Assembly (NCBI RefSeq): GCF_002104515.1
Contig: NZ_NBOE01000003.1
Location: 186,001-250,000 of the forward strand
Length of the DNA: 64,000 nucleotides
Origin: Colwellia polaris
GTDB taxonomy: Bacteria > Pseudomonadota > Gammaproteobacteria > Enterobacterales > Alteromonadaceae
Direction: 5' to 3'
Within the stretch, counting starts at the first letter, position 1. Each line of letters begins with the position of its first letter. Shown in pieces: positions 1 through 64,000 of this stretch. Under the pieces are notes generated by a model, which ran no database searches, was not told the DNA's origin, and saw only the letters and a program-made list of their open reading frames with translations. The translations under genes were made by a program, and so were the position numbers.

Positions 1-453
1 GTTACCAGTGGTACCGCATTGCAAAGACTTGTTGGCGACGGTGAAATACAATTAGGCTTTACCTTTTCTGCCGCACAAATTCCGGCCTCGGTTAATCGCT
101 ATAATTTACCAAAGCAAACACGTAGCTTTGTTATGCAAGATGGTAGCTTAAGCAATATTCACTTTGTTGCTTTACCTTATAATGCCGCCAATAGTAACTC
201 AGCAAAAGTTGTTGCTAATTTTATGCTAAGTGTTGAAGCACAAGCAAAAAAACAACAAGCCCACGTTTGGGGTGACAGCACGGTTATCGATATATCTCAA
301 TTAGCGCTAGAGCAACAAAAGCTATTCAACTCAAATAAACCACACCCAAGTGCGTTACCCGTTAGTAGTAAAATAAAAGCGTTAAGCGAACCTCACCCTA
401 GCTGGTCTAAACTCATTAGTGTTGAGTGGCTAAAACGTTATGGGGCGCAATAA
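1..453 (+). CDS. ynjB: ABC transporter periplasmic binding protein, YnjB-like (3' part only)
   Basis: Open frame enters from the left edge (GTT ACC AGT ...), so the N-terminus and signal peptide are outside the window; about 150 residues are visible. The stop is 3 bp before the permease gene that matches YnjC, which in turn overlaps an YnjD-like ATPase, and this gene order (binding protein, fused permease, ATPase) is that of E. coli ynjBCD. The visible C-terminal part (VGDGEIQLGFTFSAAQIPASV...) fits the end of a thiamine/iron/spermidine-type periplasmic binding protein. The substrate of YnjBCD is not established, so none is assigned. The call rests mainly on gene context. Confidence 0.72.
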   Translation, partial: VTSGTALQRLVGDGEIQLGFTFSAAQIPASVNRYNLPKQTRSFVMQDGSLSNIHFVALPYNAANSNSAKVVANFMLSVEAQAKKQQAHVWGDSTVIDISQLALEQQKLFNSNKPHPSALPVSSKIKALSEPHPSWSKLISVEWLKRYGAQ

Positions 454-456
454 TTT

Positions 457-2232
457 ATGAGCCATTCTTTTATCGCTCAACCTCAGGAACCACATAAAAC
501 TAAAGCCAGTGTTCGGTTTTTTAGTGCGCTGGTTAAATTTAGCCCTAAACTACTTATGGCTATATTAATTTTACCAGTGCTTGGCGGTTTACTTGGCGTG
601 ATTTTACCGGCCTTTGGTTGGTTGCCAGCATTAGATAAAACTCAATTTAATTTGCAAGGTTTTGAACAGCTAATACAAACACCAGGCATAATAAAAATGA
701 TAGCGTTGAGTTTTTTTAGCAGTATTATTAGTGGTTTGCTAGCCTTCATTATTACCTTGTTACTATTAGCGACCTATTTTGATAGCCCTTGGTTGGCGCG
801 TATTCAAAAGCTATTAGGACCTATTCTCGTTATACCTCATGCAGCAGCCGCTATCGCCATTGCATTTTTAATCGCGCCATCAGGTATGATCGCCAGACTC
901 CTGTCGCCATGGCTAACTGGCTGGCAAAGTCCCGTTGATTGGTTATTGCCTCACGACCCGTTCGGTATCAGCATTATTATGGGGTTAACGTTAAAAGAAT
1001 TACCGTTTTTATTACTGATGACGTTAAGTGCTATTGCACAGCCCGCGCTCAATAGTAAATTACGTGCACAATATCGACTTGCGCTTAGTTTAGGTTATTA
1101 CCCAATGACCGCTTTTTTCAAAGCAGTATTACCAAATATATATCCGTTAATGCGTTTACCTATATTAGCCATTCTAGCTTACGCCAGTGCAAGTGTAGAA
1201 ATGCCATTAATACTCGGACCAAACACACCACCAACTTTAGCCGTGGCGATTATAAATTGGTTTCATGACGTTGATTTAAGCCTGCGAATAAAAGCCTCAG
1301 CGGGCGCACTAATACAACTATTAATTACCGTTTCAGTACTCATTACCTGGTGGTTATTAGAAAAAATTGCACTAGCCATAACCTGTAAAACCCTTAGCAA
1401 TGGTAAACGAAATTACGGCGATGCTTTTATTGCTAAAGGCATGCAGATTTTTACTGTTTTTTTGATAAGCACTATCGCGCTAGCTCTACTCGGCATGATA
1501 TTTTGGTCGTTTGCAGGCTACTGGCAGTTTCCGCAAGCTATGCCTGAGCAATGGGTCTTACTGCATTGGCAATCTGCTTTACAACAAGTACAAACACCTA
1601 TTATAAACTCTCTTAGCATTGCTTTAGTATCAACAAGTGTTGCTGTTATTTTAACTTTGCTAACCTTAGAATATGAAAAACAAAACGGGTCTCAGCTTTC
1701 CAATTGCAGCAGCTTAATTATTTATTTACCGATGATGATACCTAGCATTGCTTTTTTGTTTGGCTTAGTTTGGTTACAAGAAACCTTGCACGCTAACGCG
1801 ACCTTTATTAATGTTTCCTTAGCGCATTTATTATTTGTTTTACCTTATGTATTTTTATCGTTAGCGGTGAGTTATCGCCGACTCGATCCCCGTTATGCCC
1901 AAGTAGCGGCAAGTTTAGGGGCATCACCATTAAAAATATTTATCCAGGTAAGTTTACCCCAACTACTTATTCCTATTTTAATGGCAAGTGCTTTAGGGCT
2001 AGCCGTTAGTTTTAGCCAATATTTACCTACTTTACTTGTTGGCGGTGGCCGATTAAATACCGTAACCACTGAAGCCGTCAGCTTAGCTAATGGCGCTAGT
2101 CGCCGCACAAGTGCAGTTTATGCACTGATACAAATGCTACTACCTGCTATCGCTTTTTCAATGATATGGCTAGTGTCAACATGGCAAAATAAACAAAGAG
2201 CACAAAAGATGAAAACCGAGGTCAGCTTATGA
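457..2232 (+). CDS. ynjC: ABC transporter permease with two fused permease halves, YnjC-like
   Basis: A 591-residue inner-membrane protein with about a dozen hydrophobic segments. Two copies of the cytoplasmic EAA-type loop that contacts the ATPase are visible: LALSLGYYPMTAFFKAVLP at about residues 208-226 and VAASLGASPLKIFIQVSLP at about 480-500. Two permease halves are therefore fused in one chain, as in E. coli YnjC, although this protein is somewhat longer. It starts 3 bp after the binding-protein gene and its last codons overlap the ATPase start (ATGA), so the three are translated as one operon. The imported substrate is unknown. Confidence 0.85.
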   Translation: MSHSFIAQPQEPHKTKASVRFFSALVKFSPKLLMAILILPVLGGLLGVILPAFGWLPALDKTQFNLQGFEQLIQTPGIIKMIALSFFSSIISGLLAFIITLLLLATYFDSPWLARIQKLLGPILVIPHAAAAIAIAFLIAPSGMIARLLSPWLTGWQSPVDWLLPHDPFGISIIMGLTLKELPFLLLMTLSAIAQPALNSKLRAQYRLALSLGYYPMTAFFKAVLPNIYPLMRLPILAILAYASASVEMPLILGPNTPPTLAVAIINWFHDVDLSLRIKASAGALIQLLITVSVLITWWLLEKIALAITCKTLSNGKRNYGDAFIAKGMQIFTVFLISTIALALLGMIFWSFAGYWQFPQAMPEQWVLLHWQSALQQVQTPIINSLSIALVSTSVAVILTLLTLEYEKQNGSQLSNCSSLIIYLPMMIPSIAFLFGLVWLQETLHANATFINVSLAHLLFVLPYVFLSLAVSYRRLDPRYAQVAASLGASPLKIFIQVSLPQLLIPILMASALGLAVSFSQYLPTLLVGGGRLNTVTTEAVSLANGASRRTSAVYALIQMLLPAIAFSMIWLVSTWQNKQRAQKMKTEVSL

Positions 2233-2891
2233 GCCCCACTAATGAGCACAACAGTTTACACATTGAAAATTTAACCATATCGCGAGATAAAACGCCGCTA
2301 TTATCACTTAATGAAACAATCAGAGGTGGTGAGGTGTTAACGATTATGGGACCTTCAGGTAGTGGTAAGTCGACCTTGTTAAACTGGCTAACAGGCCAGT
2401 TACCTAAAGGGTTTAATGCCGATGGAAAAGTATATTTAAATGGCATTAATATTTCTCACACGCCAAGCTACCAACGCCATATCGGTTTATTGTATCAAGA
2501 TGCCTTGTTGTTTCCGCATTTATCTGTTGCTGAGAACATCGCTTTTGCGATGCCAAAAGGCGATAAAAAAGCTCGGGCAACTAAAATTAGTTTCGCCCTT
2601 GCTGAGGTTGGCTTAGCCGGTTTAGATCATCGTCACCCCGACAGTTTGTCAGGCGGGCAACAAGCGCGTGTTGCACTCTTAAGGGTGTTATTAAGCCAGC
2701 CAAAGGCTATATTATTAGATGAAGCATTTAGCAAGTTAGATAGCCAATTACGCCAAGAAACTCGTGAACTCGTATTTGAGCAAATTAAGCAGCACAAGTT
2801 ACCCGCAATAATGGTAACCCATGATGAGTCAGATGCGATTGCCGCTAATGGTAAAGTGATTAATTTGAAGATAAATCAACAAATTAATTAG
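2229..2891 (+). CDS. ynjD: ABC transporter ATP-binding protein, YnjD-like
   Basis: A 220-residue ABC ATPase, the usual length for YnjD. Visible motifs: Walker A GPSGSGKST (41-49), Q-loop Gln90, signature LSGGQ (140-144), Walker B AILLDE (160-165) and the switch His198 in MVTHDE. It should power uptake through the fused permease encoded just upstream, whose stop overlaps this start by four bases, a sign of translational coupling. No regulatory C-terminal extension is present. Confidence 0.9.
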   Translation: MSPTNEHNSLHIENLTISRDKTPLLSLNETIRGGEVLTIMGPSGSGKSTLLNWLTGQLPKGFNADGKVYLNGINISHTPSYQRHIGLLYQDALLFPHLSVAENIAFAMPKGDKKARATKISFALAEVGLAGLDHRHPDSLSGGQQARVALLRVLLSQPKAILLDEAFSKLDSQLRQETRELVFEQIKQHKLPAIMVTHDESDAIAANGKVINLKINQQIN

Positions 2892-2935
2892 TAACATCAA
2901 CATGCTAAGAACATAAATAATTTAAGAAGAAGCTC

Positions 2936-3625
2936 ATGTTAGATAAATATATTACTCCAGTGATAAAGCCCTTATTGCACCCAGTAGTTATGCTGTTAGA
3001 TAAAAAAAATGTAACAGCTGATCAGCTCACCGTTATTGGCTTTGTTATAGGTTTATTAGCCGTGCCGCTATTAGCTTTCAACTTATGGGATTTTGCTTTA
3101 GCTGCTATTATTTTAAATCGGATATTTGACGGCTTAGACGGCGCACTCGCAAGGTATCAAAACAGCAGTTCAAGTGCGGGTGGCTTTTTAGATATTTGTC
3201 TCGATTTCTTGTTTTATGCAGCCATACCTTTAGGGTTTGCATTGGCAAATCCTGAGCATAATGCGATAGCAGCTGCTGTATTATTAGCCGTATTTATTGG
3301 TACAGGCTCAAGCTTTTTAGCTTTTGCTATTCCAGCCGAAAAGTTCAACTTAGATAAGCCCCAATTTTCCTACAAAAGTTTTTACTATTTAAATGGCTTA
3401 ACCGAAGGCACCGAAACCATTGCTGTTTTTATAGCATTTTGTTTATGGCCGCAGTATTTTGCTGAACTCGCCTATGCCTTTGCTTTTTTAGCGGGTATCA
3501 CAATTTTTACACGCGTGTACGGTGGTTATCATACGTTAAAAGAGCAACACATAAATCAACAGACTTCTGTGGTAAAAAATACTGATAAAAACATTGATAA
3601 AAAGAATATCGAAACGGATAAATAA
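2936..3625 (+). CDS. ynjF: CDP-alcohol phosphatidyltransferase family membrane protein (YnjF-like)
   Basis: A 229-residue membrane protein with the complete family motif D-x2-D-G-x2-A-R-x8-G-x3-D-x3-D, seen as DGLDGALAR followed by GGFLDICLD. The family transfers a phosphoalcohol from a CDP-alcohol to an acceptor alcohol in phospholipid-type synthesis; the aspartates bind divalent metal. In E. coli ynjF also lies close to ynjBCD, which supports the label. AAGAAG before the ATG serves as ribosome binding site. The next gene starts immediately after the stop. The exact acceptor is unknown. Confidence 0.85.
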   Translation: MLDKYITPVIKPLLHPVVMLLDKKNVTADQLTVIGFVIGLLAVPLLAFNLWDFALAAIILNRIFDGLDGALARYQNSSSSAGGFLDICLDFLFYAAIPLGFALANPEHNAIAAAVLLAVFIGTGSSFLAFAIPAEKFNLDKPQFSYKSFYYLNGLTEGTETIAVFIAFCLWPQYFAELAYAFAFLAGITIFTRVYGGYHTLKEQHINQQTSVVKNTDKNIDKKNIETDK

Positions 3626-4414
3626 ATGACCGACGCAAGTTTACGATTAAGTATATTTTTTACTATATTACTCGCGATGCTAGTGTTAGAAAGCTGCTTT
3701 CCGGCACGAAAAAGCAAACTAACGAAACGCGTTCGCTGGTTAGGTAACTTTTCACTTTTAATTATATCTTCAGTCATCGCTAGGTTATTAGTGCCTATTG
3801 GTGTTGCGGGTATTGCCTTGTTTGCTGCTTCACAAAACATCGGAATATTCAATAACGTTAACTTACCCAGCTGGCTAGTTATAACACTAAGTATAGTGTT
3901 ACTAGATTTAATGATTTATTGGCAGCATAGAGTTTTTCATCTCGTCCCTATATTATGGCGCTTTCATAGGGTGCACCATGCCGACAGCCATATCGATGCC
4001 AGTACTGGCTTGCGTTTCCATCCAGTTGAAATTGTGTTGAGCATATTACTGAAAGGTTTAGCCGTTTTAATACTGGGCGTGCCAGCCATTGCAGTGATTA
4101 TTTTTGAAGTTGCGCTAAATGGCTTCGCACTGTTTAATCACGCAAACATTAGGTTACCTCGATGGTTAGAATACCCTTTACGCGCCATACTGATAACGCA
4201 AGTTTTGCATCGTATTCATCATAGCCAAATCGTTGAAGAAACTAACAGTAATTATGGTTTTAGTGTTAGTTGGTGGGATAGGTTATTTGGCAGCTATAAG
4301 TCACAAGCGCAAAAAACAGATGACGATTTAGATATTGGTCTAAAAAGCTACCCTGCCAATAAAAAATCCGCGGGGTTGTTATCTTTATTGAAAATGCCTT
4401 TTAGAAGAGATTAA
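3626..4414 (+). CDS. Fatty acid hydroxylase / sterol desaturase superfamily protein
   Basis: A 262-residue integral membrane protein with the di-iron histidine clusters of the superfamily: HRVFH (101-105), HRVHH (114-118) and HRIHH (195-199). Such enzymes hydroxylate or desaturate lipid substrates at the membrane using oxygen and a di-iron centre. It begins directly after the stop of the CDP-alcohol phosphatidyltransferase gene (TAA ATG), so the two are probably co-translated and may act on the same lipid. A hairpin at 4468-4502 lies downstream. The substrate cannot be read from sequence. Confidence 0.85.
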   Translation: MTDASLRLSIFFTILLAMLVLESCFPARKSKLTKRVRWLGNFSLLIISSVIARLLVPIGVAGIALFAASQNIGIFNNVNLPSWLVITLSIVLLDLMIYWQHRVFHLVPILWRFHRVHHADSHIDASTGLRFHPVEIVLSILLKGLAVLILGVPAIAVIIFEVALNGFALFNHANIRLPRWLEYPLRAILITQVLHRIHHSQIVEETNSNYGFSVSWWDRLFGSYKSQAQKTDDDLDIGLKSYPANKKSAGLLSLLKMPFRRD

Positions 4415-4467
4415 TCAATAAATTTATGGCAGACTTCTACATAGTTTTCGACGTTAAATTTTAAATA

Positions 4468-4502
4468 AAAATGTTGCCGACTTTAGAATCGACAACATTT
4501 TC
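4468..4502. terminator. Hairpin between convergent genes, likely bidirectional terminator
   Basis: Inverted repeat AAAATGTTG ... CAACATTTT with T-rich sequence on both sides, lying between the ends of the hydroxylase gene (+) and the lipase gene (-). Confidence 0.55.
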
Positions 4503-4544
4503 AAAAGCGAAGCTTAAAATCAACGTTAAGCTTAATAATTGTCG

Positions 4545-5252
4545 CTATTTAATTAAATCATATTGCTTATTAGCAGTATAAGTTTGTAAGCCAAAGTGAC
4601 CTAAGTTATAAGTATAGGTCGCATCTTCATTGTCAATTTGGCTCGAATGAACACCACCCACACGACATGTACCGCTGCCACACACTATTTGATCACTCCA
4701 ACTTTTTATTGAATACACACGACTTGCAATTGTTTGTCCCTCAAGCCAATCTAAAAATGGGCTAGACACAGACAAACCGCTAGCACCACAAGTTGGTGTC
4801 CATACATTCCAAGGGTATGCACCACAGGTCCATAAACCTCGATAAGCGCCCGCAACACCAACAAACGCATCTATTTTATTGCTTTTACCTAGTTTTAATA
4901 CTTGTTGTGCCGCTAATGTAACGCCCATTGAATGACCAATAATATCGATTTTCCCTGTGCAAGAACTGGAAATTGCACTATTAATCGCATTTTTAACCGG
5001 TGTTTCTTCAGAGCCACTATGATTGTTATAGCTGGCAGACGAGCCGCCCCACGATGGTCTAAAAATTTGATTGTCGTTGTAGTTTTTCGCTTTCAATAAA
5101 TCGTATGTATTATCCCAATCAGATGGTGTGCCGGTATTACCATGCACTAAAACAACGCTGTCTACGCAAGCAGCATAAACACTTTGTGATATAAAGATTA
5201 AGATCAGAGAACACAGTATTTTAATTTTCGGTATAAAATATATAACTTTCAT
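4545..5252 (-). CDS. Secreted class 2 lipase / alpha-beta hydrolase
   Basis: A 235-residue protein with an N-terminal signal peptide (hydrophobic stretch at about 10-24, predicted cut after SVYA near residue 27). It has the lipase signature GHSMG with nucleophile Ser108, an oxyanion-hole HGNTG (37-41), a candidate acid Asp187 in SWSDQIV and His219 in LGHFG. Size and spacing match the small secreted lipases of the Bacillus LipA type (class 2 lipase family). Six or more cysteines suggest disulphides, consistent with export. It probably hydrolyses ester substrates outside the cytoplasm. It is a single-gene unit. Confidence 0.85.
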   Translation of the reverse strand: MKVIYFIPKIKILCSLILIFISQSVYAACVDSVVLVHGNTGTPSDWDNTYDLLKAKNYNDNQIFRPSWGGSSASYNNHSGSEETPVKNAINSAISSSCTGKIDIIGHSMGVTLAAQQVLKLGKSNKIDAFVGVAGAYRGLWTCGAYPWNVWTPTCGASGLSVSSPFLDWLEGQTIASRVYSIKSWSDQIVCGSGTCRVGGVHSSQIDNEDATYTYNLGHFGLQTYTANKQYDLIK

Positions 5253-5831
5253 TGGTTGCTCGCTTATTAATTATAGTTATTACGAATATTCATTAAATGA
5301 ACAAGGTTAACTTTAATAAACAATGCGTTTAAAAGAAGTGCTACCTTAGTACTATCTAACCTAAACTCTGGATAAGCATTGATGGTGTCTATTCTTGATG
5401 TTCACTTTGCTATAGCATTTACTTTACCAACTAAGCTTTTGATTCACTTTAGTATCCAGCAGTCATTATCCAGAGTTAGGGTTATCTAGACGATTACTTA
5501 AAAAGAAATAATATCTACCAATTGATTTTGCTTACTTGAGAACTTTGGAAGTATAAAACTTAACCTCTTATTAAACGATAGAACAACTGGTTAAACCACT
5601 ATGACTTGCCTTATTATTACGCTATAATTGCCAGAATAAACACTCGTTATGTGTCAGTTTTTTTTACATAAGCACCAAAGCAAAACGAACACATAACGGT
5701 AAAACATTGAATTATATAAAATTACATTTACTGGCCTGATATTTGCTTATGTATCAATATGTAATTTTATCTCTATGTTAGATTGAATAAAAAATCTAAA
5801 TAGTCGTCTTAGAAAGGTAAATGGAGTTAAT
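5253..5831. other. Long intergenic region with a MITE-like inverted repeat
   Basis: About 580 bp between divergent genes. It holds a roughly 126-bp unit bounded by 18-bp imperfect inverted repeats (5358-5375 and 5466-5483, listed separately) and the leader of the PEP-CTERM gene, with GGAG just before its ATG. No convincing gene is seen. Confidence 0.6.
5358..5483. repeat. MITE-like element with 18-bp terminal inverted repeats
   Basis: Left arm AACCTAAACTCTGGATAA at 5358-5375; right arm TTATCCAGAGTTAGGGTT at 5466-5483 is its reverse complement with two mismatches. The 90 bp between carry no gene. Nearly the same arm occurs again as a compact palindrome at 61840-61885, which suggests a dispersed family rather than chance. 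No clear target-site duplication is visible. Confidence 0.55.
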
Positions 5832-6671
5832 ATGTTAAACAACATAAAAAAAATGAGTTTAATCGCTACGTTATTAGTATCGTCGTCAGCTATGGCTAGT
5901 GTAACAACTACATCAGGCCATTTTGGTGGTGTTTCTGATACTGGTAGCAACTTCAATCAATTTGAAGTTACTTTCGGTGGCGTTGATGTTAACGTTTCTG
6001 GTTGGTCAGATACTGCTGGTAACACTGCATCAAACTCAGAAGACTTCGACCCAACGATCGAGCGTGCAGTAGACTTTGATAAAAATGGTTATGGCTGGTC
6101 GATGGAAAATACTGATGAGATGAACTCACGTAATTGTGGTTATTCTCATTCTGCAGACAATTTTGGTTCTAATTGTAACTATCAAGATTACGACTTTTTT
6201 TTGTTAGAGTTTTCAGAAGCGGTAACGTTAAATAGTGCTACATACAGTTGGGTAAGTGCTGGCTCATCAGGAACCCAAGTTAGTGTTGCTGCATTAGACT
6301 CAAATGCACTTAATGGTAGTACATGGCAAGATGTAAAAGATAATCAGACAATCGCTTCAAACTGGTCTCAAATGCGTTATTCTGGCACTGGTGGTCAAGC
6401 TTACTATACTAACTTCGGCCAAACAGGTAGTGGTAATGCTTCAAACTTAGCGAATACAAGCTCGAACTTCTGGTTAATTGGTGCATTAAATGCAGCCGTA
6501 TTTGGTGGTAACACAAACTGGGAAGGTAATGACGGCATGAAGTTGGCTGGTATTACTTTTACTACTGGCTCACAAGCACCAGCAACAAGCGTACCTGAGC
6601 CTAGCTCAATTGCATTGTTTGGTTTAGCCATTGCAGGTTTATTTGCTTCTAGCCGTAAAAAGCTAAAGTAA
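5832..6671 (+). CDS. PEP-CTERM sorted extracellular protein (XDP1-like)
   Basis: A 279-residue exported protein. Residues 1-22 form a signal peptide ending in SAMA. The C-terminus has the tripartite PEP-CTERM signal: VPEPSS at about 254-259, a hydrophobic helix (IALFGLAIAGLFA) and a basic tail (SSRKKLK), which is recognised by an exosortase that cuts and anchors the protein at the surface. The body is rich in Gly, Ser, Asn and aromatics and resembles the exosortase-dependent surface protein family XDP1. The exosortase itself is not in the window, but the next gene encodes the PEP-CTERM system protein PrsT, which supports a working system in this organism. Confidence 0.85.
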   Translation: MLNNIKKMSLIATLLVSSSAMASVTTTSGHFGGVSDTGSNFNQFEVTFGGVDVNVSGWSDTAGNTASNSEDFDPTIERAVDFDKNGYGWSMENTDEMNSRNCGYSHSADNFGSNCNYQDYDFFLLEFSEAVTLNSATYSWVSAGSSGTQVSVAALDSNALNGSTWQDVKDNQTIASNWSQMRYSGTGGQAYYTNFGQTGSGNASNLANTSSNFWLIGALNAAVFGGNTNWEGNDGMKLAGITFTTGSQAPATSVPEPSSIALFGLAIAGLFASSRKKLK

Positions 6672-6691
6672 TAGAAATGTAAACGTGATAA

Positions 6692-6715
6692 AAGATGGCT
6701 AAGCCATCTTTTTTT
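6692..6715 (+). terminator. Rho-independent terminator after the PEP-CTERM gene
   Basis: Stem AAGATGGC / GCCATCTT with a TAA loop at 6692-6710 followed by a run of T. Confidence 0.85.
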
Positions 6716-6849
6716 ATGCCTGAAACTTTATAACATCTCCGCTTATCAGCTTAAATTAACTAATTTTACTTTTAGATTAGAGTAGATTAAGCAATAATCA
6801 TTTCTGCTAAATTTATTTCATTTTATTCATCATTAACATTTGGATTGCT

Positions 6850-9615
6850 ATGCGTTTATTTTTACTCAGTATTTTTATTATTTTCTCGATTGAAGCCAAT
6901 GCTAATAACTACGAAAAAGCTCTAACAGCTTTTAACAATAATAAAATTGAAGAAGCTTATATTCACCTGAAAAATGTTATGCAAGACGAACCTGAAAACC
7001 TTTCAGCTAAGGTCTTAATGGGTAAAGTATTAATGCATAAACAGTACTTTGGTGACGGTATAGCAGTACTCGATGAAGCATTAATTGAAGGCGCAGATGT
7101 TAACTTATTTTTAAATGAGTTAGGTAACGCCTTATTGATCGCTCGTGAATTTCAGCAAGTAATTGATTTAGGAAAAGGTAAGTCGCTAAATAGTGAAAAT
7201 AAGCTTACCTGGTATTTATTAACCGCGAATGCTTATAGTGAGTTAGGCGATATAGAAGAAACGCGACGATACTTTAAACTGGCGCTAGATTTAGCGCCCA
7301 CAAATGATCGAGCCCTTGGCGCCTTCGCCGCATTTGAATTAAACCAAAGAAATTACATTTCAGCCGAAAGTTTAATTGAAAAGGCCATCGTTTTATACCC
7401 TCAGCAAAGTAGAATGTGGCACCTTAAAGGCCAGCTTTATATAGACAAAAAAGACAACAATAATGCCTTAAAAGCGTTCGAAACCGCTTACAACATAGAC
7501 AACAATGACCCCATAGTACAACGAGCACTTGCTAATGCTTATACTAATGCTGGTCAATTTGATGAAGCATTAGTATTGGTTGATAAAATATTACTTAATA
7601 CTCCTGATGACCCTATGGCTAAATTACTTCAAAGTGAGCTTTTAGCTAATACCGCTAAGTTTGAAGAAGCTAAAGCTGTACTCGCAGATATTAGTCAAAA
7701 GTTATCTTTGTATACTGACCAACAAAAAAACACTAACGCTTCCCTAACCTATGTAGCAGGTGCTGCAGCATATTTACAAAACGATTTTGAAGTTGCTCAA
7801 AAAGAATTACTCGCTTATTTAAGAGATGTTCCTCAAGATTTTGCGGCAATTAAAATGTTGGTCGATATTTATTCACGCCAAAACCAACAAGATAAAGCCC
7901 TTGATTTGCTGGAAACTAAAGAAGCGCTAATCATTGAAAATTTACCGCTAGCCGCAAGATTAATCGACTTATATTTAAACAACCAAAAAATTTATAAAGC
8001 AGAGCGATTAATAACCAATTTAGAAACAGAATTTAAAAGCAGCCCTACTTTAATCTTGGCAAAAGTAAATTACTTAACCAAAATAGAACAATTTGATAAT
8101 GCCATTACCCTGCTTAATCAACACCAGCCAAAAGAGTTTAACCCTACATTTTTGTTAACAAAAGGCCTGGTTTATCGTGCAAGTAATAAAATAGTTGAAG
8201 CGAATGAAGTCGCCGATATTTTAATGAAAGCACAACCACTTAACTCCGACTTTTTAACCTTTAAGGGTGTGTTGCTTTTACAACAGCAACAATGGAGCTC
8301 AGCGATTACAGCCTTTGAACAAGTTTTGTCGAATAAACCTGATGATTTCAACAGCCTTTTCAATATTGCCAATGCTAAAGCGGCATTGGGCCAAATTGAC
8401 GAAGCTAAAAGCATCACGACTAAATTATTAACAGCACAAGTTGAATATGCCCCATTGATTATTCTAGACGCCAAGCTTGATAGAGATCTAAACAACATAA
8501 CTCAAGCAGTTGAAAAACTAACCAAATTAACTAGCGCTAGCAAAACAAACATAAAAGCCTCTGAAGCCTTAGTCGATATTTACATGCAACAAAGTGAGTT
8601 TGAGTTAGCGTTAAATGAATTAGACAAGCTGAATAAAGTTGTATTTTTAAACCCTGCCTATATAAAACAAAAAATTGAAATTTACTTAGCACTAAATGAC
8701 CTTAAGCAGGCAACCAAGCAAATTGAGATACTAGAAGGGTTAGTCGATAGCCCAAGAGAGCTTTACGAACTTAGCCAGTTATATACGCGTACCAATAAAC
8801 CTTTAAAAGCAAAAGAAACATTGCAACGAGCACAGGTATTAGCCCCAAGCAGTTTATTAATTCAATTACAATTAATTAAGCTAGATATACAGTTAAACTT
8901 ATTTGAAGAAGCCAATGCTGCGTTAACAGCAATTGAGAAAACAGATAGCAAAAACCCTAATGTGTTATTAGTTAGAGGGGATTTATTGCTACAACAGAAG
9001 CAACTTGCATTAGCGAGCAATAAGTATGCACAAGCACTTGTATTAGATAACAACTTTACCCGAGCATTAGCTAAACTTTATCAAATGACAACTTTAGGAT
9101 TTGGTCAAGCAGCATTTGAAAACATCAGCACTGACATTTTAGCAAAGAATAAAAACTTTCATTTTATGCGTAACCTTTTAGCAGATCATTATTTAAATAC
9201 TGGTAATTCGACCAAAGCTAAAAGCCATTATGAAATACTAAAAGAAGTTAGTGACTTGCCAAGTAAAGCATTAGTTTTAAATAATTTAGCAAATATTTTA
9301 TTAAAAGAAGATCTCGATTTAGCTGAAAAATATGCCTTTGAAGCATTATCCTTAGATGATTCATCTGCTGCAATTCTTGATACTTACGGATGGATCCAAG
9401 CATTACAGGGTAAATTTGAAGAGGCATTAACCACTCTTAGAAGTGCCTACACGATGAACTCTAATGACCCTGCGATTAATTACCACATAGGTTATACGCT
9501 GCTGAAACTTGATAGAACTACTGAAGCACGACGTGAATTACAACGCGCGCTTGCTAGTGAAATGAACTTTTACGAGCGAGATGAAGCTCAAGCATTAATT
9601 GACGGCATTAAATAA
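6850..9615 (+). CDS. prsT: PEP-CTERM system TPR-repeat protein PrsT
   Basis: A 921-residue exported protein composed almost entirely of tetratricopeptide repeats (many helix pairs with the spacing A..Y..G....A...F..A). The signal peptide occupies residues 1-18 (ending EANA). Both the N-terminus (YEKAL..F......EA...LKN..QDEP) and the C-terminus (LDTYGWI...G...EAL..LR.A......PAI.YH.GY.LL) follow the PrsT family found with exosortase/exopolysaccharide systems. Family members are usually lipoproteins, but no lipobox cysteine is visible here, so this copy may be periplasmic. Its partner role in surface sorting is inferred from the family; the preceding PEP-CTERM gene fits. Confidence 0.85.
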   Translation: MRLFLLSIFIIFSIEANANNYEKALTAFNNNKIEEAYIHLKNVMQDEPENLSAKVLMGKVLMHKQYFGDGIAVLDEALIEGADVNLFLNELGNALLIAREFQQVIDLGKGKSLNSENKLTWYLLTANAYSELGDIEETRRYFKLALDLAPTNDRALGAFAAFELNQRNYISAESLIEKAIVLYPQQSRMWHLKGQLYIDKKDNNNALKAFETAYNIDNNDPIVQRALANAYTNAGQFDEALVLVDKILLNTPDDPMAKLLQSELLANTAKFEEAKAVLADISQKLSLYTDQQKNTNASLTYVAGAAAYLQNDFEVAQKELLAYLRDVPQDFAAIKMLVDIYSRQNQQDKALDLLETKEALIIENLPLAARLIDLYLNNQKIYKAERLITNLETEFKSSPTLILAKVNYLTKIEQFDNAITLLNQHQPKEFNPTFLLTKGLVYRASNKIVEANEVADILMKAQPLNSDFLTFKGVLLLQQQQWSSAITAFEQVLSNKPDDFNSLFNIANAKAALGQIDEAKSITTKLLTAQVEYAPLIILDAKLDRDLNNITQAVEKLTKLTSASKTNIKASEALVDIYMQQSEFELALNELDKLNKVVFLNPAYIKQKIEIYLALNDLKQATKQIEILEGLVDSPRELYELSQLYTRTNKPLKAKETLQRAQVLAPSSLLIQLQLIKLDIQLNLFEEANAALTAIEKTDSKNPNVLLVRGDLLLQQKQLALASNKYAQALVLDNNFTRALAKLYQMTTLGFGQAAFENISTDILAKNKNFHFMRNLLADHYLNTGNSTKAKSHYEILKEVSDLPSKALVLNNLANILLKEDLDLAEKYAFEALSLDDSSAAILDTYGWIQALQGKFEEALTTLRSAYTMNSNDPAINYHIGYTLLKLDRTTEARRELQRALASEMNFYERDEAQALIDGIK

Positions 9616-10256
9616 CAATTCCCTTTTAAATTAACACACAAATAATATAGAGAGTTTTCCTGTATCGACACTTTGTTTTATTAGTATTTAAGACCCAGTA
9701 ACAAACTTTGCTACTGGGTCTTTTTTATTTCACGCTGTTTCATCTTCGTTATTTCCCCTGCTAAAACCTACCCCGCACTTATATCGCCTTAGCGCTAAAT
9801 TTCACAATAAATAATCAAAATCTCGCCCAGAGTATTATTAAAATAAGTTATCAGTAAATAAGAGGTATAAGTCGCGTTTTATGGTAATTACTAAGTGTTA
9901 AAAAGTTAACCTTTATTCAATAAAGCTAACGGTTAACATTGAAGAGATGTGATTTAGTCATAGTAGATTAGAGGTGACAAACACAATACGTTAATTAGAT
10001 TAGCTAGATGTTTGAAGGTGAACAGTAAAATAGCCATTATATTGAAAGCTTACGAACGTTATTTTAATTATTATTATTGTGCCAACTGTCGATTATAAAT
10101 TATTCGATACTTATTAATTTGGCTACAGAGCCTATTTTTCTGCAGCAATTTTTAGATATTGTTGCAAGGTCAAAGACACTGTTACCACAGATGTTACTAA
10201 AAGTTTAAATCACCGCTAATATAATTCAAACAGTTGCATAAAACTTCAGACATAAA
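9616..10256. other. Intergenic region downstream of prsT
   Basis: AT-rich sequence with the prsT terminator at 9690-9726; beyond that no gene, RNA or repeat is recognised up to the duplicated tRNA-Leu 3' end. Confidence 0.5.
9690..9726 (+). terminator. Rho-independent terminator after prsT
   Basis: Stem AAGACCCAGTA / TACTGGGTCTT at 9690-9722 followed by T6. Confidence 0.9.
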
Positions 10257-10342
10257 AAAACCGGAACACCTTAATTATAAAGGTTATTCCGGTCTTTACC
10301 GGTTCTTATAGAACCTGTATGTGGTGCGATAGAGAGACTCGA
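10257..10342 (-). other. attL: displaced 3' end of tRNA-Leu plus its terminator
   Basis: On the - strand this reads as the T-loop to CCA end of tRNA-Leu, then a spacer and a terminator hairpin (CCGGAATAACC...GGTGTTCCGG, then T7). It matches 19949-20040 next to the intact tRNA. The core GATAGAGAGACTCGA (+ strand) is identical at 10328-10342 and 20026-20040; identity stops abruptly at 10343. One base of the acceptor stem has been lost here (GCGATAG versus GCAGATAG), as expected of a fragment no longer under selection. Confidence 0.85.
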
Positions 10343-10394
10343 CAACCAAAATAAAACATTGATTTAATTGAATTAAACCAACCAAAAACTTTTC

Positions 10395-10416
10395 AGTACC
10401 GCCTTTAGTACTCCTA
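10395..10416 (+). promoter_or_regulatory. Candidate integrase/excisionase arm-type sites, left end
   Basis: AGTACCG (10395-10401) followed by AGTACTCCTA (10407-10416), 50-75 bp inside the left core. The same words occur inside the right end (19859-19907). Matching short sites near both ends are typical of arm-type binding sites of tyrosine integrases. Confidence 0.5.
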
Positions 10417-10717
10417 CAACAAATAATCATATATTTGCACCTATATGCAGAGTAAAAATAAACACATTTTATTTAAAATATTTTCAATCTATTTTAATTA
10501 TTCTATAAATATTTAGACGAGTGTTCGGATTAATATGGGATTGCACATATTTGCACACGCGTTAACTATACAATAGCCTTTAACTTTTCAATAGAAAATT
10601 ATAGTGTCAGAAGCTTTGTAGTTATGATAAAAAGAGGAGTATTGAAAAGTATGAATATACTTTTTAATAATATAACACACTCATTATATTTCAAACTTAA
10701 TAAGGATTATTAAAGTT

Positions 10718-11095
10718 ATGTTCAAAACATTCTTACCTAAAAGCGTTTTACTTCTCGTTGCTGTACTTTCTTTTTCAGGCTGTACTTATAGTTCTAAAGT
10801 AGATTATGGAAATCAATTTACTTCTGAGCAGGTTGCTCAAATAAAGAAAAACAAAACAACTTCAACCGAACTTTTACAAATATTTGGCGAGCCTAGTATT
10901 AAAAGTGTTTTAAATGAAACAGAAGAAAAGTGGGTGTACTCATATACTGGTGGTACTGGCTCAGTTCAAACTTTCACTATGAAAACAACGTCTGATATGT
11001 CAACTCACATGCTTGATATTTTAATTAGAGATGGGGTAGTTATTAATTTTGCAGAAACTAACACTACTCACAATATGAATGTATCGACTCAATAA
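10718..11095 (+). CDS. Small lipoprotein with BamE/SmpA-like fold, element cargo
   Basis: A 125-residue exported lipoprotein: hydrophobic signal followed by the lipobox FSGC with Cys22. The mature part has the pattern FTSEQVAQIKKNKTTSTELLQIFGEPS ... WVYSYTG seen in BamE/OmlA-type small outer-membrane lipoproteins. It lies inside the element, ahead of the capsid genes, with its own terminator at 11142-11169, so it is probably transcribed alone, for example in the integrated state. Phages often carry lipoproteins that alter receptors or block superinfection; that role is inference. It could also be a captured host gene. Confidence 0.7.
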   Translation: MFKTFLPKSVLLLVAVLSFSGCTYSSKVDYGNQFTSEQVAQIKKNKTTSTELLQIFGEPSIKSVLNETEEKWVYSYTGGTGSVQTFTMKTTSDMSTHMLDILIRDGVVINFAETNTTHNMNVSTQ

Positions 11096-11141
11096 CAACA
11101 TGATCGATTAAGATATAACCACCTAACATATTTTATTATCA

Positions 11142-11169
11142 AAGCCCTTAACATCTAAGGGCTTTTTTT
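11142..11169 (+). terminator. Rho-independent terminator after the lipoprotein gene
   Basis: Stem AAGCCCTTA / TAAGGGCTT with an ACATC loop followed by T7. Confidence 0.9.
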
Positions 11170-11180
11170 ATTTACCTTAA

Positions 11181-11336
11181 TCACTCCAACAAATAAAAAT
11201 CAGCCAGTTCAACAGAGCCAAAGATTTTCTCTAAATTTTTTTCAATTAAAGCTTTCTGTTCTGGGGGTAAGTAATCAGTTTTGATTAACTGTAACCATGT
11301 GCGAACAAGCACTTTGGGAGGGATAAAGCTTTCCAT
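11181..11336 (-). CDS. Small protein of 51 residues, unknown function
   Basis: On the - strand, AAGGATGAATGAAC precedes an ATG that opens a 51-residue frame beginning MESFIPPKVLVRTWLQLIK and ending ADFYLLE. The translation is protein-like: balanced composition, an amphipathic Leu/Lys/Glu-rich second half and a good ribosome binding site. It sits antisense-oriented between the lipoprotein gene and the capsid operon. No family is recognised. It could be a small regulator or an anti-phage/helper-interaction factor, but nothing in the sequence decides this. Confidence 0.5.
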   Translation of the reverse strand: MESFIPPKVLVRTWLQLIKTDYLPPEQKALIEKNLEKIFGSVELADFYLLE

Positions 11337-11400
11337 GTTCATTCATCCTTGAATTATTTATTAGCTAAAGCTTAGTGGAAATTTAACAACAAGCAATAAA

Positions 11401-11436
11401 AAGCCCCTTGGTGGTCGCAAGGGGCTTACTTTTTTC
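11401..11436. terminator. Strong hairpin, terminator-like in both directions
   Basis: AAGCCCCTTG ... CAAGGGGCTT (11401-11427), followed by TACTTTTTT on the + strand and TTTTTATT on the - strand. It separates the small - strand gene from the region ahead of the capsid genes. Confidence 0.65.
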
Positions 11437-11656
11437 AGAGAAATAAAACCAGTTAACTTAACAATAAAAAGTGATTGAGGTGAATAAAGCCTCAGTTGTA
11501 AAAATAGCGTATTTAAATCGTTAAATCAAACCGAGACAGAATTAAATTTGATAAAAACCCATTTGGTCGTGTTTTATTTGGTTTGCGGCAAATAATATGC
11601 CAGAATCTACCTGTAAACAGAATTTAATTCGATTTAACTCATTACAGGTGAATAAA
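11437..11656. other. Leader region of the capsid operon
   Basis: About 220 bp between the hairpin and the capsid start. It is presumed to contain the late promoter, but no convincing -10/-35 pair stands out. A small inverted repeat TGAGG/CCTCA is present near 11477-11496. Confidence 0.35.
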
Positions 11657-12805
11657 ATGAAACGATTATTAGAACTACGTCAAAACAAAGCCGCTTTAGT
11701 CAAAAGCGCAAACTCAATTATGTCTAAAGTTGAAAATGAAAAGCGTTCAATGACAGGCGAAGAAAATACACAACTTACTGAGTTACGTTCTCAGCTTACT
11801 TCCATCAATAGCCACATTGACCATGCACAAGCGTTAGCTGATGAAGAACGCTCGTTAATTGGCGAAAACACAGAGCAGCGCAGCACTGACAAGCCAAGCA
11901 ATGCTGAAATGCGTACCTTTGTGAAAACTGGTGATAGTCGCTCGCTAAGTGTTGGTGTTAATGCTGATGGTGGCTTTGCAGTTGTTCCAAGCTTGGATAA
12001 AGTAATTGCCGTACAAATGCGTGATCAAGTAACGCTGATGGGCTTAGCTACTCCTAAAACTATTAGTTCAAGCTCTTATGAGCAAATTGTTAGTGTTGGT
12101 GGTGGTCAGTCGGGTTGGGCTGCTGAGTCAGAAAGCCGAAGTGAAACAGCTACAAGTAAAATGAATAAAGTGACCATTGCAGTTAATGCTTTATATGCTT
12201 ATCCAAAAGCTACAATTGAAATTTTAGACCAAAGTGATTTTAATATCGAAGAATGGTTAGCAAGTGAAACAAGCGCACAATTTGCCGAAGATCTAAACAA
12301 AGCTCTTTTCATTGGTACTGGTACTGGACAACCAAAAGGCATTTTAACTTATACCCGTTCTGCAACGCCTGCTTTCGGTCAAATTAAAGAAATTACTTCT
12401 ACTGCTAGTGGTGTTTTTGATCTTGATGATGTTCGCGCACTTAAAAAAGCATTGCCAAAAGCATACCGTAAAGCCGCCTCATACATTATGAATGATAACG
12501 CTGCTTATGCCTTGCTAGGTATTAAAGATACTACAGGCCGGTATATTTATCTTGAAGCTGTTACGGCTGGCGAACCTGATACGCTATTTGGTAAGCCCGT
12601 ACATATAGACGAACAAATGCCAGATGATGAAATTTTGTTTGGTGATATTGCCCGTGGCTATACGGTTGTTTCTCATACCACTGGTACAAAAATGCTCAAA
12701 GATATGATCACGAGTCCTGGCTATGTCAAAATGCACAACACCGCTTATTACGGTGGCGGTGTTACGGACAGCAAAGCTTTAGTTATTCTTAAGAAAGCTG
12801 CTTAG
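11657..12805 (+). CDS. Phage major capsid protein, HK97 family
   Basis: A 382-residue capsid protein. The N-terminal ~90 residues are a charged, helical scaffold-like delta domain (MKRLLELRQNKAALVK...), followed by the HK97 fold with typical stretches: GGFAVVP, ATPKTISSSSYE, AYPKATIEILDQSDFNIEEWL, GTGTGQPKGIL, ALPKAYRKAASYIMN and GKPVHIDEQMP. The start at 11657 is preferred over an in-frame ATG 60 bases upstream because AGGTGA lies just ahead of it. It forms the icosahedral shell; the protease encoded 10 bp downstream should remove the delta domain. Having its own capsid sets this element apart from satellites that only remodel helper capsids. Confidence 0.92.
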   Translation: MKRLLELRQNKAALVKSANSIMSKVENEKRSMTGEENTQLTELRSQLTSINSHIDHAQALADEERSLIGENTEQRSTDKPSNAEMRTFVKTGDSRSLSVGVNADGGFAVVPSLDKVIAVQMRDQVTLMGLATPKTISSSSYEQIVSVGGGQSGWAAESESRSETATSKMNKVTIAVNALYAYPKATIEILDQSDFNIEEWLASETSAQFAEDLNKALFIGTGTGQPKGILTYTRSATPAFGQIKEITSTASGVFDLDDVRALKKALPKAYRKAASYIMNDNAAYALLGIKDTTGRYIYLEAVTAGEPDTLFGKPVHIDEQMPDDEILFGDIARGYTVVSHTTGTKMLKDMITSPGYVKMHNTAYYGGGVTDSKALVILKKAA

Positions 12806-12815
12806 GGGGTAAGTA

Positions 12816-13355
12816 ATGGAAATTAGAGCAACCAACATCAAAGCCGATAACATGAAACTTATTGGCTCGGTTGCTTTTAATTCTGTTAGTCGTGACCTAG
12901 GTGGTTTTGTCGAAGTGATTAAGCCAACAAGTTTTAGTGATAGCTTAGCCAGTGGTGAGCCAGTCAAAGCAATAGTTGAACATAACCATGATTTGCTTTT
13001 AGGAAAAACCACCAGTAACACGCTCGAGTTATCAGAAAACGCTACAGAATTAGAAGTAACTATTCATTTAAGTAATAAAATTCAAGCACACGTTGATCTA
13101 TACGAACAAGTTAAACGTAGGGATTTAGATTCTCTGTCGTTTGGCTTTGTGGCTGATGTCGAAGAATGGGATCACGAGGCAAGTCCACCAATTCGATATA
13201 TCTCAAAAGCACGCCTTTATGAAATAACAGTTTGTGCAGTTGGTGCTTATGCTGCCAATAAAGTTGATGCCCGTAGTTTATTAAATTCTGCTATCGCTCA
13301 AACGTCTGCTATTCAAACGCTAAAAGCACAATTTCAATTACTGGAGCTAATCTAA
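12816..13355 (+). CDS. Prohead maturation protease, HK97 family (S78)
   Basis: A 179-residue protein with the family pattern: GGFVEVIKPTSF (29-40), a His cluster EHNHD (55-59) carrying the catalytic His, and LDSLSFGF (104-111) carrying the catalytic Ser, then the YEITVCAVGAYAANKVDAR segment (about 135-153). It cleaves the capsid delta domain during head maturation. It lies between capsid and portal genes with 10 and 1 bp gaps, so the three form one translation unit. GGGGG before the ATG is a strong ribosome binding site. Confidence 0.9.
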   Translation: MEIRATNIKADNMKLIGSVAFNSVSRDLGGFVEVIKPTSFSDSLASGEPVKAIVEHNHDLLLGKTTSNTLELSENATELEVTIHLSNKIQAHVDLYEQVKRRDLDSLSFGFVADVEEWDHEASPPIRYISKARLYEITVCAVGAYAANKVDARSLLNSAIAQTSAIQTLKAQFQLLELI

Positions 13356-13356
13356 T

Positions 13357-14535
13357 ATGTGGCCTTTTAAACGAAATATTGAAACTCGCAGTAAAACATT
13401 AGATCAGCTTTTAGCAAGTCAAAATGTACGAAGCACAAGCGGTATTAACGTGAATACTGTTAGTGCTTTATCGCTACCAAGAGTTAAACGCTGCATTGAT
13501 CTTATTGCACAAAATATTGCTTCACTACCAATTGAAGTTTACAAAGCAAACAAGATTCAAAAACAATCGGCAATAGCGAAGTTATTGGCAAAGCCGAACA
13601 GCTACCAGACTTCATACGAATTTAAAGAATTGCTTATGCGTGATGCTTTAACGCATGGTGATGGCTTTATATACATTGAGCATAATACTTCTGGCGCTGC
13701 TATTGGTTTGCATATTTTGCCTGCAACGAGTGTTCAAGTTAAAGCGTTGCCTAATTATCGAATAGGGTATACATACACACAGCAAGGCGCAGATAGTAGA
13801 CCATCAAACACTTTTAACTATAATGCTGATGAAGTAATACACTTGAAAAATTCACCAATTTCAGGGTCATTAACAGGCACTAGCCCACTTACCCAGTGCC
13901 GCGACTCTATAGGAGAATCATTAGCTAATCGCAATTGCTCAAGTAACCTTTTTGCCAATGGCTTGGCTGCATCTTTTGTTCTAGAAACTGACATGGTGTT
14001 TAAAGATAGCAATGCCGTTACTAGATTAAAAAAGGATATTGAAGATCGCTACAGTTCAACCTCTAAAAAAGGTGGCACGATGGTTCTTGAAAACGGTTTG
14101 AAGCTTAGAAAGGTTGATGCTAGTTCAGTTGATTCAGAGCTTTTGGCTACTCGTCAGGCAGGTAACAATGACATAGCCGAAATGTTCAATATTCCTTTAG
14201 GTATGTTTGCTGATCAACCTGATGCACAAGCATTACGCCAATTTTACAATATAACGCTAAAACCTTGGTTAAAGGCAATTGAAGAACAGTTTAACAGTAA
14301 GCTTATATTCGGCACTGGCTATGTAGCGTTTGATAGTTCTGAACTCTTAAAGGCTTCACCTGCTGAACGCTTTGAGTCTCACTCTAAAGGTATTGCTAGT
14401 GGTGTACTCACCATTAACGAGGCTAGAGCTAAAGAAGGCTTAGAACCATCTTCTAGCCAGTTTAGTGATGAATGTATCGCTTCATACCATACGCAAGCTG
14501 TTGCAGCTTTAAATGATCAAAGTGGCAATGATTAG
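13357..14535 (+). CDS. Phage portal protein, HK97 family
   Basis: A 392-residue protein matching the HK97-type portal: VSALSLPRVKRCIDLIAQNIASLPIEVYK near the N-terminus, SYEFKELLMRDALTHGDGFIYIE, EVIHLKNSP, GTSPLTQCRDSIGESLANRNCSSNLFANG and DIAEMFNIPLGMF. The portal dodecamer occupies one vertex, receives DNA from the terminase and joins the tail. No head-tail connector gene follows, so the tail interface would have to be served by helper proteins. Length is normal for the family. Confidence 0.92.
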   Translation: MWPFKRNIETRSKTLDQLLASQNVRSTSGINVNTVSALSLPRVKRCIDLIAQNIASLPIEVYKANKIQKQSAIAKLLAKPNSYQTSYEFKELLMRDALTHGDGFIYIEHNTSGAAIGLHILPATSVQVKALPNYRIGYTYTQQGADSRPSNTFNYNADEVIHLKNSPISGSLTGTSPLTQCRDSIGESLANRNCSSNLFANGLAASFVLETDMVFKDSNAVTRLKKDIEDRYSSTSKKGGTMVLENGLKLRKVDASSVDSELLATRQAGNNDIAEMFNIPLGMFADQPDAQALRQFYNITLKPWLKAIEEQFNSKLIFGTGYVAFDSSELLKASPAERFESHSKGIASGVLTINEARAKEGLEPSSSQFSDECIASYHTQAVAALNDQSGND

Positions 14536-14687
14536 ATATATTCTCTAAGTAAAGATCGATAATGTTGATATTAATAATAAAAAAATGTTAGGGGGGCTGC
14601 TTAAAAGTAGCATTAATAGTGGCCTCTATCCCCGTTTTCCTCGTTTCTGACTGAATTCGGCTCAAACTTTTTTTCCATGGAGTAAAA

Positions 14688-15080
14688 ATGAATATAAAAC
14701 CGCCATTATTTGTTCGTACACGCGAGCAAAAGAAATATTTCAAAGCCGTACTGGCAGAATTGAATATTAATAAAGTCGATATAAAAACAAGTGACCGTTT
14801 TGCACTCGGTACGTTGGCGATTAATCTGGCTTTGATAGATCAATCTATGATCTCATTAGCTGAAAATGGCACAGTTATGGAAAGTGCCACTGAAAAAGGA
14901 GTTACTAGAAAAGCTAACCCTGCTTTGAAAATGTTGTCTGAAGCTCAGCTTGCTGTACGGGCATATTATAAAGAATTTCAAATGTCACCTAATAGCAGAG
15001 CCAGTAATAGTTATAGTTTGCCAAGTGCGCCACTTGATACTTACGGCATTGCATCTATTCGAGTTAACCGCCCAAAATAA
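14688..15080 (+). CDS. terS: Terminase small subunit, P27 family
   Basis: A 130-residue protein with the P27-type C-terminal pattern NPALKMLSEAQLAVRAYYKEFQMSPNSRAS preceded by a helical N-terminal half. It should recognise the packaging site and recruit a large terminase. A good GGAG lies ahead of the ATG. In phages it precedes the large subunit; here none follows, and the next gene is convergent. A satellite TerS that redirects a helper's large terminase to satellite DNA is the obvious reading, but that is inference. Confidence 0.82.
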   Translation: MNIKPPLFVRTREQKKYFKAVLAELNINKVDIKTSDRFALGTLAINLALIDQSMISLAENGTVMESATEKGVTRKANPALKMLSEAQLAVRAYYKEFQMSPNSRASNSYSLPSAPLDTYGIASIRVNRPK

Positions 15081-15112
15081 CAAAGGTGGCACTCAAAATA
15101 GCGTTACTTTTA

Positions 15113-15400
15113 TTTATCCCGATTTATCCCGTTTTTTATCCCAACGGGATAAAAAGTAAAGTACCTGTATTTAAAGGGGTGTAGGCAATATATACATAAT
15201 AAATATATATATTTATCCCTTTATCCCTATACTCCCCCTCTGTTTTTATTAGTACATATTATTTTCTATTTTTAATTTAGCCGAGTTGTTTTTTATATAC
15301 CCCTAGAAAACGGGATAAATGGGATAAATGGGATAAAAACAATAATTATCAATAAGTTATGAGTTATCTCGGAGTGAGAAAACGGGGTAAATGGGATAAA
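15113..15400. repeat. Cluster of GGGATAAA repeats, candidate iteron replication origin
   Basis: Ten exact copies of the octamer in 288 bp. As TTTATCCC: 15113, 15123, 15135, 15212, 15220. As GGGATAAA: 15146, 15312, 15321, 15330, 15393. A variant GGGGTAAA is at 15384. Several are spaced 8-12 bp apart, and three in a row are exactly 9 bp apart. A very AT-rich tract (15184-15211) lies between the two groups. The pattern and the position next to the replication ATPase gene fit an iteron-type origin. Confidence 0.7.
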
Positions 15401-15490
15401 AGTAATAATTATCATAAACTTACAATCACTTGTTGTGATAGAGATAATGTCAAAATAAGTAAAAGAAGCAGTGTTTTTAGTAAAAGAAGT

Positions 15491-15513
15491 AAAAAAGGGG
15501 CTAAAAAGCCCCT
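15491..15513 (-). terminator. Rho-independent terminator of the DUF3987 gene
   Basis: On the - strand GGGGCT TTTT AGCCCC (15497-15512) followed by T6. It overlaps the end of the coding region and closes the leftward early operon just before the repeat cluster. Confidence 0.85.
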
Positions 15514-16949
15514 GTATGATTAATTTTTTTTCCATTTATTTGTATTTTACCCATTATTTCCAAGCCTTGAATAACATTGTTGTATAAATTATCAAACATA
15601 GCTTTTTGCCTTGGATTCTTAAACGACTTTGAAACACGCTGCTTTAATTTTGAAGCATATAAACCATTATCAGCACCTTTAGTAAATCGTAAGACTCTAG
15701 CCGTGATTTCTTCTGTAAAATTTTCAGGATTTAAAAATGTGCTTTCTTTTGATAATGACTGTATCGCCAAAAATTCACAATCCGCAATACTTCTAAGGCA
15801 AATTGCTAAAGCGTAGCGACAATCATCGAGTTTAATCATGCCACTTTCCAAAGCTAGCAATGATGACAACACCTTAACTCGTTCAAAAATTCGGGCGTAC
15901 AAAGGGCCAGTACGTTCATTGTTACGATATACCTCTTGGTCATAATATGATCGTACATAATCAAGAAAGAATTTCGCATCTTCATCGGCATTGACTGGTA
16001 CATTTTCAGAGTCTTTAATTGATTTTAAGCGCTCGAAAATTTCAGGCTTAATGTTATGGCTAGAATTGTCAGAAAGTGGCTGTCTACCATCATCGTTTCG
16101 AAATATAATAGCTCGAGCAAGTAGTCCACTTTCTAGATTTTGCTCACAAATTAATGAATCTAAATTTTTTGGTGTACTGGTTCCCGCAAAGCTGACATTA
16201 ATACCTGTAAAACCATTTTCGATACAATTAAGTGATCTTTCTATTTTTTGCGCTTTGCGCTCTAACCTAATCCGTTTAATGTCATCAACCTCTTTTTCAA
16301 TTAATCGATTGACGAAATTTAATTCTTTAACCCCACGCTCAGTAAACTCTCGCTTATGCAGGCCTGAAAGCGTATATACTCGAGCGGTACTCATTTTTAA
16401 GAGTTCGTCACCGATACCAGAAATATAATGTTGTGCGTTTGAATTTTCTAGCCCTCTAAAGAGTCCTTGGCACTCATCTACAATATAGAGTGACTTGCCA
16501 TCCCCATCTATTAAATTGGTTATCATATCTTTGTCAGAACGAGGCTTATCGAATATAAATTTAGATAAGGAAAGTTGATTAGCAACCGTAGCACAAAACG
16601 CTTGCCCCAAATCTTTGCCTGACCCTGTTTCCGAGATCATGATGGTAAATAAATTTAGTTTTGAACCATCAAAACCACGATTATTGCCAGCCACTAGAGA
16701 CAATAATTGCAGCCCATAAAGCGGATAACTCAGTGGCAATAATCTACTTGCTTGCGCTTTCATATTGTCGCAAATAAGACCTAGTAAACTATTCTTATAT
16801 GGCTTTGTTATATCAATATCACTAACATCAATAATGGTACTGTTAAAGCTATTTTCTTCTGTCTCTGGCATGTTGAATTTAGCAAAGGCTTTATCTATGC
16901 CTACCATACTTTCATCAATTACTTTTTGAACTTGTTCAGAGTTGACCAC
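15501..16949 (-). CDS. DUF3987-family replication ATPase (helicase/primase-like)
   Basis: A 482-residue P-loop ATPase with Walker A SETGSGKD (106-113), Walker B SLYIVDE (153-159) and the downstream GTSTPKNLDSLI and ESGLLARAIIF segments typical of DUF3987/YfjI-like proteins of phages and islands. Such proteins occupy the place of a replicative helicase or primase in satellites. No separate primase catalytic domain is recognised, so the element may use host or helper primase. It ends beside the GGGATAAA cluster, a natural binding target. It is the last gene of the integrase-alpA operon. Confidence 0.75.
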   Translation of the reverse strand: MVNSEQVQKVIDESMVGIDKAFAKFNMPETEENSFNSTIIDVSDIDITKPYKNSLLGLICDNMKAQASRLLPLSYPLYGLQLLSLVAGNNRGFDGSKLNLFTIMISETGSGKDLGQAFCATVANQLSLSKFIFDKPRSDKDMITNLIDGDGKSLYIVDECQGLFRGLENSNAQHYISGIGDELLKMSTARVYTLSGLHKREFTERGVKELNFVNRLIEKEVDDIKRIRLERKAQKIERSLNCIENGFTGINVSFAGTSTPKNLDSLICEQNLESGLLARAIIFRNDDGRQPLSDNSSHNIKPEIFERLKSIKDSENVPVNADEDAKFFLDYVRSYYDQEVYRNNERTGPLYARIFERVKVLSSLLALESGMIKLDDCRYALAICLRSIADCEFLAIQSLSKESTFLNPENFTEEITARVLRFTKGADNGLYASKLKQRVSKSFKNPRQKAMFDNLYNNVIQGLEIMGKIQINGKKINHTGAF

Positions 16950-16967
16950 TTTTTTTTCCCCTAAAAG

Positions 16968-17582
16968 CTATAAAGAGTATAAAGATCTAAAAAAGCTTTT
17001 AATGCCTTTTTTAGGCTGCTCAGCGTTAGATTTTTGTTTTTGTGCTTGATTAAATCGTGTTACTTGATCTTTATGAAGCTCAATTTCTTCAGCGGTGCTT
17101 TCATCTTCGCAAAAAACGATCCCGTCTCCATCTGCTAGTGAATAAAATTTATATGGCTTGTGAAAGTATGCTTTATCTAAACGAATAGCTTTTTTAAATA
17201 AGTCATTTATAAAAACCGTGTACGCTTCAACTTCATTTCTAAAAGGGTTTGTGTTGTCGCAAAATTTAACCGCATTATCGAATTTCAATTTAAGAGCTAA
17301 GGCCTCAGTATCTGTTAGAAATATTGGTAAATGTCGAACCGTACCGCCCATATCGTATACGATTCTGTATTGCGGAGACTGATTCCAAAGGTCGATAAAG
17401 TACCCACTTTCTTGCTCGTTAGATTTTCTCAATACGAGCTTTAACCAAGGTATATGTATTAATTGAGCCTCGGCTTTGGCAGCCCATTGGCGCGCAACCT
17501 CTTTATTGTTGGCAATATCTTGAAAATGCTGAATTTGTTCTCTCAGCGCTTTACCAGTGAGATCGTGATTTAGATGTTTCAT
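16968..17582 (-). CDS. Unknown protein of the satellite replication module
   Basis: A 204-residue soluble, mixed alpha/beta protein with no recognised family. It is encoded 3 bp after alpA and 18 bp before the DUF3987 gene, so it is probably co-translated with both and involved in replication or its control. The C-terminal ~40 residues are charged and Gln/Lys-rich (VTRFNQAQKQKSNAEQ) and end in KSFFRSLYSL, a plausible short contact peptide. Lack of signal peptide or membrane segments places it in the cytoplasm. Confidence 0.6.
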   Translation of the reverse strand: MKHLNHDLTGKALREQIQHFQDIANNKEVARQWAAKAEAQLIHIPWLKLVLRKSNEQESGYFIDLWNQSPQYRIVYDMGGTVRHLPIFLTDTEALALKLKFDNAVKFCDNTNPFRNEVEAYTVFINDLFKKAIRLDKAYFHKPYKFYSLADGDGIVFCEDESTAEEIELHKDQVTRFNQAQKQKSNAEQPKKGIKSFFRSLYSL

Positions 17583-17585
17583 TGG

Positions 17586-17843
17586 TTAAATATCCTTCCG
17601 TTGCGCTTCAAGACTAATGACAAGAGTTCTAATTTCGTCGTCAGTTTTGCCTGCTATTCTGGCCTTGAGAACTTCCTTGATCTCATGTTCAAGATAACCA
17701 ACGGACCTTGCCCCTAATGAAATTGGAGAACAAAGCAACCCTTCTTTTATTTGTGATTGGAATGTAGATTTGCAAATAGGTAATAAACCTAATGCTTCTG
17801 GCTTGCGTAAAACTTGAATACTAGCTTGATTTGTATAACTCAT
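17586..17843 (-). CDS. alpA: AlpA-family DNA-binding regulator
   Basis: An 85-residue winged-helix protein of the AlpA/MerR-like excisionase fold: LPICKSTFQSQIKEGLLCSPISLGARSVGYLEHEI then ARIAGKTDDEIRTLV. AlpA proteins activate excision and early transcription of P4-like elements and are the usual master switch of Gram-negative satellites. The helper signal that would relieve repression cannot be read from sequence. An inverted repeat (17900-17926) lies just upstream, a possible operator. Confidence 0.88.
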   Translation of the reverse strand: MSYTNQASIQVLRKPEALGLLPICKSTFQSQIKEGLLCSPISLGARSVGYLEHEIKEVLKARIAGKTDDEIRTLVISLEAQRKDI

Positions 17844-17899
17844 AATTAACCCTCTTTGGCTTTAATAAAACGTGTTGAGGGCATTAGAGTCTTTTAATG

Positions 17900-17926
17900 C
17901 TTTGGTAACCTAGCGTGCTACCAAAG
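17900..17926. promoter_or_regulatory. Inverted repeat upstream of alpA, candidate operator or terminator
   Basis: CTTTGGTA (17900-17907) and TACCAAAG (17919-17926) with an 11-bp centre, in the only sizeable gap (88 bp) of the leftward operon. No T-run follows on the - strand, so an operator is more likely than a terminator. Confidence 0.4.
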
Positions 17927-17931
17927 TTTGC

Positions 17932-18609
17932 TTATTTATTCTTAAAATAATTTTGGCGTAATGTTTCCACTGATAAAGACTTTAATTGAAATAACTCTTT
18001 TCCATATTCGGCTGCATTTATTCGTGCCTCTGTAAGATTTCTTTTTTTTCCTGATTCTTTTATTTGGCACTTATCAGAGTTGAAATATTCCCACAAAATA
18101 TCAATTTGTTGATCATTAAGTTTTGTTTCATTGTTGATGTTTTTAGTAGAACCTTTTGAGATAGCAGGCTCGTTTATGCTATAAATGAATCTAGAAAATC
18201 TCCCTACCAAGTTCAATGCCGACGTGTAGGAGTTTTTAAAACTCCCCTCTTTGCTATACGCTCTGCATGCATCAATTTCAGATAAACAAAATGAAGCCTC
18301 TATAGTTCCTTTAGTGTCTAAATGCTTATTTCTAAGTGTTATTGGTAGATATTCCCCTTTTGGTACTGATGTTGGTAAATTGTTGTCTTTGAGCCATTCA
18401 AATAATGTACTTTCGATATCTAAAAGCATTTTTTCATGATCAGGAACATGCATAATACTCTTTAGCTTATCAGCTGAGTCATTAATATTAACGTCTGTTT
18501 CATACATAATATTCAACGATGTTCTTTTATAGCTAGAACCATATTTAATAAAAGTTTTCGTCGTATCACCAGACTTTGTTGTTTTTACTTTTCGCTTATT
18601 AACCATCAT
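17932..18609 (-). CDS. Unknown protein coupled to the integrase
   Basis: A 225-residue protein whose start overlaps the integrase stop (ATGA), so it is translationally coupled. The basic N-terminus (MMVNKRKVKTTKSGDTTKTF) and basic C-terminal stretch (KESGKKRNLTEARINAAEYGKELF) suggest nucleic-acid binding. No family is recognised. Position between integrase and alpA suggests a role in excision, immunity or helper sensing, but this is not shown by the sequence. Confidence 0.55.
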   Translation of the reverse strand: MMVNKRKVKTTKSGDTTKTFIKYGSSYKRTSLNIMYETDVNINDSADKLKSIMHVPDHEKMLLDIESTLFEWLKDNNLPTSVPKGEYLPITLRNKHLDTKGTIEASFCLSEIDACRAYSKEGSFKNSYTSALNLVGRFSRFIYSINEPAISKGSTKNINNETKLNDQQIDILWEYFNSDKCQIKESGKKRNLTEARINAAEYGKELFQLKSLSVETLRQNYFKNK

Positions 18610-19853
18610 TCACCAACCACTTTAAACTGCTTAACATTAAAGGCTGAAGAAACTTTTGAATTTTCGGCATTTTCTATATGCTCAGACCAAAAAGCCATCA
18701 AAACTCGCCTGCGCTCAAGGTACTGAGATCGATTATAAGCTGATCTGACTTTGTTTTCGTCTTGATGGCTTAATGCCGCCTCTATCACATCTCCATCAAA
18801 GCCAAGCGAATTAAGGGTTGTACTAGCTAAACTTCTTAAGCCATGCCCTACTAGACGGCCTTTGTAGCCCATACGACCTAATGCTTTATTTACTGTTTCT
18901 GGGTTACTTCCCTTAGTAAGTTGTCTATCTGATGGAAAAATATGTTCACAATGTCCGCTTATCGGCTTCATTCGCTCTAATATCTCTAGTACTTGAGGAG
19001 TTAATGGGATTGTATGTGGTTTACCCCTTTTCATTCGCTCATCGGGAATTAACCAAAGCTTGTTTTCAAAGTCTATTTCACTCCAAGTTGCCCCCGCAGC
19101 TTCATTTGGGCGACACATGCAATGTAACTGAAATTCGATTAAGCAACGAGTGGTTAGCTTAATACTGGCATAACTTATCGTTTTCATTAACTGAGGCAGT
19201 TCTTCAGGCTCAAGCGTTGGCATATGCTTAACCTTAGGTTTATCAAATGCGGCTCTAATACCTGACAATGGGTTTGCATGTATTAAGCCTGTATTCACAG
19301 CATATTTCATTACAGCATTAAGGTTGCCGGCAATTTTATCAACAGTTTCTAAACTTCCTTTTGCTGCTAGAGCTTTAAGCGTTTGAATAACTTCTGGCGC
19401 TGACAATTTCGCAATAGGTCTTTTACCAATTTTTGGAAAAACATGTTTTTCAAAGTTACGCCATAATGACTTTGCAGTAGTTTCTGCAATTGTTTTCTTC
19501 TTTTTATCAAACCAATCTGAGGCGACCACCTCTAATGTATTGTTAGCCGCTATTTTATTTTTACGTGCTAAATCGTCTTTGAATTCTTTTGGGTCGATAT
19601 CTTCAGAGATTTGCGTGCGAGCGATACGCTTTTTTTCTCTTGCTGCTGCTAGTGTAACTTCAGGAAAAGAACCAAAGCCGATTGAAGTTCTAGTTTTGGT
19701 GTGAGGTTTATAATAATCAAATAACCATGTTTTAGATCCGTTTGGGCGAATCCTTAGCTTCAAGCCTTCACCATCATTTAATTTATACTCTTTGTCTTTT
19801 GCTTTAGCATTCTTAACTGCTGTATTGGTCAGTTTTATAGTGTTCCTAGCCAT
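18606..19853 (-). CDS. int: Tyrosine site-specific integrase, P4 type
   Basis: A 415-residue integrase with an N-terminal arm-binding DUF4102 domain (1-90), a SAM-like core-binding domain (about 105-195) and a catalytic domain. Catalytic residues are visible: Arg248 in CRPNEA, Lys278, His337 and Arg340 in HGLR, His363 in LSHQ and Tyr373 in AYNRS. The start codon lies about 170 bp from the attR core, the usual arrangement for an integrase using the 3' end of a tRNA. It recombines the T-loop/acceptor segment of tRNA-Leu. Confidence 0.95.
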   Translation of the reverse strand: MARNTIKLTNTAVKNAKAKDKEYKLNDGEGLKLRIRPNGSKTWLFDYYKPHTKTRTSIGFGSFPEVTLAAAREKKRIARTQISEDIDPKEFKDDLARKNKIAANNTLEVVASDWFDKKKKTIAETTAKSLWRNFEKHVFPKIGKRPIAKLSAPEVIQTLKALAAKGSLETVDKIAGNLNAVMKYAVNTGLIHANPLSGIRAAFDKPKVKHMPTLEPEELPQLMKTISYASIKLTTRCLIEFQLHCMCRPNEAAGATWSEIDFENKLWLIPDERMKRGKPHTIPLTPQVLEILERMKPISGHCEHIFPSDRQLTKGSNPETVNKALGRMGYKGRLVGHGLRSLASTTLNSLGFDGDVIEAALSHQDENKVRSAYNRSQYLERRRVLMAFWSEHIENAENSKVSSAFNVKQFKVVGE

Positions 19854-19858
19854 TTTTT

Positions 19859-19907
19859 GGAGTACCGAAATTTGTGCTATTTGCTGGTACTCCTAAAAGT
19901 ACTCCTA
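19859..19907. promoter_or_regulatory. Candidate integrase arm-type sites, right end
   Basis: GGAGTACC (19859-19866, inverted), GTACTCCTA (19887-19895) and AGTACTCCTA (19898-19907) between the integrase start and the attR core. They match the words at 10395-10416 near the other end. Confidence 0.5.
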
Positions 19908-19948
19908 AAACATCTGGATTTCAATACCTCGCAATGGTGCTTAATGGG

Positions 19949-20040
19949 CATAAAAAAACCGAAAGCTCTTTATAATTAGAAGCTTTCGGTCTTTATCGGT
20001 TTTTATAAAACCTGTATTTGGTGCAGATAGAGAGACTCGA
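19949..20040 (-). other. attR: tRNA-Leu 3' end with element-borne terminator
   Basis: Holds the core GATAGAGAGACTCGA (20026-20040), the CCA end of the intact tRNA and a terminator (CCGAAAGC ... GCTTTCGG, then T7 on the - strand) at about 19952-19990. This side is supplied by the element and restores the tRNA gene and a replacement terminator. Confidence 0.85.
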
Positions 20041-20103
20041 ACTCTCACGCCCTAAGGCACCACCCCCTCAAGGTGGCGCGTCTACCAATTCCGCCATATC
20101 TGC
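20019..20103 (-). tRNA. leuU: tRNA-Leu (anticodon GAG)
   Basis: An 85-nt class II tRNA including an encoded CCA: acceptor GCAGATA paired with TATCTGC, D-arm GGCGGAATTGGTAGACGC, anticodon stem CCACC/GGTGG around loop TTGAGGG, a long variable arm and the T-loop TTCGAGTC. Anticodon GAG reads CUC and CUU. The location beside secG matches leuU of E. coli. It is the insertion target of the adjacent element. Confidence 0.95.
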
Positions 20104-20115
20104 AAATTTTTAAAA

Positions 20116-20493
20116 CTAGTTTGGAACGTCGCTTACTTTCTCTACAGCGGCATCACTTGCAGGTACATCGTCATTTGTTGCTTGAGGTACGATAGTATCA
20201 GCAGGAATACTTTGTTCAGCTGGTACAGCTAGGTTATCAAAGTCAGCACCGGCTTTAACGCGGTTTGCTGTTAAGTTACCTAACACTAAACTAATAACAA
20301 AGAATGCTATCGCTAAGTAAGTTGTCGATTTTGTTAAGAAGTTACCAGAACCGCTTGAACCAAAAATAGTGGCTGAAGAGCCTGCACCGAATGATGCGCC
20401 CATATCAGCACCTTTACCTTGTTGAATTAGTACTAAACCAATTAAACATAAAGCAACGATCAAATACACTACAATTAACACTTGATACAACAT
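20116..20493 (-). CDS. secG: Preprotein translocase subunit SecG
   Basis: A 125-residue protein with two membrane helices (about 3-22 and 52-72) joined by the conserved LIQQGKGADMGASFGAGSSATIFGSSGSGNFL loop. It assists SecYE in protein export across the inner membrane. The stop lies just upstream of tRNA-Leu(GAG), as in E. coli, and its start follows the tpiA stop by one base. The tail after residue 85 is acidic and of low complexity, as in relatives. Confidence 0.95.
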   Translation of the reverse strand: MLYQVLIVVYLIVALCLIGLVLIQQGKGADMGASFGAGSSATIFGSSGSGNFLTKSTTYLAIAFFVISLVLGNLTANRVKAGADFDNLAVPAEQSIPADTIVPQATNDDVPASDAAVEKVSDVPN

Positions 20494-20494
20494 T

Positions 20495-21265
20495 TTATTT
20501 TCCCTTTGCTGCCGAACAAATTATTTTAAATTCTTCGGCTTTTAAACTAGCACCGCCGATTAATCCACCATCGATATCAGCTTGTGCAAATAATTCTTCA
20601 CAGTTTTTCGCATTTACACTACCACCATACAACAATGGCAATTTATCTGCGACGTTTTCATCAAATTTAGCGATAAATTCACGTATAAATTGATGGGTTT
20701 CTTGTGCCATTTCTGGCGATGCTGTTTTTCCTGTACCTATTGCCCAAACTGGCTCGTACGCAATAACAACATTTTTAAAATTTTCAATACCAACTTCGTC
20801 AATAACTGGCTGTAACTGCTCAGCCAATACAACTTCAGTTTTTTCTGCTGCACGTTCTTCTTCACTTTCACCTATACAAAGAATAGGTTTAAGGCCAGAT
20901 GCTAACGCTGCTTTAACTTTTTTAGCAACTAGAGCGCTTGATTCATTATAAATACTTCGACGCTCAGAATGCCCTACTATGATGTAACTCACACCAACTT
21001 CTTGTAGCATTGACGCTGAAACTTCACCGGTAAATGCACCGCTATTATGCTCACTAAAGTTTTGAGCACCTAAACTAAATGCTGCAGATAAATTCGTACT
21101 AGCACTAGCTGCATTAAAAGCCGCTAAGTAAGGAGAGCTAGGACAAACAACTACTTCAACATTTTCATTTAACGTGACGTTATTTAATTCTGAAACCATT
21201 GAGTTGACTAAAGCTAAACTGCCATTCATTTTCCAGTTTGCTGCAACTATCGAAAGTCTTTTCAT
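20495..21265 (-). CDS. tpiA: Triose-phosphate isomerase
   Basis: A 256-residue TIM barrel interconverting dihydroxyacetone phosphate and glyceraldehyde 3-phosphate. Visible signatures: NWKMN with the substrate Lys near residue 12, GHSERR with the electrophile His, and AYEPVWAIGTG with the catalytic Glu; the phosphate loop YGGSVN and GGASL follow. It lies between glmM and secG, an arrangement common in marine gammaproteobacteria but not in E. coli. It starts with ATG. Confidence 0.97.
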   Translation of the reverse strand: MKRLSIVAANWKMNGSLALVNSMVSELNNVTLNENVEVVVCPSSPYLAAFNAASASTNLSAAFSLGAQNFSEHNSGAFTGEVSASMLQEVGVSYIIVGHSERRSIYNESSALVAKKVKAALASGLKPILCIGESEEERAAEKTEVVLAEQLQPVIDEVGIENFKNVVIAYEPVWAIGTGKTASPEMAQETHQFIREFIAKFDENVADKLPLLYGGSVNAKNCEELFAQADIDGGLIGGASLKAEEFKIICSAAKGK

Positions 21266-21390
21266 TTATCATTCCTAAATCAAAGCGGCGAGATATTAAC
21301 TAACCTATCGACAAGATACAAGTATTTCAATCAATATCCTGTTTAATTGCTCATAATTCATTCGACTTTAAAATCGAGCGAAGTTTTTTT

Positions 21391-22728
21391 CTAAAAAGAT
21401 TGTTTTACAGCATCGGCAATTTCATTTGCTAACGCAGTAACTTCGTCATGTTCAGGGCCTTCTACCATTACGCGAATTAACGGTTCGGTGCCTGATTTTC
21501 TTAAAAGTACTCGGCCACGGCCGGTGAGTTTGTCATTAACGCGATCAACCGAAGCTAAAACGTCAGCATTGGTTAACGGGTCGTTATCGCCAGAGAATCT
21601 AACATTCACTAACACTTGCGGTAATTTAGTCATGCCTTGTCGTAATTCAAATAGCGTTTTACCTGAATTACAAATTGCAGTTAGTACATTTAATGCCGCA
21701 ATTATTCCGTCACCAGTTGAGGTATGGTTTAAGTTGATAACGTGGCCTGAGTTTTCTGCGCCCAATTTCCAACCTTTTTGTTTTAACATTTCCATAACGT
21801 AGCGATCACCAACATTACTTCGTGCAAAAGGTACATCCATATCGGCAAGGGCAAGTTCTAAGCCCATGTTACTCATTAATGTCCCTACAACACCACCATC
21901 AATACTGCCATTTTGTAAATCATTGCAAGCAATAACATACACACTTTCATCGCCATCTATAACATAACCTGTGTGATCAACCATCATTAGGCGATCACCA
22001 TCACCGTCAAGGGCAATGCCTAAGTCAGCTTGATGTTCTACAACCGCGGCACTTATTGCAGCCATAGAAGTAGCGCCGCACTCATGGTTGATGTTAGTGC
22101 CATTAGGTGATGTACCTATTTCTATAACGTCTGCGCCTAGCTCTCGAAATACATTCGGAGCAATGTGGTAAGTGGCACCGTGAGCACAATCAACGACGAT
22201 TTTCATGCCTTTTAATGAGTACTGGCTTGGAAAGTTACTTTTACAAAACTCAATGTAACGTCCAGCGGCATCTGCAATGCGCGAGGCTTTGCCTAAATGT
22301 GCTGACTCGACACAACCCATGTCTTTATCTAATTCTGCTTCAATGGCTAATTCAACATCGTCAGGTAATTTTTGTCCGTCTTGGGAGAAAAATTTAATAC
22401 CATTATCATAAAATGGATTGTGCGATGCACTGATCACAATGCCAGCTTCAGCTCTGAAGGTTTTAGTTAAATAAGCGATACCTGGTGTTGGCATAGGGCC
22501 TAATAAGCCAATATCTATACCTGCCGCTGAAAAACCAGCTTCTAAGGCTGACTCCAACATGTAACCGGAGATTCGAGTGTCTTTACCGATTAATACTTTT
22601 TTAGTACCTTGCGCCGCTAATACGCGCCCTGCTGCATAACCTAACTTCATAACAAATTCAGGTGTAATTGGGTATTGGCCTACTAAACCTCGTATTCCAT
22701 CAGTACCAAAATATCTTCTTTGTGACAT
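21391..22728 (-). CDS. glmM: Phosphoglucosamine mutase
   Basis: A 445-residue enzyme converting glucosamine-6-P to glucosamine-1-P for peptidoglycan and LPS precursor synthesis. The phosphoserine loop ISASHNP has Ser102, the metal loop is DGDGDR near residue 240 and the substrate loop ENSGH near 325; the phosphate-binding [15 protein letters not shown] is near the end. The length is standard. It is part of the conserved ftsH-folP-glmM block. Confidence 0.97.
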
Positions 22729-22792
22729 TTCTATCTTCCTTTATCTCAATATTCTTATTTTATTAATTTTTAAATTACTGTGATTGACTCTG

Positions 22793-23629
22793 TTAACGAT
22801 TATCAGTCACTGCTTTTAATATGTTTAGTGCATCTGCGGTTTCTTGCACATCATGTACACGAATTATATGCGCACCTTGTTGAGCAGCTATTAATGCAGT
22901 ACTTATACTACCTGCAAGTCGCTGGTCAACTTCTCGATTCAATAAATTTCCGATCATCGATTTTCTAGACATCCCAGCGAGTATAGGTAAGCCGAGCGAA
23001 GAGAATTTCGATACATTCGCCAATAAATGAAAGTTTTGCTCGAGTGTTTTACCAAAACCAAAACCGGGGTCTAGAATTATACGATCACGTGAAATTCCTG
23101 CATTAACACATGCATTAATACGTTGCTGAAAAAAAGCTATAATATCGTTAATCAAATCTTCATAACTTGGGTTATTTTGCATAGTTCGGGGTAAGCCTTG
23201 CATATGCATTAAGCAAACAGGAGTGTTACTTGCCGCTAATGCAGCTAAACACCCCTCGTTTTGTAAAGCACGTACATCGTTGATGATATCAGCGCCTGCC
23301 GCTATAGCAGCACTCATAACCTTAGCTTTACTTGTATCAACAGATACTAAAATATTAAAACGCTTTTTAATGGCTTTTAGTACAGGTATAACACGAGCGA
23401 GCTCATCGGCTTCACTTACCTCTTCGGCGCCTGGGCGTGTAGACTCACCGCCAATATCAATAATAGTAGCACCATCAGTAATCATACGTTGAACTTGCGC
23501 TAATGCTGGTTCAAAATCGGCAAACTTACCACCATCAGAGAATGAATCAGGTGTAACATTTAAAATGCCCATTATTTGTGGTGTTGATAAATCTATGACT
23601 GAATTCGGGCAAACAAGTTGGTTTAGCAC
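22793..23629 (-). CDS. folP: Dihydropteroate synthase
   Basis: A 278-residue TIM-barrel enzyme that joins 4-aminobenzoate to the pterin diphosphate in folate synthesis, the sulphonamide target. The signatures MGILNVTPDSFSDGGKF, DIGGESTRPGAEEV, DPGFGFGKTLEQN and GMSRKSMIGNLL are present. The start appears to be GTG at 23629, with an AGAG-type site ahead. It follows ftsH and precedes glmM as in E. coli; a terminator-like hairpin separates it from ftsH. Confidence 0.96.
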   Translation of the reverse strand: MLNQLVCPNSVIDLSTPQIMGILNVTPDSFSDGGKFADFEPALAQVQRMITDGATIIDIGGESTRPGAEEVSEADELARVIPVLKAIKKRFNILVSVDTSKAKVMSAAIAAGADIINDVRALQNEGCLAALAASNTPVCLMHMQGLPRTMQNNPSYEDLINDIIAFFQQRINACVNAGISRDRIILDPGFGFGKTLEQNFHLLANVSKFSSLGLPILAGMSRKSMIGNLLNREVDQRLAGSISTALIAAQQGAHIIRVHDVQETADALNILKAVTDNR

Positions 23630-23705
23630 TGTAATCTCTTTATAACAAATTCTTTATTATTTTAACTTCTCAAACAGCTTTGGTGTTTTAAAAAGTTAAA
23701 ATAAT

Positions 23706-23753
23706 AAAGCCTCAATATAAATTAAACGGTTAGATTTAATCCTTTGAGGCTTT
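23706..23753 (-). terminator. Hairpin between ftsH and folP
   Basis: AAAGCCTCAA (23706-23715) pairs with TTGAGGCTTT (23744-23753); on the - strand it is followed by ATTATTTT. Probably a terminator or attenuator after ftsH. Confidence 0.6.
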
Positions 23754-23770
23754 AATAATTTCTCTAGCGA

Positions 23771-25723
23771 TTAAGAAGCTGGAATATCTGAATTATCAGT
23801 TGAGCTTTTCGGCTCTTTAGTTTCCTTTACTTCTTCATCTTTTTTAGCTGAAGGCTTACTTGAATCAGTATTATTGTCTGATTTGTCATCAGAGCTTCTT
23901 GCATCAAAATCAGCTGGTGGGCGGACTTTAGTACGATTCATTAAGTCATCAACTTGCAAAGCATCAATAGTTTCATATTCCATTAACGCATCTTTCATTG
24001 CATGAAGAATATCTTCATTGTCTTTTAATATTTTTTCTGCTCGATCGTAATTACGATTAACAAAATCTTTAATTTCTTCATCAATTGCACGTGCCGTTTC
24101 ATCAGACATATTTAATGACTTAGACGATGTTCTTCCTAAGAATACTTCACCTTCTTCTTCAGCAAATAGCATAGGACCCATTTTTTGTGAGAAGCCCCAC
24201 TGTGTCACCATTTTGCGTGCAAGTTGTGTTGCGCGCTCAATATCGTTTGAAGCACCTGTTGAAACTTTTTCAAAACCGTAAATCATTTCTTCTGCAATAC
24301 GACCACCGTATAAAGATGAAATGTTACTTTCTAGATGCTGCTTACTGTGGCTGAAACGATCTTGCTCAGGTAAGTACATAGTTACACCCAATGCCCGACC
24401 ACGTGGCATAATGCTCACTTTATAAACTGGGTCATGATCTGGCACTAAACGACCTACAATCGCGTGTCCTGCTTCATGATAAGCAGTCATTTCTTTTTCT
24501 GACTCAGTCATCACCATAGAGCGTCGTTCTGAGCCCATCATGATTTTGTCTTTCGCTTTTTCAAATTCAGCCATACCTACAACACGACGTGCTGAACGCG
24601 CAGCAAATAAAGCCGCCTCGTTTACTAGGTTAGCTAAGTCAGCACCAGAAAAACCTGGGGTACCACGAGCAATAACAGAGGCTTTAACATCATCACCTAA
24701 AGGTACTTTACGCATGTGAACTTTCAAAATTTGCTCACGACCACGAATATCAGGTAAACCAACGGTAACTTGACGGTCAAAACGACCAGGACGAAGTAAC
24801 GCCGGATCTAATACATCAGGGCGGTTAGTGGCAGCAATAACGATTACGCCTTCATTACCTTCAAAACCATCCATTTCAACCAGCATTTGGTTCAGTGTTT
24901 GTTCACGTTCATCATGACCACCACCCATACCTGCGCCACGTTGGCGACCTACAGCATCAATTTCATCGATAAAGATGATACAAGGAGCTGATTTTTTAGC
25001 TTGCTCGAACATGTCGCGCACACGAGATGCACCAACACCAACAAACATTTCAACAAAATCAGAGCCTGAAATAGTAAAGAAAGGTACCTTAGCTTCACCA
25101 GCAATTGCTTTTGCTAATAACGTTTTACCTGTACCTGGTTGACCCACCATCAAAACACCTGATGGAATACGACCACCTAGTTTTTGAAAACGTGTTGGAT
25201 CTTTCAAGTAATCAACTAATTCTGTTACTTCTTCTTTCGCTTCGTCACAACCAGCAACATCAGCAAAAGTTGTTTTAATTTGATCTTCGCCCAATAAACG
25301 CGCTTTAGACTTACCAAAACTCATTGCGCCTTTACCGCCCCCACCTTGCATTTGACGCATGAAGAAAATCCATACACCAATTAACAATATCATTGGGAAC
25401 CAAGAGACAAAAATTGTCATTAAGAAACTTTGTTCTTCTGGTAATTCGCCCGATGCGTTAACACCTTGCTTAACTAGATCGTTGATTAAATCACGATCGT
25501 AGCCACCAGGAATAACGGTAACAAAGTTTTCACCGCTACGTTTAATACCATTGATAACGCCATTTCTATCAACGTCTACTTCTCTAATCTGCCCTTGACG
25601 TACGTCTTGAACAAATTGTGTGTAATCCACTTGTTGCTCTTTGCCGCTTCCAGGAGTAAAACTTTGGAAAACAGACATTAATACAACTGCAATAACTAAC
25701 CATAAAATAAGATTTTTTGCCAT
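23771..25723 (-). CDS. ftsH: ATP-dependent zinc metalloprotease FtsH
   Basis: A 650-residue membrane AAA+ protease that degrades unstable membrane and cytosolic proteins. It has two N-terminal membrane helices (about 5-22 and 99-122), Walker A GQPGTGKT (about 194-201), Walker B IIFIDE, the second region of homology [20 protein letters not shown] and the zinc site HEAGH (about 416-420). The C-terminal ~45 residues are a low-complexity Ser/Asp/Lys tail. The start was set at ATG 25723 because [22 protein letters not shown] matches the E. coli N-terminus; a TTG nine bases upstream sits closer to an AGAGGT site and is the alternative. Confidence 0.97.
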
Positions 25724-25790
25724 ATCGCTCAACTTAATGACCTCTTGATAATGTTAAAAATGGTGCGAAGAAATAATTCCACCCAATTTA

Positions 25791-26420
25791 CTACAATTTA
25801 AAGCCCGTAGCTACAAGATAAACTTCACGTGAGCGTGCACGTGACGATTCTGGCTTGCGAGTTCTAACGGTTTTAAATGCGGCTCGAGCATCTTTCATAA
25901 ATTGCTCAAAGCCCTCTCCTTGGAACACTTTCACTACAAAGGCGCCATCTTTCTTTAATACCTGATTGCACATATCTAGCGCTAATTCGACTAAATACAT
26001 ACTGCGCGCCGCGTCTGCAGCGTCATTACCGGTAAAATTTGCTGCCATGTCAGACATAACAACGTCGATACTTTTACCATTAATTCGAGTTAATAAAGCA
26101 TCGAGTACTGCTTCTTCACGAAAGTCACCTTGCAAGAAATCTACACCTGCAATAGGGTCCATCGCTAAAATGTCACATGCAACAACTTGCCCGCTATCAC
26201 CGACTACTTTCGTAGCGTATTCTGACCAACCGCCAGGAGCCGCACCTAAATCAACCACCTTCATACCAGGTTTAATTAATTTATCTTTATTATTTATCTC
26301 TTCAATTTTAAAAACAGCACGTGAGCGTAAGCCCAAACGTTGTGCTTTTTTTACATATTCATCATCAAAATGCTCTTTTAACCACCGAGCACTACTGACA
26401 CTGACCTTATTCTTACTCAT
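25791..26420 (-). CDS. rlmE: 23S rRNA 2'-O-ribose U2552 methyltransferase
   Basis: A 209-residue SAM methyltransferase, the same length as E. coli RlmE (RrmJ/FtsJ). It shows the SAM motif [15 protein letters not shown], the [13 protein letters not shown] segment with catalytic Asp, [10 protein letters not shown] with catalytic Lys and [17 protein letters not shown] near the end. It modifies the ribosomal A-loop and lies directly upstream of ftsH, the conserved heat-shock pair. Confidence 0.97.
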
Positions 26421-26630
26421 TCAATCCACTTATATTTTTTTGCTTTTAACAGTTGCTTATTTAAAAACGCGTTTACTTTATGCATTACTTAAAAGTATCA
26501 GCTGTATTTTAACCATAAATCACTATAAATGTACGGTTAAAAGCTGACTGTTTGTAAACAATATTAGTATTACAAACTAGATGGAGGTAAAATAGTCATA
26601 ATTCAAGCTAACTTGTAACGAAAATTGTTC

Positions 26631-26927
26631 ATGAACCTAAATAAAAAACAAATTCAGTATTTAAAAGGCTTAGCACATAGCCTTAAACCCGTAGTAATGC
26701 TAGGTAATAATGGCCTTACTGAAGCAGTAGTTGCCGAAATCGACTATTCGTTAAATCATCACGAATTAATCAAGATTAAAATCCCTACTGATGATCGTGA
26801 AACCAAAGCGCTTATTGTTGAAGCTATTTGTCGTGAAACAAATGCAACAAAAGTGCAAGTAATTGGTAAAACATTAATTATTTTTAGACCTACGGATGAA
26901 AAGAAAATTCGTATTCCTAAAATTTAA
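26631..26927 (+). CDS. yhbY: Ribosome assembly RNA-binding protein YhbY (CRM domain)
   Basis: A 98-residue CRM-domain protein (MLGNNGLTEAVVAEIDYSLNHHELIKIKI, then ETNATKVQVIGKTLIIFRP) associated with large-subunit assembly. The start was placed at ATG 26631 (MNLNKKQIQYLKGLAH...), which aligns with E. coli YhbY; a TTG six bases upstream is the alternative. It is divergent from rlmE, as in E. coli. No strong ribosome binding site is visible. Confidence 0.93.
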   Translation: MNLNKKQIQYLKGLAHSLKPVVMLGNNGLTEAVVAEIDYSLNHHELIKIKIPTDDRETKALIVEAICRETNATKVQVIGKTLIIFRPTDEKKIRIPKI

Positions 26928-27243
26928 TTCGTTTTAAGTTAAATCTGTTAGTGCTATCAACTTAAGTGCAGCTGCACTTTAAATATTAGCTAGCTTAACA
27001 TTTTGGTATTTCAAAAAAGGGCATTAGCCCTTTTTTTTTGTACCTCAACTTTACAATCTGCCTTATCACGAACAACATAACTTTTAAAATCTTATCACTA
27101 TTTCAGCAGGTAAGAAGTTTGCTCTACAAGGTAAAACAATAATCATCAACACTACATTAGAAAAAACTAATATACAAAAGATGTAGCTTGCCTTACAATC
27201 ATTTTTTCTTCAATACTTCTTACATAACTTCGAGGATTTAAAA
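26928..27243. other. Intergenic region between yhbY and the rhodanese gene
   Basis: Holds a perfect 16-bp palindrome AAGTGCAGCTGCACTT at 26964-26979 and the yhbY terminator (27013-27039). The rest is AT-rich leader with GAGGA ahead of the rhodanese start. Confidence 0.5.
27013..27039 (+). terminator. Rho-independent terminator after yhbY
   Basis: Stem AAAAGGGC / GCCCTTTT with ATTA loop followed by T9. Confidence 0.88.
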
Positions 27244-27588
27244 ATGTTATTAACAGTACCAGAGCTAGTTACACAGGCTAAAACTTCGGTTGCCTGTGTT
27301 AGTGCAACACATGCTTATAGTCGCAAAAATGCAATAATTATTGATGTTCGAGAAGCTGGAGAAACTGCTACTTCGCCGGTAGCAAACTCAATCGCTATTC
27401 CTCGCGGAGTGTTGGAGATGCATATTGCTACACATTGCAAAGATTCAGAGGCTGAAATTTTTGTCCATTGCGCTTCAGGAGGGCGAGCTACATTAGCAGC
27501 AGAACAACTTCAACGCATGGGCTATAAAAATGTAAAAGCTATTAGCAATTCTCATGATGAAGTTTGTCAGGCACAAAAAAACCAGTAA
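27244..27588 (+). CDS. Single-domain rhodanese-like protein
   Basis: A 114-residue rhodanese domain. IIIDVREAGE is the typical strand and acid pair, and VHCASGGRA carries the active Cys near residue 77 in a six-residue loop, the size found in sulphurtransferases rather than phosphatases. It probably moves sulphane sulphur in the cytoplasm (no signal peptide); a physiological acceptor cannot be named. Two further Cys (near residues 18 and 107) are present. It is a single gene facing greA, with a shared bidirectional terminator. Confidence 0.85.
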   Translation: MLLTVPELVTQAKTSVACVSATHAYSRKNAIIIDVREAGETATSPVANSIAIPRGVLEMHIATHCKDSEAEIFVHCASGGRATLAAEQLQRMGYKNVKAISNSHDEVCQAQKNQ

Positions 27589-27617
27589 ACGTTTAATTAA
27601 TAGCGTTTACTGGTTTT
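27577..27617. terminator. Bidirectional terminator between the rhodanese gene and greA
   Basis: AAAACCAGTAAACG and CGTTTACTGGTTTT form a 14-bp perfect stem with A/T runs on both sides; it overlaps the end of the rhodanese gene. Confidence 0.85.
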
Positions 27618-27678
27618 AAGTATGCATTAACACAGTGAACATTAAGTCCACCTTGTTGGGCTTAATGTAAAGTTAAGA

Positions 27679-28155
27679 TTAAATGTGTTCTACGCCAACA
27701 ATTTCATATTCAACTATACCGCCTGGGGTAGTTATTTCAATTTCTGAATCAACCTCTTTACCAATTAAACCGCGGGCAATTGGTGAGTTTAATGAAATAC
27801 GGCCTGTTTTAAAGTCAGCTTCATCATCGCCAACAATTTTATAAGTTACTTCAACTTCAGTTTCAATATTTAATAGTGTAACTGTTGAGCCAAAAATAAC
27901 CTTACCCGTATTAGGTATTTTAGTTACGTCTATAACTTGCGCGTTACATAAGCGACCTTCAATATCTTGAATGCGGCCTTCACAGAACCCCTGCTCTTCT
28001 TTCGCAGCATGGTACTCAGCATTTTCTTTCAGATCGCCATGTTCACGCGCATCAGCAATATCTTTTACAATACGTGGACGCTTTTCGGTTTTTAATACTC
28101 TTAATTCTTCTTTTAATTGCTCTGCACCAAGCAATGTCATCGGATACTTTGTCAT
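27679..28155 (-). CDS. greA: Transcription elongation factor GreA
   Basis: A 158-residue protein, the standard GreA length, with the N-terminal coiled coil carrying the acidic tip ([22 protein letters not shown]) and the C-terminal FKBP-like domain ending [29 protein letters not shown]. It rescues backtracked RNA polymerase by stimulating transcript cleavage. The start was set at ATG 28155 ([14 protein letters not shown]), preceded by AAGAAGAG; an upstream TTG would add six basic residues and is unlikely. Confidence 0.96.
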
Positions 28156-28178
28156 TTTACTCTTCTTTTTCAAACAAT

Positions 28179-28223
28179 AAAGGCGGTTTACCTATACTAA
28201 ATAATAGAAGGTAACCACCTTTA
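28179..28223 (-). terminator. Hairpin between carB and greA
   Basis: AAAGGCGGTTTACCT and AGGTAACCACCTTT form a long imperfect stem; on the - strand it is followed by ATTGTTTG. Candidate carB terminator or greA leader structure. Confidence 0.5.
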
Positions 28224-28296
28224 GAAAATTATTCGCTTACGTTTACTTTACCGTTAATTTGTTCAAATTGCAGAACAAATTAACTTTTCTAGCAAC

Positions 28297-31200
28297 TTAT
28301 TTACAGCGTGTGTGTAATTCTTGTATAGAATTTACGATATTGCGGTCGTCTGCGGCATGTGATTGACACGCTGCAAATGCGGCATTCAATGTTGTAGTAT
28401 ATGCCACTTTGTAACGTAAAGCACCACCACGTAATACTTTAGAGTCTTCAATTGCTTTACGACCCTCGGTAGTATTAATAATGTAGGTATACTCACCGTT
28501 TTTAATTCTATCGAGAATATGTGGGCGACCTTCATGTACTTTGTTAACTAAACGACAAGGGATATTGGCTTCGCCTAGAATTACCGCGGTACCATGCGTA
28601 GCATCAAGTTCATAACCTAAAGCAACCATTTGTTTAGCAAGCTCTACCACACGACCTTTATCGCTATGACGCACTGAAACTAAAGCTCGACCATCTTTTG
28701 GTACAGAAACACCCGCACCTAAGTTAGCTTTAGCATAAGCTTCTTCAAAGGTATCGCCAACACCCATTACTTCACCCGTTGAACGCATTTCAGGGCCAAC
28801 TAAAGGATCACTACCGTGGAACTTATTAAATGGGATAACCACTTCTTTAACAGAGAAATACGGAGGAATAACTTCCTTAGTAATACCTTGCTCTTTCAGT
28901 GACTTACCTGCCATTACACGCGCACCAACTTTAGCTAACGGTACCGCCGTTGCTTTTGATACAAATGGGATTGTACGAGCAGCACGAGGGTTAACCTCGA
29001 TTAAATAAACTTTGCCATCTTTTACTGCCATTTGTGTATTCATTAGGCCAATAACACCTAACTCAAACGCTAAGTCAGTAACTTGCTTGCGCATAACGTC
29101 TTGTACTTCTTGGCTTAAGCTGTATGCCGGTAATGAACATGCTGAGTCACCTGAATGCACACCCGCTTGTTCGATATGCTGCATAATGCCACCTACAACT
29201 ACATCTGTGCCGTCACATACAACGTCGATATCAACTTCAATCGCGTCATCTAAGAAATGGTCAAGTAGCACCGGTGAGTCATTTGATACACTTACCGCTT
29301 CCGTCATATAACGACGTAAATCATCTAAATCATAAACTATTTCCATTGCACGACCACCTAAAACATAAGATGGACGAACCACGAGTGGGAAACCAATGGT
29401 TTCAGCTTTTGCCATAGCTTCATCAAGAGAAGTAACCGTAGCATTTTCTGGTTGTAATAAACCTAAACGGTCTACCGCTTGTTGAAAGCGTTCACGATCT
29501 TCTGCACGGTCAATGGCATCGGGAGAAGTACCAATAATTGGCACACCAGCAGCTTCTAAAGCACGTGCTAATTTCAGTGGTGTTTGACCACCGTATTGTA
29601 CGATTACGCCTTTAGGCTTTTCAATGCGAACAATTTCGAGCACATCTTCAAAAGTAATTGACTCAAAATACAAACGATCTGATGTGTCGTAGTCAGTTGA
29701 AACAGTTTCAGGGTTACAGTTAACCATAATAGTTTCAAAACCGTCTTCGCGTAATGCTAATGCTGCGTGTACACAACAATAATCAAATTCGATACCTTGG
29801 CCGATACGGTTTGGACCGCCACCTAAGATCATAATTGATTCTTTGCCGGTTGGGTTTGCTTCACATTCTTCATCATACGTTGAGTACATGTAAGCTGTGT
29901 CTGAGCTAAACTCTGCCGCACAGGTATCTACACGTTTGTAAACAGGGAAGATATTGGCATTATGACGCTTTTTACGTACTTCAGCTTCAGCAACACCAAT
30001 TAAGTCAGCTAAACGTGAGTCTGCGAAACCTTTACGTTTGAGTTTGCGCAAATAAGTTGGCGTTAATACTTTTAAGCCACCTTCGCTAACTTTCGCTTCA
30101 TCTAAAATAATATCTTCAATTTGTACCAGAAACCAACGGTCAATTTTGGTTAAGCGGAAAATATCATCAACACTTAAACCAAGGCGGAAGGCGTCACCAA
30201 TATACCAAATACGATCAGCGCCAGCTTCTTGTAACTCGTGCATAATTTTGGTTTTAGCACCCGGTTGAGTTACATCAACCATAGAATCAAAACCATTAAC
30301 GCCAACTTCTAAGCCACGAAGCGCTTTTTGTAATGACTCTTGCTGATTACGTCCAATTGACATGACCTCGCCAACAGATTTCATTTGCGTGGTAAGACGA
30401 TCTTCTGCACCAGCAAATTTCTCAAAGTTAAAACGAGGTATTTTAGTTACAACGTAATCGATAGTTGGCTCAAATGACGCAGGTGTTTTACCGCCGGTAA
30501 TATCATTAGTTAATTCATCAAGCGTATAACCTACTGCAAGTTTTGCTGCAATTTTAGCAATTGGGAAGCCAGTTGCTTTTGATGCTAATGCTGACGAACG
30601 AGAAACACGTGGGTTCATCTCGATAATAACCATACGGCCAGTATCAGGACAAATACCAAACTGTACGTTTGAGCCACCCGTTTCAACACCAATTTCACGT
30701 AATACCGCAATCGATGCATTACGCATGATTTGATATTCTTTATCCGTTAAGGTTTGTGCTGGTGCAACCGTGATTGAATCACCTGTATGAATGCCCATTG
30801 GGTCGAAGTTTTCAATCGAACAAATTATGATACAGTTATCATTTTTGTCGCGAACCACTTCCATTTCATATTCTTTCCAACCAATTAATGATTCATCAAT
30901 CAATAATTCAGAAGTTGGAGAAAGATCTAAGCCACGTGTACAAATTTCGGTAAATTCTTCGCGGTTATAAGCAATACCGCCACCTGAGCCACCCATAGTA
31001 AATGATGGGCGAATAATACACGGAAAACCTAAGTTCTTACTTGCTTCATGTGCTTCTTCAAGTGTGTGTACAATTTCAGCGCGTGGTGTTTCTAAACCAA
31101 TCGCTTTCATTGCTTTATCGAAACGACTGCGGTCTTCAGCTTTATCAATTGCATCAGCTGTAGCGCCAATCATTTCAACATTAAATTCTTTTAAAACGCC

Positions 31201-31515
31201 TTTAGCTTCTAGCTCTAACGCACAGTTTAAAGCGGTTTGGCCACCCATAGTCGGTAGCACAGCACAAGGACGTTCTTTTTCAATAATTTTACGTACAACT
31301 TCCCAGTGAATAGGTTCGATGTAAGTTGCATCGGCCATTTCAGGATCGGTCATAATAGTTGCTGGGTTCGAGTTAACTAGAATAACTCGGTAACCTTCTT
31401 CGCGTAGCGCTTTACAGGCTTGTGCACCTGAGTAATCAAACTCACATGCTTGGCCAATAACAATTGGTCCTGCGCCTAAGATCAAGATACTTTTTAAATC
31501 AGTACGTTTTGCCAT
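28297..31515 (-). CDS. carB: Carbamoyl-phosphate synthase large subunit
   Basis: A 1072-residue enzyme making carbamoyl phosphate for pyrimidines and arginine. Two homologous halves each carry a pre-ATP-grasp and ATP-grasp domain: N-terminal half with [15 protein letters not shown] and [15 protein letters not shown]-terminal half with [17 protein letters not shown] and [14 protein letters not shown]; an oligomerisation domain lies between and the regulatory MGS-like domain ends the protein ([27 protein letters not shown]). It is encoded 29 bp after carA. Length is normal. Confidence 0.98.
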
Positions 31516-31544
31516 TTTCTATTCTCTCTTCTCTTGTCTAAGGG

Positions 31545-32690
31545 CTAAGCTTTTTTTGAAGCAACGATTAAGTCGATAAAATGATCGAACAACGGAGCGG
31601 CATCAGTTGGGCCTGGGCTTGCTTCAGGGTGGCCTTGAAAACTAAACGCAGGTTTATCTGTACGATGAATACCTTGAATTGAACCATCGAACAATGAAGT
31701 GTGGGTTACTTTTAAGTTGTCAGATAAGTTATTTTCGTCAACAGCAAAACCATGGTTTTGCGCAGTGATCATCACAACATTACGCTCAAAGTCTTTTACA
31801 GGGTGATTGCCACCATGATGACCGAATTTCATTTTAATAGTTTGTGCACCGCTAGCCAAAGCTAACAATTGGTGACCTAAACAAATACCAAATACTGGGA
31901 TATCCGTTGTTAAGAAGGTTTTTATCGCGCTAATGGCATAATCACATGGCTCAGGGTCACCTGGGCCATTAGATAAGAAAATACCGTCTGGGTTCATCGC
32001 TAAAACTTCTTCAGCTGAGGTTTGTGCAGGGACTACGGTAAGTTTACAGCCACGGTCTACTAACATACGTAAAATATTACGTTTAGCACCAAAATCGTAT
32101 GCAACTACATGAAACTGTGAGTTTTCAGGTGTAACATGACCTTTTCCTAACTGCCAGCTGCCTTCTGTCCATTGGTATGATTCTTTCGTAGAAACAACTT
32201 TTGCTAAGTCCATACCTTTAAGACCAGGGAACGCCTGTGCTTGAGATAAAGCCTTTGCTGCTTCAACATTGTCATCGCTGAAGTCACCAGCGATTATACA
32301 ACCGTTTTGTGCGCCTTTTTCACGTAAAATACGGGTAAGTTTGCGCGTGTCTATATCCGCAATACCTAAAATATTTTTTGCTTTTAAGTAGTCAGCTAAA
32401 CTTTGCTCATTACGAAAGTTACTTGCGAGTAGCGGTAAATCACGAATTACTAAACCTTTTGCCCAAATAGTACTAGATTCTTCATCTTCACTATTGGTAC
32501 CTGTGTTACCTATGTGTGGATATGTAAGGGTAACAATTTGCTCTGCATAAGAGGGATCTGTCAAAATTTCTTGGTAGCCTGTCATTGAAGTATTAAATAC
32601 TACTTCACCCACAGCCGTCCCTTCTGCACCGATAGCGGTGCCCTTAAATACAGTGCCGTCTTCAAGCACTAAAATGGCAGATTTAGTCAA
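31545..32690 (-). CDS. carA: Carbamoyl-phosphate synthase small subunit (TTG start)
   Basis: A 381-residue glutamine amidotransferase subunit. The triad is Cys270 in GICLGHQ, His354 and Glu356 in [11 protein letters not shown]. It releases ammonia from glutamine and channels it to CarB. The start codon is TTG at 32690 with an excellent GGAGG six bases ahead, and the protein then begins [12 protein letters not shown]. coli carA also uses a UUG start, so the rare codon is conserved and may set the expression level. The leader holds a long inverted repeat (32780-32819). Confidence 0.97.
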
Positions 32691-32779
32691 TGTAACCTCC
32701 GTTAAGAAGAAAGAAAATTAATGGCCAAACAACTAATAACTTAACCATTAATGATAAAAGCGATACGCACAAAAATTGC

Positions 32780-32819
32780 CAAAAATTTACTCATGTTCAC
32801 CATGAAGTGTAAATTTTTG
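32780..32819. promoter_or_regulatory. Long inverted repeat in the carAB leader
   Basis: CAAAAATTTAC (32780-32790) and GTAAATTTTTG (32809-32819) are exact reverse complements, with an inner TCATG/CATGA pair around TTCAC. It lies about 90 bp upstream of the carA start codon. It could be an operator or an RNA hairpin that controls carAB by pyrimidine or arginine supply; no T-run makes it a simple terminator. Confidence 0.5.
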
Positions 32820-32987
32820 ACAAAATCCACTTATTTTACGCTTGTAAGCTTCTTTCGTCTAGTAATAATTGTAAAAACTCTATACTTTTAACGTTATTGC
32901 AACAAAAGCGTCAAAAACAACACTTTACTATACACAACACCCGTAAATACTAACCATTTAGTCAGGTTTTATTCACTTAAGTAATTT

Positions 32988-33794
32988 CTAATTTTTTAAA
33001 CCTAATACATCTTGCATGTCATAAAAACCTGGGGTTGCTTCACTCAACCAAAAGGCAGCACGCATTGCACCAAGAGCAAAAGTCATTCGAGAACTCGCTT
33101 TATGTGTTAACTCAAGTCGTTCACCAATATCTGCAAAGTAGGCGGTATGTTCACCAATGATGTCCCCTGCTCTAACGGTAGCAAAGCCAATGGTTTCACG
33201 ACTACGTTCTTCAGTAATACCTTCACGTCCGTAAACTGCCACTTTATTTAAGTCTCGACCTAAAGTGTCAGCAATAACTTGGCCCATTTTAACTGCGGTG
33301 CCAGACGGTGCGTCTTTTTTAAACCTGTGGTGCGCTTCAAAAATTTCTATATCAGTATAGTCACCAATTGCTTTCGTGGTAACTTCTAATAGTTTAAATA
33401 ACAAATTTACGCCTACACTGGTATTCGGCGCTAAAACAACGGGGATTTTTTCACCTGCGGTTTTAATGGTTTCGACTTGTGAGTCAGAAAAACCGGTAGT
33501 ACCAATGACCAATGCTTTATTGTGTTGCTGACACCAATTAAGGTGCTCTAATGTTGCTTCAATCGAAGTAAAGTCGATTAACACATCTGCTGCTAATAAT
33601 GTTTGATAATCTGTTGTAGTTTTTTGACCTATAGCACCAACTCCGGCTATTTCGCCTAAATCAAAGTTTTCGAATGATGAACCAACTCGAACACTTCCAC
33701 CGACAAGTTCAACAGATTTATGCTCTATTGCTGCTTGAATTAAATTGCGGCCCATACGCCCGCTACAACCTAGAATAGCTACTTTTACTTTCAT
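32988..33794 (-). CDS. dapB: 4-hydroxy-tetrahydrodipicolinate reductase
   Basis: A 268-residue NAD(P)H-dependent reductase of the lysine/diaminopimelate pathway. The nucleotide loop is [11 protein letters not shown] (9-19); the substrate/catalytic segment is [15 protein letters not shown] (about 155-169), with the catalytic His pair and Lys. It lies next to carAB, as in many gammaproteobacteria. It follows an NTF2-like gene by 34 bp, probably on the same transcript. Confidence 0.97.
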
Positions 33795-33828
33795 GAAAAC
33801 GTATTCCTAATACGGTAATGCTATAAGT

Positions 33829-34254
33829 CTACTTATAAGCAATTTTAAAAGGGGTTTCTAAATCAATAGATTGGCTTAGCTCTTGTGACACTACATTAAA
33901 TATGCGCCATTGCCCTGTTGTTAAAACTAAATGGTAAAAAGCAGAGAAGTCCGTAAAAACTTCCTCATTAGGGCCAATAAACTGCCAATCAACACACGCA
34001 AGTATGACATCGTCTTTTAACTGACTAAAGCTCGACTTTAATGGCAAAAAATGTGATATTTTTGCATGTGATAATACTGTAAATATATCTAAAAACTCTT
34101 CTGTAAAGGTTTTGTCATTGGTAATTAAAACTGCCTTATCTGGCGTATGCAACGTACAAGGCAACTGATAACATTGTTTTACAGCCGACATTTCTTGTTG
34201 CTGAAACGCCACTATATAACGCTGAAATAAGTCTTCTATTGCTTGTGTTTGCAT
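33829..34254 (-). CDS. NTF2/SnoaL-like small protein, unknown function
   Basis: A 141-residue protein with the layout of an NTF2-like fold: N-terminal helix (IEDLFQRYIVAFQQQEMSAVKQCYQLPCTLH), then strands ending in a typical WRIFNVV. No signal peptide and no clear catalytic residues. It lies upstream of dapB with a 34-bp gap. Such proteins bind small ligands or act as isomerases; no activity is assigned here. Confidence 0.6.
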   Translation of the reverse strand: MQTQAIEDLFQRYIVAFQQQEMSAVKQCYQLPCTLHTPDKAVLITNDKTFTEEFLDIFTVLSHAKISHFLPLKSSFSQLKDDVILACVDWQFIGPNEEVFTDFSAFYHLVLTTGQWRIFNVVSQELSQSIDLETPFKIAYK

Positions 34255-34316
34255 GAATATCTTAATACCTATGATTTACTATCAATTATTTTTAATGTTT
34301 AAATTGAGCTTATAAA

Positions 34317-34339
34317 AAAGCCCTCAACTGAGGGCTTTT
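34317..34339 (-). terminator. Rho-independent terminator after fklB
   Basis: AAGCCCTC / GAGGGCTT with AACT loop, followed by T-rich sequence on the - strand. Confidence 0.88.
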
Positions 34340-34353
34340 AAAAATAAGCTTAT

Positions 34354-34977
34354 TTAGCTAACAACCGCTAATAACTCAACGTCGAATATTAACGTTGCAT
34401 AAGGTGGTATTGCACCTTGAGAACCACGCTCGCCGTATGCTAAGCCGTAAGGCACGTATAAACGCCACTTTGAACCTTCAGTCATTAATTGTAATGCTTC
34501 AGTCCAACCAGCGATAACGCCGCCCACTGGAAATTCAGCAGGTTGGCCACGATCAACTGAGCTATCAAAGATATCACCATTGATGAATGTACCGTGGTAA
34601 TGAACACGAACAGTGCTTGCTGCTGTTGGTGTTTCGCCTTCACCAGTAGCGATTACTTCGTATTGTAAGCCTGATTCAGTTGTAGTTACTTCATCACGTT
34701 TTGCATTTTCTACTAAAAATGCTTCACCTTCAGCTGCTTTAACTTTAGCTTCAGCTTGCTCTAGTTCTTGTAATTTTTTAGATACAATACCAAACGCTTC
34801 ATTTAAATCTTCGTCAGATACTTGGCTTTCAGTATTAGCAATAGCATCTGCTAAACCAGCTTGTACAGCTGATACATCAAAGTCTTTAAAAGGGTTATTA
34901 CGAAGTTGATCACCAAGTTGACGACCTACACCGTAGCTTACGCGTTGTTCAATTGTTTCAAGTTTATTTTCTGACAT
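34354..34977 (-). CDS. fklB: FKBP-type peptidyl-prolyl isomerase FklB
   Basis: A 207-residue protein with an N-terminal dimerising helical domain (VSYGVGRQLGDQLRNNPFKDFD) and a C-terminal FKBP domain (TVRVHYHGTFINGDIFDSSVDRGQPAEFPVGGVIAGWTEALQLM, then IPPYATLIFDVELL). It catalyses cis-trans isomerisation of prolyl bonds. There is no signal peptide, so it is cytoplasmic, and length matches E. coli FklB rather than FkpA. It is a single-gene unit with its own terminator. Confidence 0.93.
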   Translation of the reverse strand: MSENKLETIEQRVSYGVGRQLGDQLRNNPFKDFDVSAVQAGLADAIANTESQVSDEDLNEAFGIVSKKLQELEQAEAKVKAAEGEAFLVENAKRDEVTTTESGLQYEVIATGEGETPTAASTVRVHYHGTFINGDIFDSSVDRGQPAEFPVGGVIAGWTEALQLMTEGSKWRLYVPYGLAYGERGSQGAIPPYATLIFDVELLAVVS

Positions 34978-35134
34978 TATTTAATCTTCACTTAATTAAT
35001 ACGATAAAAATTCGCCATACAATAGCATAAATTTAACGCCCTCTGAAGTGCTAGCGAAGGTGAATTTGTTATTTATTATAAGTTTTTTATCTTTCACCTT
35101 GCATTGACGGTTAAGGTTTAATAATCCAAAACAA

Positions 35135-36121
35135 TTAAGGTAGACTTTTCGTTATTCTTTCATAGCACTGCATTAGTACAGGTGCTGATAAATTTAATTT
35201 TTCAACGAGCTTAACTGGGTAGGCAATTAATACGTCGAATTCCGAGTTAGATCCTGCGGCTAAATCTCGTTGCATTGAAGTTTCACTACTATCGGGTAAG
35301 CGTGATAAAAAGCTTAAGGTTTCTTTTATATGTTTGTCGCCAAGGCCTACGCCTGACTTTCTCGCTATATCGCCATACTCATTAACAATACGCTCTAATA
35401 AAAAAGCAATATGGCTTTGCGCTCTAATTTCGCCTAAATTTAACTTTCTTGCCGATGCTAGAGTCCCCCAAGCTGCAACAAGTATAAATTTACGCCATAA
35501 CGCTAATTCGATATCACTTGTCACGCCAACACTAATGCCTGCCAAGGTTAATCGTTTGGCTATTTCACTAAGCTGTGCGGTTTCATCCATAACTAGCGTA
35601 GCTTTTTGCGGTTGGGTTTTCTCATCTGCGCGCTTTGAGGTTGAAGCAGAAAATGAGCCTAGAGTAATGTGCGGTTTAGCCCCAGTATGATTTATCACGC
35701 CTTCGGCAGACTTCTCCGCTATTATTTTTGCTAAACCGCCAATAATATTTTCTTTTGCTACACCGTACTCATGCATTATTTCAGCGGCATTAACACCATT
35801 TAATAAAGGAATAATTTTTGTATTTTCAGTGATTAAAGGTGTTATCTGTGCAAGAGATTCTGCCAGGTGATATGACTTTACGCACAAAAAGATAACATCT
35901 GCAGGTGAAGATAAACTGTTTAGTGTCAAGTTTTCAGCATTAACAACATTAAGGTTATCTAAGTGCACATCGCCTTCAATACTTTTAATGGTTAAGCCAG
36001 TTTTTTGCATGGCTTGCAATTGTTTACCACGCGCAATAAAAGTAACCTTCTCCCCATGTTGTGCTAAACGACCACCAAAATAACCACCAACAGCACCACA
36101 CCCTACAATGACAAAATGCAT
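35135..36121 (-). CDS. panE: 2-dehydropantoate 2-reductase
   Basis: A 328-residue NADPH-dependent enzyme of the ketopantoate reductase family: the nucleotide loop GCGAVGGYFG at residues 8-17, an N-terminal Rossmann domain, and a C-terminal helical domain with ELALWRKFILVAAWGTLASARKL and NSEFDVLIAYPVKL. It reduces ketopantoate to pantoate for coenzyme A. Slightly longer than E. coli PanE (an insertion near 155-175), so another family member with a different 2-keto acid is possible. Confidence 0.8.
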   Translation of the reverse strand: MHFVIVGCGAVGGYFGGRLAQHGEKVTFIARGKQLQAMQKTGLTIKSIEGDVHLDNLNVVNAENLTLNSLSSPADVIFLCVKSYHLAESLAQITPLITENTKIIPLLNGVNAAEIMHEYGVAKENIIGGLAKIIAEKSAEGVINHTGAKPHITLGSFSASTSKRADEKTQPQKATLVMDETAQLSEIAKRLTLAGISVGVTSDIELALWRKFILVAAWGTLASARKLNLGEIRAQSHIAFLLERIVNEYGDIARKSGVGLGDKHIKETLSFLSRLPDSSETSMQRDLAAGSNSEFDVLIAYPVKLVEKLNLSAPVLMQCYERITKSLP

Positions 36122-36565
36122 TACCTTTCCTTAAATGCTAAAAATATACTGAAGTTTATCATGAAGAGTCTCAAATAATCAGACGTATCAAGCTTAAAAA
36201 ATCGTAATTAAATCACGGCTAAATTTACTGCTACATTTACTGCTCAACCTGACTTCTACTAAGCGGCATTATTTTATCTACCGACTTATTTTGCAGTAAA
36301 ACTAAAATCATCTTAACTAGAGCGACCCATTCTGACATTAGCGCCACATTTATCCCATTTAATAAACTACTGAAATTTAATATAAAAAATATTTATCGAA
36401 AAAATTCAGCACATTTTTCGAACAAACTGGTTGACGACACAAAAACTTAATGGGATTATGCCTACCTACTGAGCAATTGCCCGAACTGCACATTATGCTA
36501 GCGATAAATATAAATGTAATTCAATTGTAGGGTTACTGATAAACATAAAATAGAAAGGGTTAACT
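36122..36565. other. Divergent intergenic region upstream of the barrel gene
   Basis: About 440 bp, AT-rich; a candidate promoter at 36431-36459 is listed separately. No gene, RNA or repeat is recognised in the rest. Confidence 0.5.
36431..36459 (+). promoter_or_regulatory. Candidate sigma-70 promoter of the outer-membrane barrel gene
   Basis: TTGACG (36431-36436), a 17-bp spacer and GATTAT (36454-36459), about 107 bp upstream of the start codon. Confidence 0.5.
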
Positions 36566-37330
36566 ATGAAAAAAAGTATAAAAACATTGGGGATGACAAC
36601 AGCCTTGCTATCTTGCTGCTTGAGTGCACAAGTAATGGCAGAGGCTGGTGGTGAGTTTGATTTAAGTTTTGGCATAAAAACCAATCATTTGTGGCATGGT
36701 TTTATCGTGACCGACGGTGTGATGACTGCCGGTGCATTAGAGTATAAAACTGCAGATAAAAACACCACATTCGGACTTTGGGCTGGTGGTTCATTTAACG
36801 GGGAGTACAAAGAATTTACTTACTATGCCTCGCATAAATTTTCAGACAATTTTTTCGTTGAAATAGTCAACCATGGTAATCATTCTGGCATTGCTGATGA
36901 CGAGGTTGATATATTTAACTACTCTTCTGATGACTCTAAAACAGGTAACTTTACCGATATTGGTATGGGCTACACTTTTGCTGGTGACACACCAGTTTCA
37001 TTATACTATGCCATTATAATACAAGGTGTTGATAAGCATATTGATGATAGTTCTGGCGAGCTAGAGCGCTCCTACACTAATTATATTGAGGTTTCAGCCC
37101 CCGTTTGGCACGGCAAAAATGGCGAAACGGTTAATGCTTTTGTCGGTGGTGCATTCTCTCCGGTTCATAAGCGAAATTTCTACTCTGATAATGCCAATAT
37201 CAATAATGTCGGCTTTACTTTCTCAAAAAAAATTAACCTTTTAAATACTTCGTTCCCTGTTTCAGCAACCGCTATGTGGAACCCGGCACTTAACCATGGT
37301 GCGCTGCAAGTTGCCGTAGAGTTATTCTAA
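36566..37330 (+). CDS. Outer-membrane beta-barrel protein, putative solute porin
   Basis: A 254-residue exported protein. The signal peptide is residues 1-25 (ends VMA). The mature part begins GGEFDLSFGIKTNHLWHGFIVTDGVMTAGALEYK and alternates polar and aromatic residues, ending in Phe as outer-membrane barrels do; the style resembles the TorF/Gcw_chp porin family. It is encoded just upstream of the NCS1 permease and polyol genes, so a role in admitting the sugar alcohol through the outer membrane is plausible. A lysine-rich N-terminus and AAAGGG before the ATG support the start. Confidence 0.65.
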   Translation: MKKSIKTLGMTTALLSCCLSAQVMAEAGGEFDLSFGIKTNHLWHGFIVTDGVMTAGALEYKTADKNTTFGLWAGGSFNGEYKEFTYYASHKFSDNFFVEIVNHGNHSGIADDEVDIFNYSSDDSKTGNFTDIGMGYTFAGDTPVSLYYAIIIQGVDKHIDDSSGELERSYTNYIEVSAPVWHGKNGETVNAFVGGAFSPVHKRNFYSDNANINNVGFTFSKKINLLNTSFPVSATAMWNPALNHGALQVAVELF

Positions 37331-37531
37331 TAGAAGTATTAAAAAAAGATAATCAACTGTTATAAAACAGATGGTTAGCTTAAATATCTAATCCGCTATA
37401 TTGATTTGGGTAAACTGAAATAAAACGATAGAATTATTAATACTTAAACATCAAAAATTAATAATTTTAGTCTAAAAACTTATCACTAAGCTGGCTAAAT
37501 ATAAATGTTCAGTGATAAATAGGAATTGAAA

Positions 37532-39247
37532 ATGGCTAATATTCAAAGAGAAAATACATTTAGTGAAATAAATGAAGAACAAATGCCGGTAGCAAAAAAT
37601 AAACTACATGGCTGGAAGCACTTTGCTGGTTTGTATGCAGGAGAGCATGTTGCCGCAACAGAGTTTGTTATCGGGGCGACCTTTGTCGCATTAGGTGCTG
37701 CAACTACCGATATTTTATTAGGTTTGTTAATAGGTAATTTATTAGCAATGTGCTCTTGGTGGTTACTAACCGCACCAATAGCTGTTGAGACTCGTTTAAG
37801 TTTATATAATTACCTTAATAAGATTGCCGGTAATTCAATGACAAAACTTTATAACTGGGCGAACGTTGTGATATTTTCAGTGATATCAGCCGCCATGATC
37901 ACCGTGTCATCCACCGCAGTTAGGTTCTTGTTTGATATTCCAGCACAACTCAATTGGTACCCCAGCAGCTTTTGGTTTGTTGCCATTGTACTTGCCGTTG
38001 GTTCAATAGTGGTGTTTGTTGCTATGTATGGGTTTTCCACCGTAGCTGACTTCTCTAAAATATGTGCCCCTTGGTTGTTTGTTATATTTATTGCCGGTTC
38101 ATTCACCTTATTTCCAGCATTATCGAACCATGTATTAGGGTCTACAACGCTGACTGGTTGGGGTGACTTTATCACTATTGGTGACAGTTCCATTTGGACC
38201 GGCTTTACCCCTGATGGTGAAAGTGGCATAGGGTTGTTAGAAGTTATCGGTTTTGCTTGGGCTGCAAACTCAATTACCCATTTTGGCCTTATTGATATGG
38301 CAATATTTCGATTTGCCAAACGCAAAAGATACGGTTTATTGTCAGGCGTTGGCATGTTCTTCGGTCATTACATAGCATGGATTTCAGCCGGTATTATGGG
38401 TGCAGGTGCTGCAGTATTACTTAAAACTACCATTACCTCATTAGATCCAGGCGATGTTGCTTACCATGCTTTAGGTTTAACCGGTTTTGTTATTATTATT
38501 ATTGCCGGTTGGACTACGGCCAACGCAAACCTTTATCGTGCAGGTTTAGCTGCTCAATCAATTTTTGTAAATCATTCACGTGAAAAAACCACTGCAATAG
38601 TTGGCGTTGTTACCGTAATAATTGCTTGCTTCCCTTTTGTATTTTCACAAATGTTACCGCTACTTACTTATGCTGGCTTATTAGTCGTGCCTGTTGGTGG
38701 CATTGTGTTTGCAGAGCACATGCTATTTCCAAAATTAGGCTTAACTCGTTATTGGGCAAAATACCAAAATATATCTCGCAGCATTCCAGCTATCGCCACT
38801 TGGGCATTAGCTTTAGTTTTTGGTTTTGGCTTGAACGCGCTAGATGTTATGTCGTTTTATTACTTATTTATTCCTACATGGATATTCAGCATTGTTATTT
38901 ATACGGTATTAGCAAAAAAATACGGCGCAGATAAAGATTACACTAATGAAGTAGCAGCTGAAGCACTTGAGCAAAAAGAAATTGTTTTGTATCAAACTCA
39001 GCAAGCGCTTACAGATAATCCCTTCATTGAAGATACAAGCACTATCAGCAAGATATTAAATGCAGTGTCAACAATTTCACTATTAGTGATTAGTGTTTTT
39101 GCATGTCAGGTAATGTTTTTTAGTGAAACGATGGCGGTTTATGAGACGAATAAAGCACAGTTTGAGTTTTATTGTTTTATTTTCACCATTACTTACTTTG
39201 CCAGTGCTTATATGTCGCTCAAACGTCAAAAAGCCCTTAATAGCTAG
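37532..39247 (+). CDS. NCS1-family (purine/cytosine permease-like) transporter in a polyol locus
   Basis: A 571-residue protein with about 12 membrane helices, belonging to the nucleobase:cation symporter-1 family: EHVAATEFVIGATFVALGAA near the start, ETRLSLYNYLNKIAGN, GFAWAANSITHFGLIDMAIFR in the middle and GWTTANANLYRAGLAAQSI later. Known members import nucleobases, hydantoins or thiamine-related compounds. Here it sits before mannitol dehydrogenase and fructokinase genes and no PTS or ABC polyol importer is present, so it probably imports the polyol. The start at ATG 37532 follows AGGAA; a TTG two codons upstream is less likely. The C-terminal ~110 residues form a hydrophilic stretch plus two more helices. 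Confidence 0.8.
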   Translation: MANIQRENTFSEINEEQMPVAKNKLHGWKHFAGLYAGEHVAATEFVIGATFVALGAATTDILLGLLIGNLLAMCSWWLLTAPIAVETRLSLYNYLNKIAGNSMTKLYNWANVVIFSVISAAMITVSSTAVRFLFDIPAQLNWYPSSFWFVAIVLAVGSIVVFVAMYGFSTVADFSKICAPWLFVIFIAGSFTLFPALSNHVLGSTTLTGWGDFITIGDSSIWTGFTPDGESGIGLLEVIGFAWAANSITHFGLIDMAIFRFAKRKRYGLLSGVGMFFGHYIAWISAGIMGAGAAVLLKTTITSLDPGDVAYHALGLTGFVIIIIAGWTTANANLYRAGLAAQSIFVNHSREKTTAIVGVVTVIIACFPFVFSQMLPLLTYAGLLVVPVGGIVFAEHMLFPKLGLTRYWAKYQNISRSIPAIATWALALVFGFGLNALDVMSFYYLFIPTWIFSIVIYTVLAKKYGADKDYTNEVAAEALEQKEIVLYQTQQALTDNPFIEDTSTISKILNAVSTISLLVISVFACQVMFFSETMAVYETNKAQFEFYCFIFTITYFASAYMSLKRQKALNS

Positions 39248-39302
39248 CTCATTTTACTTTGCGTTTATGCAATTAATTTACTCGCTAATGTAAAAAAATG
39301 CA

Positions 39303-39336
39303 CCGTTACATTGTTAATATACTAACAATGTAACGG
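39303..39336. promoter_or_regulatory. Perfect 14-bp inverted repeat before the polyol dehydrogenase gene
   Basis: CCGTTACATTGTTA (39303-39316) and TAACAATGTAACGG (39323-39336) with a 6-bp centre, not followed by a T-run. Candidate operator for the SorC-type regulator of this operon, or a processing hairpin between the permease and dehydrogenase transcripts. Confidence 0.55.
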
Positions 39337-39423
39337 GCCGAAACAACAGAAAAAATAGGTGAATAGCAGCAGAGTTCATCTAATTATATTTTAGGTTCAA
39401 ACCTATTTAGCAAGGCCAAAAAC

Positions 39424-40980
39424 ATGAATGATATTTCAAAAAATAACAGCCAAAATCAGCCATTAACTCAGCATTTAAGCCAGTTAACATTAGCTGAGTT
39501 ACCTGAACATATTGATATTCCGAATTATGACCGAAAAAACCTCAAAGCCGGTATTGTGCATATTGGCGTTGGTGGCTTTCATCGTGCGCATCAAGCCATG
39601 TATATAAACGAGCTATTAAAAACTCCGGGGTCAGAACAATGGGCTATTTGTGGTATTGGCTTATTAGAAAATAACCGTGGCCTGCGAGATACTCTAGTTA
39701 AGCAAGACTATTTATATTCACTTGTCGTTCGCCACCCTAATGGACAAATCGATAATAAAGTTATCGGCTCAATGATCGATTTTATCTTTGCCCCTGAAAA
39801 TAAACAAACCGCTATCGATAAATTAGCCCATAACGACACTAAAATTGTTTCGTTAACCATTACAGAAGGTGGGTATAATTTACATCCGATTACGGGTGAT
39901 CTCGACTTAACAAACCCCGATATAATGCATGACATTGCAAGCCCTAATGATCCAAAAACAGCCTTGGGTTATATTGCGGCGGCATTAAAAGTTCGTCAAG
40001 CAAACAACTCACCTGCTTTTACCGTGCAATCTTGTGACAATATCCAACATAACGGAGCAGTAACACGTAGAATGTTACTCACTCTGACTGAAAAGCAAGA
40101 TCCTGCCTTAAGTCAATGGATAGAAAAAAATGTAGCTTTTCCAAATGCTATGGTTGATCGCATAACACCTGTTACGACAAAAGTTGATACTGATTATGTT
40201 AGTGAAACATTTGGTTTAATTGATGAGTGGCCAATAACTTGTGAGTCGTTTTCGCAATGGGTAATTGAAGATAACTTCAGTAACGGTCGCCCAAACTGGG
40301 ATTTAGCCGGCGCACAATTTGTTCAAGATGTAACACCCTTTGAAAAAATGAAAATTCGATTATTAAATGCTGGGCATTCAGTATTAGGTTTATTAGGGTC
40401 GATTCACGGTTATTCAACCATAGATGAAACCGTGTCTGATCAAGACTTTGCAAATTATCTAAGCGCTTTTATGGACTTAGAAGTAACACCTTTGTTAGAT
40501 GAATTAGACGGAATTGATTTAGTCGCATACAAAGAGACCTTAATTGAGCGTTTTTCTAACCCAAATATTAAAGATAGCTTGGCTAGAATTTGTAGCGAAA
40601 GTTCAGCTAAACTACCAAAATTTTTAATTGCCACTATAACTGAAAACTTAGCGGTAAAGCGTGACTGTTCATTAGCGGCTTTAGTTATTGCAACGTGGTG
40701 TTTGTACAGCGACAAACAGGTAAACCAACAGCAGCAAGCTTTAGATATTCAAGATGCCATGCAGGAACAACTGCACGAATACGCTCAACAAACTGGCTCA
40801 GATAAACTCGCGTTTTTAAAATTAAGCAGCTTGTTTACTGACTTAATTGATCAGCCAGATTTCAGTCAACTTTACATTAACGCTATTAATTTACTTTATG
40901 TACCTACAAGTAATATTAAAAATATAATGAAAACCACCCTTGAACAAAAATTAAATAAAGTTGCTCTGGAGACAAAATAA
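39424..40980 (+). CDS. Mannitol/polyol dehydrogenase, long-chain family (MtlK-like)
   Basis: A 518-residue NAD-dependent polyol dehydrogenase. The Rossmann start is IVHIGVGGFHRAHQAMYINELL; the substrate loop ITEGGYNL and PNAMVDRITP follow, and the catalytic motif K-x4-N-x2-H is seen as KIRLLNAGHS near residue 305. Enzymes of this family oxidise mannitol to fructose (also arabinitol, fructuronate or tagaturonate in relatives). A fructokinase is encoded immediately downstream with one base of overlap, which favours a product ketose of fructose. It may also accept sorbitol or arabinitol. Confidence 0.88.
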   Translation: MNDISKNNSQNQPLTQHLSQLTLAELPEHIDIPNYDRKNLKAGIVHIGVGGFHRAHQAMYINELLKTPGSEQWAICGIGLLENNRGLRDTLVKQDYLYSLVVRHPNGQIDNKVIGSMIDFIFAPENKQTAIDKLAHNDTKIVSLTITEGGYNLHPITGDLDLTNPDIMHDIASPNDPKTALGYIAAALKVRQANNSPAFTVQSCDNIQHNGAVTRRMLLTLTEKQDPALSQWIEKNVAFPNAMVDRITPVTTKVDTDYVSETFGLIDEWPITCESFSQWVIEDNFSNGRPNWDLAGAQFVQDVTPFEKMKIRLLNAGHSVLGLLGSIHGYSTIDETVSDQDFANYLSAFMDLEVTPLLDELDGIDLVAYKETLIERFSNPNIKDSLARICSESSAKLPKFLIATITENLAVKRDCSLAALVIATWCLYSDKQVNQQQQALDIQDAMQEQLHEYAQQTGSDKLAFLKLSSLFTDLIDQPDFSQLYINAINLLYVPTSNIKNIMKTTLEQKLNKVALETK

Positions 40981-41900
40981 TGAACAGCTTATTCATCAAT
41001 CATAAAAGCCCTAGCGAAATAACAATCAACTGTTTTGGTGAAGTTTTATGGGATTGTTTTGCTAACGAAAAACGTTTAGGCGGTGCACCTTTAAATGTTT
41101 GTTTACGTTTAAATTCTCTCGGCATTCAAGCTAAAATGCTGAGTGCTGTTGGCAATGATGCTTTAGGAGAGGAATTATTAGATGATATTAAAACGCGCAA
41201 TATAGATACTGACTTTATTACCGTTAATTGCCATAAAAAAACCAGTACCGTAGAAGTTACTTTAGATAGCAATGGCAGTGCAACATACGAAATTGTTGCT
41301 GATACCGCGTGGGATAACATAGCGTTAACTCCCGCCCTTATTGAGCAAGTTAAGTCTTCAGATATTTTTGTTTTTGGCAGCTTGGTCGGGCGTGAAAAAG
41401 TATCATTGAATACGTTAAAACAGCTGATTGAAGTCGCACAATTTAAAGTTTTTGATGTCAACTTACGTAAGCCGCACTATGATCTTGAAACGTTAATCCA
41501 ACTTATGCAAAGTGCTGACTTTATCAAACTCAACGACGATGAGTTATACGAAATAGCACACGCTATGGGCTCTAAATTCAATTCGTTAGAGCAAAACCTT
41601 GAATTTATCGCTGATAAAACAAATACGCCTTATATGTGTGTAACTAAAGGTTCCCATGGTGCTTTATTAAAAATTAATGATCAAAATTATTATAATTCTG
41701 GCTACCTGATAAAAGTCGTTGATACTGTAGGCGCTGGTGATTCATTTTTAGGGTCGTTAATTTACCAGCTTTGTAACACAACCAATGCACAATATGCGGT
41801 TAATTTTGCTTGTGCTGTTGGCGCTATGGTGGCACAAAACCACGGTGCAACTCCAGAGTTACCCATAAATGCAATTGAACAGTTTATGAATCCAATATGA
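40980..41900 (+). CDS. PfkB-family fructokinase
   Basis: A 306-residue ribokinase-type sugar kinase. The N-terminal signature is FGEVLWDCFANEKRLGGAPLNVCLRLNSLG and the C-terminal signature VDTVGAGDSFLGSLI carries the catalytic Asp and anion hole. Its start overlaps the dehydrogenase stop (TAATG), so both are made together. It probably phosphorylates fructose from polyol oxidation to fructose-6-P. Substrate is inferred from neighbours. Confidence 0.87.
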   Translation: MNSLFINHKSPSEITINCFGEVLWDCFANEKRLGGAPLNVCLRLNSLGIQAKMLSAVGNDALGEELLDDIKTRNIDTDFITVNCHKKTSTVEVTLDSNGSATYEIVADTAWDNIALTPALIEQVKSSDIFVFGSLVGREKVSLNTLKQLIEVAQFKVFDVNLRKPHYDLETLIQLMQSADFIKLNDDELYEIAHAMGSKFNSLEQNLEFIADKTNTPYMCVTKGSHGALLKINDQNYYNSGYLIKVVDTVGAGDSFLGSLIYQLCNTTNAQYAVNFACAVGAMVAQNHGATPELPINAIEQFMNPI

Positions 41901-41982
41901 TTTATACAATTCCAATAGATTACAAAAACTTGTATTCTAGTTAAATAACTAGCATACAAGTAATGAGGATAAATAAAAATTA

Positions 41983-42684
41983 ATGAAAGCCAACGATTTA
42001 GCGATTAATAGCGCCATAGATTTAATTATCTTCGATTGCGATGGTGTGCTGGTTGATAGTGAAGTACTAAGCCAACGCGTGCTTATTGAAATGCTAGCAG
42101 AGATTGGTGTGGCTGTATCAGAAGAATATTTTCTTACTCACTTCTTAGGATATAATTTTGAGCATGTTACCGCTAAAGTATTCTCAGACTTTTCGGTTAA
42201 ATTAACCGCTGAATTTCGAGAAAACTATCGTGATAAATTAATCAAGGTATTTGCTGTCGAGCTTCAGCAAACTCAAGATTTAGCGTGGATGCTATCTCAA
42301 ATTAATGTTAAAAGTTGCGTTGCCACTAGCGGCAGTCCTGATAAAGTAAGAAACTCGCTGCATTACACCAAGCTAGAGCAATATTTTGGAAACCGAGTAT
42401 TTACCTCTTCAGAAGTTAAAAACGGTAAACCTGCGCCAGATTTATTTTTACATGCTGCAAATAAAATGGCGGTAGCACCACAAAACTGTTTAGTAATAGA
42501 AGACTCAAACGCCGGCGTTCGAGCTGGTTTAGCGGCGAACATGCAGGTAATAAGATATACAGGTGCTAGCCACCTATCAGGTTTAAAGACTACAATGTCT
42601 GATGATGTTACCACTATAGATCATTGGACTGAGCTATTTGAGCAGATACCTTCGCTTAGTTCATCTACAAAAACCGAGAGGTAA
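41983..42684 (+). CDS. HAD-superfamily sugar-phosphate phosphatase
   Basis: A 233-residue HAD hydrolase of the phosphoglucomutase/YieH-like subgroup: FDCDGVLVDSE (nucleophile Asp and acid Asp), ATSGS (motif II), KNGKPAPDLFLHAA (motif III Lys) and VIEDSNAGVRAG (motif IV). It probably removes phosphate from a sugar phosphate. In a polyol operon it may recycle a dead-end phosphate such as mannitol-1-P or fructose-1-P, which is inference. It precedes the regulator gene by 3 bp. GAGG lies rather far (14 bases) upstream, so the start is slightly uncertain. Confidence 0.8.
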   Translation: MKANDLAINSAIDLIIFDCDGVLVDSEVLSQRVLIEMLAEIGVAVSEEYFLTHFLGYNFEHVTAKVFSDFSVKLTAEFRENYRDKLIKVFAVELQQTQDLAWMLSQINVKSCVATSGSPDKVRNSLHYTKLEQYFGNRVFTSSEVKNGKPAPDLFLHAANKMAVAPQNCLVIEDSNAGVRAGLAANMQVIRYTGASHLSGLKTTMSDDVTTIDHWTELFEQIPSLSSSTKTER

Positions 42685-42687
42685 AGT

Positions 42688-43647
42688 GTGTTAAAGCGTT
42701 CGAATTCCGAAATAAGAAAGTTAGACGATGCCGCTAAAGCAGGTTGGCTATATTATGTTGCCGGCAATACTCAAGAAGAAATAGCCAAAAAGCTTAATGT
42801 TTCTCGCCAATCAGCGCAACGCATGGTGGCACTATCCGTTAGCGAGGGCCTAATTAAAGTGCGCCTTGAGCATCCAATCGCTAAATGTATGGATTTACAA
42901 TTAAAGATAAAAACACGCTTTGGATTACAGTCTTGTATTGTTGTTCCAAGCGATACTAGTGATCCTACCTCTACATTAGGTCTTGCCCAAGCCGGCGCAA
43001 AAGAAATAGAGTTACATCTAAAAGCAACAGAGCCAAAAATAATAGCAATGGGCACTGGACGAGTTCTTCGTGCTTGCGTTGAAGAACTGTCTTTACTGAA
43101 CTGTGAACAACATCAAATTGTCGCACTATTAGGCAATATGGCTTCCGATGGTTCGGCCTCTTCATACGATGTTGTAATGCGCATGGCTGAACACATTAAC
43201 GCTAAGCATTACCCTATGCCACTACCTGTGCTTCCAAATAGTAAGGAAGAAAAAGACCAGTTACATGCACAGCGTTATATTGCCAATAATTTAGCCTTAG
43301 CAGCACAAGCAGATGTAACCTTTATTGGTGTCGGTAATTTAGCAATTAACTCTCCGCTGCACATCGACGGTTTTGTTACCCCAAAAGAGCTAAAAGAGTT
43401 ACAAACTAAAGGCGCTGTAGGAGAATTAATTAGTTGGGTTTTAGATGTTAACGGCAACCTGATTGACTGCGCAGTGAATAAGCGTGTTGCCAGTTCACCA
43501 TTAAAAGCAAACTCTGACAAAGCGGTTTACGCTATAGCTGCCGGTGAAGAAAAAGTTTTTGCGATATTAGGTGCCCTAAGATCTAAACTAATCAATGGTT
43601 TAATTACCAATGAATATACCGCTGAACGCCTACTAGGCATAGATTAA
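42688..43647 (+). CDS. SorC/DeoR-like sugar-responsive transcription regulator (GTG start)
   Basis: A 319-residue regulator: an N-terminal helix-turn-helix (AGNTQEEIAKKLNVSRQSAQRMVALSVSEGLIKV, about residues 25-60) and a C-terminal SorC-type phosphosugar-binding domain (MGTGRVLRACVEEL, GLLGNMASDGSASSYDVVMRMAEH, FIGVGNL). Members sense sugar phosphates and control adjacent catabolic operons. It begins with GTG at 42688, with GAGAGG ahead. It most likely controls the barrel-permease-dehydrogenase-kinase genes; the inverted repeat at 39303-39336 is a candidate site. Confidence 0.87.
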   Translation: MLKRSNSEIRKLDDAAKAGWLYYVAGNTQEEIAKKLNVSRQSAQRMVALSVSEGLIKVRLEHPIAKCMDLQLKIKTRFGLQSCIVVPSDTSDPTSTLGLAQAGAKEIELHLKATEPKIIAMGTGRVLRACVEELSLLNCEQHQIVALLGNMASDGSASSYDVVMRMAEHINAKHYPMPLPVLPNSKEEKDQLHAQRYIANNLALAAQADVTFIGVGNLAINSPLHIDGFVTPKELKELQTKGAVGELISWVLDVNGNLIDCAVNKRVASSPLKANSDKAVYAIAAGEEKVFAILGALRSKLINGLITNEYTAERLLGID

Positions 43648-43758
43648 ATTCAATAAATCAAAAGCGCAACTACATTCGCAATAACAATAAGTCGACTATG
43701 CTTAGGCAATTAATGTCGCAGTTTGAAACAAACATAAATTTTATAAGGCTTAATACAC

Positions 43759-45399
43759 ATGTTGACTAATACTCTAGCGTGGCAAAACTTACAAATTCAC
43801 TACTTAGATAGTAAAACGATTCACTTAAAGTCCTTATTTCGAATTGACCCTGAAAGGTTTGACAAGTTCACCATTTCAGCATCTGGGCTTACGCTAGATT
43901 ACTCAAAAAATCATTTAGTACCTGAAACAAAAAAATTACTTGTCGATTTGGCCGAGCAATGTGGCGTGAAAGAGAAAATAGAAAAAATGTTTTCAGGTGC
44001 GCCGATTAACACCACTGAAAACCGCCCTGTTTTACACACAGCATTACGTAACTTTTCTGATGAACCGGTTTATGTTGATGGCGAGAATATCATGCCATTG
44101 GTCAAAAACACTTTAGAAAAAATTAAAACCTTTGTTAATGATGTGTCATCTGGCACTACGAAAGGTTATAGCGGCAAAGCGTTTACCGATATTGTTGCCA
44201 TTGGTATTGGTGGCTCATTTTTAGGGCCTAAAATTATGTCAGAGGCATTAAAGCCTTATCGTCAAAAGCATTTGAACGTGCACTACGTAGCCAATGTTGA
44301 TGGTTGTCATATTCATGATGTGTTATCTGATTTAGATCCTGAAACGACTTTAGTGATCACCTCTTCAAAAACGCTAACCACGCAAGAAACCCTTAGAAAT
44401 ACTGAGTCAGCAAAAGAATGGTTTTTAAAACAAGCCAAAGTGACTGACATTGAACATAACTTTGCTTGTGTCTCTAGTAATATTGAAGCGGCGAAAAGCT
44501 TTGGTATTAATGAGAAAAATATCTTTCCTATGTGGGATTGGGTTGGCGGTCGTTATTCTATTTGGTCAGCCATTGGCTTACCGCTTGCTATTGGTATTGG
44601 CTATGATAATTACTTAGCGTTTTTAAATGGCGCATTTGAAATGGATGAACACTTTAGACAAGCGCCATTTGAAGAAAATATGCCGGTAATTATGGCATTA
44701 CTGGGTATTTGGTATAGAAACTTCCACGGTGCTCAATCGCAAGTGTTATTACCTTATTATCATTATTTACGTGGCTTGCCAGCTTATATTCAGCAACTCG
44801 ATATGGAAAGTAATGGTAAATCAGTTAATTTAGATAATAAAGAAACCAACTACGATACCGGCCCAATTATTTGGGGCAGTGAAGGTACTAATGGCCAACA
44901 TTCATTTCACCAGTTAATTCATCAAAGTAAAACGCCTATTCCAGTCGACTTTATTTTACCGCTTAATCCACATGCTGATATTTCGAATCATCATGATATG
45001 TTAATTGCTAACTGTTTAGGGCAAAGCCAAGCATTAATGGAAGGACAAACAGAAGAGCAAGTAATCGCTGCCATGACTAAAGCTAAGTGCAGTACCGATG
45101 AAATAAGTTATTTGTCGTCTCATAAAGTCATGAAAGGCAATAAACCAAGCAATACACTTTTAATGCCGCAATTAACGCCTAAAGCTTTAGGCAGTTTAAT
45201 AGCCTTATATGAACATAAAGTGTTTGTACAAGGTGTTATTTGGCAAATAAACTCATTTGATCAATGGGGTGTAGAGCTCGGCAAAGCGCTTGGCAATGAA
45301 ATATTCAGTAAGCTTTCTAACATTGATATGCCTTTAGACATGGATGGCTCAACCAAAGGTTTAATTAACATTTGTCGTAATAGACGCAATATTAGTTAA
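43759..45399 (+). CDS. pgi: Glucose-6-phosphate isomerase
   Basis: A 546-residue phosphoglucose isomerase interconverting fructose-6-P and glucose-6-P. Signatures are ITSSKTLTTQETLRNTESAKEWF, WDWVGGRYSIWSAIGLPLAIGIG, DMESNGKSV, GSEGTNGQHSFHQLIHQ and NSFDQWGVELGKALG. Length is normal. Placed after the polyol genes it would send fructose-6-P towards glucose-6-P, as needed by the Entner-Doudoroff route. The strong hairpin at 45419-45459 ends the operon. Confidence 0.96.
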   Translation: MLTNTLAWQNLQIHYLDSKTIHLKSLFRIDPERFDKFTISASGLTLDYSKNHLVPETKKLLVDLAEQCGVKEKIEKMFSGAPINTTENRPVLHTALRNFSDEPVYVDGENIMPLVKNTLEKIKTFVNDVSSGTTKGYSGKAFTDIVAIGIGGSFLGPKIMSEALKPYRQKHLNVHYVANVDGCHIHDVLSDLDPETTLVITSSKTLTTQETLRNTESAKEWFLKQAKVTDIEHNFACVSSNIEAAKSFGINEKNIFPMWDWVGGRYSIWSAIGLPLAIGIGYDNYLAFLNGAFEMDEHFRQAPFEENMPVIMALLGIWYRNFHGAQSQVLLPYYHYLRGLPAYIQQLDMESNGKSVNLDNKETNYDTGPIIWGSEGTNGQHSFHQLIHQSKTPIPVDFILPLNPHADISNHHDMLIANCLGQSQALMEGQTEEQVIAAMTKAKCSTDEISYLSSHKVMKGNKPSNTLLMPQLTPKALGSLIALYEHKVFVQGVIWQINSFDQWGVELGKALGNEIFSKLSNIDMPLDMDGSTKGLINICRNRRNIS

Positions 45400-45418
45400 A
45401 CAGTTAAATTTTAAATTG

Positions 45419-45459
45419 AAGCCCCTATAGTTTCTTATTTACAAGAAATTAAGGGGCTT
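45419..45459 (+). terminator. Hairpin terminator after pgi
   Basis: AAGCCCCT.TAGTTTCTT pairs with AAGAAATTA.AGGGGCTT around ATTTAC. The T-run is weak, but the stem is long. Confidence 0.65.
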
Positions 45460-45928
45460 ACACAAAACTTCTTATAAGGTTCGCCTTGTTAGTGAATGCA
45501 ATAACAAGCCTGTTTCATTTACACATAACAACCTCGGTGCTACTTGCTGGACAAAACCTAGTGTTGCTTTGTTCCTTTTCTTTAATGGTACTTATTCCAT
45601 TTTATAAGTTACTTTTTCTGCAATCTCATTTACCTTAAAAGTCTTTTTACATTGGCTGTATATAGCAAATTCGCAGGGCTATTACTGTTAACCACTAACA
45701 TAAAGTGGTTTCATAACTTACTGTTAAAAAACATAAATTATTTTTGCTTGTTGTCAATACATAACTATACTCAGTAACAAGGAAGCGTAATTACAGTTTT
45801 GTCACTAAAACATACATTGAAAGTAATTGGCGTTTAAAAGATAGACCATTTTTTGTTTTCAGTATTATCAACTTTATTCCCCAGTGAAATACACTTTGGT
45901 AAAAAGTCTAATCTAAACAGAGGTAAAC
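45460..45928. other. Intergenic region between pgi and the dual binding protein
   Basis: About 470 bp of AT-rich sequence that presumably contains the promoter of the downstream genes. No gene, RNA or strong repeat is recognised. Confidence 0.4.
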
Positions 45929-46183
45929 ATGGAAGTTACTAGAATTCTCCCCCTCAGGCAGAGCAAAATAGTTTTGCAGCTTAGCTTAATAACAATTAAC
46001 GCTACATTTCAATCTAGCCAATTTTTTTGCTCTGCTCAATGGAACTATTGCCACTTTCCTCTTCAAAAGTGTTTAATGCATTCACTAGGCTGTAACCTAA
46101 TGGATATATGCTCACTCAAAGTCATATCTAGCAAAATAGCAGCCTACCCTAGTAAAACTTTGATTAATCAACGAATAACTTAG
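45929..46183 (+). CDS. Possible 84-residue leader peptide ahead of the dual binding protein
   Basis: GAGGTAAAC directly before the ATG is a good ribosome binding site, and the stop lies only 9 bases before the next start. The translation has no recognised family, is rich in Ser, Cys and Leu and has no clear signal peptide. An 11-bp inverted repeat (GCAGAGCAAAA at 45958-45968, TTTTGCTCTGC at 46025-46035) lies within it, suggesting that the region may be a structured leader. It may equally be a chance frame. Confidence 0.3.
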   Translation: MEVTRILPLRQSKIVLQLSLITINATFQSSQFFCSAQWNYCHFPLQKCLMHSLGCNLMDICSLKVISSKIAAYPSKTLINQRIT

Positions 46184-46192
46184 GGAAAATAT

Positions 46193-48193
46193 ATGAGCAG
46201 AAACCTGAGATTTCTCATTATTAAGCACCTTAGTTTACTCGTTGCTATCTGTGCTTTTACTTTACAAAGTAAAGAAATAAACCTCGCTAGTTTTGAGATG
46301 GAGCCTTATGTTGGCTCTTATTTAGAGCAAGAAGGTGCAATAGCCGAAATCATCTCTTCAGCTTTTGCTGAGTCAAATATAACAATAAACATATCATATT
46401 TTCCTGCGGCAAGAGCTAAATCAGCCAGACAAAAAGGAAACTATCTGGGTGTTTTTCCTGTTTTAAATAACACGGTATCTTCCAATTATTTTAAGCTTTC
46501 AGATCCATTACCGGGTATTCAATTGAAGTTGTTGAAGAAAAAAAGTACGGATTTTACTCAGTCTTTCGACTCAAAAAAGATTGGCGTGCTACGAGGTACC
46601 TTTATAAAAGTGGCCAAACCTAAGTTTAAAAATGCCATATTTATAGAAGCAAATAGTCATGAGCAACTATTAAAAATGTTAGAAATTGGCCGGCTGGATT
46701 ATGTTTTTATAGATAAATATACCGCTTCTGACTTAATGGTAAATAAGCTGCCATACTTAATTGGTGAATTGGATTTTATCTCTGAAAATAGTGACTATTT
46801 AAGCTTTCATTTAGCTTTTTATAATAATCGACCCGATATAGAAAAAGTATTAACAGCATTTAATCAAGGTTTAAAGAAAATTAGAGAATCCGGGGAAGTA
46901 GATAACATTTTATACAAGCATGGTTTACTAGAGTTTCCTGATAAACAAGATAAAAAAACATTAAGAATAGCAACCGTTAACAATAAAGAACTCCTGCTAT
47001 TAAAAGAGTTATCTCAACTATACGAAGAACAACATCCTAACATTAAATTAGAGTGGCGAGTATTAGATGAATCGGTTTTACGCTTGCGTTTAATGAGTGA
47101 CTTAACCGGTACTGCTGGACAATTTGATGTTATGACCATAGGCGCATACGAAACTAAGCTTTGGGCAAAAAAAGGCTGGTTGCAACCTATAAAAAATCTA
47201 CCATTAGAGTATGACCTAGCGGATATAATTCCCCCAATACAAACGAGTTTGACATATAAAGATAGCCTTTATGCTCTACCATTTTATGCTGAAAGCTCGA
47301 TGACATACTATCGAAAAGACTTATTTAAAAGTGCAAAAATAAGTATGCCTAGTCAACCCACGTGGTCAGAAATTTTTACCTTAGCCAAGCGATTAAAGCA
47401 AAAAAATAACAATGTATACAGTATATGCTTACGTGGAAAGCCAGCTTGGGGCGAGAATGTTGCATTAATCACATCCATAGTTAACAGCTTTGGTGGCCAA
47501 TGGTTTAACCATGATTGGCAACCCCAATTAACCTCGAAAGAGTGGTACTCGGCTGTTTCATTCTACTTAGAGCTTATGCAGAAATATGGCCCTCCTAATG
47601 CAGACACTTTAGGATATAAAGAAATTCTTGACTTATTTTCTCAAGGAAAATGTGCAATTTGGGTTGATGCCACGGTAGCAGCCGGCACTTTATTTAATCC
47701 TAAATTGTCAACTGTATCTGATAAAGTAGGATATGCTAAAGCGCCGAAGCAGATTACTGATAAAGACTCGAGTTGGCTATGGATTTGGTCTTTAGCAATT
47801 CCCATTTCGTCAAACTCCTATAAAGAAGCTTTAGACTTTATTATGTGGGCATCTTCAAAAAATTACATAACAGAAATCGCCTTAAATAATGACTTGATCT
47901 CCATTCCACCAGGAACAAGACATTCAACCTATAATAATAAACACTACCATGATAAAGCCCCGTTTAGTGACTTTGTATTTAATGAAATAATGACCGCAAC
48001 CGCTCAAGCTGCAACGTTAAAAAACAGCCCTTATCAAGATATACAGTATGTTGGTATTGCAGAGTTTCCAGCAATAGGTAATTTTCTAGGCAAGAAAATA
48101 AGTAAGGTACTGTCAAATGAAAAAAACTTGATAGAAGCCTTGAGTGAAACGCAAGCATTCGCCGAAAAGCAAATGGAACAATCTAATAAATAA
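46193..48193 (+). CDS. Fusion of two periplasmic solute-binding domains, orphan of any ABC transporter
   Basis: A 666-residue exported protein with a signal peptide at about 1-26. Residues about 27-245 form a type-3 (amino-acid-like) binding domain (SFEMEPYVGSYLEQEGAIAEIISSAF ... GVLRGTFIK ... YVFIDKYTASDL). Residues about 256-660 form a MalE-type domain resembling the polyol-binding proteins SmoE/MtlE: LRIATVNNKELLLLKELSQLYEEQHPNIKLEW, GQFDVMTIGAYETKLWAKKGWLQP, YALPFYAESSMTYYRKDLF, NVYSICLRGKPAWGEN, GKCAIWVDATVAAGTLFNP and SSWLWIWSLAIP. No permease or ATPase gene is nearby and no lipobox or membrane anchor is visible, so it may serve sensing or delivery to another carrier. Confidence 0.8.
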   Translation: MSRNLRFLIIKHLSLLVAICAFTLQSKEINLASFEMEPYVGSYLEQEGAIAEIISSAFAESNITINISYFPAARAKSARQKGNYLGVFPVLNNTVSSNYFKLSDPLPGIQLKLLKKKSTDFTQSFDSKKIGVLRGTFIKVAKPKFKNAIFIEANSHEQLLKMLEIGRLDYVFIDKYTASDLMVNKLPYLIGELDFISENSDYLSFHLAFYNNRPDIEKVLTAFNQGLKKIRESGEVDNILYKHGLLEFPDKQDKKTLRIATVNNKELLLLKELSQLYEEQHPNIKLEWRVLDESVLRLRLMSDLTGTAGQFDVMTIGAYETKLWAKKGWLQPIKNLPLEYDLADIIPPIQTSLTYKDSLYALPFYAESSMTYYRKDLFKSAKISMPSQPTWSEIFTLAKRLKQKNNNVYSICLRGKPAWGENVALITSIVNSFGGQWFNHDWQPQLTSKEWYSAVSFYLELMQKYGPPNADTLGYKEILDLFSQGKCAIWVDATVAAGTLFNPKLSTVSDKVGYAKAPKQITDKDSSWLWIWSLAIPISSNSYKEALDFIMWASSKNYITEIALNNDLISIPPGTRHSTYNNKHYHDKAPFSDFVFNEIMTATAQAATLKNSPYQDIQYVGIAEFPAIGNFLGKKISKVLSNEKNLIEALSETQAFAEKQMEQSNK

Positions 48194-48282
48194 AGTTTGA
48201 AAGCGTTTCAGCCAATAATACTTATTTATACTGCACTGACGCTTACTAATTTACTATTTACATTCTTCGATTAAGAATGGCT

Positions 48283-50007
48283 TTAACGTAAAGAATGAAC
48301 GTTACTTTTATCTTGCTTTGCATTCGAGTCGCTTTTTTCTTGTATTTCACAAACCTTGTTTCGACCACTATTTTTTGCCTTATACAAGGCAATATCGGCA
48401 AGCTTTATTAAATCTTCAAATTTATGAGTTTCAATACTGGATTCAGCTACACCAAAACTTGCTGAAACAGTTAAAGGTTTAGTTTCAATAATAATGATCA
48501 TTTTTTCTATTTTTTTACGAATAACTTCTGCAAGAAGCATGGCTTCATACTTGCTAGTATTAGGTAAATAGATAATAAACTCTTCGCCTCCCCAGCGGGC
48601 TAGAACATCACTTTTTCTAATTTTATTTTTTAACGTCTGTGCAATCGCCTTAAGTACAGCATCGCCGGCCGCATGCCCATGGTCATCATTTACTTTTTTA
48701 AACCAATCGATATCTAACAAGATCAAAGCAGATATTTTCTTTTGTCTAATGCCTAAATGCCATTGTGACGAAGCTATGTTAGTAAATGCACGGCGATTAT
48801 ATAATTGTGTTAAGTAGTCCACTTGAGCATTAACTTCGGCAATAATCCGAGCTTTATCCATTCTTTTTAAATTGAAGGCTAAAGCTAATGCTAAAATATA
48901 CATCTCAATAAGCATACCTATCTCAATACTATGAAACAGCAAGGTGTTATAAGGTAAGTTTCCCTGTGTTATTGCCGCAGAAATAGCCGCCCCTCCAACG
49001 CCCATGAATGCAGCTGGAATAAAAAACTTAACCATTTCATGGCCATTCTTTAAGGCTAGAAAACCAAGAGATATAAAAATAATGATTAATAATGATGTAA
49101 GTGCCACACCAAATTTAACCGCCAATAATGGGTCACCATTAACAAACAGAGACAGTGATGAAACGGCTAAGCCTGCATACACTAAATTTTTCAACTTATT
49201 TACTTTGGGTAAATACACCTTTAACTTAAGAAACTCGAAACAAAAAGCAATCCCAAAAAGATTATAACAATGTAAAAAAACGATCATCGCCCACTTCTGA
49301 AAAATCACACTATCAGGCCATATAAACTTGAAACCGTGGCCGGTATAGGCGACATTTAAACTCAAAAAAGACAATAAATATAAAGAATAGAAAAAATAAC
49401 TCCTGTCTTTCAAACTGACAGAAAGTAAAACGTTATAAACCAGTAAAATGAAAAAAGCACCGTACAAAAAGCCATAAAAGTAGCTAGAAAGGTTTAAATC
49501 ACTTTGTATTTTTTCTGGAGAAGATAAGTAAAGGGGGATGAGTAACGGGTCTCTTGATTTAAAACGCATAAACACCTGAGTTGTGCCCGTTTTAAAGCGG
49601 TGTTGTAAAGACAACATGCGTGTTTTATTAACTCTTGCATTAAAGGGTAGCGCATCACCAAGAAAAACACTTTCTATAATTTCATTTTCATGGATAAAGT
49701 AAAAGTCTGCGTGATCTAACCATGCAGAGTCCAAATATAATATTTTTTCGATTGCTTTAATGGACGAATTTTTAATTAACAACGACGCCCAAATTACGTC
49801 GTTAGTAAAGCCAAAACTAACCTTACCATCACTGTTTTCAGTAAAGTTTCCTATCTTATATTGGTTTAATGCGTCTTTTAAAGACAAGCGCTCACCACTG
49901 TCTTGTAAAATAGCTAACTGTTGATTAATGAATAATTCATCGGAAACAGTAGATAATTCAAGAGGTTTACTATTAGCACAAAGACTAAAAAAGCAAAGAA
50001 ATAGCAA
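48283..50007 (-). CDS. Diguanylate cyclase with 7TMR-DISM sensor
   Basis: A 574-residue membrane protein. The periplasmic N-terminal part (about 20-150, with GERLSLKDALNQYKIGNF and FGFTNDVIWASLLIKN) is a DISM extracellular domain, often carbohydrate-binding; seven membrane helices follow (about 175-375), then a coiled linker and a GGDEF domain. The active loop GGEEF is at 473-477, with DIDWFKKVNDDHGHAAGD upstream and the inhibitory I-site RKSD (464-467), so it should make cyclic di-GMP and be product-inhibited. The first ATG-like start is a TTG; a CTG or ATT upstream would add NIRFIL and make a better signal peptide. It converges on the dual binding-protein gene. Confidence 0.9.
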   Translation of the reverse strand: MLFLCFFSLCANSKPLELSTVSDELFINQQLAILQDSGERLSLKDALNQYKIGNFTENSDGKVSFGFTNDVIWASLLIKNSSIKAIEKILYLDSAWLDHADFYFIHENEIIESVFLGDALPFNARVNKTRMLSLQHRFKTGTTQVFMRFKSRDPLLIPLYLSSPEKIQSDLNLSSYFYGFLYGAFFILLVYNVLLSVSLKDRSYFFYSLYLLSFLSLNVAYTGHGFKFIWPDSVIFQKWAMIVFLHCYNLFGIAFCFEFLKLKVYLPKVNKLKNLVYAGLAVSSLSLFVNGDPLLAVKFGVALTSLLIIIFISLGFLALKNGHEMVKFFIPAAFMGVGGAAISAAITQGNLPYNTLLFHSIEIGMLIEMYILALALAFNLKRMDKARIIAEVNAQVDYLTQLYNRRAFTNIASSQWHLGIRQKKISALILLDIDWFKKVNDDHGHAAGDAVLKAIAQTLKNKIRKSDVLARWGGEEFIIYLPNTSKYEAMLLAEVIRKKIEKMIIIIETKPLTVSASFGVAESSIETHKFEDLIKLADIALYKAKNSGRNKVCEIQEKSDSNAKQDKSNVHSLR

Positions 50008-50200
50008 TATAAAACGAATGTTCAGCTCTCAATATTTAAAGTAACTATAATAGCCTAGTATTGTGTACGGTTTTTGTCTATTAAGAATGTCATCAAACTG
50101 TCACAAAAGTATTACGGCCAGTTAAATGAATAGTTAAGTATTAGCTTAGCCTATTAAAGTTAATAGCAGCAATATCTATAGTACACATAAAGTACGAACG

Positions 50201-52189
50201 CTAATGTGGTTTAAGTTGTTTATCTTGATAGGCTTTATGTAATTGCTTTAATGCTGCAATTTTATTTTTAATCGAAAGAGCTTCATCACAATCACGCACT
50301 TTTAACGCAATTTGATGCGTTGCAATACATTCAACGTCAAAATCAACCTGTGGGCCACGCTGAATATATGAATCAATTGACAGAAAAGGTTTATGTGCAA
50401 CAAGTGACAGCTCTTTAGCATCAGAAATTAATGTGTAGCCAGAAATTCCGGTTGTGTCACGATAAGCTTTTGCAAAGCCGCCATCAATAACAAGTAGTTT
50501 ACCTTCAGCTTTAATTGGGCTTTCGCCTTTTTTAACCTTAACCGGAACATGCCCGTTAACAAGTCGACCACTCTCTGAAGAAATACCAAACTCGAGTAAT
50601 ATTTTTTCCGCTAAAGCTGGGTTGTTGCGCATATCATAGTAGGCATTGCGCCCTTCTGAATGTGTCGATTTATCGGCGATAAAATAACGCTCAAATGTCG
50701 CCATTCTCTGCTTACCAAATAATGGCGATTGTTCTCCACACCACAAATACCACATGGCATCTTCACCGTAAGATTTTTCAGCCGAACCTGGCGGTGAAAA
50801 ATAGCCTTGCCTTGCCAAGGTATCTACTCTGTCAACAAAGGCTTTACCTGCGTACTCTTCTCCTGCAACCTTAAATGATTTAAACGAACCATCATCATTC
50901 ATTGCGACACAACCATGTAATAATAGATTGTTATTACTGACATGATACATAGCACCATGGCTATAAAGAAAACGTATATGCTGTTGTAATTTATTACTTT
51001 GAAAAAATTGCTCTTTAAGCTGCTCAACAAGCTTTTGCTCAGCTTCAGTAAGGCTATAGGGTGCTTGAGCTGAAATGGTAGGAAAGTGATGCTCAATTAA
51101 CGGGTAAGTAATATTGTCGATATTTATTGTTCCGGCCTGGAGATCTATTTTGTCGAGTAACAAACGATCTTGCATTTGATATTGTGGCCGTCTTTTAACA
51201 ATTTGCCCTTCAAGTTTTAATTGAATTATTGCTATCGCTTTTTGCATTTGTGCTAGTAAACGACGCTCATGATCCGATATTGATTGATCCGCTGGCACTT
51301 TAGGCTGAAACCTTTCACAAGGGTCATCGCCATAAAGCTCTACAGCAAGGGCTGCAAGCGGCAGCAAATTAATGCCATAACCACTTTGAATGGTTTCAAG
51401 GTCGGTATAGCGCAATGCAATACGAATTGCGGTGGCCATACAGGCTTCACTACCTGCCGCTGCCCCCATCCATAGTATGTCATGGTTACCCCACTGTACA
51501 TCAACACTATGGTATTGCATGAGCAAATCCATAATATGATGAGCGCCGGGTCCGCGGTCGTAAATATCACCAATAACATGAAGTTTTGAAATCGCCAATT
51601 GCTGAATTAATTCAGCAAGAGCAACAATAAAAGTTTTAGTTTGGCCTGAAGCTATCACACTATCGATGATATGTGGGTTAAGCGGGTTCAACGCCTTAGT
51701 AGGGCTTTCTATAGTAGAATCAGCTGGAGCAGAATCAGCTTGAGTATGAAATAATAACGTTTCAATTTCTGCTTTAAAAGCACTTGATATTAATGATTGA
51801 ACTTTGGCGCGAGTATAACCTTGGCTATAGCTGCGACAAATACTAACCAAGTTCAAAAGTGACTGAGCTGAGCAAAGTGCCTCTTGGTTTATAGCGTCGT
51901 CTTTAAACGAAAGCACTTGCTCTGGGTAACATATCAATGCCGTTAGCTGGTGTTGTTCAAGTGCAGTTAATTGCTTGCTGAATAATTGCTTAATTACCTC
52001 GGCGATTGAACCAGAGCCATTTTTAATAACATGACAAAATGATTCAAATTCACCGTGTAAATCAGAAACAAAATGTTCTGTGCCTTTGGGTAATTCCAGT
52101 TCGTTTTCAAGTGCTTTAATCGCATTACTGACAGCAGTAATTGAAGGATATTCTTCAGCGAGTAATTCCAGCTCTATTTCTTTATTCAC
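50201..52189 (-). CDS. fbp: Fructose-1,6-bisphosphatase, class III
   Basis: A 662-residue enzyme of the Bacillus-type class III family with a calcineurin-like metallophosphatase core: VSDLHGEFESF, IGDIYDRGPGAHHIMDLL, VQWGNHDILWMGAAAGSEA, LYSHGAMY and NGHVPVKVKKGESPI. It removes the 1-phosphate of fructose-1,6-bisphosphate in gluconeogenesis. This class is typical of Firmicutes and Bacteroidetes and is less usual in gammaproteobacteria, which mostly have class I or II enzymes. It follows the class II aldolase gene by 72 bp on the same strand, making a compact gluconeogenic pair. Confidence 0.93.
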   Translation of the reverse strand: MNKEIELELLAEEYPSITAVSNAIKALENELELPKGTEHFVSDLHGEFESFCHVIKNGSGSIAEVIKQLFSKQLTALEQHQLTALICYPEQVLSFKDDAINQEALCSAQSLLNLVSICRSYSQGYTRAKVQSLISSAFKAEIETLLFHTQADSAPADSTIESPTKALNPLNPHIIDSVIASGQTKTFIVALAELIQQLAISKLHVIGDIYDRGPGAHHIMDLLMQYHSVDVQWGNHDILWMGAAAGSEACMATAIRIALRYTDLETIQSGYGINLLPLAALAVELYGDDPCERFQPKVPADQSISDHERRLLAQMQKAIAIIQLKLEGQIVKRRPQYQMQDRLLLDKIDLQAGTINIDNITYPLIEHHFPTISAQAPYSLTEAEQKLVEQLKEQFFQSNKLQQHIRFLYSHGAMYHVSNNNLLLHGCVAMNDDGSFKSFKVAGEEYAGKAFVDRVDTLARQGYFSPPGSAEKSYGEDAMWYLWCGEQSPLFGKQRMATFERYFIADKSTHSEGRNAYYDMRNNPALAEKILLEFGISSESGRLVNGHVPVKVKKGESPIKAEGKLLVIDGGFAKAYRDTTGISGYTLISDAKELSLVAHKPFLSIDSYIQRGPQVDFDVECIATHQIALKVRDCDEALSIKNKIAALKQLHKAYQDKQLKPH

Positions 52190-52261
52190 TTTAAAATACC
52201 AACTTAATTTGCTTTCTATAACTTAATGTACGGATTAAAACTTGCTAAAACTGATACTAAC

Positions 52262-53341
52262 TTAACCTAATGAATTGATATTATTTAAGTCTTTACAGAT
52301 CAACGTTAATCGTTCTTTAAAAGATTGTTCGGCATGTCTGAGCCAAACTCTTGGGTCATAATTGCCTTTATTAGGCTTATGTTCGCCATCAGGGTTACCA
52401 ATTTGGCTTTGTAAAAAAGCGTGTTTTTGCACTGAGTATTCTCTTACGCCATTCCAGAACGCCCACTGTAAATCAGTGTCGACATTCATTTTTATTACTC
52501 CGTAACCTATCGCTTCTTTAATATCTTCAGCACTCGAGCCTGAGCCGCCATGAAAAACAAAATCTACCGGTTGCTCTGCTGTGGCAAACTTTTGCTGAAT
52601 ATACTGTTGTGAATCTTTTAAAATTGTTGGACGTAATTCAACGTTTCCTGGGCTATAAACACCATGAACGTTGCCAAAAGCTGCCGCTACAGTAAAGCGA
52701 TTACTTACCTGTCCAAGCTCTTGGTAAGCGTAAGCGACTTCTTCAGGTTGGGTATATAAACGTGAACTATCTACATCAGAATGATCTACACCGTCTTCTT
52801 CACCACCAGTGATACCGAGTTCAATTTCTAAAGTCATGCCCATACGGTTCATGCGCTCAAGATAACGTTTACAAGTTTCTATATTTTCTTCGAGCGGCTC
52901 TTCAGATAAATCAATCATGTGCGATGAAAACAGGGGTTTACCGTGCTGTTTAAAATAAGCTTCGCCGGCATCAAGCAAACCATCTATCCAAGGTAGCCAC
53001 TTTCTTGCCGCGTGATCGGTGTGGGTCATTACTCGAGCACCATAAACAGGAGCTAAATCATGTACATGCTTAGCACCCGCAACCGCACCAGCAATAGAAG
53101 CACGTAAGTTATCGTTGTTTAAGCCTTTACCAGCATAAAAAGCCGCACCACTACCGGAAAATTGAATAATAGCTGGAGAGTTAATTTCGCTAGCGGTTTC
53201 TAACACAGCATTAATCGTATTACTGCCAGTTACATTTACTGCTGGTAAAGCAAAAGCATTAGTTTTTGCATAAGCTAAAAGCTGCTGAACTTCATCGCCG
53301 GTAATTACACCTGGGGCAATATTGTTTTTTATTGATGTCAT
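52262..53341 (-). CDS. fbaA: Fructose-bisphosphate aldolase, class II
   Basis: A 359-residue zinc aldolase, the same length as E. coli FbaA. Visible: NTINAVLETASEINSPAIIQFSGSGAAF, THTDHAARKWLPWIDGLLDAG with metal His, HGVYSPGNVELRP and FVFHGGSGSSAEDIKEAIGYGVIKMNVDTDLQWA. It joins triose phosphates to fructose-1,6-bisphosphate and reverse. The start was set at ATG 53341 because ACGGAG lies eight bases ahead and the N-terminus MTSIKNNIAPGVITGDEV aligns with the family; an ATG 24 bases upstream is the alternative. Co-oriented with fbp. Confidence 0.95.
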   Translation of the reverse strand: MTSIKNNIAPGVITGDEVQQLLAYAKTNAFALPAVNVTGSNTINAVLETASEINSPAIIQFSGSGAAFYAGKGLNNDNLRASIAGAVAGAKHVHDLAPVYGARVMTHTDHAARKWLPWIDGLLDAGEAYFKQHGKPLFSSHMIDLSEEPLEENIETCKRYLERMNRMGMTLEIELGITGGEEDGVDHSDVDSSRLYTQPEEVAYAYQELGQVSNRFTVAAAFGNVHGVYSPGNVELRPTILKDSQQYIQQKFATAEQPVDFVFHGGSGSSAEDIKEAIGYGVIKMNVDTDLQWAFWNGVREYSVQKHAFLQSQIGNPDGEHKPNKGNYDPRVWLRHAEQSFKERLTLICKDLNNINSLG

Positions 53342-53553
53342 GTTATTAACTCCGTTAGTTGACATTATGCTTTATATCCATTGTATGTATTTTAGCGCTT
53401 CTATTGTATAACTATTGTAGATTTGATTCTTTATTTACGAGAATTAAATTAGGTTAATTCCAAATTAACTCTGTAAGTACTATCACAATTAGTTGATAAA
53501 GCGGTATTACTCAAAATAGACAAATTCTCAATCAAGATAACATTTATACATTG

Positions 53554-53629
53554 GTTACATTTGCATTACAATCCTACATTACAAATCTATATTACCAAAA
53601 GGCATTACAGCCACCAATAATTTGGTAAT
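53554..53629. repeat. Periodic TTAC array with inverted repeat upstream of fbaA
   Basis: TTAC occurs at 53555, 53566, 53579, 53592 and 53605: spacings 11, 13, 13 and 13 bp, four of the five within ATTAC. The fourth is part of ATTACCAAA (53591-53599), whose exact reverse complement TTTGGTAAT lies at 53621-53629. The arrangement resembles a multi-site operator for fbaA. Confidence 0.4.
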
Positions 53630-54110
53630 ACAAAAATATTTTTTTGTTACTTTAATTCCTTCAACAAAAAATAATTAACTTCCCCCGATAAAAACAGAAA
53701 AACTTTAATCAATAGATACAGTAACTAAAATACAATAAGGTTGAATAAAATGAAATAAAGCCAAAAATATCACAGATAAAATCTAGCTATTAAATGGTAG
53801 CTAACTATAGATATTGGTAATAACAATATAGCAAATTAATATAGTAACTTTCTTAATATAATTTGTATCTTAATAAAATACGTGGCGACTATGTTGGTAA
53901 CACGAATTAGCTTACATTATTTCTAAGTTATAAAATAATACTTACTTTTTTACGTTACAAAATCAAACATGTCCAAAGAGTCAGTATTATTTATCTTATT
54001 ATTTCTCAGATACTTTTTTAGTTTTAAACTATCTAGAATACTGTATTTAACCTAAATAGACGCTAGATAATTCGAGTTTACTCATTAATGACACATTTTC
54101 AATTTAAACT

Positions 54111-54152
54111 TCTAGACGTCTAGATTGACACGAGCTTTAAACACCATATAAT
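54111..54152 (+). promoter_or_regulatory. Near-consensus promoter with abutting palindromic operator for nhaC
   Basis: A perfect 14-bp palindrome TCTAGACGTCTAGA (54111-54124) directly abuts TTGACA (54125-54130), followed by a 16-bp spacer and TATAAT (54147-54152). Further CTAGA words lie at 54033-54037 and 54063-54067. A regulator bound at the palindrome would touch the -35 element. Confidence 0.75.
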
Positions 54153-54230
54153 ACAATCCAACATAGACATTTCTTGAGAAAAAGTTATTGTTTACTTTGA
54201 CTAAAAATAATAACGAAAAAGACCAGATTA

Positions 54231-55580
54231 ATGACCGATAAGAATTTACCAACATCGACTTCCAATCGATTAAAAGAAACTAGTTCACCGCAAAGTTTAA
54301 AAAGCCTACTTCCTTTTGGCGTTTTTCTGGCGATATTTTTAGGTACTGGTATCGTACTTTCACTACAAGGCGCAGAGTTTGCTTTTTACCAACTTCCCGC
54401 AAGTATCGCTATTATTCCAGCTATTTTACTTGCTATTTACATGGGTAAAGAAACAGTTAACGAGAAAATAAGCCAATTTATAGCAGGAGCTGGTCACCAA
54501 AACATTATCACCATGTGTATTATTTATCTGCTCGCTGGCGCTTTTGCATCTGTTGCTAAAGCCACTGGTAGTGTTGATGCTAGCGTGCAATTGGGCTTGT
54601 CGGTATTTCCTGACTACTTTCTATTACCAGGCTTATTCTTAGTTTCGGCATTTTTAGCTACGGCGATGGGAACCTCTATGGGGACAATTGCAGCGATTGC
54701 GCCAATTGCTTTAGGGTTTGTTGAGTCTGCCGATGTTGATGCTAGCTTGATTGCTGGCTGTATAATATCAGGTGCTATTTTTGGTGATAACTTATCTATA
54801 ATTTCTGACACTACAATAGCCTCGACTCGCAGTCAGGGCGCACAAATGAAAGATAAATTTAAGGTAAACTTTAAATTTGCTGTTCCCGCGGCACTTATTT
54901 GTTTAGCAATACTTGCTGCAAATGGCGTTACGATTAACCACGAAGCTAGCCAAGAACTCGATGTTTTAGGCTTCTTACCTTATATCGTTATTTTAGCCTT
55001 AGCCCTGTCAGGCATGAATGTATTTATGGTGCTTATTATAGGTATTGTTTTAGCAGCGTTTATTGGCATGTTTAACAATGATTACCAACTAGCAACTTGG
55101 GTCAGTGATATCAATAAAGGCTTTGCTAGCATGCAAGATATCTTTATCTTGTCATTATTTATTGGCGGTTTAAGCGAGTTAATTAAGCGCCAAGGCGGAT
55201 TAGGTGCCCTTACATCGAGTATTGAACGCTTAACAAATAAGGTTAGTCCAAATAATAAAAAGCGTGCTTCAGGTATTGGTATTGGCGCATTAGCATTTTG
55301 TTGTAACTTTTTCACCGCAAATAATACAGTTTCTATTATTATTACCGGTGACACCGCAAAAAACTTAGCAAAAGATGGCGAACTTAGCCCTGCTCATTCT
55401 GCCAGTTTATTAGATATTTTTGCTTGTATAAACCAAGGGTTACTTCCTTATGGCGCACAAGCCTTATTACTTGGCGCGACGTTAAAAATATCCCCTGTAG
55501 AAGTAGTGGCAAATGCCTATTACCCGATGATTTTGTTTTTTGTCGCTTGCTTTGCTTTTTGGCGAATTACTAAAAAGTAA
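54231..55580 (+). CDS. NhaC-family Na+/H+ antiporter
   Basis: A 449-residue inner-membrane protein with about 11 helices of the NhaC/antiporter superfamily: ATAMGTSMGTIAAIAPIALG, GAIFGDNLSIISDTTIASTRSQGAQMKDKF and FTANNTVSIIITGDTAKNLA. It should exchange sodium (or another cation or an organic acid pair) for protons across the membrane, as marine bacteria need. The hydrophilic N-terminus (1-26) is not a signal peptide. It has its own strong promoter and a shared terminator downstream. Confidence 0.85.
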   Translation: MTDKNLPTSTSNRLKETSSPQSLKSLLPFGVFLAIFLGTGIVLSLQGAEFAFYQLPASIAIIPAILLAIYMGKETVNEKISQFIAGAGHQNIITMCIIYLLAGAFASVAKATGSVDASVQLGLSVFPDYFLLPGLFLVSAFLATAMGTSMGTIAAIAPIALGFVESADVDASLIAGCIISGAIFGDNLSIISDTTIASTRSQGAQMKDKFKVNFKFAVPAALICLAILAANGVTINHEASQELDVLGFLPYIVILALALSGMNVFMVLIIGIVLAAFIGMFNNDYQLATWVSDINKGFASMQDIFILSLFIGGLSELIKRQGGLGALTSSIERLTNKVSPNNKKRASGIGIGALAFCCNFFTANNTVSIIITGDTAKNLAKDGELSPAHSASLLDIFACINQGLLPYGAQALLLGATLKISPVEVVANAYYPMILFFVACFAFWRITKK

Positions 55581-55682
55581 AAGCCGTTGGATTAAATAAT
55601 TGAGTTACTTTCGCTAAGTAAAATAAGCAACTTATTAATCAAATTAGCAAAATAATATTCCCTTTACTGTCCCAAAATACCA

Positions 55683-55706
55683 AAAAAGCCCGAACGTTCG
55701 GGCTTT
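55683..55706. terminator. Bidirectional terminator between nhaC and the M48 protease gene
   Basis: Perfect stem AAAGCCCGAA / TTCGGGCTTT with A-run before and T5 after, lying between convergent genes. Confidence 0.9.
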
Positions 55707-55737
55707 TTGTTATTCAGTTAATTGCTTTCAAATAAGA

Positions 55738-56532
55738 CTAAATAACAGGCCTATTACATTTTGGCGCTGTTGATTTCTTAAAAATCGGTAATGATTTAGG
55801 TAAATGCTCTGTTAACTGTTTTATACGCGTTGCGTTTGAAGGATGAGTAGACATAAATTCAGGTGGCGCACCCGTTGAGTTTTTCGCCATATTTTCCCAA
55901 AGCTTTATACTACCTTTTGGATCAAAACCTGATTTTGCCATTAAGTCTTGTCCAACAATATCTGCTTCACTTTCATGACTACGACCATACGGCATTAATA
56001 CGCCATACTGTACACCAAGACCTAAACCAGCCATCATCATGTTACGACTTTCAACATTTTGACTTTCAAGCACAACACTAACAATTGAAAGGCCCATTTG
56101 GCTAACTTGGCTTGATGATAAACGCTCGTTCGAGTGTTGCTCTATTACATGACCGACTTCATGGCCAATAATAGCGCCTAGTTGATCTTGGTTTTCTGCA
56201 ACTTTTAAAATACCCGTATAAACACCAATTTTACCACCAGGTAAGGCAAAAGCGTTAACTTGCTCAGAGTCAAACACTACCACTTCCCATGCACCATCAT
56301 GGGCCGACTTTGGCACGTTTACCGTAATAGCATCAGCAACACATTGTACATAACGATTAATTTCAACAGACTGACTAAGTTTTTCTTTGCTTTTCATTTC
56401 TTCAAAAGACGCACTGCCCATTTTGTTCAGTTCGTCTGCAGACATCATCATTAACTGTGATCGCCCTGTTGAAGACTTAGTACAACCCGTTAAAGTAATT
56501 ATCGCTAAACATATTGCCAATTTAATTTTCAT
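55738..56532 (-). CDS. M48-family metalloprotease lipoprotein (LoiP/YggG-like)
   Basis: A 264-residue exported lipoprotein: signal peptide ending in the lipobox LTGC with Cys17. The zinc motif HEVGH is at 124-128 and the third ligand Glu lies in SHESEADIVGQDLMAKSGFD. GGKIGVYTGIL and MSTHPSNATRIKQL complete the family pattern. It probably acts in the periplasm or at the outer membrane in envelope quality control. Single gene facing nhaC. Confidence 0.9.
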   Translation of the reverse strand: MKIKLAICLAIITLTGCTKSSTGRSQLMMMSADELNKMGSASFEEMKSKEKLSQSVEINRYVQCVADAITVNVPKSAHDGAWEVVVFDSEQVNAFALPGGKIGVYTGILKVAENQDQLGAIIGHEVGHVIEQHSNERLSSSQVSQMGLSIVSVVLESQNVESRNMMMAGLGLGVQYGVLMPYGRSHESEADIVGQDLMAKSGFDPKGSIKLWENMAKNSTGAPPEFMSTHPSNATRIKQLTEHLPKSLPIFKKSTAPKCNRPVI

Positions 56533-56723
56533 TTGATTCCCTAGAAGTGCTCTATTGAAAAGAACTTACTTTAAAATAAATATCTTAATGACTTATTCTA
56601 AGGAATGAAAAATTAAATATCTATTTTTTATTAAAAATAAGCTGTTATGAAGATAATTAAGCGCTTTATCGTAGGGACATTGAGTTTGATTAAAACACAA
56701 ATAGTTTAATCATTTGCTTTATT

Positions 56724-58205
56724 CTATGGGGATTCTCGTCGCAAATTAAACGAAAACTCTGTGCCCTCACCCAAAGTGCTTTTTACCTTGATATCAGATT
56801 TTAGTAACTCTAATAGCTTTTTAGTGATGGCTAAGCCTAAACCGGTATGTTTATTATTATCTTGTATAGCGTTACTGGCTCGATAACGAGTGTCGAATAT
56901 ATACGAAAGCTCTTCTGCTTTTATGCCTGTGCCATTATCTGAAATAATCAGCTTGCATTGCGTGTGGTTAATTTCTTCGATAATTAATACAATTTTGCCA
57001 TTATTACGGGTATGACGAATAGCATTTTCTAATAAATTACTGATCACGCGTTCAAGCTTGGCAATGTCACTTCGAACTTGAGTATACGAACTGCTCGGCA
57101 CTACAGAAATATCAATATTTTTAGCATGAGTCTGTAAGCTGAATTTAGCCATAATATCGTAAAGTAATTCAGCAAGGTTAAATGTTTCAAAGTTTAAAGT
57201 AACTTGCCCACCTTCAAGATGAGTCAGCTCAAATATTTGATCAATAAGTAACTTTAATTGCAGGGTATTTTTCAGCACGATATTAATGTACTTTTCTCTA
57301 GTTTGTGCGGTTATGGTCGTGTCTTTATCGGCTATCATTTCAATATAGCCTTGTAATGATGACAAAGGCGTTCGCAGATCATGAGAAATATCGGCCAATA
57401 ACGCTCTTCGGTGAACATCGCTTTGTTGTAATTGAGTAAATTGCTCGTTTATTTGATTCACCATTTCTTCAAAAGCTACTCCGAGCTGATGTACTTCATT
57501 ACTGCTGTTGGGCATCCATGATGTTAAAGCTAACGCTGACTTGTCAAAGCCTGCATTTTTTAATAACTGCATATCATGGTTAAGACGACGAAGTGGTCGA
57601 GTAAAATAATAAAAAATCCCTAACATGACAATAAAAAGAAATACCAAAGCGCCGACTAACATTACCATGGAAAGCTCTGCTTGCCGGTCTGAATCGACAC
57701 GGTTATACGCAGTCTCATAACGTTCGCCAGTAACAATGACATATAAGTAGCCGATTAACTCACTACCACTAAAAACTGGGGCTGCTGAAAATATTTTTTT
57801 ACGACTTTTATGCTGAGGATCGTCGCCATAAATAGGCAAACTTATTTGGTTTTGTGTTAACTGAATTAAGGGGGTTAAATCAATACGGTCGCGCTTAATT
57901 AATGATGGCGTAATAGAATGCGTTAAAATAACCCCGTTAGGATCAACAAAATAAAACTCAAATGCAGGTCCTAATACCATTAAGGTATGAAAAAGGTTTT
58001 TTAGGGCTTGGTGATCATATGCGCCTTCTTGTAACAGAGGATTATCGCGGGCTAAATTAGCAGCTAGCGAAAGATGTAAATTTTGTTCAGATTCATAACG
58101 TGTTTTTTGCTCTAAATGTTCTGCCCAAACAAAAAATACACTAATGATGACAATAAAAACCACTAAAAGTGATAACGAAAGTCGGTGGTAAAGTGATAGT
58201 CTCAC
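56724..58205 (-). CDS. Sensor histidine kinase
   Basis: A 493-residue membrane kinase: one helix near the N-terminus (about 8-28), a periplasmic PAS/CHASE-like sensor (about 30-180), a second helix (about 183-205), HAMP, HisKA with ISHDLRTPLSSL (phosphorylated His), then N-box NLLENAIRHT, DNGTGIKAEEL and GLGLAITKKLL. The start is GTG at 58205, overlapping the regulator stop (GTGA) and giving VRLSLYHRLSLSLL; a TTG 21 bases further upstream is the alternative. It is co-translated with the response regulator and should phosphorylate it in response to a periplasmic signal. Confidence 0.9.
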   Translation of the reverse strand: MRLSLYHRLSLSLLVVFIVIISVFFVWAEHLEQKTRYESEQNLHLSLAANLARDNPLLQEGAYDHQALKNLFHTLMVLGPAFEFYFVDPNGVILTHSITPSLIKRDRIDLTPLIQLTQNQISLPIYGDDPQHKSRKKIFSAAPVFSGSELIGYLYVIVTGERYETAYNRVDSDRQAELSMVMLVGALVFLFIVMLGIFYYFTRPLRRLNHDMQLLKNAGFDKSALALTSWMPNSSNEVHQLGVAFEEMVNQINEQFTQLQQSDVHRRALLADISHDLRTPLSSLQGYIEMIADKDTTITAQTREKYINIVLKNTLQLKLLIDQIFELTHLEGGQVTLNFETFNLAELLYDIMAKFSLQTHAKNIDISVVPSSSYTQVRSDIAKLERVISNLLENAIRHTRNNGKIVLIIEEINHTQCKLIISDNGTGIKAEELSYIFDTRYRASNAIQDNNKHTGLGLAITKKLLELLKSDIKVKSTLGEGTEFSFNLRRESP

Positions 58206-58927
58206 GCGGCAACGCCTTGGCGGCAAAGTTTATATCCTACACCCCAAACAGTTTGCACAATGGCCGGTTTAGTGGCGTTAGTTTCTACTTTATTACGTAG
58301 TCTATTAATGTGCGAATTTACTGTATGCTCGTAACCACTATGGTGATAGCCCCATACTGAACTTAACAGCTGCTCACGAGTAAACACTTGATCAGGATGA
58401 GAAGCTAAATATAAAAGTAAATCAAATTCAGTTGAGGTCAGTTCAATACTATTCCCCTTGAGCGTAACTAAATGTGACATGCAGTCTATTTTAAGTGTGC
58501 CTAAGGTTACATATTGTTCTGGTGATTGCTGCTCAACTTGTTGTTGGCTAATTTTTGATAACAAATGCACCCGACGTAATTGGCTGCGTACTCTTGCTTG
58601 TAGCTCCCTAACACTAAAAGGTTTAGTCATATAATCGTCAGCACCTAGCTCAAGGCCAAGTACACGATCAATTTCACTGTTTCTTGAAGTTACCATTAAA
58701 ATAACCTGTTCGGGTTTTTGTTCGCGAAGTTGTCGGCAAACATCTAAACCAGATTTGCCAGGCAACATTACATCAAGCATGACTAAATCGTAGGAGTTCT
58801 TTGCCAGTTGCTCTAATGCTTGCTCACCTGTTAGGCAATGCTCAACCGTTAAGCCTATTTCTTGCAAATTTAAGGTTATTAAATCAGCAATATCTTGTTC
58901 GTCTTCAACGACCAAAATAGTATCCAT
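58202..58927 (-). CDS. OmpR/PhoB-type response regulator
   Basis: A 241-residue regulator: receiver domain with acidic pair DEQD, phosphorylated Asp in LVMLDVMLPGKSGLDV near residue 54, and TKPFSVREL; C-terminal winged helix ending GYEHTVNSHINRLRNKVE and VQTVWGVGYKLC. It precedes and overlaps the kinase gene. Spondin-domain genes lie immediately upstream in the same orientation, so they are candidate targets. A hairpin (59050-59092) separates the groups. Confidence 0.92.
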   Translation of the reverse strand: MDTILVVEDEQDIADLITLNLQEIGLTVEHCLTGEQALEQLAKNSYDLVMLDVMLPGKSGLDVCRQLREQKPEQVILMVTSRNSEIDRVLGLELGADDYMTKPFSVRELQARVRSQLRRVHLLSKISQQQVEQQSPEQYVTLGTLKIDCMSHLVTLKGNSIELTSTEFDLLLYLASHPDQVFTREQLLSSVWGYHHSGYEHTVNSHINRLRNKVETNATKPAIVQTVWGVGYKLCRQGVAA

Positions 58928-59049
58928 GTTCTGCTCCGTTATTATATTTTTAATAAGAACTTGGCACAGATTAGATCTACTTTAATGGTAAGAAAAAGAA
59001 CATTAATTTCGTGTATAGACTTTAAGCTTACAAATAGAAAAATTCGATA

Positions 59050-59092
59050 TATTTCTGCGCCCTGTTTATAAGAACATGTCAGCGCAGAAATA
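59050..59092. promoter_or_regulatory. Inverted repeat between the spondin genes and the response regulator gene
   Basis: TATTTCTGCGC (59050-59060) and GCGCAGAAATA (59082-59092) are exact reverse complements; the centre contains a second short dyad TGTT/AACA. No T-run follows on the - strand, so either operator or weak terminator. Confidence 0.5.
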
Positions 59093-59199
59093 CTTTCGTC
59101 GTTTTACTAATAAAGCGAGATAAATTAGCTTACTTACAATTGCATCCATAAATAACCATTGAAACAATGTAGTAAACCTTATTGATATCCCACTAGTTT

Positions 59200-60042
59200 T
59201 TAACGCGTTCGTGTTACAACTATTCGCGCTGTCGGGTTATCCCAGCGGTCAGCTTCGGTGAGTATTGAGCTACTTAACCCTTCTTTACTCGCATCAGTTG
59301 CGTTTTCATTAGTAACAACGCCTTGATGAAAGTGCACAAGGTCAAAAAGATCGTCACGCACTGCACTAAAACCTGCACTTGCACCGCCACCACCTGCCGC
59401 TCCTGCTGCTGGTCCTGGTATAGTATCAGCGGTTTCAGTATTTGCCTCGGTGCCAGCATCCCAACTAGGTGCCATAAAACTGATTGACTGACCAACGTCC
59501 ATATTACTGATGTCAGCGGCATTTAAGCCGGTAAAGGCGTCGTTCGTGTTAACTAACATAGTGGTTAAGCTAAGGCGCAAATCGTCAACATCTAAAAGCG
59601 GCACTAAAAGAGTTGTAGCACCTCCAATAGATTTAGGTGGCGTAGCACCATCGGTGGTTACTGCATCTAAATATTGTGTGGCAGCTAAAGCTTCCGACAT
59701 AACTCCAGATGGGTCTCCTGCTTCTGCTAGTTGCTCTAAACCTAAGCTCGCGCTTTCACCATCGATAAAAGTGTTAAAGCCAGGTTCATGTAATACAATT
59801 GCTGCAGGTGAAAATGGCTGAGCATAAGTTAAGTTGGTCAGTTGCACAGTGAAAACAGCAAGATTGCCATTTATACCGTCACTACCATTTGTGCCATCAA
59901 CACCGTCAGTACCATTCGTACCATTTACACCTGCAACTCCTGCTGGACCTGTCGCGCCGTTATCGCCATCATCGCCACCACAGCCAGTAGCTAAAACTGC
60001 AACTAAAGGCAGTAAAGCTAACGTTAATTTGTTCATATTCAT
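59200..60042 (-). CDS. Spondin-domain lipoprotein with collagen-like stretch
   Basis: A 280-residue exported lipoprotein: signal peptide ending LATGC (Cys21). A Gly-rich collagen-like segment (GATGPAGVAGVNGTNGTD..., about 29-59) with Gly every third residue links the anchor to a spondin N-type domain (LAVFTVQLTNLTYAQPFSPAAIVLHEPGFNTF ... ADRWDNPTARIVVTR). The collagen-like spacer would hold the domain away from the membrane. It lies 17 bp after a second spondin gene. GGGAG precedes the ATG. Confidence 0.8.
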   Translation of the reverse strand: MNMNKLTLALLPLVAVLATGCGGDDGDNGATGPAGVAGVNGTNGTDGVDGTNGSDGINGNLAVFTVQLTNLTYAQPFSPAAIVLHEPGFNTFIDGESASLGLEQLAEAGDPSGVMSEALAATQYLDAVTTDGATPPKSIGGATTLLVPLLDVDDLRLSLTTMLVNTNDAFTGLNAADISNMDVGQSISFMAPSWDAGTEANTETADTIPGPAAGAAGGGGASAGFSAVRDDLFDLVHFHQGVVTNENATDASKEGLSSSILTEADRWDNPTARIVVTRTR

Positions 60043-60059
60043 GATCTATACTCCCTAAA

Positions 60060-60890
60060 TTAAGATGCTGGGATGGTAATGGTTACGCGCGCAACTGGGT
60101 TTAACCAACGATGTTCTGTTGATATTAAATCACTAGCGCCGTCAGTAAGGCTAGTGTCGCCTAAAATATTTCGATGAATATGAACTGGACCATCGGTACC
60201 ATCAACCACTTCATTTGCACCAATGGCTGTACCGTCTTGTGCAAAGCCAACTTTAACTGCAACGCCTGTTCCACCAACCCCTAATGGCACTGGAGATGCA
60301 CCAGCACCGGCTACACCTGGCGCACCGTAACCACCAAGAGGTGTGCCACCTTGCTCAACAATATCAGTACGCATGCTGTTTAATTCATCATTTAATTCTG
60401 TGCCTGCATCATATGCATGGAGCATGTAGGTATAAGTTCCTGGCTCTGTTGGAATTTTTACGCTATCTAAACCAACAAAAGCATCGTTTGTCGGGATCAA
60501 CATAGATAAGATAGAGAGGTAAGGCTTATCCATGGTGTCAAATGGATAGCTTAACGATGATGATGGCGGTACTAAACCACCAAAACGGTGCCAAGTGTTG
60601 CTTGTGTTATCAGTATCAACAGGGCCTAAAAGCGCTTCAAAATTTTGTCCTGAAGAATCTGGATTTTGAGCATCGTCGATTACACCCGCTTCCGCTAACC
60701 ATGCTAAAGCTGAAGACGCTTCAACACCGGGTTCAAAAGCATCAACTGAATTGTCATGCGCTATTACTAAGCGTGGTGTAAAGTGTTGCGCATGAGTTAG
60801 ATTTGTTATTTCAATTTGAATAGTTTGCGCCATTAGCGCTGAGCTTGAGCAAGCTAATGCAATTGCTGCTGCGGTTTTAATAAGTTTCAT
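60060..60890 (-). CDS. Secreted spondin-domain protein
   Basis: A 276-residue exported protein: signal peptide 1-21 (ending LMA), then a spondin N-type domain parallel to its neighbour: IQIEITNLTHAQHFTPRLVIAHDNSVDAFEPG ... DAFVGLDSVKIP ... HRWLNPVARVTITI. There is no lipid anchor. The start was set at ATG 60890 because AGGGAAACTT lies just ahead; an ATG 30 bases upstream would put extra hydrophilic residues before the signal peptide. Function of bacterial spondin domains is not established; adhesion or calcium-linked surface roles are possible. Confidence 0.8.
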   Translation of the reverse strand: MKLIKTAAAIALACSSSALMAQTIQIEITNLTHAQHFTPRLVIAHDNSVDAFEPGVEASSALAWLAEAGVIDDAQNPDSSGQNFEALLGPVDTDNTSNTWHRFGGLVPPSSSLSYPFDTMDKPYLSILSMLIPTNDAFVGLDSVKIPTEPGTYTYMLHAYDAGTELNDELNSMRTDIVEQGGTPLGGYGAPGVAGAGASPVPLGVGGTGVAVKVGFAQDGTAIGANEVVDGTDGPVHIHRNILGDTSLTDGASDLISTEHRWLNPVARVTITIPAS

Positions 60891-61005
60891 AAGTTTCCCT
60901 TGTTGACTAAATGATTTCACATTCAGTATGCAAAGAAAACATTGCTAAACTTTCACAGAGTTATCACAAATGTATCACAATTATATAAATTAAAAGTAAT
61001 GAAAT

Positions 61006-61758
61006 TTATTTGTGAATTAGCGTGTCTCGACCTTTGCTTACGCCAAAAACATCTTCAGGATAAAAGCCTAAAGTTACATGAAAGTCTTTATTTTTTAACA
61101 ATAAACCTTGGCGAATAAACTGTCCGTCAGGCGAAGAAGCAACAACGAAATATGCTTTTTTATCTTCCTTTTCAACCTTTCCTAACCCCTGTAACACAAC
61201 ACGAAACTGATTTGGCATTTCAAAATTTTCTTTGTCAATGGTTTGATATTCATAAGGGTTTACTAGTGTTACGTGAAAAGTTTGGTGATCACGAGCAGCT
61301 TGATGTTGGCGAAAAATGCTAAATTGCGACTCGCCTAGATCTGTTTTCATTTGCGCTAAATATGCGTCGAGATCGGCTGCAGAAACCTTGCCCCCTAAGT
61401 AGACTAAACCACTATTATCTTTAAGCTCACTGATCTCTAAATTCAATGTTTTATCTGCGTTTAATGGACTTTGTTCCGCTGCGTTTTCAGACTGGGCTAA
61501 TGCTCTAGCTAAGGGGGTATTTTTTTCTTTTGTTGCCATTGGTGACATTGGTTTAGATAGCACTTCTAAATTAATATTTTTAACCTTAGTTTTAATGTCG
61601 TTAACTTCAGCAGAGTGTAACAATGTTTTGTCTGTTGATGTTAAAGCGGCTTTGCCTTGTTGAACGCTAACAGCTTCAACTGCATTTATTGCAATACTTG
61701 TAACAGTTAACGTAGCACTGAGGCTAAAAATACCGATAAGTTTTAAATTAATGTTCAT
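61006..61758 (-). CDS. Secreted protein with two HVTL motifs, 2H-phosphoesterase-like
   Basis: A 250-residue exported protein with signal peptide 1-29 (ends VEA). The second half carries two copies of the 2H-phosphoesterase hallmark H-x-T-x: FHVTLVNPYE (His162) and FHVTLGFYPEDV (His227), 65 residues apart. Known 2H enzymes act on RNA ends or cyclic nucleotides, mainly in the cytoplasm, so export is unusual. The first half (30-105) is Lys/Ala/Glu-rich and likely disordered. The start was set at ATG 61758 after AGGTAA; an ATG 18 bases upstream is the alternative. Confidence 0.7.
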   Translation of the reverse strand: MNINLKLIGIFSLSATLTVTSIAINAVEAVSVQQGKAALTSTDKTLLHSAEVNDIKTKVKNINLEVLSKPMSPMATKEKNTPLARALAQSENAAEQSPLNADKTLNLEISELKDNSGLVYLGGKVSAADLDAYLAQMKTDLGESQFSIFRQHQAARDHQTFHVTLVNPYEYQTIDKENFEMPNQFRVVLQGLGKVEKEDKKAYFVVASSPDGQFIRQGLLLKNKDFHVTLGFYPEDVFGVSKGRDTLIHK

Positions 61759-62135
61759 TCTATTACCTAGATTCATGATGCATGCAAATTGATGCGTTTA
61801 AGATGATACTGTTAAGATCAAATATTCAAATTAATATTTAACCTGAACTTTGGATAATGAGTGCTGCTTATCAAGAGTTCAGGTTATTTACGACTTTAAG
61901 ATTGGTCGCCCGTATGTCAAAAATTACCTTAACGACTAAACAAAAGCTAAATTTTTATTCTCTGGTATCATACTAACACTGACATTTCATCGCGTTAATA
62001 GATATACTAGATTTTGTTAATGTTTATCAATATTACAAAACTACATTTGTCGTTTGACAATGTGTTTTATCTCGCTTGTTGACAATTTTGGTTTTCTTTC
62101 TTTAAAAATATCCAGCAGGAGCTGCTTTTTATTTA
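61759..62135. other. Divergent intergenic region with a compact palindrome
   Basis: About 380 bp. Apart from the palindrome at 61840-61885 and AGGAG at 62117-62121 ahead of the membrane-protein gene, nothing is recognised. Confidence 0.5.
61840..61885. repeat. 46-bp palindrome related to the 5.36-kb inverted repeats
   Basis: AACCTGAACTTTGGATAA (61840-61857) and TTATCAAGAGTTCAGGTT (61868-61885) are reverse complements with two mismatches around a 10-bp centre. Both arms match the consensus AACCTRAACTYTKGATAA found at 5358-5375 and 5466-5483. Confidence 0.6.
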
Positions 62136-62504
62136 ATGCTTTCTTCTATCAGTCCAGAACTTTTTAATTATATTGCTATTACATTTGGTCGATTTAAATG
62201 GCAGCTTTTAGCTTGGAGTTGTTTTTTCTTTGTATTATTTATTGGCTTACAGTCACAAATTCAGTTAAAAACACCGAGTGTTTTAGTTTGGATTGCGATT
62301 CTAATTTTATTTATTGCCATTGAAAGCTTAGTGGTAGCGGCATTTATGTTTTTCTTTGGGGTACTGCCATCAACCCGAGAAGAAAATATTGCTTGGTTTA
62401 AGTTTTATCGAACCATTGAATGGTGTGAAACAATACTATTTACAGTTTTATTACCCTTGCCAATAATATTGTTTCTTTATGCATTTATTCGGTTAGCTAT
62501 ATAA
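62136..62504 (+). CDS. Small integral membrane protein, unknown
   Basis: A 122-residue protein with three to four hydrophobic helices (about 19-38, 46-75 and 95-119) and few charged residues. No family is recognised. AGGAG lies 14 bases before the ATG, somewhat far, so the start could be off. Probably a real gene, given its length, codon pattern and separate orientation from both neighbours. Confidence 0.6.
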   Translation: MLSSISPELFNYIAITFGRFKWQLLAWSCFFFVLFIGLQSQIQLKTPSVLVWIAILILFIAIESLVVAAFMFFFGVLPSTREENIAWFKFYRTIEWCETILFTVLLPLPIILFLYAFIRLAI

Positions 62505-62542
62505 CAGCTTGGCTAGTTTATTACTTAACACTTAACTGTTTA

Positions 62543-62574
62543 GTTTAACTTAGCTTAGTTTAACTTAGCTTAGT

Positions 62575-62577
<3 letters not shown>
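62543..62577. repeat. 15-bp tandem repeat touching the ligA stop codon
   Basis: GTTTAACTTAGCTTA repeated at 62543 and 62558 with a partial third copy from 62573. It runs into the ligA stop codon. Confidence 0.75.

Positions 62578-64000
<1,423 letters not shown>

Follow-up and report, generated by a model that had tools for sequence, protein, structure and literature searches.

The window, a stretch of 64,000 nucleotides from Colwellia polaris, carries a 9.7-kb chromosomal element at the 3' end of a tRNA-Leu gene. This element is likely an intact integrated phage satellite, equipped with its own prohead, portal and small terminase (TerS) and using the packaging motor, neck and tail of a helper phage; packaging is untested. 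The sequence itself establishes the existence, boundaries and gene content of the element, the lack of recognizable large terminase (TerL), HNH, connector or tail genes, and the recurrence of this arrangement with selection on the head genes. Because the genes for a shell and its gateway are present and the motor gene is absent, the motor, neck and tail are probably borrowed from another virus.

Boundaries and gene content of the element

A first-pass annotation, made from the letters and their open reading frames, placed an integrase, AlpA, an ATPase and four head and packaging genes between tRNA-Leu direct repeats. This held, and all of the named genes are intact in the window ORF list (Table 1). 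The repeats are confirmed but imperfect, with an exact 14-bp core, GATAGAGAGACTCG, inside 93 bp at 81% identity. Sequence 3' of tRNA-Leu at seven same-genus loci in other genomes (L264-L266, L268, L269, L271 and L272) matches the left copy at 82-94%, the best being L265 (94%) and L264 (93%). At L264 the TPR gene that forms the left flank of the element in the window lies ~1 kb from tRNA-Leu, resembling an empty site. The two repeats differ and the left copy is missing one base of the tRNA end; the window copy may therefore be old.

Table 1. Features of the Colwellia polaris element and its integration site, in window coordinates
Feature	Position	Strand	Evidence or remark
attL	10251..10341	.	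Displaced native tRNA-Leu 3' end and terminator-like sequence; exact core 10328-10341
BamE-like lipoprotein	10718..11095	+	PF04355 E=1e-5, phrog_3135 E=6e-23; probable cargo gene
53-aa ORF	11181..11342	-	Divergent from capsid gene; similar ORF at L237:11775-11948
HK97-type major capsid protein	11597..12805	+	PF05065 E=1e-61, TIGR01554
Prohead serine protease (S78)	12816..13355	+	PF04586 E=3e-31
Portal protein (HK97 type)	13357..14535	+	PF04860 E=7e-79, TIGR01537
Non-coding gap before TerS	14536..14687	+	Only its position suggests a packaging site
Terminase small subunit, P27/Terminase_4 family	14688..15080	+	PF05119 E=2e-10
Iteron cluster, 10 GGGATAAA	15113..15400	.	Tandem repeat; candidate replication origin
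Primase/helicase-like ATPase	15501..16949	-	phrog_25777 E=1e-47
Unknown 204-aa protein	16968..17582	-	In place of PICMI up1
AlpA-type regulator	17586..17843	-	PF05930 E=1e-4
Unknown 225-aa protein	17932..18609	-	Overlaps int by ATGA; in place of PICMI iolg
Tyrosine integrase	18606..19853	-	PF00589 E=5e-28, PF22022, PF13356
attR	19949..20039	.	Element-side copy: terminator-like sequence and tRNA-Leu 3' end; exact core 20026-20039
tRNA-Leu(gag)	20019..20103	-	Integration target

The head and packaging genes are convergent to the int-alpA-primase side. The "DUF3987" label given earlier to the ATPase is unsupported: its best PHROGs families are named DNA primase (E=1e-47), and no Pfam model matches at E<=1. 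When 295 genomes of the order were searched with this protein, only one other genome was found, at 30% identity. The BamE-like gene, the 204-aa and 225-aa unknowns, the conserved 53-aa ORF and the GGGATAAA iteron cluster are additions to the first-pass annotation. Predicted structures were of too low quality for use, with a mean pLDDT of 44 for the 204-aa protein and 50 for TerS.

Known capsid-forming satellites supply the complete head and packaging machinery themselves and depend on the helper for tails alone (PMC10690885). By the criteria for such elements (cf-PICIs), the window element has its own major capsid, maturation protease, portal and small terminase, and lacks its own large terminase, HNH and head-tail connectors. 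Queries for TerL, connector, HNH and tail genes gave no credible match to the element (tblastn, best E 0.28), and a TerL HMM gave zero matches at E<=10, which bears out the earlier claim that TerL, connector and tail genes are missing. Four connector queries from two cf-PICIs likewise yielded nothing credible there (tblastn, best E 0.39); a very diverged connector is not excluded. The window ORF list holds no ORF between portal and TerS.

TerS scores 41.4 bits against PF05119, above the cut-off of 24.7, and 24.8 bits against NCBIfam sm_term_P27, under that model's cut-off of 45.6. It is 36.8% identical to the TerS of Vibrio phage 168E36-1 across 80% of its length. The record of the best TerS match is labelled VP115E34_1. 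A tie to the PICMI helper Phi115 is a lead only, as no Phi115 record was seen in the 60 of 84 records inspected.

Recurrence and selection in the family

The capsid group is present in 6 of 395 family genomes, the window genome included. Three carriers, namely the window genome and two from Aliiglaciecola, had contributed to the search profile, and three are new finds. L058 is carried by Aliiglaciecola lipolytica E3. Every one of the six elements has capsid, protease and portal without TerL or connectors, so the recurrence that the first-pass annotation had set as a test held. The elements measure 9.3-10.5 kb, and each lies between direct repeats, perfect in L057 (27 bp), L058 (50 bp) and L239 (52 bp) and imperfect, at 90% identity, in L237 (61 bp) and L238 (51 bp). 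Two genera besides that of the window are represented, with three kinds of site in total and at least three integrase types; the integrases of L057 and L058, for example, are 20% identical. That TerS belongs to the architecture held only in part: it occurs in five of the six elements and is missing from L237, the nearest relative. HNH is present in the relatives L239 and L233. Between the window element and L237, the portal and TerS region looks exchanged, with capsid and protease kept.

L236 was excluded from the intact list for an internal stop in the TerS frame, and L137 and L235, whose sequences end short of the TerS position, were left out of the counts. Single-protein scans of viral contigs with the window capsid, primase or TerS gave no confirmed relative, while capsid alignments did find relatives. 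An Aliiglaciecola-type TerS alignment recovered L233 again and nothing more.

Purifying selection acts on the window capsid and protease, with dN/dS of 0.083 and 0.155 against L237. Among L057/L058/L239 pairs with estimable dS, values for capsid, protease and portal are 0.033-0.045. The window/L237 portal pair gives 0.22 with saturated dS (2.9), leaving no usable selection estimate for the window portal or TerS.

These data bear on whether the element is instead an immobile remnant of a cf-PICI or prophage whose TerL, connector and tail genes were deleted. In favor of decay, TerL is usual in cf-PICI-type relatives (68 of 73 capsid loci having >=8 kb downstream; tblastn), the window repeats are imperfect, and truncated cf-PICI copies are known (L059, L110 and L136). 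However, L059 and L110 have head genes that are broken or missing, unlike the window element, and L136 stops after a single connector gene and carries an integrase fragment. The reduced set recurs in all six carriers, across the sites and integrase types above, with low dN/dS. The recurrence of the set, together with purifying selection on capsid and protease, argues against prophage decay; broken genes and unselected head genes would mark a remnant, and here the ORFs are intact and the capsid and protease dN/dS low. We consider decay unlikely.

Large terminase, possible helper and candidate packaging site

Two metagenomic contigs inside the capsid group, L138 and L234, both carry TerL, so the gene has been lost, or acquired and then lost again, on more than one occasion. 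The closest relatives that have TerL are cf-PICIs and the two contigs just named; none of them is a prophage. Loss (or gain and loss) of TerL therefore probably took place among satellites.

The six carrier genomes contain no TerL of PF03354, PF03237 or PF04466; the lambda-type PF05876 was outside the search, and some genomes are drafts. As for the suggested prophage with TerL in the window genome, the result was thus negative for these three families, which makes an incoming phage the likelier helper. As a TerL profile, phrog_2 was discarded: its description is blank, and its weak matches occurred in 11 of 14 control genomes as well as in all six carriers. TerL and connectors could also be supplied in trans by a second satellite or a plasmid. 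Such a two-element system would account for a portal kept while TerL is missing in all six elements, but the same search of the carriers, with the same limits, found no such TerL, and we regard it as very improbable.

The gap between portal and TerS in L057, L058, L239 and L233 resembles the cf-PICI gap; for L058 against the cf-PICIs L042 and L046, 0 of 500 shuffles reach the score in either comparison. The window gap is unlike cf-PICI gaps, with 93-440 of 500 shuffles scoring as high. A packaging site common to the window element and L237 was also considered. One chosen stretch scored 46, where none of 200 shuffles exceeded 43; across the whole element, 18 of 300 shuffles reach 46, making it suggestive at most.

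Proposed route and comparison with known satellites

We propose that helper infection would lead AlpA to activate two processes: excision by the integrase and the int-overlapping gene, and replication by the primase-like ATPase starting at the iteron cluster. A satellite procapsid would be assembled from the element's own capsid protein, protease and portal. The satellite TerS would bring the helper's large terminase to the element's DNA and dock it on the element's own portal. With neck and tail from the helper, chimeric particles would carry the satellite to new cells, where it would integrate at tRNA-Leu. Packaging by this route is inferred, and there are no packaging, particle or helper data. 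The first-pass reading of a minimal satellite borrowing large terminase, neck and tail is supported to this extent.

Like cf-PICIs, the element has an integrase, AlpA and a primase-like gene, and its genes for HK97-type capsid, protease, portal and TerS follow the cf-PICI order. It differs in lacking TerL, HNH and head-tail connectors, so that motor and neck would also have to be borrowed, and in size, 9.7 kb against a cf-PICI average of 14 kb (PMC10803314). The window capsid is 93% identical to that of L237 and 47% to that of L057; cf-PICI-type capsids (L057 and L058 excepted) are 36-43% identical to it, and each of 420 matching phage records is <60% identical. In a quick tree it falls with satellite and not phage capsids (SH-aLRT 81), within a separate marine group (81) beside a cf-PICI clade (100); the join is weakly supported.

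The order int, ATGA-overlapping gene, alpA, one gene, primase is that of PICMI115 (PMC10803314), which does not imply homology of the unknown genes to iolg or up1. The window primase does not match the PICMI paper's models PF13148 and PF19263 (no Pfam at E<=1). PICMIs have no identifiable capsid or packaging genes, adjoin fis and travel as concatemers inside helper particles of full size, whereas the window element has such genes and lies at tRNA-Leu.

The main rival, which remains possible, is capsid remodeling: the satellite capsid, with protease and portal, would co-assemble with helper capsid into smaller mixed shells. SaPIbov5 offers a precedent, as its Ccm is a satellite-borne homologue of a helper capsid protein and the sole SaPIbov5 protein in small phi12 shells (PMC8569155). 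A lone HK97 capsid also occurs on the satellite-like island L242 in the same family. PISP TG93 and PICIs with capsid protein E carry capsid, head protease and TerS with no TerL mentioned, and the authors read PISP TG93 as interfering with helper head assembly (PMC13230959); these differ from the window element in their capsid family (PF03864), plasmid location and the lack of any mention of a portal. Against remodeling, SaPIbov5 gives the shell a single redirecting protein, while here the capsid is accompanied by protease and portal in all six elements. All three genes are under purifying selection in related elements, and the window capsid lies near cf-PICI capsids and apart from phage capsids.

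We therefore retain the reading of a satellite that builds its own prohead. A bolder version, which we favor by a modest margin, is that these elements form a distinct class of Alteromonadaceae satellite with their own capsid and portal and an outsourced motor and neck. In this version capsid, protease and portal are a fixed core, and TerS, HNH and TerL come and go with adaptation to the motors of different helpers. No portal-bearing satellite without TerL is described in the open-access literature searched, which did not include the original papers on cf-PICIs, VEIMEs and tycheposons, and no paper there treats phage satellites and Alteromonas together. If the reading is true, elements that retain a portal without a motor would imply that TerL from another source is able to dock on the portal of a satellite, and portal-motor specificity would become directly testable. 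The assembly line would then be split at a new place, with PICMI-like full dependence on one side and cf-PICI near-autonomy on the other.

Anatomy and insertion site

The anatomy of the element is shown. It spans 9.7 kb and is bounded on each side by a copy of the tRNA-Leu(gag) 3' region, the two copies sharing an exact core (see table). Read from attR, the minus strand encodes an integrase, a 225-aa gene joined to int by an ATGA overlap, AlpA, a 204-aa gene and a primase-like ATPase. The plus strand carries a BamE-like lipoprotein gene, then capsid, protease, portal and TerS. The window holds 12 GGGATAAA motifs against a mean of 2.2 expected, a count attained in 0 of 100 shuffles, and 10 of them fall between TerS and the primase; this cluster is a possible origin. 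Megablast of the DNA against phage records gave no match. Among the prophage genes of L052 is one whose product is related to the lipoprotein at 40%, and an ORF of similar size and type lies 3' of TerL in the metagenomic contig L138. A role in superinfection exclusion can only be suggested.

Coordinates of the element and of features in other records
Feature	Record	Coordinates
attL core	window	10328-10341
BamE-like lipoprotein	window	10718-11095
Region 88% identical to L237	window	~11,200-13,417
attR core	window	20026-20039
BamE-like relative	L052	15926-16282
Sister element	L237	2214-12754
DUF6988 gene	L057	13770-14459
DUF6988 gene	L058	14338-15048
Capsid to TerL	L138	732-5999
Lipoprotein-like ORF	L138	6026-6409
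Capsid to TerL	L234	1-5630
Island beside tmRNA	L242	9313-17624

The tRNA-Leu region was located in 17 genomes of the genus. Sequence 3' of the tRNA in seven loci of other genomes matches the window's left copy at 82-94%; the window's own two copies match at 81%, below this range. At L264, the TPR gene that is the element's left neighbour lies ~1 kb beyond the matching sequence, resembling an empty site; no TPR match was present in the examined stretch at other tRNA-Leu loci. One base of the tRNA end is missing from the left copy, and the copies diverge outside the core; this could mean an old insertion or an att sequence of foreign origin.

Recurrence without a large terminase

Two records that were deposited as phages, although their gene content is that of cf-PICIs, supplied the queries for missing genes: vB_KppS-Ant (LR881103; locus L031) and Pmp8 (OR544139; locus L032). 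The first-pass annotation had claimed that large terminase, connector and tail genes are absent, and this held. TerL, connector, HNH and tail queries found no credible match within the element (best E 0.28; limit 20), and an HMM of three TerLs, run without a positive control, found nothing at E<=10 in this element or five related ones. By tblastn, the same TerLs detected TerL in 68 of 73 loci having >=8 kb downstream of the capsid, drawn from at least 160 loci of two scans that partly contain the same elements. The five exceptions are the Aliiglaciecola loci L057 and L058; L059 and L110, with head genes broken or missing; and L136, where capsid, protease, portal and one connector precede unrelated genes and an integrase fragment. 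One Xenorhabdus anantnagensis genome has at least five cf-PICI-type capsid loci (L062, L069, L088, L106 and the truncated L110).

Recurrence is likewise shown. A capsid profile gave 15 matches at E<=1e-10 in 395 host-family genomes, six of them set apart at E<=1e-190: the window's genome, G469 of the same genus, G395, G436 and G470 of one genus, and G364. Contig position equates G395 and G470 with L057 and L058. Since the profile already included these and the window, the new finds are G469, G436 and G364. The earlier proposal that the architecture might recur elsewhere without TerL was borne out in 6/6 carriers for capsid-protease-portal, and for TerS in only five, L237 lacking it; these queries found no TerL or connector in any. 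HNH is also present in L239. Repeat spacing is 9,698 in the window, 10,480 in L237, 9,348 in L057, 10,003 in L058, 10,041 in L238 and 10,308 in L239. The sites are tRNA-Val (n=4), tRNA-Leu (n=1) and a position between what we take to be hisS and ispG, from the flanking ORFs of one element (n=1).

For the other nine matches, 20-kb regions of seven were taken (G450 and G654 left out): five have TerL near the capsid and are prophage-like, L246 was not placed and L242 is an island. When 369 genomes sampled across the class were screened at E<=1e-60, the window's genome was joined by only two weaker matches (~1e-69). Among IMG/VR records, L233 has portal-HNH-TerS and, where TerL would stand, a gene related to the DUF6988 gene of L057. 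The metagenomic contigs L138 and L234 have capsid-protease-portal-HNH-TerS-TerL without connectors, and we regard them as intermediate between the window's element and cf-PICIs.

The DUF6988 gene stands at the far end of L057 and L058, and in L057 it matches PADLOC candidate PDC-S52; the position is probably a cargo slot for phage defence. The ankyrin/membrane protein gene of L237 has partial, below-cut-off matches to MzaA and a PADLOC candidate.

Maintenance and possible exchange of the head genes

L237, the sister element from the window's genus (capsid 93% identical, no TerS or TerL), gives dN/dS of 0.083 for capsid and 0.155 for protease against the window; the portal value (0.22) is saturated (dS 2.9), and no TerS is available for comparison. 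Five pairs among L057, L058, L239 and L233 give 0.03-0.07 for capsid, protease and portal where dS is estimable, and 0.09-0.17 for TerS. The head genes of L058 and L238 (0-0.19) have diverged too little to tell us much. Most comparisons that involve L236 or cross between the two groups are at saturation. These low values show that head genes are maintained in elements without TerL, the window's own portal and TerS lying outside the measurable set.

A quick tree was built from 46 of 180 capsids, 30 of them chosen and a further 16 obtained by dereplication. In it, cf-PICIs form one clade (100), marine satellites another (81), and phages and prophages stand apart (75), several phage rows being long branches. 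Absence of TerL requires three changes because L138 and L234 sit inside the marine group. L236, labelled TerL-less, has a stop within its TerS frame and its contig ends 377 bases past TerS; the number of changes is therefore uncertain.

The DNA identity of window and L237 covers a 53-aa ORF, capsid, protease and the portal start, then collapses; the portals are 40% identical. Exchange of portal and TerS, fitted to a new helper motor, would account for this drop. The gaps before TerS are putative cos sites, judged only by where they lie and by analogy with HK97-like phages. Local alignment set them against five cf-PICI gaps, making 45 comparisons, uncorrected for number, with 500 shuffles apiece. 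Equally high scores arose in 0, 0, 2, 2 and 45 shuffles for L058, 0-2 for L234, 1-9 for L239, 0-16 for L233 and 0-85 for L057. No convincing likeness to cf-PICI gaps was found for L236 (48-389), L138 (6-379), L237 (132-430) or the window (93-440). The gap is well conserved inside the Aliiglaciecola-type group, L236 included.

Helper and relation to known satellites

The first-pass annotation had also proposed looking for a TerL-bearing prophage in the same genome. None was found: TerLs of PF03354, PF03237 and PF04466 were each detected in 0/6 carriers, against 3, 6 and 3 of 14 control genomes. The TerS nearest to the window's belongs to 47-kb Vibrio phages (36.8%, E=6e-18); TerL, portal, protease, capsid and a connector are among the genes annotated in them. 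From these two observations we infer that the helper probably arrives by infection, as for PICMI. The int-to-primase block has the PICMI order (PMC10803314), but the element fails on site, primase models and the capsid-less criterion.

The main rival is Ccm-type remodelling (PMC8569155), in which the capsid would act as does Ccm, the SaPIbov5 capsid homologue. Separately, the L242 island, in another genome of the family, has an integrase, AlpA-like matches, an HTH_36 protein, a DnaB helicase and a lone HK97 capsid; protease, portal and terminase were unmatched and no flanking direct repeat was found. It could be a Ccm-like remodeller. For the window's element we favour its own prohead, portal and TerS with a borrowed motor, although induction, particle assembly and motor borrowing are inferred in all aspects. 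By definition a cf-PICI carries the complete set of head and packaging components (PMC10690885); the element falls short on three of them, so we do not file it as one. It likely works as a cf-PICI would, but with greater dependence.
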